Assembly (NCBI GenBank): GCA_017617715.1
Contig: JAFZVQ010000049.1
Location: 1-60,644 of the forward strand
Length of the DNA: 60,644 nucleotides
From: Bacteroidales bacterium
GTDB lineage: Bacteria > Bacteroidota > Bacteroidia > Bacteroidales > UBA932
Direction: 5' to 3'
The position numbers and the translations under genes are program-made. Of this stretch, positions 1 to 60,644 are shown piece after piece. How positions within the stretch are numbered: position 1 is the stretch's first letter; every line of letters starts with the position of its first letter. The notes beneath the pieces are model-generated. The model ran no database searches. It was not told the origin of the DNA and saw nothing but the letters and a program-made list of their open reading frames with translations.

Positions 1-673
1 CGGCGGCGGCAGCGGCCTCAGCAGCCTTCTTCTTGCCGGCGGCCTGGCCGAAGTCGAACTTCAGGCCGGCCATGAGGGTGTGCTGCCAGTCGCAGTCGAA
101 TGCGAGACCATCGTTCTTCTTGGAGTTGAACTGGTCGCTGTGACCGTTGACGGCATACTCGATCTCGATGGCGAGAAGGTCGGAAAGGCGGATGTCCACA
201 CCTGCACCTGCACGGGCAGCGGTGTTGAACTTGAAGCCGTCCCAATAGGTATTGACAGCGGGGAGCTTGGCAAGGTCTGCACCATTGTTGAAGTAGCCGA
301 CACCTGCCACGCCGATGAATGCGTAGGGATTCAGGAGGCGGGTCTTGTAGCCGAACATGTTGCAGATATCAAACTTGGCGTCGAGAGCGAGCTGGGCAAA
401 GTTGTACTTGTAACCATCCTGGATAAGGGTGTACCAACCCTTGCCCTGCCAGCCGGAGATGTCGGCGCGGAGGCCGAACACGGGGCTGATCTGATAGCCG
501 AGATCAAGGGCTGCGGCGGGAGAGACGAGCTTGAAGAAGTCGTTGGTCTCACCTACGGTGTGGGCCGCACCGCCCTTAATGCCTAACTGGAAACCAGGAT
601 AGAACACATCCTGGGCAAACGCACTCGTCGCAAGAACAAGCACGGAAGTAAGAATCAAAACAATTTTTTTCAT
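1..673 (-). CDS. OmpA-like outer membrane beta-barrel protein, 5' part (cut by window edge)
   Basis: The frame is open from an ATG at 673 to the window edge, giving 224 residues with no stop. It starts with a clear signal peptide (MKKIVLILTSVLVL, then an AFA cleavage site before QDVFYPGF). The body alternates glycine and aromatic residues as in an eight-stranded barrel, for example GLRADISGWQGKGWY, NPYAFIGVAGVGYF and LMAGLKFDFG. The visible end turns into a Lys/Ala-rich linker (GKKKAAEAAAAA). In OmpA-family porins such a linker joins the barrel to a peptidoglycan-binding domain, which would lie outside the window. The protein probably sits in the outer membrane and anchors it to the wall. The barrel and signal peptide are seen; the OmpA C-terminal domain is inferred. 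Confidence 0.8.
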   Translation of the reverse strand, partial: MKKIVLILTSVLVLATSAFAQDVFYPGFQLGIKGGAAHTVGETNDFFKLVSPAAALDLGYQISPVFGLRADISGWQGKGWYTLIQDGYKYNFAQLALDAKFDICNMFGYKTRLLNPYAFIGVAGVGYFNNGADLAKLPAVNTYWDGFKFNTAARAGAGVDIRLSDLLAIEIEYAVNGHSDQFNSKKNDGLAFDCDWQHTLMAGLKFDFGQAAGKKKAAEAAAAA

Positions 674-717
674 ACTTATAAAAACGATAAATTTTACATT
701 CCTATGGAAACAGTGTG

Positions 718-749
718 CAATATTACACAAATTTCAGCAAAAAAACAAA
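718..749 (-). promoter_or_regulatory. Possible promoter of the OmpA-like gene
   Basis: On the minus strand a TTTG (746-749) lies 20 nt before TAATATTG (718-725). That is one mismatch from the Bacteroidota -7 box TAnnTTTG at the usual spacing. The -33 box falls in the T-run of the upstream terminator. The leader would be about 40 nt. Confidence 0.35.
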
Positions 750-777
750 AAAAGCCGGGTGCAATTGCATCCGGCTT
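739..777 (-). terminator. Rho-independent terminator of the FISUMP lipoprotein gene
   Basis: Positions 752-777 form an almost perfect hairpin (AAGCCGG arms around a TGCAATTGCA centre). On the minus strand it is followed by two T-runs (739-752). It lies just after the stop codon at 795. Confidence 0.8.
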
Positions 778-794
778 GGATTATTCTTCAGGAC

Positions 795-3700
795 TTATTC
801 TTTCACGCAACGGATTGACGCGGCAAATGCACGCTGCCATGTGGTGGAAAGGAGCATGTCTCCGTTGCCGCCGGAACCGTAATTCATGAACATAGCCTGG
901 GAAGAGGTGTTGCTGCTGTTGGTGGGAGTGGACGTCCATAAGCGGGTATACTGTCCCTGGCCGCCCAGTTTGCCGCCGGTGCGGGTGAGGTAGGCCGCAA
1001 ACGGGAACCAGATAGTGCTCGGGGAGAATCCGCTTGTCTCCGTACCGGTGAGCTCGAAGCCGCGATGTATGGTGTCGAAAGTGGCGGCGACGGACAGATT
1101 CGAAGGCACATTGTCGCCGTACCACGACACAGCCCACAGACCGGCGGAGCCGCCGGCAGGGACCTTCCATCCCGCAGGGCATGGATCATAGATGGTCTTC
1201 TTCCCTTCGTCGTCCCAGAGGTTGTCCGTGCGGACATACATCCAGTCGTAGTACGGGGAGGCACCGGAAATGTAGGTCATAGGATTCTCGACAGTGTACT
1301 GAATATTGCCGCAGCTGTCGTTGGACGTCAAGGCCTCAGGCCATGACGCATCGGAGATAGCCTTCTGGGTCTCGGATTCACTGATGCTCCTGGGGCCAAG
1401 GAACGGGTCTTTACGTCCCCACTGGTACAGGAGACCGAGGGCTTTCACATTGCCCTTGGTGGCGCTTGTGGCCCCGAGGTTGCGGTCCATGACAATAGCC
1501 TTGGTGTGGTTGTAGACATGGTGGTGCGTGCCTTCGGGATCGAAACCGGTGCATGCCCAGATATGCCAGCTCCAGAGAATCTTGCCAGTGGCACCGAGAA
1601 CCGCGATCACTGCATTGCCGTTCTGCATGGGGCTGGGCACGGTGAAGCTGACCTGACCTGATGTGGCGTCGAGACTGACGTTGGCGATTATCGGCAGGGT
1701 CGGATATGCATCGCTGCCGTAGGACTGCCAGAGCATGCGGGCAAACACAGGCTCGAGTTCACTCTTGGTGCCGTTGCCCTTGATGGTGCCGTCGAAGTGA
1801 TACTCACCGGGACGGCTCACTATGAAGCAGTTGGCAGGTGCAAGGAGCATGTCTTCATCCTTGCTCACGGTCACGGAGCACTGGGCCTTGACGGAAGGAT
1901 TCTTGGTGCCGTCCGCATAGGAACCATAGGCCGTGATCACGCAGGAGCCCTCACCTGCACCGGTGACGAGGCCGTCGGCATCCACGGTGGCGACACCGGA
2001 GCCGGAGGTCTCCCAATGCACCTTGGTGCTGGCGGCATAGGAAGGAGTCACGACAGCTGTCAACTGGGCTGACTCATAGCGCTTGAGGGTAAGGCTCGTC
2101 TTGTCGAGGGTAATGCCGGTCACTTCCACCACGGGAGGAGTGTAATCCAGCTTGCAGCGCACGCTGAGGCCGCTGGATTTCCTGGAAGTGGTAGAAGACT
2201 TGACGGCACTCTCAAGACCGAGTATTGCGAGGTCGACGCCATAGCCATTCCTGGCTCCGCCTGTCCACATGAAGTTGTAGAACTGTATCCAGCTGATGGA
2301 AGCGGAGTTGGATGAGCCGTCACGATAGCCGGTGGCAGGGTACCAGAGGGAAGGACCCGCCCCCATGTTGCGGCCGTCGTTGGCACCGGAGAAATCAATG
2401 CCGAAGGTGCTGGTGTCGAATTTTTTGGTGAACTCCGTGGAGCCCTTGAGGGCCTTTTGCCAGAAGTCCGCCTCAGGCATCCTCCATCCCGGAGGACAAG
2501 GATCGTAGATGGTCTTGGAATCTCCGGACCACAGGTTGTCGCTGGCGTTGGATTCTGAAAGCCAGTCGCCTGTGGATGCGTTGGAGTAATAGATGAAAGT
2601 CATCGGGTGCTCCGTTGCATACTGTACGGTGCCGGTCTCATCGGAAGAAGCTACGAGGACATGCTTTTCCTTGATGTCATCGGAACTCACAGCCGCGGAT
2701 GTGGCACCGAGGAAAGGATCCTTGCGGCCCCACTGGAACATAAGGCCGCGGGCGCCGATCTCGCCGATAGTGGCGGAGGAAGCACCGAGGTTGCGGTCCA
2801 TCAGGTAACCGGCGTCGTTGTAGTACTGCTGTGCGGCGGCCATGATGTCGAAGCCGTCCCATACCCAGATATGCCAGCTCCAAAGTATGTTCTCGTCCTC
2901 GTCGCGCACGGCGATTATGGCGCTGCCGTTGCGAAGGGCGGTGAGATACACGTAGCCGTCGCTGTAGCTCACGTCGGACACCACAGTGCCTGCCACGGGA
3001 TTCTCGCTGGTGCCATAAGTCTCCCAAAGCACCTCGGCACGGTTGGGTTCATCGATACCGAGAGGAGTGTGGCTGTTGCCCTTATAGAGGGCATGGAACT
3101 TATACTCCTTGGGCGCTGAAGGGGCTATGTAGCAGTTGGCAGTCTCGTTGGTGCCGATAATGTTGCCCAGGTCTTCAGGCTCGGGAGCGAAAGAGTTCTC
3201 GAGCACGCCAAGGTCGAGTATGCGGTTGCGCGGGAGCTCAAGGGTCTTGCGGGAAATAGCCGCACCTATACGCTGTCCGGCGGAATTGTAGCAACGGAAT
3301 TCGAAGCCGTCCTTGTAGGTGCCGGGGAGCAGGGACATATAGAATACGCCGCTCTTATTGCTGGTGGTCACCTTGATGGAAGAACCGCCGGATGTGCCAT
3401 ACCAGGAAGCTTCAGGGATGCCGCTTTCATTGAAAATCACCTGCACGTCGCCATAAAGCTGGGCCCTTGAACGGCTCTCCACGCGCACGTAAGCAATGTC
3501 CTGGCGCTGAATGGTGAATTTCAGCATGCTGGTGATGTTGTAGAAGAACAACTCGGTGGCAGCTACATCCTTCGAATGCGCAGCAGACACGTGGGCGTCT
3601 CCAAAGGTACCGTCCTGGGTGGGCTTGATGACATTGGAAAGATAGAAGCCGTTGGTGCCCCATTTGGAGGCCGTGGCGCCGTAGACGGCACTCACGTAGC

Positions 3701-3983
3701 TTTCCGCTTCCACTGCATCGAAATAGGCCTTGAGGCCATCGGCGGCAACGAAACGGGGCTGGGCTTCGGACTTGCCTTTCGTGTAAAACAGCACCTGATC
3801 TGTCGCTTTCCAGATGGTGCGGTCGTCATCGTCGAGGTCTGTCTTGGTGCCGGAATCCAGGGATCCTACATAATCGTAAGTCTTGAGCGGCCCCCCATAC
3901 TCGGAGCCGAATTCCTTGACGCAGGATACCGTCAGGAGCGCCACAGGAAGCAGCAATGCTGCAAATCTAAAAATCCTTTTCAT
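795..3983 (-). CDS. Lipoprotein with two FISUMP modules and a bacterial Ig-like domain
   Basis: The product has 1062 residues. It begins with a lipoprotein signal (KRIFRFAALLLPVALLTVSC). Two copies of the FISUMP module (Fibrobacter succinogenes major paralogous domain) start near residues 370 and 800. Each carries the hallmark MDRNLGA, then FQWGRKDPFLG or YQWGRKDPFLG, then YDPCPPGW or YDPCPAGW, and ends RCKLD or RCVKE. Between them, near 615-700, is a BIG2-type Ig-like fold (VTGITLDKTSLTLKRYE). The N-terminal 250 residues resemble fimbrillin-like or Mfa-like surface proteins. It is probably exported to the cell surface; ligand and function are unknown. A terminator follows the gene, and a 42-residue peptide gene starts upstream, so the two are probably one transcript. 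Confidence 0.85.
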   Translation of the reverse strand: MKRIFRFAALLLPVALLTVSCVKEFGSEYGGPLKTYDYVGSLDSGTKTDLDDDDRTIWKATDQVLFYTKGKSEAQPRFVAADGLKAYFDAVEAESYVSAVYGATASKWGTNGFYLSNVIKPTQDGTFGDAHVSAAHSKDVAATELFFYNITSMLKFTIQRQDIAYVRVESRSRAQLYGDVQVIFNESGIPEASWYGTSGGSSIKVTTSNKSGVFYMSLLPGTYKDGFEFRCYNSAGQRIGAAISRKTLELPRNRILDLGVLENSFAPEPEDLGNIIGTNETANCYIAPSAPKEYKFHALYKGNSHTPLGIDEPNRAEVLWETYGTSENPVAGTVVSDVSYSDGYVYLTALRNGSAIIAVRDEDENILWSWHIWVWDGFDIMAAAQQYYNDAGYLMDRNLGASSATIGEIGARGLMFQWGRKDPFLGATSAAVSSDDIKEKHVLVASSDETGTVQYATEHPMTFIYYSNASTGDWLSESNASDNLWSGDSKTIYDPCPPGWRMPEADFWQKALKGSTEFTKKFDTSTFGIDFSGANDGRNMGAGPSLWYPATGYRDGSSNSASISWIQFYNFMWTGGARNGYGVDLAILGLESAVKSSTTSRKSSGLSVRCKLDYTPPVVEVTGITLDKTSLTLKRYESAQLTAVVTPSYAASTKVHWETSGSGVATVDADGLVTGAGEGSCVITAYGSYADGTKNPSVKAQCSVTVSKDEDMLLAPANCFIVSRPGEYHFDGTIKGNGTKSELEPVFARMLWQSYGSDAYPTLPIIANVSLDATSGQVSFTVPSPMQNGNAVIAVLGATGKILWSWHIWACTGFDPEGTHHHVYNHTKAIVMDRNLGATSATKGNVKALGLLYQWGRKDPFLGPRSISESETQKAISDASWPEALTSNDSCGNIQYTVENPMTYISGASPYYDWMYVRTDNLWDDEGKKTIYDPCPAGWKVPAGGSAGLWAVSWYGDNVPSNLSVAATFDTIHRGFELTGTETSGFSPSTIWFPFAAYLTRTGGKLGGQGQYTRLWTSTPTNSSNTSSQAMFMNYGSGGNGDMLLSTTWQRAFAASIRCVKE

Positions 3984-4001
3984 ATCATCATAGTTTAAGG
4001 G

Positions 4002-4130
4002 TTACCAGACGAAGTCGTTGATCACATATTGTTCGTTCTGACCTTCAGGGCCGTCGCTGACGCAGATCAGAGCTTCCTCGCGGAGTTCGTATGACTCCAT
4101 TTCGGGTGCTGAATAATTACATTTTTTCAT
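4002..4130 (-). CDS. 42-residue peptide of the MKKxxYxxPEM type
   Basis: A short frame from ATG (4130) to TAA (4002) encodes MKKCNYSAPEMESYELREEA followed by LICVSDG and ending NDFVW. It lies 18 nt upstream of the FISUMP lipoprotein gene and 26 nt after the DUF1573 gene. It has no signal peptide or membrane segment. Short Lys-Lys-start peptides with a YxxPE motif and an acidic middle ending in a (V)CxS-like patch recur in Bacteroidales next to surface-lipoprotein genes. That comparison is from memory and is not tested here. A perfect TAnnTTTG box lies only 6 nt before its ATG, so it may be translated from an almost leaderless mRNA. Coding is likely but not certain; the function is unknown. 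Confidence 0.6.
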   Translation of the reverse strand: MKKCNYSAPEMESYELREEALICVSDGPEGQNEQYVINDFVW

Positions 4131-4136
4131 AACACG

Positions 4137-4144
4137 CAAATATA
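4137..4144 (-). promoter_or_regulatory. Probable -7 box for the 42-residue peptide and FISUMP lipoprotein genes
   Basis: TATATTTG on the minus strand matches TAnnTTTG exactly. No TTG was found at the expected -33 distance. The box is 6 nt from the ATG at 4130, which puts transcription start at or next to the start codon. Confidence 0.45.
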
Positions 4145-4156
4145 GCACATTTTTTC

Positions 4157-5206
4157 TTATTTCACATAACCGGTGAGCCAAGTCTCAAGGTAGGGAACCA
4201 GCGGTGAACTGGTCACGACCATGACCTTGAACCGTAAAGCGCCCCTGCGTTGCTCCTCGGGAATAAGTGTCGCCCTGATTGTCGCACATGAGTCTCCCTC
4301 AAGGGTTTCAGGGAAGCTGAATTCCAGACCTTTGCGATTGGATGATACGGACTGGATCCTGGCCGGGAAAGACGTTGAATTCTGAAGAGTGATTTCAACT
4401 GTTGCAGAAGTGCCCAGCGGCACGTCGCCGAAAGAAAATTCGCTTGCAGCAAATTTGGGTATGGCAGAAGAGTTCCTTTCAGCCGATGAGAGCTTGCTGA
4501 AATCGTCCAACACTACTGTCTTGACGTAAAATGGATCAAGAGAGGTGCCGTCAACCACGGGAGTGAAAGAATAATTGAAAGGTCCGCGCACCAGGGAATC
4601 CGGGACGAAGGAATATGAAAGGAAGGTGCGGGTCACAGGTTCAATTGTGGTGAAAGTATATGATAGGATCAGGCCCGGAGTGATGTCTTTGAACTCCAGG
4701 TCGATAGGTTTGTCGGAAAAATTACATAGTTCTATCCTGCCGCCTTCCTCAACCCCGGAGTGCACTAAGCCTGCGTCGACAGGGTCAAATTCAAGTCCGA
4801 GTGCCCCTCTGCGATAGCGGAAATCAGTAAACAGCGACTGGGGTGTATCATGGATTGAGCCGGAAAAACGAAGGATATAAGGGGAAGACTCCCCTTCCAC
4901 CATCACGGTGATGGATTTATGGAAAGAATCCGTGTAACGCTCCTGATGATAAAGAGCGGACACGATGCCCGAACCGCCCGGAGGCACCGGATCGGTGGTC
5001 CAGGACAGCTTGGTGCATGAACATGAAGCCACGGCATACGCAATCCGCACGTCGTGGGAAGAAGTGTTGACGAAAGGATATTCGCACACTATTTCGCGCT
5101 CCAGCCTCGAGCGCGCCCCAAGTTCAAGAGATGTGGTCTCAAACTTGAGCGCGCCCGGTGCCGGTGCGCAAAAAGCGAACAAAAACGCTAATAGAATCTT
5201 AATCAA
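4157..5206 (-). CDS. Secreted protein with two DUF1573-type domains
   Basis: The product has 349 residues, with an N-terminal export signal (IKILLAFLFAFCAPAPG) and two Ig-like repeats of the DUF1573 family. The first, near residues 35-125, contains YPFVNTSSHDVRIAYAVASC followed by a CSC motif. The second, near 245-345, contains FGDVPLGTSATVEITLQNST. DUF1573 proteins are periplasmic or surface proteins of unknown function common in Bacteroidota. The start is unusual: the first usable codon is TTG at 5206, overlapping the TGA of the upstream lipoprotein gene, and no in-frame ATG precedes the signal peptide. That points to translational coupling with the upstream gene. Confidence 0.75.
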   Translation of the reverse strand: MIKILLAFLFAFCAPAPGALKFETTSLELGARSRLEREIVCEYPFVNTSSHDVRIAYAVASCSCTKLSWTTDPVPPGGSGIVSALYHQERYTDSFHKSITVMVEGESSPYILRFSGSIHDTPQSLFTDFRYRRGALGLEFDPVDAGLVHSGVEEGGRIELCNFSDKPIDLEFKDITPGLILSYTFTTIEPVTRTFLSYSFVPDSLVRGPFNYSFTPVVDGTSLDPFYVKTVVLDDFSKLSSAERNSSAIPKFAASEFSFGDVPLGTSATVEITLQNSTSFPARIQSVSSNRKGLEFSFPETLEGDSCATIRATLIPEEQRRGALRFKVMVVTSSPLVPYLETWLTGYVK

Positions 5207-5721
5207 TTCTTCTTGTTTAACCTGATCGGATAAGGAGCAGGCGAGTTCGGATTGATCTGATCGGACGGATTAAGGTCATTGCTGGACTGATAGCCGTCTT
5301 TAAGGGTCAGGAACCAATTATCGCCCACCTTCACGGGATTGAATACAAGTTTCAGGCCACCGTAGAGATACACAAGGTCGTTGACCCCTGCGGTAGAGAA
5401 ACTGTAGCGGAGAAAACTCCATCCGTCGGACGGCATCTTCACGAATCTGGGACGGAGAAAGTCCTTGGATTCGTCGGCGATTCCATAGAGGACATTACCG
5501 TCGAGCACATTGAGCATATCAAGCGCAGCATCGCAATTACCCTCTTCAATATAAGTGAAGAACTGTGTGCCAAGAGCCACGACATTGAGCGTGTCCTGCT
5601 TTGTGAGGGATGCGATAAACTGCCTCTCGGCGTCCTTGTAAGTCATCACCTTGGGCGAATTGTTACAGGAGGCTGCCAAAGCAACAAACAATGAGAGTGC
5701 TAAAAGAAAACGAAATCTCAT
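5203..5721 (-). CDS. Small lipoprotein, function unknown
   Basis: The product has 172 residues starting from an ATG at 5721. The signal peptide MRFRFLLALSLFVALAAS precedes the lipobox cysteine. The mature part contains a helical stretch (YKDAERQFIASLTKQDTLNV, then a GNCDAALDMLNV segment) and a beta-rich C-terminus (VYLYGGLKLVF, GDNWFLTLKDG). This resembles small NTF2-like or DUF4878-like lipoproteins, but I do not recognise a specific family. Its TGA overlaps the TTG start of the DUF1573 gene, so the two were probably made together. A strong terminator sits directly upstream, so the pair needs its own promoter, which I could not identify. Confidence 0.7.
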   Translation of the reverse strand: MRFRFLLALSLFVALAASCNNSPKVMTYKDAERQFIASLTKQDTLNVVALGTQFFTYIEEGNCDAALDMLNVLDGNVLYGIADESKDFLRPRFVKMPSDGWSFLRYSFSTAGVNDLVYLYGGLKLVFNPVKVGDNWFLTLKDGYQSSNDLNPSDQINPNSPAPYPIRLNKKN

Positions 5722-5730
5722 AATTAATAG

Positions 5731-5762
5731 AAAAAATGGCGCGCCTCACAGAGACGCGCCAT
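5731..5762 (-). terminator. Rho-independent terminator of the DUF4988 lipoprotein gene
   Basis: TGGCGCG and CGCGCCA form a strong GC-rich hairpin (5737-5761) with a six-T run following on the minus strand (5731-5736), 20 nt after the stop codon at 5782. Confidence 0.85.
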
Positions 5763-5781
5763 ATTTTAAAGAGCTAGAATA

Positions 5782-8700
5782 TTAGTCATTCTGATAGTTG
5801 TGGTTGGTACCGTAGACAGGGATTTCAATCTGCCTTGTGAAGGTACCCCATGAGTAGGTGAGGGAGACGTCGACGCGGAGTGCGAAGTCTTCTGCGTAAC
5901 CCATGTTGTTAGCATACCAGAACTGATAGCCAGCGAGGTTGTTCAGATCGGTGATATCAATCTCGATGATGTTGGCAGCACCGGTAGTAGTCATGTCATA
6001 GATCTTCGGGTTGGCAGGATCGGCAGGATCGATGATACCGATGATAGCGGCCCTGTTGACGTCCTTGATGAGATCGAACTTGGTCTTGTCGGTCAGGAGG
6101 TTCTTCTGGTTGGTGGCTACGGTGTTGAGATCAACGCTCAGCTTGGTGAATCCGTAGTAGTCATACCAGTCGACCTGGTGGTCAGCCTCGGTGGCCTTAT
6201 CCTTCAGAGTCGGGCTGTAGTAACCCTTCTTGTAGGTCTTGGTGGCCTCATCATAGGTGAAGATCTTGTAGTTCTGCCAGTCAACTGCGCTGAACAGTGT
6301 GCCGAAAGGAACACGGGAACCGGTGGCCTCACCATCAACCAGGTGGTTCTTGGCAGGGTTGAAGTTCAGATAGACAGGACGCAGGAAGCGGACGTGGATC
6401 TGCTCGACCAGGAGCTCGCAGATGTCACCCTGGGTGGCGCCGGCGACCTGGGCAACGATATCAACGTTGCAATACAGGAAGTTCTCGGTCATGGTAGGAT
6501 TCTCTTCCTTCTCCTTAGGGTTGGTGCCCCAGTTGATGAGCTGCTTAGTCACGTCGTTGCAGAGGTAGGTGATCACACCGTCGTTGGTGAGCTCGATGGC
6601 ATCGGTGCCATTCCAGGAGAGCTTGCCGTCGTTGACCTTCGTCCACTTCTTGCCGTTGACAGTGATGTCCTTGTTGTCAGCGCTGAAGCGATAGAAGTAG
6701 GTAGCTCCGGGAACTGCAGCGCCGGTGGAGGCGGCAACGATCTGGACCTTATTTGCACCGTCCTTGACGAGCCAGTCGTCATCGATGTCCTTGTCGAAGA
6801 GGGTCACTGAAGGCGAGTTGTTGGTGCCACCCTTGATCCAGGTGATAGGAACGCGGACGTTGTTACGGATGGTAGCCATGCCGAGGTCGGTCTTGGCGTC
6901 ATTCGGATACTTGAAGTTGAGATCCTCATACCAGTAGGTCGGGTTCTTCTTGATGAACTTCACAGCAGGCTTGTCGCCAACCTTGAAGGTCAGACCAATG
7001 TACACATCGTCGGGCTTGTTATTGAGAGTGCTGCCGACATTCTTGGTGAAGTGTGCATAGAGGGTCATGGTCTTGCCGACACCGACATGCTCAGCCTGGG
7101 ACTTGTTGACGGCGAGCTTGAAGATATCGTTCACACCAGTGATGTCTGCGTCGCCGGTGGTAGCGTTATCCTTAGTGTAGGTGACCTCACCATAATCGTC
7201 GGAATGATCAGCCTTGCTGTCGTTGAGCTTCATGTTGCCGGAAGCATCCTTGTAGTAGGTCTTGTTCTGCTCCCAGGTGTAGTTGCCACGGAAGTCGTTG
7301 AAGGTCATCTTGAGACCGTCTTCGAGGATCTGGTAGGACATATCGTACCACTTGGTCTCGTTGGCGATCAGAGCGCAAGCATAACCGATTTCGCCGAAGT
7401 CCTTAAGGAGGAGAGTCACAGGAGGAACAACAACCTGAGGTTCAACCTTCCTGTCGATCCTGATCTTGAAGTAACCTGCGAGAACGACATTGTCCTTGGT
7501 CTTCTCGGTGTCGATGAGGGTCACGAGCACGATGGGACGACGACCGACGGCGGATATACCTTCGATGCTGTTGTTCTTGGTGATCTTCTCAACAGTCCAA
7601 CCGGTACCGGCGGCGTTGGTCTTTGCATAAGCGGGGAAGAATACCTTCTGGCCTGCAGGGATGATACCGAATGCATTCTCGGAAGTGATGTTGGAACCAA
7701 CAGTGTAGTCGATAAGCTCGAAGTTGAGGTCGAGGTTGGGATACTTCTTCTGGAGGTCGGCAAGAGTGATGATGCTGTCGTCACCCTTCACGTGGATACC
7801 GACGAAGTCGAGAGGGAAGCCGCTTTCAGCCCAGGCGTCGTACTGCACGGGCACGCTTGCAGCGTTCTCGGCAGCCTCGCCAGCGGACTCGAAGAGCATC
7901 TTCTGGCCAGCGATAATAGGAGTGCCGGCGCAATCCTTAGCCTTATAGGTGTTGGTCTTGAGGAATGCGAGGTGGTTGAGCTCCTCGAGGGCGGCAACAA
8001 CAGCAGCGTAGTCGGAGGTGACGATCTTGTTGTTGTTGGTCTTGTCGGAAGCATAGAGGCTCAGGACAGAGACAATCTTCTGGGTAGGAGTAGAAGGATT
8101 GAGCTTGTCGGCGTTCTTGATCTTGTAGGTGACGGAAGCGATGTTGGTGTTCTTGCGGGTCACGCCCTTGAACTCAGCGCTCCAGCCGGGATTGCCAGCC
8201 ATCACGTCGATATAGTCACGATCCAGGCAGTTGAAGCCCCACTGGCTGACAGCGGTCTCGAACTTGTAGGCCTGAGGATTCACGTGGTAGTCTGCGGTCT
8301 CGATAGCACCGAAGCTGTAGGGAACCTCGTTGCGGTTGACGATGAGATTTTCAGGCTTGTTCTTGGCCTTGACGCTGTAAGCACCCTGGTCCTCGAAATC
8401 GGTACCGGTAGCGGTGCCTGTGACTTCCTTGTAGTAACCACCGAGATAGTGGTAGTAGAGAGCCTCAATACCGCCATAGTAGAACTGAGGGATAGTCACG
8501 ATGCTTGCAAGAGTTGCATCGAGGCTGAACACGACCTGGCCGTTCTCTGCGCCCTCGACGTTGAAGAGGGTGAGGGTGTTGCCGACGGTGTCCCAGACAG
8601 CGGTGACAGGATTCTTGCCGCCCTCGAACACGGGAACGGTCTCAGCAGGCTCAACGGCCTTGCCGGTGGCTCCGTCATACTTGACAAAGCTGAGAACACC

Positions 8701-9210
8701 ACCAACAGTCTCGACTTTCCAGAAGTCGCCGTCCTTGCCGTCCTTGCCGTCCTTGCCATTGGTGCCGTTGGTACCGTTGGTACCGTTGGTGCCGTTGGTG
8801 CCGTCCTTGCCGTCTTCACCCTTGGCCTTGATGCCGCTGGGGAATGCGGTGGAGGTGAACCTCTTACCATCAATGCACCAGTAGCCGTCACTGTCAATGG
8901 TGACGACGCTACCATTTTTACCATCGGTACCGTTGGTTCCGTTGGTACCATTGGTTCCGTTCTTGATGTTGTAAGTCTGGTCAGTACCGTCCTTGGTCAC
9001 GACGATGGCGAGACCGTCGGCGGTCGGAGTGACGCTCTTGAGCACGGAGCCAGCTTTGATGGCGTTGCTCAAATTGGTGACGTCGGTCTGCAGATTCTGA
9101 ACAGCAGTCTTGAGTTCAGCAATCTCAGTGCCGTAATCTTTGGTACATCCGGTCAAAAGTGCAGCGCCTGCGACGGCGAACACAATTGCGAATCTAAAGA
9201 TTTTTTTCAT
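5782..9210 (-). CDS. Large surface lipoprotein: DUF4988-type N-terminus with collagen-like tracts
   Basis: The product has 1142 residues from the ATG at 9210. The longer frame begins with a TTG at 9216, but the MKK start directly before the hydrophobic signal is the better choice. A lipobox (AGAALLTGC) leads into a short coiled coil (near residues 28-55, EIAELKTAVQNLQTDVTNLS), which matches the DUF4988 domain also found at the N-terminus of PL29 lyases. Two collagen-like Gly-x-x tracts follow, near 82-100 and 128-162, with a GSVVTIDSDGYWCIDGK strand-rich insert between them. The remaining 950 residues are beta-rich and not recognised. It is probably an elongated surface fibre or adhesin. A 5' promoter and a 3' terminator make it a single-gene transcript. 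Confidence 0.8.
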   Translation of the reverse strand: MKKIFRFAIVFAVAGAALLTGCTKDYGTEIAELKTAVQNLQTDVTNLSNAIKAGSVLKSVTPTADGLAIVVTKDGTDQTYNIKNGTNGTNGTNGTDGKNGSVVTIDSDGYWCIDGKRFTSTAFPSGIKAKGEDGKDGTNGTNGTNGTNGTNGKDGKDGKDGDFWKVETVGGVLSFVKYDGATGKAVEPAETVPVFEGGKNPVTAVWDTVGNTLTLFNVEGAENGQVVFSLDATLASIVTIPQFYYGGIEALYYHYLGGYYKEVTGTATGTDFEDQGAYSVKAKNKPENLIVNRNEVPYSFGAIETADYHVNPQAYKFETAVSQWGFNCLDRDYIDVMAGNPGWSAEFKGVTRKNTNIASVTYKIKNADKLNPSTPTQKIVSVLSLYASDKTNNNKIVTSDYAAVVAALEELNHLAFLKTNTYKAKDCAGTPIIAGQKMLFESAGEAAENAASVPVQYDAWAESGFPLDFVGIHVKGDDSIITLADLQKKYPNLDLNFELIDYTVGSNITSENAFGIIPAGQKVFFPAYAKTNAAGTGWTVEKITKNNSIEGISAVGRRPIVLVTLIDTEKTKDNVVLAGYFKIRIDRKVEPQVVVPPVTLLLKDFGEIGYACALIANETKWYDMSYQILEDGLKMTFNDFRGNYTWEQNKTYYKDASGNMKLNDSKADHSDDYGEVTYTKDNATTGDADITGVNDIFKLAVNKSQAEHVGVGKTMTLYAHFTKNVGSTLNNKPDDVYIGLTFKVGDKPAVKFIKKNPTYWYEDLNFKYPNDAKTDLGMATIRNNVRVPITWIKGGTNNSPSVTLFDKDIDDDWLVKDGANKVQIVAASTGAAVPGATYFYRFSADNKDITVNGKKWTKVNDGKLSWNGTDAIELTNDGVITYLCNDVTKQLINWGTNPKEKEENPTMTENFLYCNVDIVAQVAGATQGDICELLVEQIHVRFLRPVYLNFNPAKNHLVDGEATGSRVPFGTLFSAVDWQNYKIFTYDEATKTYKKGYYSPTLKDKATEADHQVDWYDYYGFTKLSVDLNTVATNQKNLLTDKTKFDLIKDVNRAAIIGIIDPADPANPKIYDMTTTGAANIIEIDITDLNNLAGYQFWYANNMGYAEDFALRVDVSLTYSWGTFTRQIEIPVYGTNHNYQND
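8725..8964 (-). repeat. Two tandem Gly-Thr-Asn / Gly-Lys-Asp codon repeat tracts
   Basis: Positions 8911-8964 and 8728-8822 are made of 9-base repeats that encode GTN and GKD triplets. They lie inside the DUF4988 gene and separate the coiled coil from the body. Such short tandem repeats can change length by replication slippage in steps that keep the frame. Confidence 0.85.
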
Positions 9211-9293
9211 ACACAAATTGTTTAAAAAGTTAATTATTAAAAAATTTTATGTTCTAGGGTTTAGTAACCTTGTCCAATGATTTCAGGCTCAAA

Positions 9294-9308
9294 AGGGTAT
9301 AATACCCT
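9294..9308 (-). other. Palindrome in the 5' leader of the DUF4988 lipoprotein gene
   Basis: AGGGTAT and ATACCCT flank a single A. The site lies inside the roughly 117-nt leader predicted by the promoter at 9334-9367. It could be an operator or an mRNA hairpin; no T-run follows. Confidence 0.4.
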
Positions 9309-9333
9309 CTTCGCCACGAAACCTAATAACGCG

Positions 9334-9367
9334 CAAATTTATATAGAAAAAATTTCTTGTGCAACAA
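9334..9367 (-). promoter_or_regulatory. Promoter of the DUF4988 lipoprotein gene
   Basis: On the minus strand TTGTTG (9362-9367) is followed after 20 nt by TAAATTTG (9334-9341). This is a full match to the Bacteroidota -33/-7 pattern in an AT-rich region. The predicted leader is about 117 nt. Confidence 0.6.
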
Positions 9368-9372
9368 TTTTT

Positions 9373-9415
9373 AAAAAAATTTACATCCTGACGCCCTTTC
9401 AGAGGGGCCAGGATG
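9373..9415 (-). terminator. Probable terminator after the 133-residue secreted protein gene
   Basis: The arms CATCCTG (minus strand) and CAGGATG close an imperfect hairpin with an inner GGCCCCTCT / AGGGGC stem. A T-rich run follows on the minus strand at 9373-9380. Confidence 0.65.
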
Positions 9416-9447
9416 GCAATTTTGATATATATTATATAAGGTAGGCA

Positions 9448-9849
9448 TTAAAAATACTCGGAAAACACTCTGTCAAGCTGATCCCAGTCCACATTGCGTA
9501 TCACCATGATGAAGTTGGGAAACTTGAGGGTCAGCCTGACTTTGCCGTCGGGATAGCTGACGATATCGGCGTCTCCCTCCTTGTAGTGCATGCTCCCGGA
9601 TTCCTTGCCCTTAAGCTGACGGCGGATTTCGGGATAGTACTCATCCCCGACTTCGCGGCGCAGGCTCTTGGGCAGGAACTTGTTGAATGTCTTCAACTTG
9701 GTGAGCGTCATCGTCATGTGGATATTGGCATAGCGGTGGGTGAAGTCGATGAGGGGTTCATCCACCGCCTTGCCTTTCTGGGCATAAGCCCCGAATCCGG
9801 GCATCACGACGGCAAGCGTCAGAAGCACTAATAATAACCTCTTATACAT
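9448..9849 (-). CDS. Small secreted protein, function unknown
   Basis: The product has 133 residues starting with a signal peptide (YKRLLLVLLTLAVVMPGFGA, cleavage after YAQ). The mature part holds a helix (TMTLTKLKTFNKFLPKSLRR), then a strand-rich end (SMHYKEGDADIVSYPDGKVR, then LTLKFPNFIMVIRNVDWDQL). I do not recognise a family. It follows the ppdK stop by 8 nt, so it probably lies on the ppdK transcript and ends at the terminator at 9373-9415. No enzymatic motif is visible. Confidence 0.65.
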   Translation of the reverse strand: MYKRLLLVLLTLAVVMPGFGAYAQKGKAVDEPLIDFTHRYANIHMTMTLTKLKTFNKFLPKSLRREVGDEYYPEIRRQLKGKESGSMHYKEGDADIVSYPDGKVRLTLKFPNFIMVIRNVDWDQLDRVFSEYF

Positions 9850-9857
9850 TACGCGCG

Positions 9858-12578
9858 TTATGCGTTCTGCTTGATTGCAGCCTGTGCCGCCGCAAGACGG
9901 GCGATAGGCACGCGGAAAGGAGAACAGCTCACGTAGTCAACCCCGATACGGTTGAAGAAGTAGACGGAGTCGGGATCGCCGCCGTGCTCGCCGCACACGC
10001 CGCATTTGAGGTCGGGGCGCTTGCTGCGGCCGCCCTGGATACCGATTTCGACGAGCTTGCCCACGGCCTTCACGTCGATGGTCTGGAACGGATCGGCATC
10101 GAGAATCTTGTTGCCAAGGTAATCTCCCATGAAGGTGCCGACGTCGTCGCGGCTGAAGCCGAAGGTCATCTGGGTGAGGTCGTTGGTGCCGAAGCTGAAG
10201 AACTCTGCGGTGCGGGCCATGCGGTCGGCAGTGAGGGCTGCACGGGGGATTTCAATCATGGTGCCGAACTTGAAGTCGAGGACTTCGCCGGTGGCGGCTT
10301 CGACTTCCGTCTTGATCTTCACGCAGATAGCCTTCTGGAAGCGGAGCTCGCGCTCGGAGACGGTGACGGGGATCATAATCTCTGGGATAGGGTGGAAGCC
10401 CTCGCGCTGCAGCTCGGCCTCGGCGGTGAAGATGGCCCTGTACTGGGTCTCGGCGATGAGAGGATACGTCACGTGGAGACGGACTCCGCGGTGGCCCATC
10501 ATGGGGTTGACCTCGTGGAGGTTCTCGCCGCGCTTCTCAATGTCGTCCACGGAAATGCCGAGCTCGTTGGCGAGTTCAAGCTCCTTCTCCTTGCCCTTGG
10601 GCACGAATTCGTGGAGAGGCGGGTCGAGCAGGCGGAAGACCACGGGCTTGCCGTCCATGATCTTGAGGGTGCTCTTGACGGAAGCCTTCATGAACGGCTC
10701 GAGCTCGTCGAGAGCGGCCTTGCGCTCCTCGTTGGTGTCGGAGAGTATCATCTTGCGGAGCTTTGCAAGAGGGGTTTCGGAATTCTTGCCGTAGAACATG
10801 TGCTCGATACGGAAGAGACCGATGCCCTCGGCTCCGAAGGAAAGGGCGCGTGCGGCGTCTTCGGGGGTGTCCGCATTGGTGCGGATGCCGAGACGGCGGA
10901 ATTTGTCCACTATTTCCATGAAACGGATGAACAGCGGGTTCTCGCTGGCGTCCATGGTGTCTATCTTCTCAGCATAGACATAGCCCTTGGAGCCGTTGAG
11001 GGAGAACCAGTCGCCCTCCTTATAGGTGGCGCCGCCGAAGCTGACGCTCTTGCCGGCGAGGTTGATCTTCATGGACTCGCAGCCCACGATGCAGCACTTG
11101 CCCCAGCCGCGGGCCACGAGGGCCGCGTGGGAGGTCATGCCGCCGCGGGTGGTCAGGATACCTGCGGAAGCGCGCATGCCCTCGATGTCCTCGGGGGAAG
11201 TCTCCTCACGGATGAGGATAACCTTGCGGCCGGCTGCAGCGGCCTCCATTGCTGCTTCGGATGTGAAGACTATGGTGCCGACGGCTCCGCCCGGAGAAGC
11301 GGGAAGACCCTTGGCCACGACCTCGGCCTTCTTCTCGGAGGCGGGATCGAGGATGGGGTGGAGTATTTCGTCGAGCTGGGCGGGAGACACGCGAAGAACG
11401 GCCTCCTTCTCGTCTATCATGCCTTCGGAGAGCATGTCCATCGCCATCTGGAGGGCGGCGATGCCGGTGCGCTTGCCGATACGGCACTGGAGCATCCAGA
11501 GATGGCCTTCCTGGATGGTGAACTCGATATCCTGCATGTCGTGGAAGTGCTCTTCCAGGCGCCTGCGTATGCCGTCAAGCTCCGCGTAGACCTCGGGCAT
11601 GGCGGCCTCGAGGGACTGCAGGTGCTTGTTGTGTTCGGTCTTGGTGGCCTCGTTGAGAGGGTTCGGGGTGCGGATACCGGCCACGACGTCTTCGCCCTGG
11701 GCGTTGATGAGCCATTCGCCGTAGAACTTGTTGTCGCCGGAGGCAGGGTTGCGGGAGAACGCAACGCCGGTGGCGGAGGTATCGCCCATGTTGCCGAAGA
11801 CCATGGACTGCACGTTCACTGCGGTGCCCCAGTCATCGGGTATCTTCTCGATGCGGCGATAGGCGATGGCACGCTTGCCGTTCCAGGACTTGAACACGCC
11901 GCCGATGGAGCCCCAGAGCTGATCCTGGGCGGTGTCGGGGAATTCCACTCCGAGCACTTCCTTCACCTTCACCTTGAACTTGTCGCAGAGCTCCTTGAGC
12001 TCGTCTGCGGAGATTTCGGTGTCGGACTTGTAGCCGCGGGCTTCCTTGAGCTCTTCCATCATGCGGTCGAGTTGCTGGCGTATGCCCTGGCCGTCCGCGG
12101 GCTCGATGCCCTCAGCCTTCTCCATGACGACGTCGGAGTACATCATGATGAGGCGGCGGTAGGCGTCGTAGACGAACCTGGGGTTGCCGGTCTTCTTGAT
12201 CATGCCGGGGAGGGTCTCGGAGCACAGGCCGATGTTGAGGATGGTGTCCATCATGCCGGGCATTGAACTGCGGGCGCCGCTGCGGCAGCTGACGAGGAGG
12301 GGATCTGCGGGGTCGCCGAACTTCTTGCCCATCATCTTCTCTGTTGCTTCAAGGGCTGCAGCAACCTCTTTCTTGAGGTCGTCGGTGTAGCCGCCGCCGA
12401 GTTCGTAATACTCTGCGCAGCATTCGGTGGTGATGGTGAAACCGGCCGGGACGGGCATCCCGAGCTTGCTCATTTCCGCAAGGTTAGCGCCCTTGCCGCC
12501 GAGGAGTTCCCTCATTGATCCGTCGCCTTCCGCGGTCTTTCCGCCGAAGCGATACACTCTTTTCTTGTTCTCGAACAT
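9858..12578 (-). CDS. ppdK: Pyruvate, phosphate dikinase
   Basis: The product has 906 residues, slightly longer than the usual 870-890. It catalyses the reversible reaction ATP + phosphate + pyruvate to AMP + PPi + phosphoenolpyruvate and links glycolysis to gluconeogenesis in the cytoplasm. The N-terminal nucleotide-grasp region shows GGKGANLAEMSKLGMPVPAGF (residues 27-47). The swivelling phosphohistidine domain shows GGMTSHAALVARGWGKCC with the catalytic His near 484. The C-terminal PEP/pyruvate barrel carries GLFRIEHMFY and CGVCGEHGGDP with the catalytic Cys near 862. The sequence has all expected catalytic residues. It starts 38 nt after a predicted promoter and is followed by a small secreted protein gene. 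Confidence 0.97.
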   Translation of the reverse strand: MFENKKRVYRFGGKTAEGDGSMRELLGGKGANLAEMSKLGMPVPAGFTITTECCAEYYELGGGYTDDLKKEVAAALEATEKMMGKKFGDPADPLLVSCRSGARSSMPGMMDTILNIGLCSETLPGMIKKTGNPRFVYDAYRRLIMMYSDVVMEKAEGIEPADGQGIRQQLDRMMEELKEARGYKSDTEISADELKELCDKFKVKVKEVLGVEFPDTAQDQLWGSIGGVFKSWNGKRAIAYRRIEKIPDDWGTAVNVQSMVFGNMGDTSATGVAFSRNPASGDNKFYGEWLINAQGEDVVAGIRTPNPLNEATKTEHNKHLQSLEAAMPEVYAELDGIRRRLEEHFHDMQDIEFTIQEGHLWMLQCRIGKRTGIAALQMAMDMLSEGMIDEKEAVLRVSPAQLDEILHPILDPASEKKAEVVAKGLPASPGGAVGTIVFTSEAAMEAAAAGRKVILIREETSPEDIEGMRASAGILTTRGGMTSHAALVARGWGKCCIVGCESMKINLAGKSVSFGGATYKEGDWFSLNGSKGYVYAEKIDTMDASENPLFIRFMEIVDKFRRLGIRTNADTPEDAARALSFGAEGIGLFRIEHMFYGKNSETPLAKLRKMILSDTNEERKAALDELEPFMKASVKSTLKIMDGKPVVFRLLDPPLHEFVPKGKEKELELANELGISVDDIEKRGENLHEVNPMMGHRGVRLHVTYPLIAETQYRAIFTAEAELQREGFHPIPEIMIPVTVSERELRFQKAICVKIKTEVEAATGEVLDFKFGTMIEIPRAALTADRMARTAEFFSFGTNDLTQMTFGFSRDDVGTFMGDYLGNKILDADPFQTIDVKAVGKLVEIGIQGGRSKRPDLKCGVCGEHGGDPDSVYFFNRIGVDYVSCSPFRVPIARLAAAQAAIKQNA

Positions 12579-12615
12579 ATTTTTATAAGTAAATCTGTTT
12601 TATAAAACCAAGTCG

Positions 12616-12647
12616 CGAATATACTATTATTTTTTATTCCACGCAAA
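12616..12647 (-). promoter_or_regulatory. Promoter of ppdK
   Basis: TTTG (12644-12647) and TATATTCG (12616-12623) on the minus strand are 20 nt apart, a near-consensus Bacteroidota promoter (TTCG for TTTG in the -7 box). It lies between the phoH stop and the ppdK start. Confidence 0.5.
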
Positions 12648-12656
12648 CCGAAATGC

Positions 12657-14018
12657 CTATAAGAGTTTGGCGGCAAGGTCGGAAAGCGGGCTCCTTTCGC
12701 CCTTGCGCAGGAAAACGTGCTGGAATATCTTCTGTCCGGCCAGTTTTTCGGAAATATGGGAGAGGCCGTTGGACCATTGGTCGAGATATGGCTGGTCGAT
12801 CTGGAACACGTCGCCGGTGAACACCATCTTGGTGCCTTCGCCGGCACGGGTGATAATGGTCTTTATTTCATGCGGCGTGAGGTTCTGGGCCTCGTCTATG
12901 ATGAAGAAGCATTTGCCCAGGGATCGGCCTCGGATGTAGGCGAGGGGCTCGATGATGAGTTTTTCCATCGTGAGCATGGCATCCAGGCGCTGGGCCTCGC
13001 GCGAGCCGGGACGGAAGCGTTCCTTGATCACGTTGAGATTGTCCATCAGGGGCTGCAGGAAGGGGCTCATCTTGGTCTTCTGGTCGCCGGGCAGGTAGCC
13101 TATGTCCTGGTTGCCGAGTATGACGGTGGGACGGGAAAGGATTATCTGGTCGTAGTCGCGTTCCTGCGCGAGGGCGGAGGCGAGGGCGATGAGCGTCTTG
13201 CCGGTGCCGGCGCCGCCTGTCAGGGCCACAAGGTCGATTTTCGGGTTGAGGCAGGCATCCATGGCCATTTTCTGCTCGTCGTTGCGGGGATGGATGCCGT
13301 AGGCCTCGCGGGTCTTGATGAGCACTATCTTGCCGCGGTCGGCGTCGTAGCGGGCGCAGACGGTCCGGGATTCTTCATCTCCCAGGCCGGCGGCGCTCTC
13401 CTCCCAGCTGAACTTGAAGAGCTGGTTGGCCTCGGGCTTCGAAGCCTGCACGTCTTCCCAGGCGATGGCCGTCTCGGGGCCGTAGCAGAGAGCCTGCATC
13501 AGGCTGGAATCCAAGGTCTTGCGCAAGACTTCCTGGAGCCGTTCGTCTAGCTTGTCGTCGTCCACCTTGTCGGTGAGGTAGTCCTGCACCATCATTCCGG
13601 CCGCCTTGGCCTTTAGACGCAGGTTCACGTCTTTGGTCACGAGGGCGACGAAGGTGCCGGGATGGGTGTCGCGCACCCACATGGCGGTGGAAAGGATACG
13701 GTGGTCCTGGGTGTCGTCCTTGAACAGCTCGGCAAGTTCTTCCGGGAAGGGGTGGTTAGGCTCCACTTTTATGCGTCCCAGGCCCTTGCCTATAGGCACG
13801 CCGGTCTTGCCGAAGGATTTGCCGTTGGTGATTTTGTCCAGGTCCCGCATGAAGCCGCGGGCATGGTAGGCCAGGGTGTCGTTGCCTTTTTTGAACTTGT
13901 CGGCCTCTTCTATCACGGCGGTGGGTATCACGAGGTCGTTGTCCTTGAACTGCCGTATGGCCTTGTGGTCGTGCAGGATGACGTTGGTGTCGAGCACGTA
14001 GATTTTAGGTTTGCCCAT
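12657..14018 (-). CDS. phoH: PIN-domain PhoH family ATPase
   Basis: The product has 453 residues. An N-terminal PIN nuclease fold begins with YVLDTNVILHD (residues 7-17) and includes further acidic positions (DHRILSTA, VTKDVNLR), consistent with a metal-dependent RNase site. The C-terminal PhoH domain has a Walker A motif TGGAGTGKT (267-275), a Walker B FFIIDEAQN (371-379) and a TGDVFQID motif (401-408). This PIN-PhoH architecture (PhoH2 or YlaK type) is associated with RNA unwinding and cleavage; the substrate is unknown. It lies 6 nt after the PurL-like gene and is probably the last gene of the DPP-IV, folC, A2M, PurL-like run. Confidence 0.9.
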   Translation of the reverse strand: MGKPKIYVLDTNVILHDHKAIRQFKDNDLVIPTAVIEEADKFKKGNDTLAYHARGFMRDLDKITNGKSFGKTGVPIGKGLGRIKVEPNHPFPEELAELFKDDTQDHRILSTAMWVRDTHPGTFVALVTKDVNLRLKAKAAGMMVQDYLTDKVDDDKLDERLQEVLRKTLDSSLMQALCYGPETAIAWEDVQASKPEANQLFKFSWEESAAGLGDEESRTVCARYDADRGKIVLIKTREAYGIHPRNDEQKMAMDACLNPKIDLVALTGGAGTGKTLIALASALAQERDYDQIILSRPTVILGNQDIGYLPGDQKTKMSPFLQPLMDNLNVIKERFRPGSREAQRLDAMLTMEKLIIEPLAYIRGRSLGKCFFIIDEAQNLTPHEIKTIITRAGEGTKMVFTGDVFQIDQPYLDQWSNGLSHISEKLAGQKIFQHVFLRKGERSPLSDLAAKLL

Positions 14019-14024
14019 ATATTG

Positions 14025-15056
14025 TCAGTCTTCCCCTTCAGCGTTCTGCATAAGGGATTCAAGTATAGTCTGTATGCCGCTTTTGGCGGAGGCCTCCAGA
14101 TGGAGACGGCCGTCGGCGGAAGGATGCCCGAGCGGGAAAAAAGCCACGTCCTGCAGCAGCAGCTCGGCGTCGATGTAGTCGAAATCCATGTCGCGTATCT
14201 GCACCACGGCGCCCGGCACTTCCGAGAACAGGATGCGCACCGGATCGCTCTCGCCGCAGGCCTGCATGATGCCGGATATGTCCACCATGGAGCCCGTGCC
14301 GCCGCGGGTCATACGGTAAAGCGCCGTGTAGAGCCCGCCCTCGCCCACGGTGGCTGCGCTCAGCAGGACCCCGTCTTCGGCCAGCTCACGGACCACTTCG
14401 AAGCAGTCCATAAGATAGTCACCGTCAGACACTTGCGGAGCCGTGCCGCCCTGCAGCCCCAGCGAGCCGGCGAGCATCGAGCCGCCCAGACGGTAGTCGG
14501 ATGTGTCGAAAGGCAGGTAGACCACCCAGCTCTTCTTGTCGGGATGGAGCTGGTCGTCCACCAGCAGGGGCGCTCCGGAGAACGGAGTGGCGAACTGCAC
14601 GTCGAAATCCCCTTCCTCGCAACTGTAGCGGCGCAGCGAGAGCCGGAGGTTGTCGATGTAGTCGGCGGCGGCCTCCACGGAACGGTAGAATGCCGCCATA
14701 TCCCCCACCCTGCCCGGGTTGCAACGCCATTTCGCCGTGAGCGGAAGGTCGTCCAGCTTGAAATTGCCGTTTCGCCACATGGTGTCGATCAGGGCGCATG
14801 CGATACGGGAACGCGTCCAGGACTCCGCGAACGGCACCGGAGCCTGCGGACGCATCGCGAGCACAGACTTCAGGTAGCCGTCGATGCCGGAAGGGTCGAG
14901 GCTGATGGCGCCAGGCGGCGGGTCGAGGCTCTCGTCGAGCACGGTGCCACCGTCCTGCCTTTCGTCAGGCGTTTTCTCCGCCACTGAAGCGAGAATCTCC
15001 GCAGGGGTGAACTCCTGCGGGATTCCGTCGATTATGAATTTTGAGTGTAACACCAT
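14025..15056 (-). CDS. Stand-alone protein resembling the C-terminal AIR-synthase-like half of PurL
   Basis: The product has 343 residues. The segment LPLTAKWRCNPGRVGDMAAF parallels the LSANW...GEDA..Y region of PurL (FGAM synthase). AATVGEGGLYTALYRM occupies the place of the H(D/R)VSDGGL motif. RILFSEVPGAVVQIRDMDFD matches the conserved LF-E---A-VQVR block, and PLGHPSADGRLHLEA follows it as expected. The ATP-binding GKDS motif, the glutaminase domain and the catalytic Cys of full-length PurL are absent, so FGAM synthase activity is unlikely. It may be a degenerate paralog with a scaffolding or ligand-binding role. It starts one base after the A2M stop and ends 6 nt before phoH. The PurL relation is read by eye. 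Confidence 0.6.
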   Translation of the reverse strand: MVLHSKFIIDGIPQEFTPAEILASVAEKTPDERQDGGTVLDESLDPPPGAISLDPSGIDGYLKSVLAMRPQAPVPFAESWTRSRIACALIDTMWRNGNFKLDDLPLTAKWRCNPGRVGDMAAFYRSVEAAADYIDNLRLSLRRYSCEEGDFDVQFATPFSGAPLLVDDQLHPDKKSWVVYLPFDTSDYRLGGSMLAGSLGLQGGTAPQVSDGDYLMDCFEVVRELAEDGVLLSAATVGEGGLYTALYRMTRGGTGSMVDISGIMQACGESDPVRILFSEVPGAVVQIRDMDFDYIDAELLLQDVAFFPLGHPSADGRLHLEASAKSGIQTILESLMQNAEGED

Positions 15057-18000
15057 TTACTTGGATAATACAGGTCCCCTGCCGTCGTCGTTGGCGCGAT
15101 AATGCGGAGCATAGAGCGATTCGATTTCCACCGCAGGGGTCTGGAACGCACCCTCCTGGGTCACGTAGAACTCTTCGGTGATGGTGGTGTGCTCCTCAGG
15201 ATAGCTGTCGAACCAGTACTCCGTCTTGTCGGAGAGCACGTTCCGGTAGCCCTGGGGACTGAAACTCCAACCGCCGTAGCTGTAGGGAGTCAGCCACCAG
15301 CCGTAATGGCCTGAAAGCTGGCGCACCGGGCGGAAGGATGCCGGACGGGGCACGGTGACACGCACGAAGCTGCGGTTCTCCTCGTTCCAGATGCTGTACT
15401 GGGCCAGCACCTTGTCGCCTACCTTGAGGGTGTCCCCGTCGGATATTTGGCGGCCGTCCACTATGAACTGCCTGCTGATCTTGAAGCCGTTACCTGCCGC
15501 CTTGACCTCGGCGAAAGGCTTGGTGAAGCTCTTGGAGAGCAGTATCACCTTCGTGGCGAGGGTCTCGGGCGTGCCGCGGAGCACGGAAGAGATGGCCTCG
15601 ATGTAGGCGGCGTCCTTTTCCCACTGCTGGGTCTCCTTCTGGACCATGATCCACAGGCGTATGCCTTCGGCGATACTGCTGGCCTGCTCCGCATACTTGG
15701 GCGAGGGCTGGGCAGCTGCAGCGTTGGTGAGAAGGTCGCAAAGCAGCGAGTGGGCGTAGAGTTCACTTTCCAGCAGACCGCGCCATGGCATCACCGCATT
15801 GGGATAGTAATAGCCGCCGGAACGGTGCTCCACAGCATACTGGAGCAGGGATTCCACATCGGCGTCGAGCGAACGCACAAGGCACTTTTTAATGCTGATG
15901 CCCCAGGACTTGGCGAGGTCCTTTCCTCCGGGCAGCTGCACCAGCGACTGGAGGGTGCGCAGGCGCCTTGCCTTTGCAAGGATCTGGGCATTCAGGCCCC
16001 TCTTCTTCTTGGGCACAAGGTAGTCCTTGGCGTCTTTCTTAAACTCCCTGAGCGCCTTGCCTGACGGCACCTTGAAAGGTACCTGGGGATACAGGGCGCG
16101 GGTCTGGAGATACAGTCCGAGGGATATTCCACCCCACCAGTAAGGCATGTCGGAACGGTCGAAGTAAATATCATCCAGATATTTCACGGCAGCTTCGGTG
16201 TCGATTGCGCTGAGGTCCTGCTCGGGCATGGCGGCGATGCGCTGAAGCACTGCGGCCGTGATCACGGGCGAAGACTCCATGCCTTCGAACCAGGATATGC
16301 CGCCGCTGCGGTTCTGGCAGGCGGCAATCTTGTCCAGGATGTCCTTGAGCTCGCTGTCGGACAGTCCTGGAGCTCCGAGCCTGCGGGCAAGCACGTTGGA
16401 ATAATAGGCCTCGGTCAGATCCAGCACGTTGGAGCTCTTCGGCTCGATCTTGTCGGGGATCGCATCCTTTATCATATCGATGATGCTGCGCTCCACCGGC
16501 TCGATCTCCGCGGCATCCACGTTCACGAAGAGGCCGCGCAGGTATGCGAGCAGCTCTTCGCGGTCGGCTCCGGCCTTCAGAAGGGCGGAATGTGCCTCGG
16601 TGAGCGTCTGGAGAGGAGTCTTCACGGGAATGGCCACGAACATGGCGTCGGAGCCGTATTCAGCCTCATCGGCTATGAAGTTCACGAGCACGCCTATGGC
16701 GTCGAACCCGGACGGCACGTCGAGCGGGACGTCGAAGGGCCTGGAGCCGCCGGCCTGGAGCGTCACGCGCTCGGTCCTGGTGGCGAGCACGTGGGCCGTC
16801 TTGTAGTCGGCGCCGTCGTAGAAGCGAATGGCCACGCGTCCGGAGACAGGCTTTTCAAGGTTGTTGGAAAGTGTGGCCTTTGCGGTGTAGGTGTCGCCTG
16901 CATAGAGGAACTGGGGCTCGACTATGGCCACCTTCACTGGTATGGAGACCTTCATCTCCTTGCGCAGCACCGCGTTGAGCATGCCCTCGCCATGGGCGAA
17001 AAGCTGCACGTAGAAGGTAGAGAGGCGGTCGGCGCCCTTGCAGTTGAATTCTATCAGGCCGTCCTTGTCGGAGCGCAGGCAAGGCTCCCAGGCCATGGTG
17101 GCCGAGAAATTGTCGCGCACATGGACTTCCTGCTGCGCCTCAGGCTCGGGAGCGGCACCATCTTCGGATATGGCGACGGCATCCGCAATGTTCATCGCAG
17201 ACTCATACACCACTTCGGCGCCCCTGCCCGCCGCTTTGTATCGTACGCCCTTGGCGGAACCCAGGGCCCTGGTCTCATACAATTCATCGAAGTAGTAGCT
17301 CGAGCCGTTGACGCCGCACTGGTTGCGGTAGCTTATGGAAGCTTCCGGCCTGCGGGACGGATAGACTTCGCTCCAGACGTTGGGCTCAATGGTCTCGGTG
17401 GCCTTGTCGAACACGGTCGCCGCGCACTCCACGCCGGGAAGCGAACGTATGAGGAACTTGCATTCCTGGCCGGGGGTGGCGAGGTCGATGAAGCGCTCAT
17501 ATGAGAGCGGAAGCTCCTTGCGTACGACCGGCAGGCGTATGGTGCGGGAATACGTGTACACATTGGCGTTGCGGAAGAACAGGACAGTGAGGGTGAGGTT
17601 TTCGGAGTACTCCGGCTTGCGGGCGTATCCTACTGTCATCAGCGAGCCCTTCTTGCCCTGGACGCCTTCGAGGTGGATTATCTGCTTCTCCAGTATCACG
17701 TTGCCTGAGCCGGCGAGCTCGACCACGGCCCAGACAGGACCGTCTGTGGCGCCGACCTGGATGGCGATATCCTCCCCGCCCAGCTCCTTGAAGAAGCAAT
17801 AGACGGGCATGTCGAGGGCGGTGTCGGTGTCGGTGGCCTTCACGAAGGTGTGTGTGGTCCTGGCTATGCGCTGCTTGCCGGAGGCGTCGTTGGCAGTGAC
17901 CACCGCCTCGACCAGATAGAGTCCGGACGGTTTGCCCTTGAGGTCGATGTCGAGGGTCTGCTGGGAATCGGCTTTGCCGCTGGTGATTTCATTGTCGCCG

Positions 18001-20234
18001 TATTTCACGGAGTATCTGATTTCCAGCCCCTTGCGCTTGCAGCCGCCGGTGCGGAAGGTGATTCTGGCGAAGTCGTCGCGGACTATCCAGTTGCTGTAGC
18101 TGCCATTGGTAACTTTCCCCGGGATGAGGGTGTAGTTGCCCGGAACGCTGTTCTCAAGGGACAGGCCGATGGGGAGGGAGTCGTAGGCGAAGCGGCTGGT
18201 CTGGAAGCTGAGGGTCTCGCCGGTGGCATCCACTATCTTCACCGTGATGGGGAAATAGTTGCGGTATTCGGTGGAAGAGAGGAATTCGAAGGCAAATGAG
18301 CCGTCGGATCCGATTTTCAACTCGTCGCTGCCCTTGATCATGGGTATGCCTTCAACGGTGTAATAGGCGCGGGCGCTGCTGAGCGAATGGCCTGAATATG
18401 CCTTCACCTTGCCGCTCACGCGTATCTTGTCGCCGGTCAGGTAGAGGGTATTGTCGGGATCGAAGGTCACTTCGAAGGTGGGCAGCACGAATTCGTCCAC
18501 TCGGAGGCGGCGTGCGGCCTGGTGATAACTGGAATCTCCGCAGAACACCTTTATGCTGTAGTAGCCGCCACGGTCGCCGCCCACGAGCTCAAAAGCCCCG
18601 GACACAGAACCTAAATCGTTGGTTTTGAGCACCTTTTTCTCCAGCTCCTGGTCCTTGGAATCGTAGAGCTTCACGGTGAGTTCGGTGCCTTCAGGGGCAA
18701 GCTGGTAGGAGTAGGTGCCGGTGTAGGAAATGGCCTTGAAATGCACGGTCTCGCCGGGATTGAAGGCCGTGCGGTCGGTCAGGAGCACCACCCTGGCGGT
18801 GGAATAATCCTTATACTCCCGCACCTCGCCCGGATTGGGGGAAGAGATGTTGATCATCTGCGAGAGGCGCAGGCGGCCGCCTTCAGTGTAGCTGGCGCGA
18901 AGCTTATAGCTGCGGTAGTCCTTGGCGTTGGAGTACTGGCGGAACGAGGCCGGAAGGGGCGTGAAGCCGTCAAGGGCCACATCGGACGCACGGGTTATCA
19001 GCTTCGAATCGGCGTCGAAGAGCAGGAAATTGCATTTCTTCAGGGGCTCGCCGGTCCAGTAATCGGCCACGTAGGCACCGTAGCCTTCGTGGTCGGCACG
19101 CACGGCGACGGAGAGCGTGTATTTTTCGAAACGGACCTTTTCCTCACAGGTGCCGGATTTGCAATAGACGGTGTAGGAGCCGTCGTCGATATCCGGGAAC
19201 TTGTAGGTAATCAAGTCTTTACGATAGTAGCTGTCGGTCTTGTTGGTGACAGGGACGCTGTAGACGGTCTTGCCGTTTTCGTCGACAATGCTGAGCTTGA
19301 ACTCACTGACGTTGCGGAGGGTGATGCTGGCTTCGTCGTTGCTGACGGAGATGTCGATGCTCTTGGCGTCGAGGGTTTCGATAAGGTCGGCCACCGCCGT
19401 GCAGCATCTGGCCAGGGAAGCGTCGACTCCGGCGAAGGCTCCGCGCTCCTTTTCAAAGGCGGCGCACTTGGCGCGGAGGGCCTTGAAATCGTCGGAGGTG
19501 GTGGTCTTTTCTCGGTTGAGCTGGGAGAATTCGTAGCTCAGGCGCCTCTGGCGGGCGAGCAGGGCAACGCCCTTGCCCTTGTATTTCTCGGCAAACTCGC
19601 CATATTCGGGATACGCCAACGGGCTGCTCTTGCGCTCGATCGCATAGAATTCGATGAGCTCGGGCAAAGGGTATCTGTCTTTAAAACAGCTCTTTGCCGG
19701 ACCGCTCAGGTTGGTGCTCATGGCAAGGTTCCAGACTGCGTATTCATAATCGTTGGAAAGCAGCGGAAGCACAGCCTTGGAGAAGAGCTGTCCGGTGATG
19801 CGGCCGTCCCTCTTATAAAACTCCGGGTTGTGGGTGGCGAGGAGGGCGTCCTTGTGCTTTTCGATGAAGGCCTGGGCGTCCTTGTCTTCCCAGAGATGCC
19901 TGCGGTGGAAGAACACGACCACGGGCTCGCCGAACTCGTCGATAGCCTTTTCCATGTCCTGCTGGGCGGCGGAGCGGTCTTTCCAGTTCACGCTGGAGCG
20001 CACCGAAACCATTATTTCCTCAGCACAGTAGAAATCCCAGCCAAGATGCTGTCTCACCGCCTCTTTCCGTATTTCTTCCAGGGCGTTCAGCTGGTCCTGG
20101 GGCTTGTCGGCGGCCTCAGCCTTTTGATAGACCTTCCAAAGGCTGACCAGCGTGTGGCCTTGGGAGTCTTTGTTCTGGGAGAAAGACATCAGCGGTAAAA
20201 GGATTAGTGTCAGTGTCAGTGCAATTCTTTTCAT
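15057..20234 (-). CDS. Bacterial alpha-2-macroglobulin family protein
   Basis: The product has 1725 residues with a signal peptide (KRIALTLTLILLPLMSFSQ). Central macroglobulin domains contain ARVVLLTDRTAFNPGETVHF and RGGYYSIKVFCGDSSYHQAA, typical of the MG2/MG3 region. The A2M signature region reads VRDNFSATMAWEP then SDKDGLIEFNCKGADRLSTF. The alpha/alpha-barrel region follows (NRSGGISWFEGME). I see no CxEQ thioester motif, so it belongs to the thioester-free class. Such proteins trap or guard against proteases at the cell envelope. It overlaps the folC stop by 4 nt and precedes the PurL-like gene directly, so it sits inside a coupled operon. Confidence 0.9.
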   Translation of the reverse strand: MKRIALTLTLILLPLMSFSQNKDSQGHTLVSLWKVYQKAEAADKPQDQLNALEEIRKEAVRQHLGWDFYCAEEIMVSVRSSVNWKDRSAAQQDMEKAIDEFGEPVVVFFHRRHLWEDKDAQAFIEKHKDALLATHNPEFYKRDGRITGQLFSKAVLPLLSNDYEYAVWNLAMSTNLSGPAKSCFKDRYPLPELIEFYAIERKSSPLAYPEYGEFAEKYKGKGVALLARQRRLSYEFSQLNREKTTTSDDFKALRAKCAAFEKERGAFAGVDASLARCCTAVADLIETLDAKSIDISVSNDEASITLRNVSEFKLSIVDENGKTVYSVPVTNKTDSYYRKDLITYKFPDIDDGSYTVYCKSGTCEEKVRFEKYTLSVAVRADHEGYGAYVADYWTGEPLKKCNFLLFDADSKLITRASDVALDGFTPLPASFRQYSNAKDYRSYKLRASYTEGGRLRLSQMINISSPNPGEVREYKDYSTARVVLLTDRTAFNPGETVHFKAISYTGTYSYQLAPEGTELTVKLYDSKDQELEKKVLKTNDLGSVSGAFELVGGDRGGYYSIKVFCGDSSYHQAARRLRVDEFVLPTFEVTFDPDNTLYLTGDKIRVSGKVKAYSGHSLSSARAYYTVEGIPMIKGSDELKIGSDGSFAFEFLSSTEYRNYFPITVKIVDATGETLSFQTSRFAYDSLPIGLSLENSVPGNYTLIPGKVTNGSYSNWIVRDDFARITFRTGGCKRKGLEIRYSVKYGDNEITSGKADSQQTLDIDLKGKPSGLYLVEAVVTANDASGKQRIARTTHTFVKATDTDTALDMPVYCFFKELGGEDIAIQVGATDGPVWAVVELAGSGNVILEKQIIHLEGVQGKKGSLMTVGYARKPEYSENLTLTVLFFRNANVYTYSRTIRLPVVRKELPLSYERFIDLATPGQECKFLIRSLPGVECAATVFDKATETIEPNVWSEVYPSRRPEASISYRNQCGVNGSSYYFDELYETRALGSAKGVRYKAAGRGAEVVYESAMNIADAVAISEDGAAPEPEAQQEVHVRDNFSATMAWEPCLRSDKDGLIEFNCKGADRLSTFYVQLFAHGEGMLNAVLRKEMKVSIPVKVAIVEPQFLYAGDTYTAKATLSNNLEKPVSGRVAIRFYDGADYKTAHVLATRTERVTLQAGGSRPFDVPLDVPSGFDAIGVLVNFIADEAEYGSDAMFVAIPVKTPLQTLTEAHSALLKAGADREELLAYLRGLFVNVDAAEIEPVERSIIDMIKDAIPDKIEPKSSNVLDLTEAYYSNVLARRLGAPGLSDSELKDILDKIAACQNRSGGISWFEGMESSPVITAAVLQRIAAMPEQDLSAIDTEAAVKYLDDIYFDRSDMPYWWGGISLGLYLQTRALYPQVPFKVPSGKALREFKKDAKDYLVPKKKRGLNAQILAKARRLRTLQSLVQLPGGKDLAKSWGISIKKCLVRSLDADVESLLQYAVEHRSGGYYYPNAVMPWRGLLESELYAHSLLCDLLTNAAAAQPSPKYAEQASSIAEGIRLWIMVQKETQQWEKDAAYIEAISSVLRGTPETLATKVILLSKSFTKPFAEVKAAGNGFKISRQFIVDGRQISDGDTLKVGDKVLAQYSIWNEENRSFVRVTVPRPASFRPVRQLSGHYGWWLTPYSYGGWSFSPQGYRNVLSDKTEYWFDSYPEEHTTITEEFYVTQEGAFQTPAVEIESLYAPHYRANDDGRGPVLSK

Positions 20235-21475
20235 ACGCTTTCCAAATATGAAATGGCCTCGGACACCACGAAGGTGCTTCCGCCTATGTAAACTATAGGG
20301 TCGAGGCCTCTTTCCGCAAGGTCGCGGGCTCGCTTTAGCGCCGCTTCCACGCCGGCGGCAACAGGGCCGGACTCCGTAAAGTTAAGGTTTTTCAATTTCA
20401 ATGCCAAATCTTTGACGGGCATCGCCCTTTCTCCTTTCGGGGCCACAAGGAAATATTCCGCATCCTGCGGCATCAGGCCTGCGATTCCTGCAACGTCTTT
20501 ATCTGCCATTACACCATATACGATGACAAGAGGGCGGGGCGGGGCTCCGGCCGGGCTGACCATGGCCTCCAGGCGCCGGAAATTCTGCTCCAGGGCGGGG
20601 GGATTATGGGCTATGTCGCAGATTGTGAGGGGTTTGTCAAGGAGCACTTCCCAGCGGCCGCGGAAGCCGGTGATGCGGGCGGCGGAGCGTATTCCTTCCT
20701 CGCCGCCGCTGATTCCGAGTATGGAAAGGGCGGCCCACACGGTGCGGAGGTTGATGTCCTGGCAAGGGCCCGCAAGGTCGGAAGCAAGGCCTTCCGGCAC
20801 CTGAAAATCCTCGGCGTAGTGCAGCGGGGAGCCCTTTTCGGCGGCGATACGTTCGAACACGGGTTGCGTCTGCGGGTCGCGGCCCCACACGAGCGCCGGC
20901 ACGCCGGGCTTGAAGATGCCGGCCTTTTCGGCGGCGATTTCCGCCCTCGTGCCTCCCAGCAGCGCGCAGTGGTCGAGGCCTATGGACGTTATTATACTGA
21001 TTTCGGGAGTGATTATGTTCGTGCTGTCCAGGCGCCCGCCAAGCCCGGTCTCAATCACGGCCGCATCCACCTCCTGCCGCGCAAACCACCAGAAAGCCAT
21101 CCCCGTCGTCACCTCAAAGAAAGACAGCCCTTCCCTGTCGAACCGCTCCAAAAACTCCACCACCTCCGCCTGAGGAATCATGTTATTATTAACAATTTTG
21201 ATACGTTCCCGGAAATCGACAAGGTGGGGGGAAGTGTAGAGGCCGGTGCGGAGGCCGGAGGAGGAGAGGGCGGCGGCGAGCATGGTGCAGACGGAGCCTT
21301 TGCCGTTGGTGCCGGCCACGTGGATGCTGCGGAAGCGGCGCTCCGGGTGCCCGAGGGAGGCGGCGTACTCCTCCATCTGCGCGATGCCGGGCTTGTAGGC
21401 GTCGGATGTGAACCCGGCCGTCTGCACGCTGCGGTGCCGCGCGAACAAGGCCCCTATGACCTCACCGTACTCCAT
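20231..21475 (-). CDS. folC: Bifunctional folylpolyglutamate synthase / dihydrofolate synthase
   Basis: The product has 414 residues of the Mur ligase superfamily. The ATP-binding P-loop is HVAGTNGKGSVCTML (GTNGKGS at 55-61). Further family motifs are TSPHLVDFRERIKI, the DAAVIETGLGGRLDSTN block, SIGLDHCALLGGT and CDIAHNPPALEQN. It adds glutamate to folates in the cytoplasm, which retains them and makes them better cofactors. The stop of the DPP-IV gene overlaps its ATG (TAATG). Its own stop overlaps the A2M start by 4 nt, so expression is coupled on both sides. Confidence 0.95.
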   Translation of the reverse strand: MEYGEVIGALFARHRSVQTAGFTSDAYKPGIAQMEEYAASLGHPERRFRSIHVAGTNGKGSVCTMLAAALSSSGLRTGLYTSPHLVDFRERIKIVNNNMIPQAEVVEFLERFDREGLSFFEVTTGMAFWWFARQEVDAAVIETGLGGRLDSTNIITPEISIITSIGLDHCALLGGTRAEIAAEKAGIFKPGVPALVWGRDPQTQPVFERIAAEKGSPLHYAEDFQVPEGLASDLAGPCQDINLRTVWAALSILGISGGEEGIRSAARITGFRGRWEVLLDKPLTICDIAHNPPALEQNFRRLEAMVSPAGAPPRPLVIVYGVMADKDVAGIAGLMPQDAEYFLVAPKGERAMPVKDLALKLKNLNFTESGPVAAGVEAALKRARDLAERGLDPIVYIGGSTFVVSEAISYLESV

Positions 21476-23400
21476 TAAAGGTAGGTGCAGAAATAATCCG
21501 TGAACTTAAGATACAACTGCTCGCGCCACCCGCCGAAAACGTTGTGCTCGCTGCAGGGATAAGGGAAATAGTCCGCCAGCACGTTGTTCTCCACACAGGA
21601 CTGGATGAAACTCAGGGAGTTGATGGGCAGCACCGTGGCGTCCTCCATGCCCTGGCATATCAGCAGCCTGCCCTTCAGGCGGGGCGCCTTGTCCACCAGC
21701 GAAGTCAGGGCGAAGCCCTCGGGATTCGTGTCCGGAGTATCCATGTAGCGTTCGCCGTACATCACCTCATACCACTTCCAGTCTATCACCGGACCGCCGC
21801 AGACAGCCACGCTGAACGTGTCCGGGAAGGAAGTTGCGAGCGTGATGGTCATGAAGCCGCCGTAGCTCCAGCCCGACACGCCTATCCGTGCCTCATCCAC
21901 CCAGCCCTCGGCGATCAGCTGCTTCAGCCCCTCCATCTGGTCGGCGCTCTCGGCCTGGCCGCACCGGCGGTTGATGGCCTTCTCGAAGGCGGCGCCGCGG
22001 TTGCTCGTGCCCCTGTTGTCCTGGACGTACATCACGTAGCCCTTCTGCGCCATCAGCAGCTCCCAGTAGCGAATGCCGCCGAGCCAGCTGTCGGTGACCA
22101 TCTGGCTGTGGGGCCCTCCGTACACGTAAACGATAAGCGGATACTTCTTCGACGGGTCGAAACCGGCCGGCTTGAGCAGGCGGTAGTAATTGACGTACTG
22201 AGGGTCGGCGGATGGCACGGTGCCGAATTCCACGCTCACCGCAGCGGCATCCTGAAGTGGCGTCGCACTCTCGTCCAGCAACTCCAGCAGCTTGCCGTCG
22301 GCGCTGCGCAATTCGGTGCGGCCGGGCATGTCCACGGCGCTCCAGCGGTCCAGGAAGCGCTTGCAGTCGGGGCTCATCTGGATGCGATGCAGGCCGCTTC
22401 CCTCGGTGAGCCGTTGCGGAGCGCTGATACGTATCTTGCTGAGCTTCTGCGGCTTGCGGCCGGAGGTCAAACGGGTGAGACGGACGCGGAACAGGTGGTT
22501 CTCGACGGGCGACACTTCGGCGGAGGTGTAGTAGACATATTCGCCGTCGTTGGCCACATAGGCGACGTCGGCGCTGCAGCCGGTCAGCCGCCTGATGCCG
22601 CCCTGCAGGTCGCAGAGGTAGAGCTGGCGGTAGCCGTCGCGGTTGTCGGTGCGGTAGATGAAGAATTCCGTGCCCTTGATGAAACGGACGCCTTCCTGGG
22701 GCTCCACCCATGCGTCGTTGGCCTCCTCAAGGAGCGTGCCGAGCAGGGTGCCGTCGGAGGCGCGGTAGTGCTGCAGTTTCACGTGATGCTGGGCGCGGTC
22801 TACGACCTGCACCAGAAGAGCGCCGCCGTCCGGGGTCCAGGACACGCCTGCAATGTAGCGGTCATCCTCGAACTCGTTGATTTTAAGGACGCTGAGCACA
22901 TTGCCGAGGGTGTCGCATACGCAGAGCTCCACGCGCTCCGAGCTCATGCCGTTCATCGGGTACTTCACGCTCTTGAGCGAGCCGCTGCGGGGGCGGATGT
23001 CCAGCAGGGGGAACTCGGTGACGGCGCTCTGGTCCACGCGGTAGACCGCCAGAAGGGAGCCGTCGGGCGATGGATACCAGCCCCTGTCGATGCCGAACTC
23101 GTTGCGCGAAGGCACGATGCCGTATTTCACCTCAGGATTCAGCGATTCGGGGAGTTTCGGGGCCTTGGGCGCGCGCCTGGCAGGCTTTTCGACCAATTGC
23201 GAGTCTTCCGTCCAGAAGAAGCGTTTCTGCTGCGGGGCGAGGCGGCCGCTCACGAGGTCTTTGCAACTTATCTGCCTGCCGCCTTCAGAGCCGACGGCAA
23301 CTGACTTGAGGACTGTGCGTTGCGAACGCTGCTGCGCCGGAGCCGGCTGGAGCGACAGGACGGCTGCCAGGGCACTTATTATAAATAATTGGTATCTCAT
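21475..23400 (-). CDS. S9 family prolyl oligopeptidase, DPP-IV type
   Basis: The product has 641 residues with a signal peptide (RYQLFIISALAAVLSLQPAPA). A DPP-IV N-terminal beta-propeller (about residues 100-400) contains FGIDRGWYPSPDGSLLAVYR and SYTPDGG-like repeats. The alpha/beta hydrolase domain follows. The likely catalytic triad is Ser512 (GWSYGG), Asp587 (QGMEDATV) and His619 (CSEHNVFGG). Family members release Xaa-Pro dipeptides in the periplasm, supplying peptide nutrients. At 641 residues it is somewhat shorter than typical Bacteroidota DPP-IV proteins of about 720. It is the first gene of the folC, A2M, PurL-like, phoH run. Confidence 0.93.
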   Translation of the reverse strand: MRYQLFIISALAAVLSLQPAPAQQRSQRTVLKSVAVGSEGGRQISCKDLVSGRLAPQQKRFFWTEDSQLVEKPARRAPKAPKLPESLNPEVKYGIVPSRNEFGIDRGWYPSPDGSLLAVYRVDQSAVTEFPLLDIRPRSGSLKSVKYPMNGMSSERVELCVCDTLGNVLSVLKINEFEDDRYIAGVSWTPDGGALLVQVVDRAQHHVKLQHYRASDGTLLGTLLEEANDAWVEPQEGVRFIKGTEFFIYRTDNRDGYRQLYLCDLQGGIRRLTGCSADVAYVANDGEYVYYTSAEVSPVENHLFRVRLTRLTSGRKPQKLSKIRISAPQRLTEGSGLHRIQMSPDCKRFLDRWSAVDMPGRTELRSADGKLLELLDESATPLQDAAAVSVEFGTVPSADPQYVNYYRLLKPAGFDPSKKYPLIVYVYGGPHSQMVTDSWLGGIRYWELLMAQKGYVMYVQDNRGTSNRGAAFEKAINRRCGQAESADQMEGLKQLIAEGWVDEARIGVSGWSYGGFMTITLATSFPDTFSVAVCGGPVIDWKWYEVMYGERYMDTPDTNPEGFALTSLVDKAPRLKGRLLICQGMEDATVLPINSLSFIQSCVENNVLADYFPYPCSEHNVFGGWREQLYLKFTDYFCTYL

Positions 23401-23407
23401 ACAAATA

Positions 23408-23438
23408 CAAAGATGAAAAATTATTGCTATTTTCGCAA
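23408..23438 (-). promoter_or_regulatory. Possible promoter of the DPP-IV operon in a divergent intergenic region
   Basis: On the minus strand TTG (23436-23438) lies 20 nt before CATCTTTG (23408-23415), one mismatch from TAnnTTTG, and only 7 nt from the ATG at 23400. On the plus strand TATTTTCG (23428-23435) could serve the phosphatase gene at 23450. Overlapping divergent promoters are likely in this 49-nt gap, but neither is strong. Confidence 0.4.
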
Positions 23439-23449
23439 AAAATCAGTCC

Positions 23450-24799
23450 ATGAAATACATGAGGAAGGCTTTATTTATCATTGCTGCGGCATGCCTGTCC
23501 CTGACGGGCCTCGGCCAGACCCGCGACGCATTCGAAGAGATACGCCAGGACCCTGAAAAGGCCGGCACCGTGCACTACATGTACGACCACGACATTCCCG
23601 CCTGCGCAAAGGCTCCAGCAGGATACAAGTCGTTCTATATCAGCCACTACGGCCGCCACGGCGCGCGCAACCACTCCACCGATTCCGACTTCGACCAGCT
23701 CTACACGCTGTTCACGACCGCACATGAGCGGGGCCTGCTCACGGAGCGCGGCGAGGAGTTCCTGCGGCGCTACGCCGACGCCTACAAGGTGCTGCGCGGC
23801 TGCGGCGGCGACCTGTGCGACCGGGGCTTCGAACAGCAGTACAAGATAGCCCGCAACATGTACAAGGCCCACCGGCACATCTTCCGCAAGGGCGCCCGCA
23901 TCAGCGCAGGATCCACCTACGTGCCCCGCTGCATCCTCACCATGTCGGCATTCACGGACGAACTGCTCCGGGAGAATCCCCGGCTCGTCATCGAGAAACA
24001 GGCAAGTTTCTCCGAGATGCCCTGGCTCAACCCTTTTTCAAAGTACAACCCCGACATCCATCCCACGGACGAGGGCTACAACAACAAATACGCTTACTGG
24101 CAGAAGGACTACCAGGCCATGTGCAAGGAGCTGTGCCGGCCGGAGGTAGTGTTCGGACCTCTGCTGAAAGACCTGTCGCTGCTGAAGGAAATCGGCGACC
24201 CGCTTGAACTGGAGGGCGCGCTGTATTCGGTGGCGATGAACGCCCAGTGCAACGGTAAACTGCGGAACGACCTTGTGGAATTCGTGCCCTACGAGGAGCT
24301 CTGCCGCCTCTACGAGTGCCGGAATTTCCGTTTTTACTGCTCCAAGGGAGCCGATACTCTCTACCAGAAAGGCCGCCAGTGGGCCTTTGTCTGGCGCACC
24401 ATGCAGGACATAATCGACAAGGCCGACTCCGACCTCGAGACCGGGGAGTATGCCGCGCGCCTGCGCTTCGGCCACGACATAATCATCATGTCACTCTTCG
24501 TGCTGCTCGATATCGACGGCTTCAACAAGCCCGTCGGGAAGGCCTCGGAGATCAAGGACGTGTTCCGTTCCTACGACTTCCCCATGTCGCTCAACACCCA
24601 GTTCGTGTTCTACAAAAACCGCCGCGGCGATATCCTGGTGCGGCTTCTCTACAACGAGCGTGACCTTGCCCTTCCCATCCCCGACTGCGGCACGCCCTAC
24701 TTCTACCGCTGGTCCGACTTCCGCGACTTCGCCCTCCGCCGCATCGCCCTCGCCCGGCACATCCTCGCCACCACCCAGGCCCCTCCGAAGAAGAAGTAG
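23450..24799 (+). CDS. Secreted histidine acid phosphatase (phytase/MINPP-like)
   Basis: The product has 449 residues. The signal peptide (RKALFIIAAACLSLTGLGQT) marks it as periplasmic or secreted. The phosphate-binding motif of branch 2 histidine phosphatases is present as SHYGRHGARNH (nucleophilic His70, with Arg69 and Arg73). The proton-donor pair is GHDIIIM (His342-Asp343). Family members hydrolyse phosphomonoesters such as phytate or sugar phosphates. Relatives in Bacteroides act on inositol phosphates; the substrate here is not known. ATG codons at 23450 and 23459 both fit; the first is used. A related gene lies at 58617-59846. Two hairpins follow the stop but lack a T-run. Confidence 0.9.
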   Translation: MKYMRKALFIIAAACLSLTGLGQTRDAFEEIRQDPEKAGTVHYMYDHDIPACAKAPAGYKSFYISHYGRHGARNHSTDSDFDQLYTLFTTAHERGLLTERGEEFLRRYADAYKVLRGCGGDLCDRGFEQQYKIARNMYKAHRHIFRKGARISAGSTYVPRCILTMSAFTDELLRENPRLVIEKQASFSEMPWLNPFSKYNPDIHPTDEGYNNKYAYWQKDYQAMCKELCRPEVVFGPLLKDLSLLKEIGDPLELEGALYSVAMNAQCNGKLRNDLVEFVPYEELCRLYECRNFRFYCSKGADTLYQKGRQWAFVWRTMQDIIDKADSDLETGEYAARLRFGHDIIIMSLFVLLDIDGFNKPVGKASEIKDVFRSYDFPMSLNTQFVFYKNRRGDILVRLLYNERDLALPIPDCGTPYFYRWSDFRDFALRRIALARHILATTQAPPKKK

Positions 24800-24815
24800 T
24801 GGCCGTTTTCAGCAA

Positions 24816-24872
24816 GTTGCTGAATATCAGCAACAACCGATTCTCCATGGCGCGGTTTTACGCCATGGAGAA
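24816..24872 (+). other. Two consecutive hairpins downstream of the histidine phosphatase gene
   Basis: GTTGCTGA and TCAGCAAC (24816-24834, loop ATA) form the first. TTCTCCATGGCG and CGCCATGGAGAA (24841-24872, 8-nt loop) form the second. They are perfect stems but no T-run follows, so they may stabilise the 3' end or act as weak terminators. Confidence 0.5.
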
Positions 24873-24919
24873 TTGTAAACTATTGGGAGGCAGAAGGTTA
24901 CGTTTTACGCCCCCCCACC

Positions 24920-25079
24920 GACATCCGGTCAATAGCGGATGGGATTCGGAGCGAAGCGACAGAGGGGATAGCAGCGTAGCTGCGGAAGGGGAACCTTCCC
25001 CTTCTCCCCTGGGGGTGCAGGGGGATAATGGCTCTACCTTACTGACATCCGGTCAATAGCGGATGTCAGTAAGGTAGAG
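24920..25079. repeat. Duplicated and inverted copies of the truA 3' end around repeat copy 1
   Basis: A 22-nt sequence at 25044-25065, spanning the truA stop, recurs exactly at 24920-24941 on the far side of the 85-nt element. In addition, 25032-25050 is a perfect 19-nt inverted copy of truA's last coding bases (25061-25079), with a 10-nt loop containing the stop codon. The arrangement suggests that target DNA was copied when the element arrived. It could also act as a hairpin at the end of the truA message, although no T-run follows. Confidence 0.85.
24945..25029. repeat. 85-nt structured repeat, copy 1 (truA 3' side)
   Basis: It runs from TTCGGAGCGAAGCGACAG to GGGGGATAAT. It matches copy 2 (25917-26001) at 82 of 85 positions, in the same orientation. 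It contains a GCAGC-GTA-GCTGC stem, a perfect 18-base palindrome AAGGGGAACCTTCCCCTT, and a CCCCT...AGGGG pairing. It has no transposase, so it looks like a MITE or REP-type element. Confidence 0.85.
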
Positions 25080-25895
25080 GGCGGGGGCGGGGGCGGACTC
25101 GCCGGCGAGGGAGCGGCGGGACTCGCGGAGGCCGTCGGAAGCGTCAGGGGGGAGGATAAGGGCGTCGAAATCATGGAGATAGCGGCGGCCGCGCCCGACT
25201 TCCAGCAGCGTGCCGACGATGGCGCGGACCATGTTCCGCAGGAACCTGTCCGCCTCGATCACGAAACGCCAGTAGCTCACCTCATATCCGGGAAGGGCCA
25301 TACCGGACGGACCGGGGACGGGTGCCGGCATTATCAATGGTATGCCGGCGCGGACAAGCGGCTCACAGGGCTCCCAGAAGGCGCGGTAGACGGTGCAGAT
25401 GGAAGTCTTGTTGTCGCCGCCGGACTTCTCGAAACAGGAAAAGTCATGGGTGCCGACAAGGCGGGAGGCGGCCTCATTCATCTTCTCGAAATCGACCTCG
25501 GGATAAGCGAAATAATAGGAACGGCCCTCCAGGAAGGGATCCTTCACACGATGAAGGTAGTAGCAGTACTGCCTCAGACGCGCGTCAAAACGGGCGTGAA
25601 AGTCCGGGGCGGCAGGCGCCACGTTGATGATACACACCGACTTAGGCAGAATCGCGTTGAGCTTGTATCGCAGCTGGGCGCAATCCACCCCAGCGTCGGA
25701 GCAGTCGAAATGGGCCACATAGAAGGTCGCGCTGACTCCGGTGTCGGTGCGCCCGGCGCCGACCACCCCGACCGTCTCCTTCAGCAGCACCCCCAGCGCC
25801 TTCTCCACCTCCTCCTGCACCGTCCTCACCTTCGGCTGGATCTGCCAGCCGAAGAAGTCGGTGCCGTCATATGCCAGGTCAATCCTATATCGCAT
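25053..25895 (-). CDS. truA: tRNA pseudouridine synthase A
   Basis: The product has 280 residues from the ATG at 25895. TruA converts uridines 38-40 of tRNA anticodon arms to pseudouridine. Family motifs are IDLAYDGTDFFGWQIQ at the N-terminus, the catalytic Asp51 in GAGRTDTGVSA, then RLRQYCYYLHR and FLRNMVRAIVGTLLEVGRG. The gene is complete, but both ends are bracketed by the 85-nt repeat. The first 56 coding bases plus 4 upstream bases recur at 26018-26077 in front of it. The apparent native promoter (26081-26110) lies upstream of that duplicate. Translation may now depend on coupling with the decoy frame described at 25885-26073. The last 27 bases, including the stop, take part in a perfect inverted repeat. 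Confidence 0.95.
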   Translation of the reverse strand: MRYRIDLAYDGTDFFGWQIQPKVRTVQEEVEKALGVLLKETVGVVGAGRTDTGVSATFYVAHFDCSDAGVDCAQLRYKLNAILPKSVCIINVAPAAPDFHARFDARLRQYCYYLHRVKDPFLEGRSYYFAYPEVDFEKMNEAASRLVGTHDFSCFEKSGGDNKTSICTVYRAFWEPCEPLVRAGIPLIMPAPVPGPSGMALPGYEVSYWRFVIEADRFLRNMVRAIVGTLLEVGRGRRYLHDFDALILPPDASDGLRESRRSLAGESAPAPALYLTDIRY

Positions 25896-26073
25896 ATCGG
25901 TAAGAAAAAGTTACGGTTCGGAGCGAAGCGACAGAGGGGATAGCTGCGGAGCAGCGGAAGGGGAACCTTCCCCTTCTCCCCTGGGGGTGCAGGGGGATAA
26001 TAGCTTTGATGCAAAGCATCTGCCAGCCGAAGAAGTCGGTGCCGTCATATGCCAGGTCGATTCTATATCGCAT
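25885..26073 (-). pseudogene. Decoy truA 5' fragment fused to repeat-encoded sequence
   Basis: The first 18 codons of truA are duplicated here starting at the ATG at 26073 (MRYRIDLAYDGTDFFGWQ). The frame then runs through the 85-nt repeat (a basic, Pro-rich stretch containing PLHPQGRRGRF) and stops at 25885, 11 nt inside the real truA. It directly follows the predicted native truA promoter. The frame is 62 codons long. It is best read as a by-product of the insertion. Its stop overlapping the truA ATG could allow ribosomes to re-start, making it a functional upstream frame. Confidence 0.7.
25917..26001. repeat. 85-nt structured repeat, copy 2 (truA 5' side)
   Basis: It is identical in length and orientation to copy 1, with three differences. 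Two of these exchange the A and T of one stem pair (GCTGC-GGA-GCAGC here, GCAGC-GTA-GCTGC in copy 1), so the stem is kept; the third is in its loop. It lies between the duplicated truA start and the real truA start, within the 338-nt gap between truA and moxR. Confidence 0.85.
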
Positions 26074-26080
26074 ATCGACA

Positions 26081-26110
26081 CAAAATTAGCAGTTTTTATG
26101 CGGAAAGCAA
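26081..26110 (-). promoter_or_regulatory. truA: Apparent native truA promoter
   Basis: On the minus strand TTG (26108-26110) is followed after 19 nt by TAATTTTG (26081-26088), an exact -7 match. Transcription would start within a few bases of the decoy ATG at 26073, about 180 nt before the real truA ATG. Confidence 0.55.
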
Positions 26111-26115
26111 TAGGG

Positions 26116-26140
26116 ATTCTTCGCTGGCGCTCAGAATGAC
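26116..26140. repeat. Short palindromic repeat (ATTCTTCGC...GCTCAGAATGAC type)
   Basis: ATTCT and AGAAT frame an imperfect palindrome containing TCGCTGGCGCTC. Sequences of this form (attcttcgctt..gctcagaatgaca) are dispersed repeats I recall from many Bacteroidales genomes. It lies in the truA-moxR gap, directly behind the truA promoter. Confidence 0.5.
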
Positions 26141-26185
26141 AACAGACGGAAGCGGGCACATTTTTTGCAATAGTGTCTGCGCGCG

Positions 26186-26215
26186 TTGCTGCATAAAGCG
26201 GCGCGCGTTAATTTG
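26186..26215 (+). promoter_or_regulatory. Possible promoter of the moxR-bat operon
   Basis: TTG (26186-26188), a 19-nt spacer, then TTAATTTG (26208-26215), one mismatch from TAnnTTTG, 18 nt before the chosen moxR ATG. A GCGCGC/GCGCGCG inverted pair lies in the spacer and just upstream. Confidence 0.45.
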
Positions 26216-26233
26216 TGCAAAACTTATAACCAT

Positions 26234-27226
26234 ATGGAAAGTGTAAACATCAAGGAACTCAACGACCGCATCCAGAAAGAAAGCGGATTCGTGGATATCC
26301 TCTCTCTGGAAATGGGCAAGGTCATCGTGGGCCAGAAGCATCTGGTGGAAAATCTGATGATAGCCCTCCTGGCCGACGGCCACATCCTCCTCGAAGGCAT
26401 GCCGGGCCTGGCCAAAACTTTAGCCATCAGCACATTGTCCAAGGCCGTGGGCGGCAAGTTCAGCCGTATCCAGTTCACCCCGGACCTCCTCCCTGCCGAC
26501 GTGACCGGCACCCTGATCTACTCCCAGAAGAAGGAAGAGTTCGAGGTCCACAAAGGTCCCATCTTCGCCAACTTCGTGCTTGCGGATGAAATCAACCGTG
26601 CCCCTGCGAAAGTGCAGTCGGCACTGCTCGAAGCCATGCAGGAGCGCCAGGTCACCCTCGGCGACCAGACCTACCGCCTGCCCGAGCCCTTCCTCGTGAT
26701 GGCTACTCAGAACCCGGTGGAGCAGGAAGGCACCTATCCCCTCCCCGAAGCCCAGGTGGACCGTTTCATGCTTAAGTGCATCGTGGACTACCCCAAGAAA
26801 GAGGAAGAAAAACTCATCGTGCGCATGAACAACAGCGGCGAGTTCCCCACTCCCAACGCAGTCGTGACTCCGGAAGACATCATCCGCGCCCGCAAGATAG
26901 TCCGAGAGGTCTATATGGATGAAAAGATAGAGCGCTACATAGTGGACATAGTGTACGCCACCCGTACTCCAGCCGAATACGGCCTCAAGGAGCTCGAAGG
27001 CCTCATCGGCTTCGGCGCATCGCCGCGTGCCAGCATCTCGCTGAGCCTTGCCGCCAAGGCCTACGCCTTCATCAAGCGCAGGGGCTACGTGATTCCCGAG
27101 GACGTGCGTGCCGTGTGCTACGAAGTGCTCCGCCACCGTATCGGCCTCACCTACGAGGCGGAAGCGGAGAACGTGACCACCGAGCAGATTGTTGAAAAGG
27201 TCATCAACGCAGTGATTGTGCCGTAA
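26234..27226 (+). CDS. MoxR family AAA+ ATPase of the Bat (aerotolerance) operon
   Basis: The product has 330 residues from the ATG at 26234. A frame extends 16 codons further upstream, but it would begin inside the promoter, and MESVNIKELNDRI is the usual MoxR start. Motifs are Walker A EGMPGLAKT (residues 54-62), Walker B NFVLADEINRAPAKVQSALL, sensor ATQNPVEQEGTYPLPEAQVD, and the C-terminal lid SPRASISLSLAAKAYA. MoxR ATPases work as chaperones with VWA-domain partners. Here the partners are encoded directly downstream (DUF58, BatA, BatB). Its TAA overlaps the ATG of the next gene (TAATG). Confidence 0.92.
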   Translation: MESVNIKELNDRIQKESGFVDILSLEMGKVIVGQKHLVENLMIALLADGHILLEGMPGLAKTLAISTLSKAVGGKFSRIQFTPDLLPADVTGTLIYSQKKEEFEVHKGPIFANFVLADEINRAPAKVQSALLEAMQERQVTLGDQTYRLPEPFLVMATQNPVEQEGTYPLPEAQVDRFMLKCIVDYPKKEEEKLIVRMNNSGEFPTPNAVVTPEDIIRARKIVREVYMDEKIERYIVDIVYATRTPAEYGLKELEGLIGFGASPRASISLSLAAKAYAFIKRRGYVIPEDVRAVCYEVLRHRIGLTYEAEAENVTTEQIVEKVINAVIVP

Positions 27227-28107
27227 TGGACGCCACCGAATTACTGAAAAAGGTCCGGAAGATAGAGATAAAGACCAAGGCGCTCTCGCACCAGATATTC
27301 GCAGGAGAGTACCATTCGGCCTTCAAAGGGCGCGGAATGGCATTCAGCGAGGTGCGTGAGTACCAGTGGGGCGACGACGTGCGCTCCATGGACTGGAACG
27401 TCACGGCCCGCCTGCGCAGCCCCTACGTGAAGGTGTTCGAGGAGGAGAGGGAGCTCACGGTGGTGCTGCTCGTGGACGTGAGCCGCTCGGGACTGTTCGG
27501 CACCGTGGGGCAGACCAAGCGCGAGCGCATCGCCGAAATCGCCGCCGTGCTGAGTTTCAGCGCCATCCTCAACAACGACAAGGTGGGCGCCCTCTTCTTC
27601 AGCGACCGCATCGAAAAATTCATCCCCCCGAAAAAGGGCCGCAGCCACCTGCTCCACATAATACGCGAGATGCTGCAGCTCCAGCCCACCTCCGACGGCA
27701 CCGACATAGGAGCGGCTCTCAGATACCTGACCAACGCCATCAAGAAGAAGTGTACCGCATTCATACTCAGCGACATGATTGATGTCGACCAGGACGGTAC
27801 GCCCCGCTATGAAGACGCCCTCAAGGTGGCCGCAGGAAGGCACGACCTCTCCGTGATCAAGGTCCACGACCCAAGGGAACGCACCATCGTGCCCGTGGGC
27901 CTCGTGCACATAAAGGACGCGGAGACCGGACAGGACTCCTGGATCAACACCGACTCCGCCAAGGTGCGAAGGGCCTATTCGGAATGGTTCGGCGCCCTGG
28001 AGCAAAAGGAGGAGAAACTCTTCAACAAATACCAGATAGACAGTGTGGATATCGCCACCGACCAAGACTACGTCAAAGGCCTGATGGCTCTGTTTCAGCA
28101 TAAATGA
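27226..28107 (+). CDS. DUF58 domain protein of the Bat operon
   Basis: The product has 293 residues. The DUF58 signature FSEVREYQWGDDVRSMDWNV lies near residues 43-62 and continues to TARLRSPYVKVFEEERE. A VWA-like core follows (VVLLVDVSRSGLFG, with the DxSxS position altered to DVSRSG). The C-terminus contains IFALSDMIDVD-like and DLSVIKVHDPRER segments. It has no signal peptide or transmembrane segment, so it is cytoplasmic and probably bridges MoxR to the membrane-bound Bat proteins. It overlaps moxR by one base and the next gene by four. Confidence 0.9.
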   Translation: MDATELLKKVRKIEIKTKALSHQIFAGEYHSAFKGRGMAFSEVREYQWGDDVRSMDWNVTARLRSPYVKVFEEERELTVVLLVDVSRSGLFGTVGQTKRERIAEIAAVLSFSAILNNDKVGALFFSDRIEKFIPPKKGRSHLLHIIREMLQLQPTSDGTDIGAALRYLTNAIKKKCTAFILSDMIDVDQDGTPRYEDALKVAAGRHDLSVIKVHDPRERTIVPVGLVHIKDAETGQDSWINTDSAKVRRAYSEWFGALEQKEEKLFNKYQIDSVDIATDQDYVKGLMALFQHK

Positions 28108-29099
28108 AAATCTTGACCTTCATACTGGCCGCGCTGCTGGACATAGTGCCCGGAGGAGACGCCCGCATTGAGCAGCTCCAGAAAAGGGACTCCATCCTGA
28201 TTGCAGACCAGGTACGTTATGAAATAGTCATCCAGGGGCTGGACAAGGAACACGGCCTCGCCCTGCCCGACTTCACCGGCGCATCCAACGACACCCTCAC
28301 CCTCATAAGGGGATGGCAGCTGGACACCCTGTCGGGCGGAAAGCCTGTGCGCTCGCGCAACTCAAAGGCTGCCGCAAATATACTCCGCAAGCCCTTCGAC
28401 GTCCGGGCGAGCATAGTCCTCGCCCCGTTTGAGGAGGGCACGTACATGCTTCCGGACATCCCTGTGGCCCGCATCGGCAAGGACGGCACCGACACCCTTA
28501 TATTCAAAGGCGTGGAGATGGAAGTGAAGACCATGCCCGTGGACACCACGACCTTCCAGATCCACGACATCAAGGGGCAGATACTGTATCCCGTCACCTT
28601 CAAGGAGGTGCTGCCGTGGATAGGCGGCGGGCTGCTCGCCGCAGCCCTGATAGCCCTTGCGGCCTGGCTCATGATCAGGGCCAGCCGGCGCAAGGCCGAA
28701 GCCCTAAAGCCCAAGGATCCCGCCTACATAGTGGCCCTGCGCGAGTTGGACAAATACCGCTCCGACAAGTACTGGGCCCCGGAAAAGCAGAAAGCCTTCT
28801 ATTCCGGCATCACCGATGCCCTGAAGTTCTACATGGACGACCGCTTCGGCGTGGACGCCCCCGAGATGACCACTGCCGAACTCTTCGACGCCCTGAAGTC
28901 CGACAAGGACATCACGCCGCAGATGTACGCAGACTTGAAAGACCTTTTCGAGCGGGCCGATTTCGTGAAATTCGCCAAGCACGTGGCGCCGGACGAGGAA
29001 AACGCCAAGGCGCTGCCGCTGGCAGTGAGTTTCGTGACCAGCACCTACCAGGCCGACATTGAGAAGGAAAACAGCGGGGAGGAGGCCGCGGACGACTGA
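28104..29099 (+). CDS. Bat-operon membrane protein, third gene (BatD-like N-domain, one transmembrane segment)
   Basis: The product has 331 residues. It has a cleavable or uncleaved N-terminal hydrophobic stretch (KILTFILAALLDIVPGG), then a periplasmic beta domain (about 25-165; KRDSILIADQVRYEIVIQG). A transmembrane helix follows near 172-195 (WIGGGLLAAALIALAAWLMI), then a cytoplasmic tail with helices resembling the BatD C-terminus (LRELDKYRSDKYWAPEKQKA). Proteins of this size and topology hold the same place in Bacteroides Bat operons and are annotated only as aerotolerance-associated. It overlaps DUF58 and batA by four and one bases, so it is part of the same message. Confidence 0.75.
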   Translation: MKILTFILAALLDIVPGGDARIEQLQKRDSILIADQVRYEIVIQGLDKEHGLALPDFTGASNDTLTLIRGWQLDTLSGGKPVRSRNSKAAANILRKPFDVRASIVLAPFEEGTYMLPDIPVARIGKDGTDTLIFKGVEMEVKTMPVDTTTFQIHDIKGQILYPVTFKEVLPWIGGGLLAAALIALAAWLMIRASRRKAEALKPKDPAYIVALRELDKYRSDKYWAPEKQKAFYSGITDALKFYMDDRFGVDAPEMTTAELFDALKSDKDITPQMYADLKDLFERADFVKFAKHVAPDEENAKALPLAVSFVTSTYQADIEKENSGEEAADD

Positions 29100-30082
29100 T
29101 GTTCTTCGAGTATCCCAAACTGCTGTGGCTGCTCCTTGTGCCGGCGCTCCTGGTGGCTCACTATCTGTGGATGGAACTGGGTAAGCGCAAGCCGCATCTG
29201 AGGGTTTCGACCTCGGCCCCCTGGATGCGCGGCGGCATGTCTCCGCTCGCCGTGCTCAGGCACCTGCCGTTCCTGCTCCGCACCGCCGCCCTCGTGCTGA
29301 TAGTGGTCGCGATTGCCCGCCCCCGTTCGAGCACGGAGGTGGAAAAGATCGACACTGAAGGCATCGACATCACCATGGCGATGGACGTGTCCACCAGTAT
29401 GCTCGCCCGGGACTTCAACCCCGACCGTATAAGCGCCGCGAAGGATATCGCCATCGAATTCATAGCCCAGAGGCCTTCGGACCGCATGGCCATAGTCGTA
29501 TTCGCCGGCGAGAGCTACACCCAGTGCCCGCTGACCACCGACCGCGCCACCCTTATCAACCTGATGAAGGAGGTGCAGACGGGACTCATTGAAGACGGCA
29601 CCGCCATAGGCAACGGCCTCGCTACCGCAGTGGCCAGGATGAAGGATTCGGACGCCAAGAGCCGCGTCGTGATCCTGCTCACCGACGGCGTGAACAATTC
29701 CGGCGAGATTTCGCCGCAGACCGCAGCCGAAATAGCAAAGACCTATGGCATAAGGGTTTACACCATTGGCGTGGGAGCCAACGGCATGGCCCCTTATCCC
29801 GTGATGACGCCCTGGGGAGTGGAGATGCAGCAGATGAAGGTCGAGATCGACGAAAACCTGCTGAAGGAGATCGCCGACGTGACCGGCGGACGGTATTTCC
29901 GCGCCACCGACAACACAAAGCTTTCGGAAATCTATTCCGAAATCAACAAGATGGAGAAGGCCCGCACCACCATCGACAGCTTCCCCGTGTATAAAGAACT
30001 GTTCGGAAAGTACGCCATAGCGGCGCTGATATGCCTGCTGCTGGAGATGCTTGTCCGTTTGCTTATAAGGAGGATGCCGTGA
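29099..30082 (+). CDS. batA: BatA, von Willebrand factor A membrane protein
   Basis: The product has 327 residues. Two N-terminal transmembrane segments (LLWLLLVPALLVAHYLWMEL and FLLRTAALVLIVVAIA) precede a VWA domain (about 90-290) with a metal-binding MIDAS motif (DVSTS, residues 96-100; TDGVNNSGE for the later Asp). A C-terminal transmembrane helix is near 300-320 (AIAALICLLLEMLVRLLI). BatA is part of the Bat complex linked to oxygen and oxidative stress tolerance in Bacteroides fragilis. It overlaps the preceding gene by one base and batB by one base (TGATG). Confidence 0.93.
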   Translation: MFFEYPKLLWLLLVPALLVAHYLWMELGKRKPHLRVSTSAPWMRGGMSPLAVLRHLPFLLRTAALVLIVVAIARPRSSTEVEKIDTEGIDITMAMDVSTSMLARDFNPDRISAAKDIAIEFIAQRPSDRMAIVVFAGESYTQCPLTTDRATLINLMKEVQTGLIEDGTAIGNGLATAVARMKDSDAKSRVVILLTDGVNNSGEISPQTAAEIAKTYGIRVYTIGVGANGMAPYPVMTPWGVEMQQMKVEIDENLLKEIADVTGGRYFRATDNTKLSEIYSEINKMEKARTTIDSFPVYKELFGKYAIAALICLLLEMLVRLLIRRMP

Positions 30083-31083
30083 TGCTGTACTTTGCGAATC
30101 CCGAATACTTCCTCTTGCTGCTGCTTGTGCCGCTCATTCCGATAGTCTACGGAGTGGTGCGCGCCCTGCGCCGCCGTCGCGTCAGAGCCTTCGGCGACGA
30201 GCAGCTCGTGCGTGAGCTGATGCCTTCATGGTCCGGGCCGAAAGGCTGGATACGCATCATACTCTTCACGCTGGCGTTCTTCTGCTTCGTGATAGGCATT
30301 TCCCGCCCGCAGATGGGCGCCAAGCTCAAGGAACACGAAGCCAAGGGCGCCGAGATAATGATTTGCCTCGACGTGTCCAATTCCATGCTCGCCGAAGACT
30401 ACTCCCCCTCGCGCCTCGACAGGGCCAAGCTCGCGATTTCCCGCGTGGTGGACAAGCTGCAGGGCGACCGCATCGGGCTCATCATTTTTGCCGGCACCTC
30501 TTTCGTGCAGCTTCCCATCACCACCGACTATGTGTCGGCCAAAATGTTCCTGGGCAGCATAGACACCGGTTCCGTGCCCGTGCAGGGCACTGCCATAGGC
30601 GACGCCATCCTGACCGCCGCCAAGAGTTTCAGCGCCCAGAGCGAGAAGAGCCGCGCCATCATAGTGATCACCGACGGCGAGAACCATGAAGACGACGCCG
30701 TGGACGCCGCTAAACAGGCCGCAGAGCTCGGCATAAAGGTGTATACGATAGGCGTAGGTTCGCTCCGCGGCCAGCCCATTCCCAAGGACGGGGAGCTGAT
30801 GAAAGACAGCGAGGGCAACATAGTCGTGAGCCGCCTGGACGAAGCCACGCTCAAGAAAATCGCCGACGAAGGCGGCGGCGCCTATGTCCACGCCGGCAAC
30901 GAAGAATTCGGCCTCAACCCCATCGTGGACGACATCAAGAAGATGGAGGCCGAGAAATACAGTTCCATAGTGTTCGAAGAATACGACGAGCAGTTCATGT
31001 ACTTCTTCGGGGCGGCGTTCCTGCTGCTCGTGATCGAAATGCTCGTGGGTGAAAGAAAACACAAGAGGAGACTATTCGAATGA
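30082..31083 (+). CDS. batB: BatB, von Willebrand factor A membrane protein
   Basis: The product has 333 residues from the ATG at 30082, overlapping the batA TGA. A longer frame from 30031 would reach back into batA and lacks support. Topology and motifs parallel BatA: two N-terminal transmembrane helices (YFLLLLLVPLIPIVYGVVRA and IILFTLAFFCFVIGI), MIDAS DVSNS (97-101) with TDGENHED, and a C-terminal transmembrane helix (FFGAAFLLLVIEMLV). The VWA domains of BatA and BatB probably pair or bind other Bat proteins through metal coordination. Its stop overlaps the batC start by four bases. Confidence 0.93.
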   Translation: MLYFANPEYFLLLLLVPLIPIVYGVVRALRRRRVRAFGDEQLVRELMPSWSGPKGWIRIILFTLAFFCFVIGISRPQMGAKLKEHEAKGAEIMICLDVSNSMLAEDYSPSRLDRAKLAISRVVDKLQGDRIGLIIFAGTSFVQLPITTDYVSAKMFLGSIDTGSVPVQGTAIGDAILTAAKSFSAQSEKSRAIIVITDGENHEDDAVDAAKQAAELGIKVYTIGVGSLRGQPIPKDGELMKDSEGNIVVSRLDEATLKKIADEGGGAYVHAGNEEFGLNPIVDDIKKMEAEKYSSIVFEEYDEQFMYFFGAAFLLLVIEMLVGERKHKRRLFE

Positions 31084-31793
31084 AACGGCTGATAAACATA
31101 TTGCTGCTTCTGTGTGCGGTGTCCGTGGCGCTCGGCGCCCAGACCGACCGGCGGGAGGTCCGCGCCGGCAACCGCAAGTTCAAGAAAGGCGACTACAAGG
31201 AGGCTGAAATCGACTACCGGAAGGCCGTGGTCAAGGATTCCCTGTCCGTGGCCGGCAACTACAACCTGGCATCCACCCAGTACAAACAGCAAGACTGGGA
31301 GGGAGCCGACAAGTCGCTGCAGAGCATCAAGGACATCGCGCCGGCCGGCGAAAACGCGGCCCGCTGGCACTACAACTGCGGCGACGTGGCCCTGCAGAAA
31401 AAGGACTACGCGGCGGCCGTGAAGGCCTTCCGCGAAGCCCTGCTCCTCACCCCCGACGACCTGGACGCCAAGGAGAACTACATCTACGCCAAGAAAATGC
31501 TGGAAAACCAGCAGAACGGCGGAGGAGGCCAGGACCGGAATCAAGATCAGAACCAGGACCAGGATAAGGACCAGCAGGATCAACAGCAACAGCAACAGCA
31601 GCAGGACCAGCAGCAACAGGACCAAAACCAGGATCAGAACCAGGACCGGCAGCAGCAGGAGCAGAAGATCTCTCCCCAGCAGGCCCAGCAGATGCTGAAG
31701 GCTATCCAGGCCAAGGAAAAAGACACCCAGGACAAGGTGAAGAAGGAAAAGGCCGAAATGCTTAAGTCCCGCCAGAAAGAAAAGAATTGGTAG
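31080..31793 (+). CDS. batC: BatC, TPR protein with Gln/Asp-rich tail
   Basis: The product has 237 residues. A signal peptide (KRLINILLLLCAVSVALGAQ) is followed by TPR repeats (about 30-140; GDYKEAEIDYRKAVVKDSLS and DYAAAVKAFREALLLTPDDL). A low-complexity tail of Gln, Asp and Asn (about 143-195) leads into a charged helix (QMLKAIQAKEKDTQDKVKKE). It is periplasmic and is expected to be a protein-interaction scaffold in the Bat complex. The CAG/GAC/CAA codon tract could vary in length by slippage. It overlaps batB and ends 2 nt before batD. Confidence 0.9.
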   Translation: MKRLINILLLLCAVSVALGAQTDRREVRAGNRKFKKGDYKEAEIDYRKAVVKDSLSVAGNYNLASTQYKQQDWEGADKSLQSIKDIAPAGENAARWHYNCGDVALQKKDYAAAVKAFREALLLTPDDLDAKENYIYAKKMLENQQNGGGGQDRNQDQNQDQDKDQQDQQQQQQQQDQQQQDQNQDQNQDRQQQEQKISPQQAQQMLKAIQAKEKDTQDKVKKEKAEMLKSRQKEKNW

Positions 31794-31795
31794 AT

Positions 31796-34399
31796 ATGAG
31801 ACGATTCACCATAACACTCGCCGCACTGCTTGCAGGCGCTTTAGCGGCCGCCGCCCAGGACGAAATCAAAGTCAGCGTCCAGAACCTGGTGGCCGTGGAC
31901 GAGCAGTTCAACGTGACCTTCGTCGTCGAAGGCGAAGGCAAACCGAGCAACTTCAGCTGGGAGCCCGGAAGCGATTTCCAGCTGGTCTGGGGTCCGCAAA
32001 AGGGCACATCCAGCTCCATCAGCATAATCAACGGCAAGAAGACCCAGTCGTCCCAGACCACCTACACCTACGTGCTCATGCCCCGCAGCGCAGGTACTTT
32101 CCACCTGCCTGCCGCCACAGCGACCGTGAAGGGCAAGGAAATCAGTTCCCGCAGCGTGACGATACAGGTCGTCACCAACGGCGCAGGGCAGGGCACCCAG
32201 TCCCAGCAGGGCAGCGCCCAGCAGTCCCAGTCCGGCACGCAGAACAGCGCCCAGACCGGCAACATCCCCTCCGACGACATCTTCCTCCGCCTCTACGTGA
32301 GCAAGACGAAAGCGGTCGTGGGAGAGACGCTCAACGCCACCCTGAAGCTCTACCACAGGGTGAACATAGGCGGCTTCGAAGACGCCCGCTTCCCCTCTTT
32401 CAACGGCTTCTGGAGCCAGGAAGTGCAGGCCCCCAGCAACATTGAATTCCACCGCGAGAACGTCGGCGACCGCATCTACGACGCCGCCGTGCTGCGCAGC
32501 TGGACCCTCATCCCCCAGCAGGCCGGTGAAATCACCATCGACCCTGCTGAACTGGTGTGCCTTGTCAACGTCCGCACGCAGCGGAACGGCAGCGGCAGCA
32601 TCTTCGACAGCTTCTTCCAGGACGACTACCGCACCATACGCAAACGTGTCACCACCCCGGCCATCAAGGTCCACGTGTCCAAGGTGCCGGCCGGCGCTCC
32701 CGCCTCGTTCGGCGGCGGCGTGGGCACGTTCCGCATGAACGCCACCCTCACCCGCGACTCCCTGCAGACGCACGATGCGGCCGCTTTGAAGGTCACCATC
32801 ACCGGCAAGGGCAACATTTCGCTCCTGGAGGCGCCCAAAGTGAGTTTCCCGCCCGACTTCGAGGTGTACGACGTCAAGACCAGCGAATCCGGCGGCAGCA
32901 AGACCTTCGAATATCCGTTCATCCCCCGCAGCCACGGCAACTTCGTGCTCGGGCCGGTGGAATACAGCTACTACGACGTTGCTGCCGGCAAATACGTGAC
33001 GCTTCGCAGCCAGGAAATGACCGTCAAGGTGGGCAAGAGCGCAGATGCCTCTCCGGTGCAGGGAGGCGGCCAGCTGGTCTCCAACCCGAACCGTAAGGAC
33101 GTGCGCGACCTCGGCTCCGACATACGCTTCATATCCACCCGGAAGCCTTCCCTGACCCGCGCAGGCTGGTTCTTTGTGGGCTCGGGGCCGTTCTGGCTCA
33201 TCGCAGCCCTGCTGTGCATAATCGCGGCAGCGGTGTACTTCGGCACCCGTAAGCTCTGGGAGCGCAGGGCCGACGTGGCCGGCAGCAAGAACAGGGCCGC
33301 CACAAAGATGGCCCGCAAGCGCCTCGCCCAGGCCGGCGACTTCCTGAAAAAAGACCTCTACACGGCTTTCTACGAGGAGCTGCACAAAGCGCTGCTGGGC
33401 TTCGTGGGCGACAAGCTCAACATGCCCGCGGCCGACCTGAGCAAGGACAACATCAGCGAGCGCCTCTCCGAAGGCGGCGTGCCGGAGGAGCTTTCCGGAC
33501 GCTTCGTGGGGCTGCTCGATGCATGTGAATTCGCACGTTACGCCCCGTCGGAGGGCCACGATGCGATGAACGCCCACTTCGAAGGCGCCGTGAGCGTGAT
33601 TTCAGAAATTGATTCAGTGATGAAACACAGACCGAAGAGCGGGCCCGGAGCCGCCGCCCTGCTGGCCGCCCTGCTGCTCGCCCTGCCCGTTTCGGGCTTC
33701 GCCGCACCGGACACCGACACGCTCTGGGAGCAGGGGGTTGCCGCCTACGGCGACGCCCGCTGGCAGGACGCCGCAGACGCCTGGACGCAGATTGCCGGCG
33801 CCGGACTTGAGAGCGCCTCGCTCTACTACAACATCGGCAACGCCTTCTACAAGGGCGGCGACAACGCCCATGCCATACTCTGGTACGAAAGGGCGCTTAA
33901 AGTGGATCCGTCGTATGAAGACGCAAGGGTGAACCTTGAATTCGTGCGTACGCAGGTCCAGGACCGCATCGAAGAGGTACCGGAGTTCTTCCTGGAAGCC
34001 TGGGGCCGCAAGATGTGCTGGTCGCTGCCGTCAAACGTGTGGGCCATCCTGTGCCTTGTGCTGCTGGCCGGCACGCTCGCCTGCGCGCTGCTGTTCCTGC
34101 TCGGCTCCGGCCGCTCGCGAAAGATAGGGTTCTTCGTGGGACTCGTGCTGCTGCTCGGCACGCTCCTGTGCCTTGATTTCGCATTCTGGCAGCGCACCGA
34201 CGCCCTTTCCCACGACGGAGCCATAGTCACGGAGGCGGTGTCCGAAGTCAAGAGCTCCCCCGGCAGCGGAGTGAGCCTGTTCGTGCTCCATGAGGGCACC
34301 AGGGTCAAGCTCCTCGAGACTGTGGGCGACTGGGAGAACATCTCCCTCGCCGACGGCCGCCAGGGCTGGATAAAGCGCAGCGCCCTCGAGGTTATCTAG
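31796..34399 (+). CDS. batD: BatD-BatE fusion protein
   Basis: The product has 867 residues from the ATG at 31796 (a TTG nine bases upstream is unlikely). BatD part, 1-608: signal peptide (RRFTITLAALLAGALAAAAQ), periplasmic beta domains, one transmembrane helix near 458-485 (PFWLIAALLCIIAAAVYFG) and a helical cytoplasmic tail ending FARYAPSEGHDAMNAHFEGA. BatE part, from Met609: this residue opens a second signal-like segment (AAALLAALLLALPVSGFAAP). Then come TPR repeats (QGVAAYGDARWQDAADAW, YYNIGNAFYKGGDNAHAILW), two transmembrane helices and an SH3-like end (VKLLETVGDWENISLADGRQ). In most Bacteroidota these are two genes. Here one frame spans both. Confidence 0.88.
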   Translation: MRRFTITLAALLAGALAAAAQDEIKVSVQNLVAVDEQFNVTFVVEGEGKPSNFSWEPGSDFQLVWGPQKGTSSSISIINGKKTQSSQTTYTYVLMPRSAGTFHLPAATATVKGKEISSRSVTIQVVTNGAGQGTQSQQGSAQQSQSGTQNSAQTGNIPSDDIFLRLYVSKTKAVVGETLNATLKLYHRVNIGGFEDARFPSFNGFWSQEVQAPSNIEFHRENVGDRIYDAAVLRSWTLIPQQAGEITIDPAELVCLVNVRTQRNGSGSIFDSFFQDDYRTIRKRVTTPAIKVHVSKVPAGAPASFGGGVGTFRMNATLTRDSLQTHDAAALKVTITGKGNISLLEAPKVSFPPDFEVYDVKTSESGGSKTFEYPFIPRSHGNFVLGPVEYSYYDVAAGKYVTLRSQEMTVKVGKSADASPVQGGGQLVSNPNRKDVRDLGSDIRFISTRKPSLTRAGWFFVGSGPFWLIAALLCIIAAAVYFGTRKLWERRADVAGSKNRAATKMARKRLAQAGDFLKKDLYTAFYEELHKALLGFVGDKLNMPAADLSKDNISERLSEGGVPEELSGRFVGLLDACEFARYAPSEGHDAMNAHFEGAVSVISEIDSVMKHRPKSGPGAAALLAALLLALPVSGFAAPDTDTLWEQGVAAYGDARWQDAADAWTQIAGAGLESASLYYNIGNAFYKGGDNAHAILWYERALKVDPSYEDARVNLEFVRTQVQDRIEEVPEFFLEAWGRKMCWSLPSNVWAILCLVLLAGTLACALLFLLGSGRSRKIGFFVGLVLLLGTLLCLDFAFWQRTDALSHDGAIVTEAVSEVKSSPGSGVSLFVLHEGTRVKLLETVGDWENISLADGRQGWIKRSALEVI

Positions 34400-34402
34400 C
34401 TC

Positions 34403-34433
34403 TTGCAAATGTTTCTTTTTATGATTATATTTG
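34403..34433 (+). promoter_or_regulatory. Promoter of the exbB-exbD-tonB operon
   Basis: TTG (34403-34405), a 20-nt spacer and TATATTTG (34426-34433) match the Bacteroidota consensus exactly. It starts four bases after the batDE stop, so this operon can be expressed separately from the Bat genes. Confidence 0.7.
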
Positions 34434-34454
34434 TAGGTTAAAGAATTTTTAGAT

Positions 34455-35159
34455 ATGCTCAACTACCTTCTCCAGGCCGACATCGTGGACGCGGTACAGG
34501 CCGCTCCGGTGCAGCAGGAAATGTCCTACTCCCTTATTGATATGGCCGTCAAGGGCGGCTGGCTCATGATCGTGCTCCTCATCCTCTCGGTCGTAGCCAT
34601 CTTCATTTTCGGCAAGAAATGGTGGATGATCCGCCAGGCGTCCAAAGTCGACAAAGACTTCATGATGGACATCCGCGACTACATCCACGACGGCAAGGTC
34701 AAGTCCGCCAAAACCCTCTGCTCGAAGTTCGACACTCCCGTGGCACGCATGGTGGAGGCCGGCATCGACCGCTACGGCAAGCCCCTCGGCGACATCCAGA
34801 CCGCCGTCGAGAATGTCGGCAACGTCGAAGTGGCCCGCCTCGAGAAGGGGCTTCCCTACCTCGCCATGATAGCCGGCGGCGCTCCGATGATAGGATTCCT
34901 CGGCACCGTGATGGGTATGGTGCAGGCCTTCTTCAACATGTCCCAGGCCGGCAACAACATCGACATCACCCTGCTCTCGAGCGGCATCTACACCGCCATG
35001 ATCACCACCGTGGGCGGCCTCATCGTGGGCATCATCGCCTACTTCGGCTACAACTGGCTCACCTCCAAGGTCTCCAACGTGGTGTTCCAGATGGAGAGCA
35101 GCACAATTGAATTCATGGACCTCCTGGACGAACCCGCAGGCGCTAAAGACGAGGAATAA
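34455..35159 (+). CDS. exbB: MotA/TolQ/ExbB proton channel protein
   Basis: The product has 234 residues with three transmembrane segments: near 33-55 (GGWLMIVLLILSVVAIFIFG), 130-158 (LPYLAMIAGGAPMIGFLGTV) and 170-200 (GIYTAMITTVGGLIVGIIAY). The FLGTVMGMVQAF and ALxxGIYxAMxTTxxGL motifs are typical of ExbB/TolQ. It forms the proton channel in the inner membrane that drives TonB. Its stop overlaps the exbD ATG (TAATG). The linked exbD and tonB genes favour an ExbB role over TolQ. Confidence 0.93.
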   Translation: MLNYLLQADIVDAVQAAPVQQEMSYSLIDMAVKGGWLMIVLLILSVVAIFIFGKKWWMIRQASKVDKDFMMDIRDYIHDGKVKSAKTLCSKFDTPVARMVEAGIDRYGKPLGDIQTAVENVGNVEVARLEKGLPYLAMIAGGAPMIGFLGTVMGMVQAFFNMSQAGNNIDITLLSSGIYTAMITTVGGLIVGIIAYFGYNWLTSKVSNVVFQMESSTIEFMDLLDEPAGAKDEE

Positions 35160-35569
35160 TGGCACTCAAGAGAATCACGAAGGCGGACCCCAACATGTCG
35201 ATGTCGAGCATGACCGACATTGTGTTCCTCCTGCTCATATTCTTCCTGGTTACCTCCACCCTGGTGAACCCGAACGCCCTGAAGCTCCTGCTTCCGAAGA
35301 GCACCGGCCAGGTGGGCGCCAAGGCCACCGTGAGCGTGTCCATCAAGGACTGGGGCGAAGACCAGTACACCTACCACATCAACGGTGACGAGACTCCCCT
35401 GCCCTTCGAGCAGGTCGAAGACGGCCTGGTGGAGCTCCTGCAGCTGGAAGAGGACCCCACCTTCTCCATCTACTCCGACGAGAGCGTCCCGATCAAGGAA
35501 ATAGTGCAGGTGATGAACATCGCCAAGCGCAACCACTATAAAGTCATACTCGCCACCCAACCCGAATGA
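35159..35569 (+). CDS. exbD: ExbD/TolR family biopolymer transport protein
   Basis: The product has 136 residues. A short cytoplasmic start is followed by one transmembrane helix (MTDIVFLLLIFFLVTSTLV) containing the conserved channel aspartate at Asp20. The periplasmic part ends YKVILATQPE. ExbD sits in the ExbB pore and couples proton flow to TonB movement. The gene overlaps exbB by one base and tonB by four. Confidence 0.93.
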   Translation: MALKRITKADPNMSMSSMTDIVFLLLIFFLVTSTLVNPNALKLLLPKSTGQVGAKATVSVSIKDWGEDQYTYHINGDETPLPFEQVEDGLVELLQLEEDPTFSIYSDESVPIKEIVQVMNIAKRNHYKVILATQPE

Positions 35570-36348
35570 AACAGTATCTCCGAGAAAGGGGCGTCAGGGA
35601 ACGCAATTCAGTGGTGACCGGCATCGTGATGACGCTGGTCATCCACGTGTGCGCGGCGGCGCTTGTGTCCTTCACGGGCATCAAGTACCTCTATCCCCCG
35701 CCTCCCGAGAACACTTTCCTGATTGACTTCGAGGAAGAAACGGTCGATCCGGAGCAGAAGGCCGGCAAGCTGCCGAGGGGCGAAGACGTGGACAAGGAGA
35801 AGCCCATAGAGCTTGTCCAGCGCAGCGAATCCCCCGACAAGTCCAAGCGCGACAACCTCACCCCCTCCACCAAGCCCGACGACCACGGCGACGTGGCCGT
35901 GACAGAGCCCCCGCGGGAGAAGGAGCCGGAGCTCGACCCCAGGGCCACCTTCCCCGGCATGGCCAAGAAAGACACCACCCTCACCGCCCGGCACAGCGCG
36001 TCCGAAGAGTCCGGCAACTACAAGCCCGGCCAGCCCACAGGCAACGTGCCCACCGGCAGCACCGAGGGCAAACCCAACGCCCACCTGGAAGGCCGCACGG
36101 TAGACAAGGCCGGCCTCAAGAAGCCGGCATATTCCTCCCAGGAAAGCGGCAAGGTGGTGGTGAAAATATGGGTGGACCAGTACGGCAAGGTCCAGAAAGC
36201 CGTACCCGGCGCCGACGGCACCACCGTCACCGACAAGGCCCTCTGGACGGCCGCCCGCAACGCAGCCCTGGAAACGGACTTCAACATGAGCTCAAGCGCC
36301 CCTGCCCTGCAGGAAGGCACTATTACTTACATATTTAACCTGAAATGA
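35566..36348 (+). CDS. tonB: TonB family energy transducer
   Basis: The product has 260 residues. One N-terminal transmembrane helix (GIVMTLVIHVCAAALVSFTG) carries the His that is characteristic of TonB helices. A long charged, proline-bearing periplasmic spacer follows (about 45-175; PPPENTFLIDFEEETVDPEQ, EPPREKEPELD). The C-terminal domain (about 195-260; GKVVVKIWVDQYGKVQKAVP, then ALWTAARNAALE) matches the TonB_C fold. It transmits proton-motive energy to TonB-dependent outer membrane receptors. No receptor gene lies in the window. Confidence 0.88.
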   Translation: MKQYLRERGVRERNSVVTGIVMTLVIHVCAAALVSFTGIKYLYPPPPENTFLIDFEEETVDPEQKAGKLPRGEDVDKEKPIELVQRSESPDKSKRDNLTPSTKPDDHGDVAVTEPPREKEPELDPRATFPGMAKKDTTLTARHSASEESGNYKPGQPTGNVPTGSTEGKPNAHLEGRTVDKAGLKKPAYSSQESGKVVVKIWVDQYGKVQKAVPGADGTTVTDKALWTAARNAALETDFNMSSSAPALQEGTITYIFNLK

Positions 36349-36372
36349 TGAACTGTTCATCACCCCACAGCA

Positions 36373-37578
36373 ATGGAAGGATTTTCTAAAGACGGCCGAA
36401 AACTTAGACCCAGAAAAACTGCCGGAAGCGCCCAGCGCTCCGAAAAAGTTGATTTCCAGTCCGAAGGCGAGCGTCGCTCCTATAGCGAGCGCCGCACTTA
36501 CGGAGAACACAGATCCTACGGTGACCGCAGGCCCCAGGGCGAACGCCGTCCCTATGGCGACCGCCCCCAGCACCCGTTCGGCGACAGGCCGCAGCATGCA
36601 TATGGCGAGCGCGCCCAGCGCCCCTACGGTGAGCACAAGCCCCAGGGCGAGCACCGCTCCTACGGCGACAGGCCCCAGCATGCCTATGGCGACCACCCGC
36701 AGCGCCCCTTCAAGCCCGCAGCCCGCAAAGGCGGCAAGCGCCCGGGCCCGAAATCTCCCTTCTCCAAATCCTCCGACGAGGGCATCAAACGCATGATCAA
36801 CAAGCGCCCGGTAGTCAACCGCGACTACGACGGTCCCACCTACGAGCCCGAAATAGCGAAGGATGAAATCCGCCTCAACCGCTTCATCGCCAACTCCGGA
36901 GTATGCTCCCGCCGCGAAGCCGACACCTTCATCCAGGCCGGCTGCGTGACAGTGAACGGAGAAGTGGTCACCGAACTCGGCACCAAGGTGAATATTTTCA
37001 ACGACGACGTCCGTTTCAACGGCGAGCGCCTCAAGGGCGAGACGAAGGTGTACATAGTCATGAACAAGCCCAAGGGCTACGTGACCTCGGCATCAGACCC
37101 CCACGCCGACAAGACCGTCATGGACCTGATCAAGGACTGCCCTACACGCGTCTACCCCGTAGGCCGCCTCGACAAGGCCACCACCGGCGTGCTTATGTTC
37201 ACCAACGACGGCGAGATAGCGGAGCGCCTCACCCACCCGTCCTACGACAAGAAGAAAATCTACCAGGTGGCGCTCAACCGCAACCTCACCCAGGAAGACT
37301 ACGACAAGATACTTGAAGGCGTCACGCTCGGAGACGGCTTCGTGCATGCCGACGCCCTCGAATTCGTCGACGAAGGCGACCACAGCAAGCTCGGCATCGA
37401 AATCCACTCCGGCAAGAACCGCATCGTGCGCCGCATCTTCGAATCCCTCGGCTACACCGTCAAGGCCCTCGACAGGGTCTATTTCGCCGGCCTGACCAAG
37501 AAGGGCCTCAAGAAGGGCGCATGGCGCTACCTCTCGGAGAATGAAGTGAACATGCTGAAGATGGGGGCATACGTGTAA
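36373..37578 (+). CDS. rluB: 23S rRNA pseudouridine synthase RluB-type, with a long repetitive N-terminal tail
   Basis: The product has 401 residues. The first 150 are a basic disordered tail with repeats built on YGDRPQ, YGERxQ and YGEHKPQ. An S4 RNA-binding domain follows (RLNRFIANSGVCSRREADTF, near 160-220). The RsuA/RluB catalytic domain comes next, with active-site Asp267 in GRLDKATTGVL and the KIYQVALNRNL and GKNRIVRRIFESLGYTVKAL motifs. It modifies a uridine in 23S rRNA. The repeats are Arg/Tyr/Gly/Gln-rich, as in Bacteroidota RluB homologs, and may bind RNA or drive phase separation. Its TAA overlaps the era ATG. Confidence 0.9.
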   Translation: MEGFSKDGRKLRPRKTAGSAQRSEKVDFQSEGERRSYSERRTYGEHRSYGDRRPQGERRPYGDRPQHPFGDRPQHAYGERAQRPYGEHKPQGEHRSYGDRPQHAYGDHPQRPFKPAARKGGKRPGPKSPFSKSSDEGIKRMINKRPVVNRDYDGPTYEPEIAKDEIRLNRFIANSGVCSRREADTFIQAGCVTVNGEVVTELGTKVNIFNDDVRFNGERLKGETKVYIVMNKPKGYVTSASDPHADKTVMDLIKDCPTRVYPVGRLDKATTGVLMFTNDGEIAERLTHPSYDKKKIYQVALNRNLTQEDYDKILEGVTLGDGFVHADALEFVDEGDHSKLGIEIHSGKNRIVRRIFESLGYTVKALDRVYFAGLTKKGLKKGAWRYLSENEVNMLKMGAYV

Positions 37579-38459
37579 TGGAGCATCGTTCCGGTTTCGT
37601 CAACATTATCGGCAACCCCAACGTCGGCAAGTCCACGCTGATGAACGCCATGGTCGGTGAGAAGCTTTCAATCGTCACCGCCAAGGCCCAGACTACGCGC
37701 CACCGCATCATGGGCATAGTCAACGGCGAGGACTGGCAGATAGTCTATTCCGACACCCCCGGCATCCTGAAGCCCTCATACAGGCTCCAGCAGAACATGA
37801 TGAACTTCGTGGACGGCGCCATAGGCGACGCGGACATCATACTCTACGTCACCGACACCGTCGAGACCCCCGACAAGAACGGCGACTACGTGGAGAAGCT
37901 GCAGCGCATCCAGTGTCCCGTGATCGTGGTGATCAACAAGATAGACATCTCCGACCAGGAAAAGGTGCTTGCGCTCGCCGCATGGTGGAAGGAGCGGCTG
38001 CCGCAGGCGGACGTGATTCCCGCCAGCGCTCAGGAACGCTTCAACCTCGATTCCATACTGGACGCCGTGGTGGCGAAGCTCCCCGTGTGCCCGCCCTGGT
38101 TCGACAAGGATGCCTTCACCGACAAGAACCTGCGTTTCTTCGCTTCGGAAATTATCCGGGAGAAGATCCTGCTCAACTACAAGGAAGAGATTCCCTACAG
38201 CTGCGAAGTGGGCATCGAAGCCTTCAGGGAAGGCGCCGAGCGTTACGACATCGACGCCGTGATCTACGTGATGCGCGAATCGCAGAAGGGCATCATAATA
38301 GGCAAGAAGGGCGCCGCGCTCAAGAAAGTGGGCACCCAGGCCCGCATAGATATGGAAGATTTCTTCCAGAAAAAGGTCTTTCTGAGCATTTTCGTGAAGG
38401 TGGACCCGGACTGGAGGGAAAACAAACGTGAACTACGCCGCTTTGGCTACGAAGACTAA
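37578..38459 (+). CDS. era: GTPase Era
   Basis: The product has 293 residues. GTPase motifs are G1 GNPNVGKST (12-20), the switch I region KAQTTRHRIMG, G3 SDTPGI, and G4 NKID. The C-terminal KH domain (about 205-290) contains AVIYVMRESQKGIIIGKKGA. Era binds the 3' end of 16S rRNA and checks assembly of the small ribosomal subunit. It lies between rluB and parC, a common conserved order in Bacteroidales. It overlaps rluB by one base, and its stop is 4 nt before the parC start. Confidence 0.96.
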   Translation: MEHRSGFVNIIGNPNVGKSTLMNAMVGEKLSIVTAKAQTTRHRIMGIVNGEDWQIVYSDTPGILKPSYRLQQNMMNFVDGAIGDADIILYVTDTVETPDKNGDYVEKLQRIQCPVIVVINKIDISDQEKVLALAAWWKERLPQADVIPASAQERFNLDSILDAVVAKLPVCPPWFDKDAFTDKNLRFFASEIIREKILLNYKEEIPYSCEVGIEAFREGAERYDIDAVIYVMRESQKGIIIGKKGAALKKVGTQARIDMEDFFQKKVFLSIFVKVDPDWRENKRELRRFGYED

Positions 38460-38463
38460 AGAT

Positions 38464-41223
38464 ATGGAAGAAGAGAACCTTGTCACCGAAGAAGTCATTG
38501 AGGACGACGATCTCGAGGTAGCGGAAGACGCCGAATCGAGCGGCAAATTCACCCGCCTGCTCGAAGGGGACGCCCGGAAGTTCAAGCTTTCCGGGATGTT
38601 CAAGGACTGGTATCTCGACTACGCCTCATACGTGATACTCCACAGGGCCGTTCCCCACATCGTGGACGGCCTCAAGCCCGTGCAGCGCCGCGTCCTGCAT
38701 GCGATGTACCGCATCGACGACGGCTCCTACACCAAGGTTGCGAACATAGTGGGACAGGCGATGCAGTTCCACCCCCACGGCGACCAGTCCATCCTCGGCG
38801 CCCTCGTGACCCTCGGCCAGAAGGGCCTGGTCATCGACTGCCAGGGTAACTGGGGCAACATCCTCACCGGCGACTCCAACGCCGCCCCCCGTTACATCGA
38901 AGCGCGCCTGAGCAAGTTCGCCAAGGAGGTGCTGTTCGACCCTAAGGTCACGCCCACAATGAAGTCTTACGACGGGCGCAACGACGAGCCGACCGAGCTT
39001 CCCGTGCGCTTCCCGCTCCTGCTCGCCCAGGGCACGGACGGCATCGGCGTGGGCCTTGCTTCCAAGATACTGCCGCACAACTTCAACGAGCTCCTGGACG
39101 CCTCCGTGGCCATACTCGAGGGCAAGCCCTATGAGCTTTACCCCGATTTCCCGACCGGCGGTTCCGCCGACTGCTCGAAATACCTGCAGGGCAAGAGAGG
39201 CGGCCGCGTGAAGGTGCGCGCCAAAATCGTGAAGATCGACAAGAGCACCATCGCCATCACCGAAATCCCCTTCGGGAAGAACACCAAGGAGCTGATCGAG
39301 TCCATACTCAAAGCCAAGGACAAGGGCAAGATCAAGATCAAGAAGATAGAGGACATGACCACCGACAAGGTGGAGATCCTGATCCACCTGCCCGGCGACG
39401 TGTCCCCCGACAAGACCATCGACGCCCTCTACGCATTCACCGACTGCGAATGCAACCTCGCCCCCAACGCCTGCGTGATAAAGGACGGCAAGCCAGAGTT
39501 CCTGACCGTGGACGAGATACTTGAATACAGCACCCTCCACACCCGCGACATACTGCTGCGCCAGCTCGGCATCAAGCTCGAAGAGCTGGAACGCGACTGG
39601 CACTACTCCTCGCTGGAGCGCATCTACTTCGAGAACCGCATCTACAAGATACTCGAACAGGACCAGTCCAGCTGGGAAGAGCAGAAGGAAGACACGCTCC
39701 GCAAGATGAAGACCTACGAGAAGGGTCTCCGCCGCGAGATCACGATGGAAGACATCGACCGCCTTGTGGACAAGCCGGTGCGCAAGATCTCCAAATTCGA
39801 CGTGAAGGCCGTGGATGAGCGCATCCGCGCCATCGAGGCTGAGATGAAGGAGGTCCAGGACAACATCGACCATATCGACCGCTACACCATCAACTGGTTC
39901 AAGGGCCTGAAGAAGAAATACGGCAAGGATTTCCCCCGCCGCACCGAACTGACAGGCTTCGAGACCATTGCAGCCACGCGTGTCGTCAACAACAACGCCA
40001 AGCTCAGCGCCAACCTCGCCGAAGGTTTCGTGGGCATAGGCCTCAAGCGCGACGACGGCGGCGAATTCATCTGCGACTGCTCCGACATGTCGGAAATCAT
40101 AGTCATCCGCAAGGACGGCAAGTACATAGTGACCAAGGTCACCGACAAAGCCTTCTTCGGCAAGGACCTCATACACGTGGGCGTGTTCAACCGCGGCGAC
40201 ACCCGCACCATCTACAACGTCATCTACCGCGAAGGCAAGACATCCGTGTATTATGCCAAGCGCTTCGCCGTGACTTCCGTGACCCGCGAGAAAGAATACG
40301 ACATCACGACCGGCCTCGAGGGCTCGCAGGTGGTCTGGTTCACCGCCAACCACAACGGCGAGGCCGAGACCGTGCGCGTGCAGCTGCGTCCCAAGCCGAA
40401 GCTCAAGAAGACCTCCTTCGAGTACGACTTCTCCACCCTCGGCATCAAGAGCAGGACGGCCCGCGGCAACCTCGTGAGCAAGAACGTCATACAGCGCATC
40501 AGCCTGCGCAGCAAGGGCGTGAGCACCATCTCCGGCAAGCAGATCTGGTACGATACCGACATCCAGAAGCTCAACGACGAAGGCCACGGCCTATTCCTCG
40601 GCGAGTTCAGCGAAAACGACAAAGTGCTCGCCGTGTTCCGCAACGGCACCTTCTACACCACTTCCTTCGACCTGGTGAACCGCTACCAGGGCGACGTGCT
40701 CCGCATCGAAAAGTTCGACCCCGACAAGACCTTCACGGCCCTCTATTGGGACGCGGCTGTCAAGTCTTTCTACGTCAAGCGTTTCTCCTTCCCCGTGAGC
40801 GACAACAACCCGATGAGCTTCATCGCCGAAGGCAGCAAGTCCTACCTCGTGGAACTCACCGACGACAAGCATCCGCAGTACGAAGTCATCTGGAAGCAGG
40901 AAGACAAGCCCTCGGAGCTCATAGACGCCGAACAGTGGATAGGGAAAAAGGGCTTCAGCGCCAAGGGCAAGAAGGTAGTCGAACGGGGCGAAGTCAAAGC
41001 TGTCCGCTTCGGCGAGCCGCTCCACTTCCCTGAAGACGATATCGTCGATGAGCCGCAGGCCGAGGCCCCTGAGGCGCCTGAAACGCCCGAGGCTCCTGAG
41101 GCTCCTAAGGCGCCCGAGGCACCGAAGGCCAAGCCGGTCAAGCACGGCACCGAGATCCGTATCCCCGAGACGGCCGACGACGAACCGATCGAACTGATAT
41201 TCGAAGAACCTACATTATTTTAA
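38464..41223 (+). CDS. parC: Topoisomerase IV subunit A (GyrA/ParC family)
   Basis: The product has 919 residues from ATG 38464. A longer frame reaches back into era, so MEEENL is preferred. The breakage-reunion domain includes SYVILHRAVPHIVDGLKPVQ and RRVLHAMY. The catalytic Tyr144 is in AAPRYIEARLS, and FPTGGSADCSKYLQGKRGGR follows. The C-terminal beta-pinwheel region contains divergent blades (CDCSDMSEIIVIRKDG). The GyrA-specific GyrA box is not seen, which favours ParC. The tail ends in an Ala-Pro-Glu repeat (EAPETPEAPEAPKAPEAPK). A parE gene is not adjacent. The protein decatenates chromosomes after replication. Confidence 0.9.
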   Translation: MEEENLVTEEVIEDDDLEVAEDAESSGKFTRLLEGDARKFKLSGMFKDWYLDYASYVILHRAVPHIVDGLKPVQRRVLHAMYRIDDGSYTKVANIVGQAMQFHPHGDQSILGALVTLGQKGLVIDCQGNWGNILTGDSNAAPRYIEARLSKFAKEVLFDPKVTPTMKSYDGRNDEPTELPVRFPLLLAQGTDGIGVGLASKILPHNFNELLDASVAILEGKPYELYPDFPTGGSADCSKYLQGKRGGRVKVRAKIVKIDKSTIAITEIPFGKNTKELIESILKAKDKGKIKIKKIEDMTTDKVEILIHLPGDVSPDKTIDALYAFTDCECNLAPNACVIKDGKPEFLTVDEILEYSTLHTRDILLRQLGIKLEELERDWHYSSLERIYFENRIYKILEQDQSSWEEQKEDTLRKMKTYEKGLRREITMEDIDRLVDKPVRKISKFDVKAVDERIRAIEAEMKEVQDNIDHIDRYTINWFKGLKKKYGKDFPRRTELTGFETIAATRVVNNNAKLSANLAEGFVGIGLKRDDGGEFICDCSDMSEIIVIRKDGKYIVTKVTDKAFFGKDLIHVGVFNRGDTRTIYNVIYREGKTSVYYAKRFAVTSVTREKEYDITTGLEGSQVVWFTANHNGEAETVRVQLRPKPKLKKTSFEYDFSTLGIKSRTARGNLVSKNVIQRISLRSKGVSTISGKQIWYDTDIQKLNDEGHGLFLGEFSENDKVLAVFRNGTFYTTSFDLVNRYQGDVLRIEKFDPDKTFTALYWDAAVKSFYVKRFSFPVSDNNPMSFIAEGSKSYLVELTDDKHPQYEVIWKQEDKPSELIDAEQWIGKKGFSAKGKKVVERGEVKAVRFGEPLHFPEDDIVDEPQAEAPEAPETPEAPEAPKAPEAPKAKPVKHGTEIRIPETADDEPIELIFEEPTLF

Positions 41224-41235
41224 AAACACATAACC

Positions 41236-41412
41236 ATGTTAGCAACCATCCTTTACGTCCTGGGTATAATCGCCGCCGTATGGTGCGTCCTCGACATTTT
41301 CAAGAAACCCAAACTCGACCTCCTCTGGAAGATAATCCTCTGCGTCGCCGTCCTCGCCACCAGCTGGATAGGATTCCTCGTCTACTACTTCATCATCCGC
41401 CAGAGGGTCTAA
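41236..41412 (+). CDS. 58-residue membrane protein with PLDc_N-type fold
   Basis: A frame from ATG 41236 to TAA 41410-41412 encodes MLATILYVLGIIAAVWCVLD followed by IFKKPKLDLLWK and IILCVAVLATSWIGFLVYYF. There are two transmembrane helices joined by a basic loop. The pattern WxxxDI-x-K/R-P-x-L-x-x-L-W-K-I is that of the phospholipase D nuclease N-terminal domain family (small membrane proteins also found on their own). It lies 12 nt after parC and is followed by a strong terminator. Its function is unknown. The coding call is supported by the clean composition and membrane topology. Confidence 0.75.
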   Translation: MLATILYVLGIIAAVWCVLDIFKKPKLDLLWKIILCVAVLATSWIGFLVYYFIIRQRV

Positions 41413-41436
41413 CCCGGGACCAGAATACCGTTTTAC

Positions 41437-41480
41437 GGTCCGGAACCTTGTATTTTACGCAGGTTCCGGACCGCTTTTTT
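41437..41480 (+). terminator. Strong Rho-independent terminator ending the exbB-to-parC segment
   Basis: GGTCCGGAACCT and AGGTTCCGGACC are a perfect 12-bp stem with a 12-nt loop, followed by GC and six T residues. Confidence 0.93.
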
Positions 41481-41556
41481 ATTATTTGGTCCCCCTGCTT
41501 TGTCGCCCCAAAATTCTTGGCTCTGCAAAATATTTTAAAAAATTATGTACTTTGTA

Positions 41557-41588
41557 TTGCAAAGTATTAAAAAGTTTTTATATCTTTG
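41557..41588 (+). promoter_or_regulatory. Promoter of the PspC-PadR-ABC exporter operon, with a nearby palindrome
   Basis: TTG (41557-41559), a 21-nt spacer and TATCTTTG (41581-41588), an exact -7 match. The inverted repeat CTTTG-TATTG-CAAAG (41550-41564) overlaps the -33 box. It could be the operator for the PadR repressor encoded in the operon; this is an inference from position. Confidence 0.55.
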
Positions 41589-41609
41589 CATCGTAAAACC
41601 AACACAACG

Positions 41610-42176
41610 ATGGAAAAAGTAATCACAACAGGCATTGGAGGCCGTAGTTTCACAATCAACGAAGACGCCTACGGACGCCTTGATTCCTACCTTAATAATT
41701 TCCGCGCGCACCTGAAGGACGTGAGCAAGGACGAGGTGATGGACGAGCTTGAGTCGAGGATCGCGGATATTTTCTACTCAGAAGTGGGAGACAGCACCCG
41801 CGTGATAGACATGGATCTGGTGCAGAAGGTGATAGCCCAGCTGGGCATGCCGGACGGCAGCGACAGCAACGCCGACGCCGCTCCCGGAGCATCCGCGGAG
41901 AAAGGCCAGCAGCAGCGCAGGCTCTACCGCGACACGGACGATGTGCGCATCGCCGGCGTCTGCTCCGGCCTTGCCCTTTACTTCGGCGTGGACACCGCCC
42001 TAATCCGTATCATCATGCTTGTGGCATTGATTGCCGGTTCAGCCGGCTTCTGGATTTATGTGATCCTTTGGATAGCCGTCCCCAAGGCGGACACCCCGGC
42101 CAAGAAGTGCGAACTCCGCGGTCTGGTCGCCAACGCAAGCAACATGGCAAAATTCAGCACCACTAAAAGCAAGTAA
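41610..42176 (+). CDS. PspC domain membrane protein (first of two)
   Basis: The product has 188 residues from the ATG at 41610, 21 nt after the promoter -7 box. Residues 1-85 form a cytoplasmic helical part (SFTINEDAYGRLDSYLNNFR, DELESRIADIF). The PspC domain follows, near 105-165: RRLYRDTDDVRIAGVCSGLA, then a transmembrane stretch (RIIMLVALIAGSAGFWIYVI). PspC domains occur in phage-shock-type envelope-stress systems. A second PspC protein of the same design follows at 42505. The gene ends 2 nt before padR. Function inferred from context: a membrane stress sensor. Confidence 0.85.
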   Translation: MEKVITTGIGGRSFTINEDAYGRLDSYLNNFRAHLKDVSKDEVMDELESRIADIFYSEVGDSTRVIDMDLVQKVIAQLGMPDGSDSNADAAPGASAEKGQQQRRLYRDTDDVRIAGVCSGLALYFGVDTALIRIIMLVALIAGSAGFWIYVILWIAVPKADTPAKKCELRGLVANASNMAKFSTTKSK

Positions 42177-42178
42177 TC

Positions 42179-42508
42179 ATGGAAATCAACGCAGACAACG
42201 TGCGCTCACAGATGCGCAAGGGAGTGCTGGAGTACTGCATACTCTGCATTCTGGACAGGCACGAAGCCTATGCATCCAATATTATTGACGAGCTTAAGAA
42301 AGCGGACATGATAGTGGTGGAAGGCACCCTCTATCCCCTTCTGATACGCCAGAAGAACCAGGGCCTGCTCTCCTACCGCTGGGAAGAATCCACCCAGGGC
42401 CCGCCCCGGAAATACTACTGCATCACAGAAAAAGGCCGCAGTCAGCTCGCCGAAATGGACTCCGCATGGCAGGAGATGGTAAAAGCAATTGAAACCCTGA
42501 AGAAATGA
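42179..42508 (+). CDS. PadR family transcriptional regulator
   Basis: The product has 109 residues. The winged-helix region reads MRKGVLEYCILCILDRHEAY, then ASNIIDELKK and VEGTLYPLLIRQKNQGL. The SYRWEESTQGPPRKYYCITE segment is the hallmark wing and PadR signature. PadR proteins repress neighbouring stress or transport genes and are often released by a small ligand. Here the gene sits between two PspC genes and upstream of an exporter, so self-regulation of this operon is likely. Its TGA overlaps the next ATG by 4 nt. Confidence 0.95.
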   Translation: MEINADNVRSQMRKGVLEYCILCILDRHEAYASNIIDELKKADMIVVEGTLYPLLIRQKNQGLLSYRWEESTQGPPRKYYCITEKGRSQLAEMDSAWQEMVKAIETLKK

Positions 42509-43509
42509 AACAGATAGAAAAAGTGAGCATAGGCGGATACGTCTTCATGCTGGAAGCTGAAGCCGCCGCTGTGGCAGACTCCTACCTCAAGGATATGTCG
42601 GCATACTATTCAAACCCCGAAATTACTGAAGGGATTGAAGAGCGCATGGCCGAACTGCTCAGGGAGCGGACTCCCGAAGGCACGGTGGTGAGCAAAGCCA
42701 CTATCGACAGTATCATAGACATACTCGGCCGCCCCGAGCGCATAGCCCAGGACGAGCCGGACGATGCAACCCCCGAAAAGCCCGCAAAGAAGCTCTACAG
42801 GGACATGGAGAACGCCCGGGTGGCAGGCGTGTGCTCCGGACTGGCCGCGTATTTCAAGTTCGATCCCGCCATCTTAAGGGTAGGATTCGTGGTACTGTCG
42901 CTGCTGGGATTCATCGGGTTTGCCGATCACCACGGAATGATTTCAATCACCATGCCTGCCATTTACATCATCATGTGGATATGCATGCCGCCGGCCCGTA
43001 CTGCACGCCAGCGCTGGGAGCTCCGCGGCGATGACGGCTCGGCCGAAAGCGTACGCCGCAACATTGAATCCGGAGCCTCCGATCTCGGCAACGCGCTTCG
43101 TCAGGTAGGCAACGCACCCGTATGGGGCACCCTGGGACGCATTATCGAAGTCGTAATCGGTCTTATCCTGCTCATCGTATCGGTGTCCGGCCTCTTCGCC
43201 GGCGGCCTTGCGGTCTTCGGCTGGCAGTGGCTCGGACTGACGGATTTCGTGACGGAAGCCATCAACTCTGTGACGGCGGAATTCCCGAACGCCATGAATG
43301 TCATCTCCACGCCTTGGGTGGGCATCCTCGGACTTGCCGTGTACGCCCTGCCCCTGATCGGCATGCTGTACGGCAGCATCATGCTCCTGTTCCGCATCAA
43401 ATCGCCGAGCTGGCGGCCCGGACTGGTGATTTTCGTGCTCTGGCTCATGACCGTGATAGCCTTCGGCATACTGACCGCTTCGATAATGCTTTCAGGTACT
43501 GCGGTCTGA
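42505..43509 (+). CDS. PspC domain membrane protein (second of two)
   Basis: The product has 334 residues. The N-terminus (IGGYVFMLEAEAAAVADSYL, GIEERMAELLRERTPEG) parallels the first PspC protein, and so does the PspC core (KLYRDMENARVAGVCSGLAA, then transmembrane helices with PAIYIIMWICMPPARTARQR). It then continues into a domain with three more transmembrane helices (IEVVIGLILLIVSVSGLFAG, GLAVYALPLIGMLYGSIMLL, VIFVLWLMTVIAFGILTASI). It probably detects or buffers membrane stress together with its partner. It starts four bases before the padR stop and ends 36 nt before the ATPase gene. Confidence 0.82.
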   Translation: MKQIEKVSIGGYVFMLEAEAAAVADSYLKDMSAYYSNPEITEGIEERMAELLRERTPEGTVVSKATIDSIIDILGRPERIAQDEPDDATPEKPAKKLYRDMENARVAGVCSGLAAYFKFDPAILRVGFVVLSLLGFIGFADHHGMISITMPAIYIIMWICMPPARTARQRWELRGDDGSAESVRRNIESGASDLGNALRQVGNAPVWGTLGRIIEVVIGLILLIVSVSGLFAGGLAVFGWQWLGLTDFVTEAINSVTAEFPNAMNVISTPWVGILGLAVYALPLIGMLYGSIMLLFRIKSPSWRPGLVIFVLWLMTVIAFGILTASIMLSGTAV

Positions 43510-43545
43510 TGTTTTTGGTGCAATTTTTGTGGCATATTCACCGCT

Positions 43546-44268
43546 ATGCTGATAGAACTAAAAGACGTCAACAAGACCTACAACAACGGGCAGCCGCTGC
43601 ACGTGCTGAAAGGAATCAACCTCTCGATAGACAAGGGTGAATTCGTGTCCATCATGGGCGCGTCCGGATCAGGTAAATCCACCCTCCTCAACATCATAGG
43701 AATCCTGGACAACTACGACACCGGTGAATACTACATCGACGGCCGCCTCATCAAGGGCCTTAGCGAGAAACAGGCTGCGGACTACCGCAACCGCCTGATA
43801 GGCTTCATCTTCCAGTCTTTCAACCTCATAGGCTTCAAGACCGCCGTCGAGAACGTGGAACTGCCCCTCTTTTACCAGGGAGTCAGCCGGTCCAGGCGCC
43901 ATGCCCTCGCCATGGATTATCTGGACCGTCTCGGCCTTGCGGACTGGGCAGGCCACTACCCGAATGAAATGTCCGGCGGCCAGAAGCAGCGCGTAGCCAT
44001 AGCCCGCGCCCTTATCACCAATCCCAAGATAATCCTCGCCGACGAGCCCACCGGAGCCCTCGACTCCAAGACATCCGAAGAAGTGATGCAGCTCCTCGGC
44101 AAGCTCAACCGCGAAGAAGGCGTGACCATCATAGTGGTCACCCATGAAAGCGGCGTGGCCAACTGCACCGACAAGATAGTCCATATCAAGGACGGCATAA
44201 TCGGCCGCATAGAAGACAACCGCGAGCACCGCGCATCCATGTTCGGCACCGACACGATAATGAAATGA
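43546..44268 (+). CDS. ABC transporter ATP-binding protein, MacB/LolD type
   Basis: The product has 240 residues. Walker A is GASGSGKST (38-46). The signature is [16 protein letters not shown]. Walker B is [12 protein letters not shown], and the H-loop is VTHES. This is the MacB/LolD class, where the ATPase drives FtsX-like permeases that act across the periplasm rather than moving substrate through their own membrane pore. The two permeases, the adaptor and the outer membrane channel follow directly. It overlaps the first permease by four bases. Confidence 0.95.
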
Positions 44269-45530
44269 GAGACCTGTTCACCGAAATATGGGAGAGCGTA
44301 CGTCGTAACAAGCTCCGCACCTGCCTCACAGGGTTTGCGGTGTCGTGGGGCATTTTCATGCTCATCGTGCTGCTCGGCGCGGGCAACGGCCTCATGAACT
44401 CGTTCATGCAGGGCGGCGGCGACTTCGCTTCCAACTCCGTGTCCGTGGGCGGCGGATGGACCTCCAAGCCCTACGACGGCCTCAAATCCGGCCGCCGCAT
44501 AACCCTGGACGACACCGACGTGTCCCTGACCGCAAGCGAGCAGTTCCTCGACCACGTGGACAAAGTATCCGCCACAGTGGGCGCCAACGCCACCATAAGC
44601 TACGGCAAGAAGTATTTCAGCGGCTATATCGACGGCCAGTACCCCGCCGTGCAGGAAATGAGCAAGGTGGAAATCCTCCACGGACGCTTCCTCAACGACA
44701 AAGACATAGACCTCAGCCGCAAGGTGGTGGTGATGCCGGAAAGCACTGCCGAGAAACTGCTTGACAACGGCCAGAGCCCGGCCACGCTGATCGGCAAGTA
44801 CGTCAAGGTGGGAGGCCTGGCCTTCCGCGTGGTGGGCATCAGCAAATCGGAGCGCATGCGTAACGACAACAATCTCTACGCCCCGTTCACCACCGTGAAA
44901 ACGGTCTATGGCAAAGGCAAGGATGTGGGAAGCATAAGCTTCACCACCAAGGGCCTGAACACCAAAGCCGACAACGAAGCGTTCGAGAAGCAGTACAAAT
45001 CCGTGATCAACCTCCACCACCGCGCTGCGCCCGACGACGAAAGGGCCATCTGGGTGTGGAACCGGGCTGAGCAGGACGTGCAGATGAAGCAGGGCCGCAG
45101 CATCCTCAGCACTGCGCTGTGGATAATAGGCCTCTTCACGCTGCTCGGCGGCATCGTGGGCGTGAGCAACATCATGCTGATCACCGTGAAGGAACGCACC
45201 CACGAATTCGGCATACGCAAGGCGATAGGCGCCAGCCCCTGGGCCGTGACCAAGCTCATCATATCCGAGAGCGTGTGCATCACTGCATTCTTCGGCTACA
45301 TCGGCATGTTCCTCGGGATGCTCACCTGCACGCTCCTGGACAAGACGCTGGGGCAGGCCAAGATGAGCCTGATGGACCAGCAGATAGCCATGCTCGTGGA
45401 TCCGGGCGTGGGCCTGGACGTGGCCATAGAAGCCACCCTGGTATTGATAATAGCAGGCACGCTGGCGGGGCTGTTCCCTGCCCGCAAGGCCGCAGGAGTG
45501 AGACCAATTGAAGCACTTAGGGCGGAATGA
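44265..45530 (+). CDS. MacB-like ABC transporter permease, first
   Basis: The product has 421 residues. An N-terminal transmembrane helix ([20 protein letters not shown]) is followed by a large periplasmic MacB_PCD domain (about 40-270), then an FtsX core of three helices ([20 protein letters not shown], then [20 protein letters not shown], then an [12 protein letters not shown] helix). It pairs with the second permease and the upstream ATPase in a mechanotransmission exporter. The final segment [20 protein letters not shown] is typical of the family. It overlaps both neighbours by four bases. Confidence 0.93.
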
Positions 45531-46777
45531 GATTCGACGTTGACACATACCGCGAGATTGCTGATTCCCTCGTGCGCAACAAGAGCCGCAGCCTCCTGAC
45601 CGGCTTCGGAGTATTCTGGGGCATCTTCATGCTCCTGTTCCTGATCGGCGGCGGGAAAGGACTCAAGCAGCTCATCACCGCCAATTTCGAGGGCTTCGCC
45701 ACCAACACCGCCATCGTGGTGCCCCTGAACACCTCCAAGCCCTGGAAGGGCATGAAGGAGGGTCGGAGCTGGCAGATGACCTACACCGACATCGACCGCT
45801 TCCGCATCATGATTCCCGAACTGGAGACGGTGACGCCCGTGATTTCCAAATGGGGGCAGGAGGCCGTCAACGGCACCAACACCATCGACGCCAACGTGAA
45901 AGGCGTCTATGCGGACTACTGCAAGATAGAGGAGCCCAGCCTCAAGTACGGACGCTACATCAACGAAGCCGACGTGGCGCAGGAACGCAAGGTGTGCGTG
46001 ATAGGCAAGCGCATCTACACCAGCCTCTTCCCCGCCGGCGGCGACCCGTGCGGCACCATGATAAAGGTGGGGCCCGTGTATTACCAGGTGATAGGCGTCG
46101 ACTACAGCGCCGGCAACATAAGCATCAACGGCAGCGCCGACGAAGCCGTGGTGGTGCCCCTCCCCGTCATGCAGAAGATCTACCATTTCGGCAACAATAT
46201 CGGCCTTCTGTGCACCACCGGACGCAGCGGCGTGAAAATGAGCCAGATGGAAGACCGCATGCGGCAAGTGATGGCCAGGGAGCATAATTTCGACCCTACC
46301 GACAAGAACGCCATGCTGGTCATCAACACCGAGCAGCTCTTCTCCATCATGGACAACCTGTTCACCGGACTGAACTTCCTCATCTGGCTGGTGGGCCTCG
46401 GCACCATACTCGCCGGCGTGATCGGTGTGAGCAACATTATGATGGTCACTGTGAAGGAGCGCACCACCGAGATCGGCATCAGGCGCGCCATAGGCGCCAC
46501 GCCCCGCGATATCCTCAGCCAGATCATCATGGAAAGCATCTCGCTCACCATCGTGGCAGGCTCGTTCGGAATAGTGTTCGCCGTGCAGCTGCTGAGGCTG
46601 CTGGAAAAGATAGTGAATTCCCGCCCCGACGCTACGGCGCCGGTGGATTTCCAGATAGCTTTCTGGACCGCCATCGCAGCCGTGGCGCTCCTGACGGTGC
46701 TCGGCGTCGTGGCCGGCCTCGCCCCCGCATCCAGGGCAATGGCCATAAAACCGGTGGATGCAATGAGAGACGAATAA
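45527..46777 (+). CDS. MacB-like ABC transporter permease, second
   Basis: The product has 416 residues, similar in plan to the first permease: TM1 ([20 protein letters not shown]), a MacB_PCD periplasmic domain, then [20 protein letters not shown] with the following helices, ending [20 protein letters not shown]. Two different permeases with one ATPase suggest a heterodimer, rather than the homodimer of E. coli MacB. It is separated by 15 nt from the adaptor gene. Confidence 0.93.
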
Positions 46778-46792
46778 TAAAAACACCTGTAT

Positions 46793-47902
46793 ATGAAGCG
46801 TATATTCAAGTACATCATCTTCGCACTGATTGGAGTGCTCTTTATCGGCACCTTCGTGTTCCTGTTCAAGAACTCGCGCCCCGAGCCTGACCGCTACATG
46901 GAGCATGAAGCCAGGATCGGCAGCATCAGCCGCACCACCGTCGTGACCGGCAAGATCACGCCGCGCAACGAGGTGAACATCAAGCCCCAGATCAACGGTA
47001 TCATCTCCGAGCTCCGCAAGGAGGCTGGCCAGACGGTCAAGGAAGGGGAAGTAATCGCCAAACTGCGCGTCATCCCCGACATGAATTCCCTGAGTTCCGC
47101 CCAGTCGCGCGTGCGCCTCGCCGAGATCAACCTCAAGCAGGCCCAGACCAACTACGACCGCGAGAAGTCCCTCTGGGACAAGCATCTGGTCAGCGACGAG
47201 GAGTTCGAACAGGTCTCCCAAAGCCTCAACCAGGCAAAGGAGGAGCACGCGGCCGCCAAGGAATCGCTTGAGGTCATACGCGACGGCGTGTCGTCCTCGA
47301 ACGCCACCGGCAGCTCCACCCTCGTGCGTTCCACCATCTCCGGCCTCATCCTCGACATTCCCGTGAAGGTGGGCAACTCGGTGATCCAGGCCAACACCAT
47401 GAACGACGGCACCACCGTGGCCACCGTGGCCAACATGAACGACCTCATTTTCGACGGCAACATCGACGAGACCGAGGTTGGCGCCCTGGTGGAAGGCATG
47501 CCCATGCGCATCACCATAGGCGCCCTGCCGGACTACAGTTCCGAAGCCGCCCTGGAGTACATTGCCCCGAAGGCCGTCGAGAACAACGGTGCCAACCAGT
47601 TCGAGATCAAGGCCGCCGTGAAGGTGCAGGGCACCTCCCACATGATACGCTCCGGCTACAGCGCCAACGCAGAAGTGGTGCTGGAGAAGGCCGACAGCGT
47701 GCTGGTGATTCCCGAAAGCGCCTTGGAGTTCAGCGGCGACAGCACTTTCGTGTACCGGAAGACGCTTGAAGAGGGCTACGAACGCATCCCCGTGGTCACA
47801 GGCCTGAGCGACGGCCTGAACATTGAAGTGCGCGACGGCCTGCAGAAAGGCGACCTGGTGCGCGGCACCCGTATACTCAAAATCGACCAGAAGAAGAAAT
47901 GA
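46793..47902 (+). CDS. HlyD/MacA-type periplasmic adaptor
   Basis: The product has 369 residues. One N-terminal transmembrane anchor (YIIFALIGVLFIGTFVFLF) precedes a lipoyl-like half motif (VNIKPQINGIISELRKEAGQ) and an alpha-hairpin (about 95-165; RVRLAEINLKQAQTNYDREK). The lipoyl and beta-barrel domains return after it (TISGLILDIPVKVGN, MPMRITIGALPDY), with a C-terminal membrane-proximal domain. It bridges the permeases to the outer membrane channel encoded next. It overlaps the TolC-like gene by four bases. Confidence 0.93.
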   Translation: MKRIFKYIIFALIGVLFIGTFVFLFKNSRPEPDRYMEHEARIGSISRTTVVTGKITPRNEVNIKPQINGIISELRKEAGQTVKEGEVIAKLRVIPDMNSLSSAQSRVRLAEINLKQAQTNYDREKSLWDKHLVSDEEFEQVSQSLNQAKEEHAAAKESLEVIRDGVSSSNATGSSTLVRSTISGLILDIPVKVGNSVIQANTMNDGTTVATVANMNDLIFDGNIDETEVGALVEGMPMRITIGALPDYSSEAALEYIAPKAVENNGANQFEIKAAVKVQGTSHMIRSGYSANAEVVLEKADSVLVIPESALEFSGDSTFVYRKTLEEGYERIPVVTGLSDGLNIEVRDGLQKGDLVRGTRILKIDQKKK

Positions 47903-49221
47903 GACAGCTTGTAGCCATACTTGCCGCCCTGCTGATATCCGGCACGGCGAGCTTCGCCCAGAAAGGGCCCTGGAGCCTCTCCGACTGTATATCCTACGCG
48001 CTTGAGCACAACCTCACCCTGCAGCAGAGCGGGCTCACCGTCCAGCAGCGTGAAGTGGAGCTGGAGACCGCGAAAGGCAGGCGCCTGCCCGACCTGAGCG
48101 CACGCGCTTCGGAGAACCTCTCCTTCGGCCGCGGCCTCACCGCCGACAACACTTATTCCAATTCCAACACCACCTCCACCTCCTTCAGCCTCGGCACCGA
48201 CGTACCCATTTTCCAGGGCTTCGACATCACCAACGGCATAAAGTTGGGCAAGCTCAACCTGGACGCCGCCACCGCCGACCTGGAGAAGGCCCGCGACGAC
48301 ATACGCGTGGGAGTGGCCCAGGCCTACGTGCAAATACTTTACAACCAGGAGATTCTCCGCGCCGCCTCCGCCCAGGTGGAGCATGATGCGGCGCTGCTGG
48401 AGCAGGTGCGGGAGCGCTGCACGGCAGGAAAAGTGAGCCAGGCGGAAGTGTCCGCCCAGCAGGCCACCCTCGCCCAGAGCCGCCAGAGCGAAATCCAGGC
48501 TGACGGCAACCTGAAAGTGTCCATACTCGAGCTCACGCAACTGCTGGAGCTGCCCTCGCCCGAGGGCTTCAGCATCGTGTCCCCGGAAGTCGGCGACCTG
48601 TCGCAGGTGCTCCTGATGCGGCCCGAGGCCATTTTTGCCGAGGCCGTGGAGATGAAGCCTGCCGTGGAGTCCGCAAAGATAGGCGTGGATTACGCAAAGG
48701 TCAGCGTGGACAAGGCAAAGGGGGCATTCATGCCTTCGCTTTCGCTCAGCGGCGGCCTCGGCACCAATTACTACACCAATTCCAAGATGGCGTCCTCCTC
48801 TTTCGGCGAGCAGCTGAAGAACAACTTCAGCCAGTACGTCGGCCTGTCGCTCAACATCCCCATCTTCCAGCGTTTCTCCGCCCGTGGGCAGCTCAAGAGC
48901 GCACAGATCACCTATCAGGACCGCCAGATCCAGCTTGAGAGCGTGAAGAAATCCCTCTACAAGGAGATCCAGCAGGCCTACTACAACGCCCTCAACGCAC
49001 AGGCCCGCTACACCGGCAGCGACGAAAGCGCCCGCAGCGCCCTGGAGCACTACCAGCTCACCGAAGAGAAGTATAAGGTAGGCAAGGCCGGCATCGCCGA
49101 CTACAACGACGCCCGCAATTCCTGGCTCCGCGCAGAGTCCGAGCACATCCAGGCGCGCTACCAGTGCCTCTATCAGATAAAGCTCCTCGACTTCTACCGC
49201 GGCGAAGAGCTGAACTTCTGA
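47899..49221 (+). CDS. TolC family outer membrane efflux protein
   Basis: The product has 440 residues. A signal peptide (RQLVAILAALLISGTASFAQ) precedes the OEP start WSLSDCISYALEHNLTLQQS. Two long helical barrel repeats follow (about 25-210 and 230-425), with the beta-barrel segments SGGLGTNYYTNS and YVGLSLNIPIFQRFSARGQL. It forms the exit channel of the tripartite exporter with the preceding genes. The substrate is unknown; MacAB-TolC systems export peptides, lipids or small toxins. Confidence 0.94.
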   Translation: MRQLVAILAALLISGTASFAQKGPWSLSDCISYALEHNLTLQQSGLTVQQREVELETAKGRRLPDLSARASENLSFGRGLTADNTYSNSNTTSTSFSLGTDVPIFQGFDITNGIKLGKLNLDAATADLEKARDDIRVGVAQAYVQILYNQEILRAASAQVEHDAALLEQVRERCTAGKVSQAEVSAQQATLAQSRQSEIQADGNLKVSILELTQLLELPSPEGFSIVSPEVGDLSQVLLMRPEAIFAEAVEMKPAVESAKIGVDYAKVSVDKAKGAFMPSLSLSGGLGTNYYTNSKMASSSFGEQLKNNFSQYVGLSLNIPIFQRFSARGQLKSAQITYQDRQIQLESVKKSLYKEIQQAYYNALNAQARYTGSDESARSALEHYQLTEEKYKVGKAGIADYNDARNSWLRAESEHIQARYQCLYQIKLLDFYRGEELNF

Positions 49222-49262
49222 TTTTTCATTAACTTAGCAGTCGGAACAAAACGACAGTAACT

Positions 49263-50741
49263 ATGGTCAAGAGATTGCTTGCCGCAGCGGCGCTCCTGTT
49301 GTGCTGCGCGCTCGCGGCCGCCCAGGACTGGGGCGGGCGCTACACTATGGATATTACCGACGGAGAGGAGGTCGTGGCCAGGGGCGAACTCTGCCTTGTG
49401 CCCCTCAGCGCCACCAGCGCCGAATTCTTCCTCAGCGTGACGCGCAAGGACGGCGCCGTGATAGTGTACGACAGCGCCGACGGCCCGGCCGTGATGCAGA
49501 ACGGGAACCTCATCTGGATATACCCCGAGCCCGGTTCCGACTACTCGCTGACCATGGAGCTCAGCCCCGAGTCTGCCGGCGGCATACCGATGGAGAACAC
49601 GATAAAGGTCACAGAAACCGTGGGCTCCGGCACACCGCCCTACAACATCGGCCTGTCCCCCGACGGCTTCTACAAGCGAGACCAGTACTGTTTCGTGGCC
49701 CCCAACGGCTATATGTACAGAAGGGCGGAAGAGGGCAACACCTGCACCCTTACCTTCGGCGGCATCTACAGCGGCGAGGTGGACCTTCCCCAGCAGGTCA
49801 TCGGCCCCTTCGGCATCTCGTTCAAGGTCACGGGGATAGACCAGAACGCCTTCACGGCATCGCGCAACCTCACGCAGGTGGCCCTGTCCGACCCGTCCCA
49901 GCGTGTCGCCCCAGGCACGCTCAGCTTCACGGGAGTGCCCTACGACTGGGATAAGATAAGCAAGCCCATGTTCTGCTACCCCGACAAGACCAGGACCCGC
50001 TACGCAGTGCCTGCGGAGCCCGGCTTCCAAAGCCCGGAGAACTCCTACCAGTGGGTTATCTTCAAGCAGAATGTAGCCCCCTGCGTGCAAAGCGGCAACA
50101 CCTGCAAAGACGGAAACAAGCGCTGCGGTCGCGTGGACCAGGCATTCGACACCACGATGGGTCTGTTCTACACCCTTTCCGAGCCGAAAGACGTGGCAAA
50201 GACCATGTTCAAAGGCTACCAGAGCTACGAAATCGAAGCCCTCATCGCCGACCAGGATTTTGTGGCGTTCCACACCTTCCCCGCTTTCGGCCGATGGAAG
50301 TACCCCGAGAAAGAGCAGGAACCCAAAGCCTCGATTGTCAAGCAGATAGCGAAGAAATACGGCCGCACGCCCATGTACAGCCGCAGGGCGGCATGGCTGC
50401 GCGACGGCACCGGCGAGCTCGACATCGTGGAGTTCGAGCACAAGAACAACCAGGCCATGGTGGTGTTCGCCTGGATAGGCAACGGCGAGATCTACGCCAC
50501 CTGCGAACTGACCACCAAAATAGAGTCGGGATACGAGGATTCGAGCGTCTGGAATGTGGACGACAGCGGCACCTACGGCATTCCCGACGTCGTGACCATT
50601 GCCCTCGACCCCGACGGCCGCGCCAACATCTTCATCGCCAAGAATTCCCCCGAAAGCATCACCTGCTTCATCCTCCACCAGGTCGAAGACCGCTTCGAGA
50701 TCATCCCCTCGGCCCAGTGGTATCGCTACGTCGACATTTAG
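49263..50741 (+). CDS. Secreted protein of unknown function, one BspA-like leucine-rich repeat
   Basis: The product has 492 residues. A signal peptide (VKRLLAAAALLLCCALAAAQ) is followed by a beta-rich region (EFFLSVTRKDGAVIVYDSAD). Near residue 195 is a single repeat (VTGIDQNAFTASRNLTQVAL) like the treponemal/BspA LRR motif. Five cysteines lie between residues 240 and 290. The C-terminal half (about 320-490) is beta-rich and unrecognised (GELDIVEFEHKNNQAMVVFA). It follows the TolC-like gene by 41 nt and may be co-transcribed, so it could be a substrate or an accessory of the exporter. A foldback element follows the stop. Confidence 0.6.
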   Translation: MVKRLLAAAALLLCCALAAAQDWGGRYTMDITDGEEVVARGELCLVPLSATSAEFFLSVTRKDGAVIVYDSADGPAVMQNGNLIWIYPEPGSDYSLTMELSPESAGGIPMENTIKVTETVGSGTPPYNIGLSPDGFYKRDQYCFVAPNGYMYRRAEEGNTCTLTFGGIYSGEVDLPQQVIGPFGISFKVTGIDQNAFTASRNLTQVALSDPSQRVAPGTLSFTGVPYDWDKISKPMFCYPDKTRTRYAVPAEPGFQSPENSYQWVIFKQNVAPCVQSGNTCKDGNKRCGRVDQAFDTTMGLFYTLSEPKDVAKTMFKGYQSYEIEALIADQDFVAFHTFPAFGRWKYPEKEQEPKASIVKQIAKKYGRTPMYSRRAAWLRDGTGELDIVEFEHKNNQAMVVFAWIGNGEIYATCELTTKIESGYEDSSVWNVDDSGTYGIPDVVTIALDPDGRANIFIAKNSPESITCFILHQVEDRFEIIPSAQWYRYVDI

Positions 50742-50748
50742 CGGTACC

Positions 50749-50877
50749 GCCGGAGGAGAGGTTGCTCCGCAAATCCTTCGCTTCGCTCGTCCCTCCCACT
50801 GCGCTACGCTTGTGGGCCCCTCCCATTCATGTGGCCATGGGCGGCCACAGATTTGCGGTAGCAACCTCTCCTCCGGC
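50749..50877. repeat. 129-nt foldback (MITE-like) element
   Basis: Left arm 50749-50774 and right arm 50851-50877 are inverted copies (26 bases paired, one single-base bulge), starting GCCGGAGGAGAGGTTGCT. The 76-nt interior contains TGTGGCC/GGCCACA (50830-50848), which makes a second stem, and a CTTCGCTTCGCTCGTCCC stretch. It fills most of the gap between the unknown secreted protein gene and the DUF1015 promoter. There is no T-run, so it is not a plain terminator. Confidence 0.85.
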
Positions 50878-50881
50878 AACA

Positions 50882-50913
50882 TTTGTTTCTTTCGAAAAAT
50901 ATTCGTACCTTGG
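50882..50913 (+). promoter_or_regulatory. Promoter of the DUF1015-recQ-dnaG-metG segment
   Basis: TTTG (50882-50885), a 20-nt spacer, then TACCTTGG (50906-50913), a one-base variant of TAnnTTTG. It begins 4 nt after the foldback element and 21 nt before the DUF1015 ATG. Confidence 0.5.
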
Positions 50914-50934
50914 GGATATTAATCTGAATCACCT

Positions 50935-52197
50935 ATGGTACGAGTAAAACCCTTTGCAGCACTAAGACCTCCCAAGGATATCGTGACGGAAGTCGCGGCG
51001 CCCCCGTATGACGTCCTTAACTCCTTGGAAGCCAAGAAGATGGCGGGCGAGAAGTCGCTCCTCCACATAACCAAGCCCGAAATCGACTTCGACCCCATCG
51101 CCGACGAGCACTCCCAGCCGGTCTACGACAAAGCCGTCGAAAACTTCCGCCTCTGGAAAGAAAGGGGCTGGCTAAAGCGCGACCCCGCCCCCTGCTACTA
51201 CGTCTACGCCCAGACCATGGACGGCCGCACCCAGTACGGCCTCGTGCTCTGCGCGCACACCGACGACTATGCATCCGGCGTGATCAAGAAGCACGAGCTC
51301 ACCCGCAAAGACAAGGAAGACGACCGCATGATCCACGTCCGCATACAGAACGCCAACATCGAGCCCGTCTTCTTCTCCTACCGCGACAACCCCGACCTCA
51401 ACGCCATCGTAGCCGCTGCAGCCGCAAAGGCCCCTGAATACAAATTCACCGATGAAAACGGCTTCGGCCACCAGTTCTGGGTCATAGACGATCCCGCCAC
51501 AGTGGCCCGCATCACAGAAATATTCACCACCCGCGTCGATGCCTTCTACGTGGCCGACGGTCACCACCGCACCGCCGCGGCCGCCCGCGTGGGAGCAGAA
51601 AAGCGCGCGCAGAACCCGACCCACACCGGCGACGAAGAATACAACTACTTCATGGCTGTCTGCTTCCCTGAAAGCCACCTCAAGATCATAGACTACAACC
51701 GCGTGGTCAAAGACCTCAACGGCCTGGAGCCGGAGCAGTTCCTCAAGGCACTGGAGGAAGACTTCGAAGTGGAAGTGGCCACCAAGCCCCGCTGCGGCCG
51801 CCCGGCCAAGCCCTACAAGCCCGCCGCGCTCCACAACTTCTCCATGTACCTGGGCGACAAATGGTACAGCCTCACCGCAAAGCCCGGCCGCTACGACGAC
51901 GCCGACCCCATCGGCGTGCTGGACGTGACCATACTCTCCCGCCTCGTGCTGGACAAGATCCTCGGCATAAAGGACCTCCGCACCGACAAGCGCATCGACT
52001 TCGTGGGCGGCATCAGGGGCCTCGGGGAATTGTCCCGCAGAGTGGACATCGGAGAGATGAAAGTGGCCTTCGCACTTTACCCCGTGTCGATGAAGCAACT
52101 CCTCGACATAGCTGACAGCGGGCAGATAATGCCCCCCAAAACCACTTGGTTCGAACCCAAGCTCCGTTCAGGCCTCGCGATCCACACCTTAGATTGA
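50935..52197 (+). CDS. DUF1015 family protein
   Basis: The product has 420 residues. The family start is present: VKPFAALRPPKDIVTEVAAP, then PYDVLNSLEAKKMAG. Further motifs are HITKPEIDFDP, the YRDNPDLNAIVA segment and VADGHHRTAAAARVGAE, which carries two conserved His. DUF1015 proteins are conserved, cytoplasmic and uncharacterised. In many Bacteroidetes this gene is next to serine biosynthesis genes, but here it precedes recQ. The protein's role is not known. Confidence 0.92.
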   Translation: MVRVKPFAALRPPKDIVTEVAAPPYDVLNSLEAKKMAGEKSLLHITKPEIDFDPIADEHSQPVYDKAVENFRLWKERGWLKRDPAPCYYVYAQTMDGRTQYGLVLCAHTDDYASGVIKKHELTRKDKEDDRMIHVRIQNANIEPVFFSYRDNPDLNAIVAAAAAKAPEYKFTDENGFGHQFWVIDDPATVARITEIFTTRVDAFYVADGHHRTAAAARVGAEKRAQNPTHTGDEEYNYFMAVCFPESHLKIIDYNRVVKDLNGLEPEQFLKALEEDFEVEVATKPRCGRPAKPYKPAALHNFSMYLGDKWYSLTAKPGRYDDADPIGVLDVTILSRLVLDKILGIKDLRTDKRIDFVGGIRGLGELSRRVDIGEMKVAFALYPVSMKQLLDIADSGQIMPPKTTWFEPKLRSGLAIHTLD

Positions 52198-52203
52198 CGA
52201 CCG

Positions 52204-54423
52204 ATGCGCATTGACTCCGCGACCATACACAGGACACTGAAGGATTTCTTTGGCTACGACACGTTCAAGGGCGACCAGGAGCGTGTGATACGGCATCTGC
52301 TCTTCGGCGGCGACGCCTTCGTGCTCATGCCCACCGGCGGAGGCAAGTCCTTGTGCTACCAGCTCCCCGCCATCCTGATGGAAGGCACGGCAATAGTCAT
52401 CTCCCCGCTCATCGCCCTGATGAAAAACCAGGTCGACCTCCTGCGGGGTTTCGAAGCAGGCACCGGCACCGGCAGCATAGCCCACTTCCTCAATTCCTCG
52501 CTCAGCAAGATGCAGATAGAGGAAGTGCGCTCCGACCTCCTCAGCGGCAAGACGAAGATACTCTACGTCGCCCCCGAATCGCTGACCAAGGAGGAGAACG
52601 TGTCGCTGCTGCGCGAAGTGCGCATCTCGTTCTACGCCGTGGACGAAGCCCACTGCATCTCCGAATGGGGCCATGATTTCCGTCCGGAATACCGCCGCAT
52701 ACGCGCCCTCGTGGACGAAATCGGCCGCCATCCCATCATCGCCCTCACGGCCACGGCCACGCCCAAGGTGCAGAGCGACATCCTCAAGAACCTCGGCATC
52801 CAGCGCGCCGCCATCTTCAAGTCCTCCTTCAACCGCCCCAACCTCTACTACGAGGTGCGCGACAAGCAGGACGTGGAGAAGGACATGATAAAGTACATAA
52901 AGCAGAACCCGGGCAAGTCCGGCATAGTCTACTGCCTCAGCCGCAAGAAGGTGGAGGAGATAGCGCAGCTGCTCTGCATCAACGGCATCAAGGCCCGCCC
53001 CTACCACGCCGGCCTGGACGCCAAGACCCGCGCGGAGAACCAGGACGCCTTCCTCGCCGAGGAAATCAACGTGATCGTGGCCACCATAGCCTTCGGCATG
53101 GGCATCGACAAGCCCGACGTGCGCTTCGTGATCCACTACGACATCCCCAAGAGCATAGAGAGCTACTACCAGGAGACAGGCCGCGCCGGCAGGGACGGCA
53201 AGGAGGGCCGCTGCATCGACTACTACAGCTACAAGGATATCCAGAAGCTGGAGAAGTTCATGCAGGGCAAGCCTGTGGCCGAGCAGGAGATCAGCAGGCA
53301 GCTGCTGGGCGAGGTGGTGGCCTACGCCGAGTCGAACCAGTGCCGCAGGAAGCTGCTGCTCAACTATTTCGGCGAAGACTACCCGCAAGACAACTGCGGC
53401 TCATGCGACAATTGCGTGATGCCCAAGCCCCTCTTCGACGGCCGCGAGCAGATGAAACTGGTCATAGGCCTTATCGAGTCGCTTCCCGAGCATTTCAAGA
53501 TCGAACACCTGGCCAACATCCTGATAGGCAACGCCACGGCCATGGTGAAGTCCTACAAGCACGACACCATCCCCTACTTCGGCAAAGGCGCCGACCACAG
53601 CGACAAGTTCTGGTGCACCGTGATCCATCAGGGCCTCATCCTGCACCTGCTGGAGAAGGAAATCGAGACCTACGGACTCATCGACGTGACCGACAAGGGC
53701 CGCAAGTTCCTCAAATCCCCCTATGAGCTGAAGATGGTCGAGGACCGCGTGTTCACCGGCGGCGACGCCGACGACGAGGAAGACGAAGAGACCCAGGCGG
53801 CCAACGCGGCAATGCGCGGAGGCGGCGCCGGCGACCCGGTGCTCCTCTCCATGCTTAAAGACCTGCGCCGCGACGTGGCCTGCAAGCTCAAGCTCCAGCC
53901 CTGGATCATATTCGGCGACCCCGCCCTCGACGACATGTCCATACTCTACCCCATCACCCTGGAAGAGCTGAAGAACTGCCAGGGCGTGGGCGAAGGCAAG
54001 GCCCGCAAGTTCGGCGCCGAGTTCGTGGACCTTATACGCAAGTATGTGGAAGAGAACGACATAGCCCGTCCGGACGACTTCATCGTGAAGTCCGCCCCGG
54101 GCAAGTCGGCCAACAAGATCTTCATCATCCAGAGCATAGACAAATGCATGTCGCTCGAAGACATAGCCGCGGCAAAGGGGCTCGACATGGACGAACTGAT
54201 GACCGAAATAGAGGCCATCGTGTCCACCGGCACCTCCCTCAACCTGGACTACTACATCGAAGAGAACCTGGATGAAGACATAGTGGACGAAATCTACGAG
54301 TATTTCAGGGACGAAGCCGAGTCCGACTCCGTCCAGGACGCCATAGCCGCCCTCGGGAGCGACTACGACGAAATGGAAATACGCCTTGTCCGCATCAAAT
54401 TCCTATGTGAGATAGCATCGTGA
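52204..54423 (+). CDS. recQ: ATP-dependent DNA helicase RecQ
   Basis: The product has 739 residues. Superfamily 2 motifs are Walker A MPTGGGKSLCYQLPA (42-56), DEAHCISEWGHDFRPEY, TATATPKV and QETGRAGRDG. The RecQ C-terminal zinc region contains CRRKLLLNYFGED and CGSCDNC. Winged-helix and HRDC-like domains follow (about 500-720). RecQ unwinds recombination and replication intermediates. The tail is longer than E. coli RecQ, with an acidic stretch (DADDEEDEETQAANAA) near residue 525. Its stop overlaps the dnaG start. Confidence 0.95.
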   Translation: MRIDSATIHRTLKDFFGYDTFKGDQERVIRHLLFGGDAFVLMPTGGGKSLCYQLPAILMEGTAIVISPLIALMKNQVDLLRGFEAGTGTGSIAHFLNSSLSKMQIEEVRSDLLSGKTKILYVAPESLTKEENVSLLREVRISFYAVDEAHCISEWGHDFRPEYRRIRALVDEIGRHPIIALTATATPKVQSDILKNLGIQRAAIFKSSFNRPNLYYEVRDKQDVEKDMIKYIKQNPGKSGIVYCLSRKKVEEIAQLLCINGIKARPYHAGLDAKTRAENQDAFLAEEINVIVATIAFGMGIDKPDVRFVIHYDIPKSIESYYQETGRAGRDGKEGRCIDYYSYKDIQKLEKFMQGKPVAEQEISRQLLGEVVAYAESNQCRRKLLLNYFGEDYPQDNCGSCDNCVMPKPLFDGREQMKLVIGLIESLPEHFKIEHLANILIGNATAMVKSYKHDTIPYFGKGADHSDKFWCTVIHQGLILHLLEKEIETYGLIDVTDKGRKFLKSPYELKMVEDRVFTGGDADDEEDEETQAANAAMRGGGAGDPVLLSMLKDLRRDVACKLKLQPWIIFGDPALDDMSILYPITLEELKNCQGVGEGKARKFGAEFVDLIRKYVEENDIARPDDFIVKSAPGKSANKIFIIQSIDKCMSLEDIAAAKGLDMDELMTEIEAIVSTGTSLNLDYYIEENLDEDIVDEIYEYFRDEAESDSVQDAIAALGSDYDEMEIRLVRIKFLCEIAS

Positions 54424-56447
54424 TACCCCAGGAGACAGTGAATCTCATCCTCGACACGGCCAGGATAGAAGACGTGGTGGGGGATTTCGTGACGCTCAAG
54501 CGCCGCGGGGCCAACTATGTGGCCTGCTGTCCCTTCCACAACGAGAAGACGCCCTCTTTCTACGTGTCTCCCGCCAAGGGTATCTACAAATGCTTCGGCT
54601 GCGGCAAGTCCGGCTCTGCCGTAGGTTTCGTGATGGAGCATGAGCACAGCAGCTACGTGGAAGCCCTTCGCTACCTTGCCTCAAAGTACCACATCGAAAT
54701 AGTGGAGGAAGAGGAGAGCGCCGAGGAGATTGCCAAAAGGCAGCGCCGCGAGAGCCTCCTGCTGGTCTCCGAGTTCGCCCAGAAATTCTACGCCTCCCAG
54801 CTTGAGACGCCCGAGGGGCGCGCCGTGGGCCTCCAGTATTTCCATCGCAGGGGTCTTGAAGACGCCACGATAGCCCGTTTCGGGCTCGGCTGGGCGCCGT
54901 CCGGCAAGACGGCCCTCATCGACGCCGCCCTCGCCGCCGGCTACAAGATGGAGTACATCGAAGCCGCAGGCCTCGCCGTGAAGCGTGAAGACGGTTCCTA
55001 CGCCGACAAGTTCCGCGAGCGGGTGATGTTCCCCATCCACTCCGTCAGCGGCCGCGTGCTGGCCTTCAGCGGCAGGACGCTCCACGCCGACAACCCGGCC
55101 AAATACGTGAACTCGCCGGAGACGGAAATTTACGTGAAGAGCCGCAACCTGCTCGGCATCTGGTTCGCCAAGGCTGAGATTTCCCGCACCGGCAAATGCA
55201 TACTGGTGGAAGGCAACGTGGACATGGTCACGCTCCACCAGCTCGGCATCACCAACGTGGTGGCCTCCTGCGGCACTTCCCTGACCGTGGAACAGATACG
55301 CCTCATCCACAAGTTCACCGACAACGCCACCATAATGTACGACGGCGACAGTGCCGGCATCCACGCCGCCCTGCGCGGCATCAGCCTCTTCCTCGCGGAG
55401 GGGCTGAACGTGAAAGTGGTGCTGCTGCCCGACGGCGAAGACCCCGATTCCTACGCCCGCAAGCACACCCTCGAGGAGATGCAGCGTTTCATAGCCGAGG
55501 GCGAGCGGGACTTCATCGAATTCAAGGCAGACCTGCTGATTGCGGACGCCGGAAACGACCCGCTGAAGCGAGCCGAACTGATCAACGACATCGCCGACAC
55601 CATAGCCGAGATACCCGATCCCGTGAAGCGCTCCGTCTACGTGGACACCGTCGCCGCCCGCTTCGGCATCGAGTCCTCCATACTCTTCCAGCGCATAGCC
55701 GCCGACCGCCGCAAGAAGCAGGAGGAGGCGCTCAGGGAGAGGAGCCGCGGGAGGATTCCCGGTCAGGCCGGTGGCGGAGGGATTCCCGGTCAGGCCGGGA
55801 ATGACGATGGAAGGGCCGGGAATGACGATTCCGTCATGCCCGACCTGATCGGGCATCTCCCGGCAGAGGGGTACGAAGAAAACCGTGTCCTCGCCCCGGC
55901 GGAGCGCGACCTTCTCTTCTTCCTGCTGTCCTACGGCTGCGAGCCCCTCGATTTCGAGAGCGACTCCCCCTACTACTCCGGCAGCGAAGAAGACAAGCAG
56001 ACCGTGGCGGACTTCATCCGCGAGGCCCTCGAAGCCGACGACTGCTCCTTTGCCAACAGCGCCTACAGGGCCCTGTACGACGCCTACATGCGTCTCTACG
56101 ACGAAGGGCACACCCAGGAAGCGATACTGAAAGCGCTTCTCGACGGGGAGGACCGCACCGTGGCCGGACTCGCAGCCCGCTTCTCCACTGAAAAATACCA
56201 GCTCACGGTCGGCGCCTTCGAGGCCGCGCTGACCACCACATCATATTTCCTCGTCACCGGCGTGCCCAAGGCCATACTGGTCTATGCCGAACGCCGCGTC
56301 CAGGACCGCCTCGACACCCTCCGGCGCTCCCTGCGGGATGCGTCCCCGGAAGCGCAGCTCGCTGCCATGCAGGAAATAGTGCGCCTGCAGGCGGCCCAGC
56401 GCAAGATCAACCAAAGAATAGGAAGAGAAAAAGCAGAAAAACAATGA
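54420..56447 (+). CDS. dnaG: DNA primase DnaG with an in-frame palindromic repeat insert
   Basis: The product has 675 residues starting at a GTG (54420) that overlaps the recQ TGA. The zinc domain is [16 protein letters not shown] and KCFGCGKSG. The TOPRIM domain has [12 protein letters not shown] and IMYDGDSAG. It makes RNA primers at replication forks. At about residues 445-482, between the catalytic core and the C-terminal helicase-interacting domain, the frame carries a foreign-looking stretch ([20 protein letters not shown], then [20 protein letters not shown]). At DNA level it is made of palindromic repeat units; see the repeat entry at 55751-55862. The frame is intact. The stop overlaps metG by four bases. 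Confidence 0.95.
55751..55862 (+). repeat. Block of palindromic repeats inserted in frame in dnaG
   Basis: Two GATTCCCGGTCAGGCCGG units occur (55754-55771 and 55781-55798). The second extends into a TTCCCGG-TCAGG-CCGGGAA hairpin and GAATGACGAT. A second CCGGGAATGACGATTCC unit follows. Last is ATGCCCGA-CCTGA-TCGGGCAT (55837-55857). Such units are dispersed intergenic repeats in many bacteria (recalled, not searched). Here they are translated. Confidence 0.85.
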
Positions 56448-58615
56448 ACGGAAAACGAACACTCGTAACCTGTGCCCTGCCGTATGCCAACGGCCCCGTG
56501 CACATCGGTCACCTCGCGGGCGTGTATGTGCCCGCCGACATATATGTCCGCTACCTGCGCATGCGCGGTCGCGACGTGCTCTACGTCTGCGGCTCCGACG
56601 AGCACGGCGTGCCCATCACCATCAAGGCGCGCGAGCAGGGCTGCACGCCCCAGGACATAGTGGACCGCTACCATCAGGTCATCAAGGATTCCTTCACCGG
56701 CCTGGGCATCAATTTCGACATCTACGGCCGCACATCTTCAGCCGTCCATGCAGAGGGCGCTTCGGAATTCTTCCGCAAGATGTACGACGAGGGCAAGTTC
56801 GTCACCCGCGAGAGCGAGCAGTACTACGACCCCGAAGCCGGCGTGTTCCTTGCCGACCGCTACATAGTGGGCACCTGCCCGAAGTGCGGCAATGAAGGCG
56901 CCTACGGCGACCAGTGCGAGAAATGCGGCAGCACCCTCAGCCCCGAGGAGCTCCTGAATCCCCATTCCAAGCTCAGCGGCGCCACGCCCGTGAAGAAGAA
57001 GACCACCCACTGGTACCTGCCGCTGCAGGACTATGAGCAGTGGCTCCGGGAATGGATACTGGAGGGCCACAAGGAGTGGCGCACCAACGTCTACGGCCAG
57101 GTGAAGAGCTGGCTGGACGGCGGCCTGCAGCCCCGCGCCGTCACGCGCGACCTCGACTGGGGCGTGCCCGTGCCCGTGGAAGGCGCCGAAGGCAAGGTGC
57201 TCTACGTGTGGTTCGACGCCCCGATAGGCTATATTTCCAACACCCGCGAACTCCTGCCGCAGAGCTGGGAGAAATGGTGGAAGTCGGAAGACACCCGCCT
57301 GGTCCACTTCATCGGCAAGGACAACATTGTGTTCCACTGCATCGTGTTCCCTTCGATGCTGAAAGCCTACGGCGACGGCTACGTCCTGCCGGACAACGTG
57401 CCCGCCAACGAATTCCTCAACCTCGAAGGCGACAAGATATCCACCTCCCGCGGCTGGGCTGTCTGGGCCCACGAATACCTTGAGCAGTTCCCCGGTAAGG
57501 AGGACGTGATACGCTACACCCTCACCGCCAACGCCCCAGAGACCAAAGACAACGACTTCAGCTGGAAAGACTTCCAGGCCCGCAACAATTCGGAGCTGGT
57601 GGCCATCTTCGGCAACTTCGTCAACCGCGCCGTCGTGCTCACGCACAAATACTTCGGCGGCAAGGTGCCCGCATGCGGCGACCTGCAGGACGTCGACAAG
57701 GAAGTGCTGGCCGAGATTCCGGCGCTGAAGGCATCCATGGAAAAGGATCTTGAGGGCTTCCGCTTCCGCGACGCGCTCAAGGACGCCATGGGCATAGCGC
57801 GCGCCGGCAACAAATACATCTCCGACACCGAGCCCTGGAAGGTGGCCAAGACCGACATGGACCGCACCGGCACCATCCTGAACATATCCCTTCAGATCTG
57901 CGCCGACCTCGCCATAGCCTTCGAACCTTTCACTCCCTTCGCAGCGGAGCGCCTCCGCAATATGCTGGGCGTGAGCCTCGCGGCCGGTTTCGACCACCGC
58001 AAGGGCGAACAGGAGACCGTGAACACCTACCGCGAGGGCGAGGGCAAGGCCCTCCACACCCTGCCGCAGGGCGCCCAGGCCCCTTCTGCCGGCATAGTGC
58101 TCGACTGGGAGCTGCTCGGCAGGCCGCAGATCCTGCCCGCAGGCCATCGCGTCGGCGAGCCGGAGCTGCTCTTCGCCAAGATTGAAGACGCGCAGATAGA
58201 CGCGCAGATAGCCCGTCTCGAGGCCATACGCGCCGAGCGCGAGGCCCGCGAAAAAGCCGAGGCTGCCAAGAAAGTGGCCCCGCAGAAGGACGAATGCAGC
58301 TTCGAGGACTTCGAGAAGATGGATATACGCACCGCCACGGTGCTCGAGGCCGAGCGCGTGCCCAAGACCGACAAGCTGCTGAAGCTCTCCATCGACACCG
58401 GCATCGACCGCCGCACCATAGTGTCCGGCATAGCCGAATACTACTCCCCGGAGGACATGGTGGGCAAGCAGATATGCATCCTCGCCAACCTTAAGCCCCG
58501 CATGATAAGGGGTATTGAGAGCCGCGGAATGATACTGATGGCCAAGCAGGGCGACGGCAAGATGCGCTTCGTCACTCCCGCCGAGGTTCTGGCCAACGGT
58601 TCCCAGATAGGCTGA
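56444..58615 (+). CDS. metG: Methionyl-tRNA synthetase
   Basis: The product has 723 residues. The class I signature HIGH is at 20-23 ([16 protein letters not shown]). The zinc-knuckle cysteines are in [18 protein letters not shown]. The KMSKS-type motif is KISTS at 331-335. A C-terminal tRNA-binding (Trbp111-type) domain starts near 620 ([20 protein letters not shown]). The enzyme charges tRNA-Met for initiation and elongation. It overlaps dnaG by four bases and lies one base before the second phosphatase gene, so primase and synthetase expression are linked. Confidence 0.97.
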
Positions 58616-58616
58616 T

Positions 58617-59846
58617 ATGAAGAGGCTTCTCTTTGTATTTGCCGCCCTGCTGTGCGGAGCATTGTATGCCGGCGCTCAGGATGCGTTCGACGAATGGGGC
58701 GGGCTCTACCATCCCTACGCTGCGGCCAAGGGGCCTTCAGTCAAAGCGCCCCGCGGATATAAACCGTTCTATATCAGCCACATCGGGCGGCACGGCAGCC
58801 GCTATCCGGTGAGCCCGGACTATGTGGGTAACGGCTTGAAGCCTTTGCAGAAGGCCGACAGCCTTGGCATCCTTACCCCGGACGGCAAGCGCCTAATGCA
58901 GGCATTCGCGAAGCTGGACAGCGTCTCGCAGGGCGTGTACGGCCTGATCTGCGGGCTCGGCGCCAGGGAGCAGCAGGACATCGCCAGGCGCATGGCGGCG
59001 GCGTATCCGCGCGTGTTCCGGCAGAAAGGCCGGGACAGCGTGGCCTGCTTCTCCACGCATAAGCAACGGGCCATCCTGTCCATGACCAATTTCGCCGCTG
59101 CGCTGGCCTCTTCGGCCCCTTCGGTGCACATCAGCTTCGAGGCGGGAGAGAAATACTACGACATCCTCTGCCGGGAAGACAAGGCCGCCCCGGGCCTCAA
59201 GGCCGGCAGCCGCAAGGCCAGCAAGGCAATGGCGGAGCAGTTCGACTACGCCGGATTCCTGTCGCGACTCTTCACCGACCCGGCCCTGGCCCGCCAGACC
59301 TGCTTCAAGAACGACCGGCTTATGGCCGAGACCTGCGTGACCAACGGCACCGTTGCGGCCTACCTCGGCATCCCGGAGCTTGTGCAGTTCCTGACGCCGG
59401 AAGAGTTCGAGACTGCCTCGAAGATCTACACGGCCAAACAGTTCATGCAGCATTGCGGCAGCGCCGAGCAGGGCGACTGGCGCATGCATATCATGGATCC
59501 GCTGGTGCTGGATTTCGTGGAGAGGGCCGATGCGGCCGTGGCCGGCAACCGCCTTGCAGCCGACCTGCGGTTCAGCCACGATGTCGGCCTGATGCCGTTC
59601 TTCTCACTGATTGGCCTGCAGGGCTACGAGAAGCGACTCCCATTCGAAGAAGTATGCGACCACTGGAACGCCACCTACATGATGCCCATGGCCACCAACC
59701 TACAGCTGGTCTTCTACCGGGGCCGCAAGGACGACATCCTCGTCCGCGTGGTCTTCAACGAAGCCGACTCCTCCATCCCAGCCCTCGGCCCCGGCCCCTT
59801 CTACCCCTGGCCCGAGCTCCGCTCCTACCTGCTGAAGCAGCTCTAA
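58617..59846 (+). CDS. Secreted histidine acid phosphatase, second
   Basis: The product has 409 residues. A signal peptide (KRLLFVFAALLCGALYAGA) precedes SHIGRHGSRYP (His59; Arg58 and Arg62) and the acid/base pair SHDVGLM (His321-Asp322). It is similar in plan to the protein at 23450-24799, including FYISHxGRHG and the final LVFYRGRKDDILVRVVFNEA resembling FVFYKNRRGDILVRLLYNER. The two are paralogs with perhaps different phosphate-ester substrates. The gene starts one base after metG. Its stop directly abuts the convergent pRiA4b-like gene with no gap. Confidence 0.9.
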   Translation: MKRLLFVFAALLCGALYAGAQDAFDEWGGLYHPYAAAKGPSVKAPRGYKPFYISHIGRHGSRYPVSPDYVGNGLKPLQKADSLGILTPDGKRLMQAFAKLDSVSQGVYGLICGLGAREQQDIARRMAAAYPRVFRQKGRDSVACFSTHKQRAILSMTNFAAALASSAPSVHISFEAGEKYYDILCREDKAAPGLKAGSRKASKAMAEQFDYAGFLSRLFTDPALARQTCFKNDRLMAETCVTNGTVAAYLGIPELVQFLTPEEFETASKIYTAKQFMQHCGSAEQGDWRMHIMDPLVLDFVERADAAVAGNRLAADLRFSHDVGLMPFFSLIGLQGYEKRLPFEEVCDHWNATYMMPMATNLQLVFYRGRKDDILVRVVFNEADSSIPALGPGPFYPWPELRSYLLKQL

Positions 59847-60350
59847 CTACTCCTTTTCATCGTAGATGATTTCTTCCTCCTCCTTGTCGTCGTCGGAATC
59901 GGACAGCCCCAGACCGGGGATCTTGCGCTGCTGCTGGGGAAGGTCCTCGAAAGCCACGTAGCCGTTCTCGAACTCCAGGGGGACAGGGCCCTTGGTGTCG
60001 ACGATGGTAGGAGAGGAAATGGAACCTGGCTCCTCGGCTTCGAGGGTGATATTCACGCTTTTACGCGCAGCGATGTCGTAGAAATAGACAAACTTCACTA
60101 TTCCGGCCCCGACGGTCTTCTCGATGGAGACCGCATCCACGGTGCCGGAACCAAGGTCCTGGAGAGCGTAGCGCGCAACCACACCGCCCTCGGCATCAAA
60201 TGCCTTGAAGAGGATGGGCTGGTCAACGGTGAATTCCAGGTCTGCACGGAGACGCTTGTGGAAAGTATATAGAGAATGGGAGCCGTCGACTTTATATACG
60301 CGATAGAAACCTTTTATCCCTTCCAGGGTAACCTTGTAAGTGTACACCAT
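59847..60350 (-). CDS. Plasmid pRiA4b ORF-3-like protein
   Basis: The product has 167 residues. The start VYTYKVTLEGIKGFYRVYKV and the following SHSLYTFHKRL and FKAFDAEGG blocks match the pRiA4b ORF-3 family, which was named from a plasmid-borne gene and also occurs in IS1096-like elements. The C-terminus is strongly acidic (SDSDDDKEEEEIIYDEKE). No transposase is nearby, and many Bacteroidota chromosomes carry such genes, so transfer is possible but unproven. The gene is convergent with the phosphatase gene with zero spacing. Function unknown. Confidence 0.75.
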   Translation of the reverse strand: MVYTYKVTLEGIKGFYRVYKVDGSHSLYTFHKRLRADLEFTVDQPILFKAFDAEGGVVARYALQDLGSGTVDAVSIEKTVGAGIVKFVYFYDIAARKSVNITLEAEEPGSISSPTIVDTKGPVPLEFENGYVAFEDLPQQQRKIPGLGLSDSDDDKEEEEIIYDEKE

Positions 60351-60410
60351 AATAGTCTTTTCATTTATCCAAATGCGAATTTAAGAATAAATCACTAATT
60401 TTGGAGCGCA
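60351..60410. promoter_or_regulatory. Divergent promoter region of the pRiA4b-like and YigZ-like genes
   Basis: A TAATTTTG box lies at 60396-60403 on the plus strand, 7 nt before the YigZ-like ATG. A TAAATTCG box lies at 60376-60383 on the minus strand, before the pRiA4b-like gene. No clear -33 TTG was found for either, so they are tentative. Confidence 0.35.
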
Positions 60411-60644
60411 ATGAGCGATATTTATAAAAGTATTTCATCCCCGGGCGAAGGCCTGTTCAAGGATAACGGCAGCAGGTTCATAGCATTTGCCTATCCCGTC
60501 GAATCGGAAGACGAGGTGCGGGAAATAGTGGCCGGCCTGAGGAAGGAATACCACGACGCCCGCCACCACTGCTACGCCTACCGCATCGGCAAGGACGGCG
60601 GCACCTGGCGCGCGTCGGACGACGGCGAGCCCGCCGGCTCCGCC
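60411..60644 (+). CDS. YigZ/IMPACT family (UPF0029) protein, 5' part (cut by window edge)
   Basis: The frame is open from ATG 60411 to the window end, giving 78 residues. The text SRFIAFAYPVESEDEVREIV, then ARHHCYAYRIGKDG and RASDDGEPAGSA, contains the hallmark (H/R)xCxAY and DDGEPxGTAG-type motifs of the IMPACT/YigZ family. Family members bind ribosomes or act in translation control and proline-related functions in some species; the role in Bacteroidota is not established. The C-terminal domain lies outside the window. Confidence 0.85.
   Translation, partial: MSDIYKSISSPGEGLFKDNGSRFIAFAYPVESEDEVREIVAGLRKEYHDARHHCYAYRIGKDGGTWRASDDGEPAGSA

Follow-up and report, generated by a model that had tools for sequence, protein, structure and literature searches.

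A dispersed structured repeat of Bacteroidales often adjoins a palindrome copied from its target on one side and may insert by foldback-primed synthesis

In this work, we examined a 60,644-nt stretch of a Bacteroidales draft genome (contig JAFZVQ010000049.1; hereafter, the window), where the tRNA pseudouridine synthase gene truA is bracketed by two copies of a structured repeat, which we call E. The copies belong to a family dispersed among related genomes. Beside one and the same end of E there often stands a palindrome, one arm of which is the sequence of the neighbouring gene or tRNA and the other its inverted copy. The closest relative found carries truA sites without E, the palindrome is missing at strong protein-gene sites whose orthologues are free of E, direct repeats across E recur in the family, and the stems of E covary. 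The reading that we favour, while giving it slightly less than an even chance, is that a folded-back 3′ end copies the target, switches onto E and rejoins the target nearby.

The E copies flanking truA are 89 nt long, 96% alike and lie in the same orientation (Table 1). This bears out the sequence-only reading of the locus, which had described structured repeats on both sides of truA, each with copied truA sequence: the direct repeats agree at 58 of 60 positions at the 5′ end and at 24 of 25 at the 3′ end, the latter including an exact 22-nt repeat. A 21-nt piece of E gave two matches in the window at up to three mismatches and none in 100 shuffles. No Rfam family reached its gathering score anywhere in the window, and the search for inverted pairs of at least 15 nt at the ends of E found none, so that E is without terminal inverted repeats of this length. 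At the 3′ end of truA, the E copy adjoins a perfect palindrome whose distal arm is the truA coding end and whose E-proximal arm is its reverse complement, with the truA stop codon sitting in the loop. The 61-nt stretch holding this palindrome folds at −38.1 kcal/mol (z = −9.1), and E by itself folds more weakly (z = −1.2 on the + strand and −3.0 on the − strand).

Table 1. Features of the truA locus (positions in the window)
Feature	Position	Strand	Remarks
E copy downstream of truA	about 24943..25033	-	aligned at 24945-25033; 25033 is roughly the fixed end and 24943 the variable end
E copy upstream of truA	25917..26005	-	
truA (tRNA pseudouridine synthase)	25053..25895	-	intact, 280 aa, PF01416 E = 1.5e-31
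25-nt direct repeat, copy beyond E	24917..24941	-	24/25 vs 25041-25065
25-nt direct repeat, truA-proximal copy	25041..25065	-	
60-nt direct repeat, copy opening intact truA	25840..25899	-	58/60 (97%) vs 26018..26077
60-nt direct repeat, shortened truA start beside probable original promoter (TAATTTTG, which we take to be a promoter motif)	26018..26077	-	
Perfect 20-bp palindrome, 8-nt loop	25032..25079	-	E-proximal arm 25032-25051, distal arm 25060-25079
Natural hairpin GGCTGG-CAGAT-CCAGCC in the GWQIQP codons of truA	25834..25850	-	similar sequence in relatives
Small hairpin GCTTTG-CAT-CAAAGC adjoining the CTATT end of the upstream E	26003..26017	-	
ORF of 62 codons that begins at the old start codon, crosses E and stops over the intact truA start	25885..26073	-	

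Two other structures lie nearby. A strong hairpin, ATTCTCCATGGCG...CGCCATGGAGAAT (24838-24876, z = −4.3), is located just past the convergent ORF 23450-24799, for which no Pfam match was obtained at E ≤ 0.001. On the other side, at 26109-26141, there is a different dispersed repeat, GATTCTTCGCTTCGCTCAGAATGACA-like, which is also seen at L015-L018 and recurs between genes at the loci read.

Searching the genome that contains the window (G000, a draft of 2.3 Mb in 86 contigs) with a 169-nt query returned 19 matches. Nine are E proper, counting the two copies in the window and one that is interrupted by a contig end. Across the genus, E was present in 8 of 61 genomes (E-value ≤ 1e-8) and, with another subtype as the query, in 29 of 400 genomes (≤ 1e-12, two candidates scored per genome). 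The 22-nt core ATCCCCCTGCACCCCCAGGGGA had 125 matches at no more than one mismatch in 12 genomes chosen for having E, and its reversed control had none. A longer exact match was present in seven records, all of them uncultured Bacteroidales/Bacteroidia metagenome assemblies, one from goat omasum; viral contigs, plasmids and phages gave no match to E. An assembly artefact is unlikely, since separate genomes share the same insertions (L006/L113, L024/L025).

Altogether, 136 distinct E copies were parsed from the loci (core with up to two mismatches, copies with identical surroundings merged), and the totals of 133, 126, 121 and 119 used below arise from dropping copies with too little flank. As the copies were gathered via the core motif, their fixed left border is partly built in, and less so in the whole-E search that gave 8 of 61 genomes. 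Starting from the fixed end, the order is CTAYT, stem 1 (the nearly invariant core), stem 2, in which the subtypes differ, stem 3, a CCCCTSTGTCG stretch, stem 4 and CTCCGA. At the left border (n = 134), CTACT occurs 48 times, CTATT 23 times and CTACC 9 times. The consensus fold of 36 aligned copies, selected from the 136 as those of a single subtype that fitted its pattern, has 19 pairs, three of them changed on both sides (covariation): pair 28-47 is CG in 18 copies and GC in 16, and pair 51-65 is UA in 17, CG in 12, AU in 3 and GC in 2. As part of the favoured reading, we tentatively regard E as a small, non-autonomous mobile repeat.

E may also stand within reading frames. In G023 and G047, an ORF remains open through E; its ATP synthase A chain domain was identified by a scan of the copy in G047. 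The codon score puts the gene start after E, and the translation of E is putative. At five loci of the window's genome (L013, L016, L017, L018, L019), the E core lies inside a longer repeat (about 200-250 nt) whose inverted ends resemble GCCGGAGGAGAGGTTGC; this repeat looks like a MITE, and E may be nested there in another repeat. At contig ends of the same genome (C60:1-209, loci L004 and L005, and C14:1-40, locus L009), a terminator of about 42 nt alternates with E, and a tRNA-like stretch stands beside the array at C14:1-40; contigs C60 and C14 may join at this array.

The signature most often seen at E is one that the sequence-only reading did not contain, namely an inverted, one-sided copy of the target, which is commoner than the direct repeats. 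The palindrome adjoins the CTAYT end of E, the far arm being host sequence and the near arm its inverted copy. Among 133 copies, 68 had a best stem of score 12 or more in the 90 nt before the core, as did 2 of 408 random windows; at ORF ends without E (ORFs of at least 200 codons, same loci), such stems were found in 4 of 279 cases. With both flanks of 119 copies scored, this level was reached by 62 on the left and by 3 on the right, and a hairpin of at least 6 bp ended 2-12 nt before the core in 108/119 copies (control, 56/238). For the 76 strong stems measured, the median distance from the stem end to ATCCCC was 11 nt; 50 of 133 copies had no stem of score 10 or higher.

The palindromes draw on both protein genes and tRNAs. 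As judged by gene calls with a home-made codon-usage score, the 77 strong stems fall into those directly preceded by a tRNA (23), those with the distal arm in the 3′ end of a sense gene (21), those lying in apparent gene read-through of E (17), those at antisense 5′ ends (3) and intergenic ones (13). The read-through cases comprise 7 sense and 10 antisense copies among the strong stems, and 6 sense and 12 antisense copies among the weak ones (n = 44). Within 848 kb of the window's genome and of its relative G263, a sample in which many stretches had been picked for holding E, 18 palindromes scored at least 14, and 9 of these abut one of 21 E cores. Inspected by eye in this sample, all four tRNAs with E show an inverted copy of their own 3′ end, and eight tRNAs without E show no such copy beyond 2-3 nt. 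Two palindromes of G263 with 28-29-nt arms and similar loops (C14:72 and C2 near 130.7 kb) do not adjoin E and probably belong to another repeat family.

Sites with and without E were then compared between species, with one genome per species. The closest relative found, G263, gave the best truA DNA match among 400 genomes, and its truA is free of E at either end: the start is preceded by the gene's own upstream region, and the 3′ end runs into the convergent gene. The view that E is a repeat inserted at both ends of truA is thus upheld by two E-free sites. The palindrome score at the truA 3′ end is 20 in the window vs. 6 in G263. Nine E flanks of G263 were joined into one query, eight of which could be located in the window's genome; together with L183/L016, this made nine comparisons. 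At four protein-gene sites, the score with E vs. that of the orthologue lacking E there was 14 vs. 7 (L182), 14 vs. 5 (L183), 14 vs. 5 (L186) and 16 vs. 5 (L187), so that at all five strong protein-gene sites, the truA 3′ end included, the palindrome is present only where E is. In L016, the orthologue of L183, a longer repeat with an E core lies elsewhere in the same gap. The weak sites carry little information (L184, 9 vs. 6; L185, 7 vs. 5; L159, 6 vs. 6, where both genomes have E close by). The tRNA sites differ: at the tRNA-Thr site L168 (23 vs. 18), a terminator of score 18 is already in place in the orthologue without E, and the palindrome is an ordinary terminator lengthened by a few nucleotides into the tRNA; at the tRNA site L181 (21 with E vs. 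15), a palindrome is likewise present in the orthologue without E.

In the window's genome, two palindromes stand without E, one at a tRNA-Pro end (L247, score 15) and the other at the gene end C5:3233, whose orthologues in G011 and G027 carry E; palindromes can therefore precede or outlive E. This last gene end has a palindrome in all three genomes (C5:3233, L041 in G011 and L042 in G027) despite the differing sequence, and hence the copy arm followed the changes in the coding arm.

These E-free palindromes are what one would expect if E were a hairpin-seeking element that lands beside palindromes already in place. Such an element would also suit the truA 5′ insertions of the window's genome and of G048, both of which break at the natural hairpin in the GWQ codons, and the small excess of palindromes with a coding arm in E-bearing genomes: those of score 12 or higher with one arm in a CDS end make up 2 of 15 in the window's genome and 3 of 24 in G263 (E adjoins three of the five), vs. 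0 of 17 and 2 of 21 in two comparison genomes, of which 390 and 400 kb were covered and contained no E core. This comparison (5/39 vs. 2/38) does not discriminate. The lack of a palindrome in the E-free orthologues at the five strong protein-gene sites argues against hairpin seeking, which we consider quite unlikely.

Alternatively, E might insert in some other way, and its hairpin array might stall replication, with template switching later building or repairing palindromes at one flank. Template switching is described as both making and maintaining perfect hairpins (PMC8794818). The palindrome arms stay complementary in spite of divergence between species (L006 vs. L113), and the stems of E itself covary, both of which agree with a stalling array. 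The inverted copy, however, keeps close to the fixed end of E (median 11 nt, n = 76) and not to the other end, and it was present at four of four sampled tRNAs with E. We regard later palindrome building as unlikely, though it deserves more weight than hairpin seeking.

Direct repeats across E are a less frequent feature. The proposal to search the core and see whether flanking duplications recur in relatives was borne out: the left/right repeat score was at least 14 in 20 of 126 copies vs. 4 of 600 mismatched pairs, with lengths of 16-81 nt. Several of these 20 repeats hold or adjoin a second E (e.g., L004, L113, L178, L031, L207, L217), and in L224, L155 and L037 the right-hand match is at least 165 nt away from the core start. 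A second, truncated E comes after the arm in L113, L183, L207 and L031, and here tandem duplication could be an alternative source of the repeat. Of the two routes suggested earlier for the truA locus, template switching fits best, whereas a long target-site duplication does not hold as a general rule, given that 106 of 126 copies have no repeat at this score, the lengths vary and several cases are tandem E arrays. The comparison with IS-derived MITEs made at that time was of no help, since E lacks terminal inverted repeats of at least 15 nt. Excision or amplification of truA between its two E copies was not seen either, with a single truA match in this genome, a draft assembly that could hide further copies.

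At the 5′ end of truA, the duplication begins at 25840, that is, at the loop edge of the GGCTGG-CAGAT-CCAGCC hairpin. G048 shows this arrangement at the identical codon, the repeat there being 59 nt long and the E of a different subtype; among 54 distinct truA starts, only these two have the duplication with E. From the old start codon, each of the two genomes has a reading frame that continues across E and stops on top of the intact truA start or a short distance ahead of it. The TruA protein of G048 is 57.8% identical to that of the window and that of G263 80.0%. As the closer G263 is without the insertion and the E subtypes differ, two separate insertions are favoured over shared ancestry with G048, with repeated loss as a possible but less favoured alternative. 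An insertion at codon 19 without a repeat would break truA, and it is probably through selection that a long repeat is seen here.

Taken together, these observations are tentatively best accommodated by the foldback reading named at the outset. At a short natural hairpin, a free 3′ end of the DNA would fold back on itself and be extended by about 10-30 nt, thereby giving a perfect palindrome of the target sequence. Synthesis would then switch onto an E template at the fixed end CTAYT-ATCCCCCTGCACCCCCAGGGGA, copy E as far as the variable end and rejoin the target; rejoining upstream of the starting point would leave a direct repeat, such as the 25 nt at the truA 3′ end and the 60 nt at the 5′ end. 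Such a course would account for the palindrome being one-sided and having perfect arms, for the border, and for the variability of both the far end and the direct repeats. Palindrome and insertion would thus come from one event, with foldback priming and template switching as its presumed steps. The priming end is presumably DNA, in line with the lack of sense bias inside genes. Weighing against this reading are the 50 of 133 copies that lack a stem of score 10 or higher, the palindromes that stand without E, the terminator already found at the E-free orthologue of L168 and the coding-arm comparison. Priming by transcripts, as the tRNAs suggested (24 sense, none antisense and none on the right among 121 copies), was rejected, for the copies inside genes run in either sense; the tRNA pattern is accounted for by geometry and by tolerance at gene ends. 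A bolder proposition, which we hold possible but rather doubtful, is that E represents a hitherto undescribed class of mobile DNA in bacteria: it would insert by foldback-primed synthesis and rebuild its terminal hairpin from the target at each landing, and the end of E would be partly made from the host's own DNA.

Candidate enzymes were also considered. If E were a retroelement, a reverse transcriptase would jump from the folded-back 3′ end onto E RNA, which would suit the fixed start, the variable far end and the tandem copies of E. We find this highly improbable: the lack of sense bias inside genes speaks against it, as does the occurrence of RVT_1 in 4 of 10 E-rich vs. 5 of 14 other genomes, a comparison in which absence is weakened by the 76-92% completeness of the E-rich drafts.

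A REP-like element moved by a Y1 transposase (RAYT) seems improbable as well. REPs are palindromes with a GTAG tag that are tied to RAYT genes (PMC3733652, PMC2817692), and CTAC beside a hairpin, as in E, is the complement of this tag (PMC3733652). Y1 genes occur in 9 of 10 E-rich genomes and in 7 of 14 others. When genomes were drawn evenly, however, Y1 genes were found in 7 of 8 that were positive for one E subtype vs. 39 of 53 negative ones, the negatives being scored for one subtype, so that others may be present, as in G048. Furthermore, of the 35 Y1 matches in E-rich genomes, a single one is found less than or equal to 1500 nt away from an E core, with 0.6 expected, and the hairpin beside E is host sequence. 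No RAYT gene flanked by inverted E copies was seen, none of the 20 matches scanned out of 53 listed having the core. Neither reverse transcriptase nor Y1 genes clearly track E. At L207, a locus fetched for its E, a Y1 gene has E about 160 nt away on one side only. Many genomes of the genus have several divergent Y1 (PF01797) genes, mostly of about 290-370 codons; the loci scanned around them (L228-L246) contain no E core.

We also clustered 388 ORFs around E copies and viewed the 25 largest clusters by eye for shared neighbours. One four-member cluster (L142, L173, L179, L202) is PF12784, the PD-(D/E)XK nuclease family transposase. PDDEXK_2 is found in 10 of 10 E-rich vs. 9 of 14 other genomes, and in the E-rich genomes, 4 of 35 matches lie within 1500 nt of an E core, with 0.6 expected; since this post hoc test was made after the cluster had been seen, the proximity is a lead only, and PDDEXK_2 nuclease genes are a weak lead as the mover of E. 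The PF12784 family is abundant in several genomes both with and without E (L345-L374).

Several known systems share features with E. Rolling-hairpin replication is primed by a foldback 3′ end, as would be the case for E, where the foldback is a putative one and concerns the insertion of a chromosomal repeat. Palindromic elements of Rickettsia are repeats tolerated inside protein genes, the palindrome being the element itself; E too occurs inside protein genes, and the sequences are unrelated. E resembles REP/BIME sequences as a small repeat mostly downstream of genes and sometimes inside them, with covarying hairpins and GTAG/CTAC at the hairpin foot (PMC2817692, PMC3733652). In contrast to these, the hairpin beside the CTAY border of E is host-derived, a copy of target sequence. 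E also has additional hairpins within its own sequence and does not flank the Y1 genes examined. With template-switch mutations (PMC8794818), E shares a new, perfect reverse-complement copy of adjacent sequence, made there in one step, whereas at E the copy accompanies a specific dispersed element with a fixed border. Perfect inverted repeats overlapping coding sequence are likewise known from nematomorph mitochondria, where the available portion of the account has no dispersed element at the palindromes (PMC6649704). The Porphyromonas gingivalis MITE is a small non-autonomous repeat like E (PMC4596501); E has neither terminal inverted repeats nor a short target duplication of fixed length. 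A literature search of open-licence PMC papers gave no recognised description of the present arrangement, and the available parts of PMC3733652, PMC2817692 and PMC8794818 describe no dispersed element with a target-derived palindrome.

If the favoured reading is true, small mobile repeats are able to spread while acquiring, at every new site, a palindrome copied from the sequence there, which would join template-switch mutation to transposition. This would provide a route for genes and tRNAs to gain long 3′ hairpins and for proteins to gain extra segments, and the origin of dispersed hairpin repeats in this group of bacteria would become testable.
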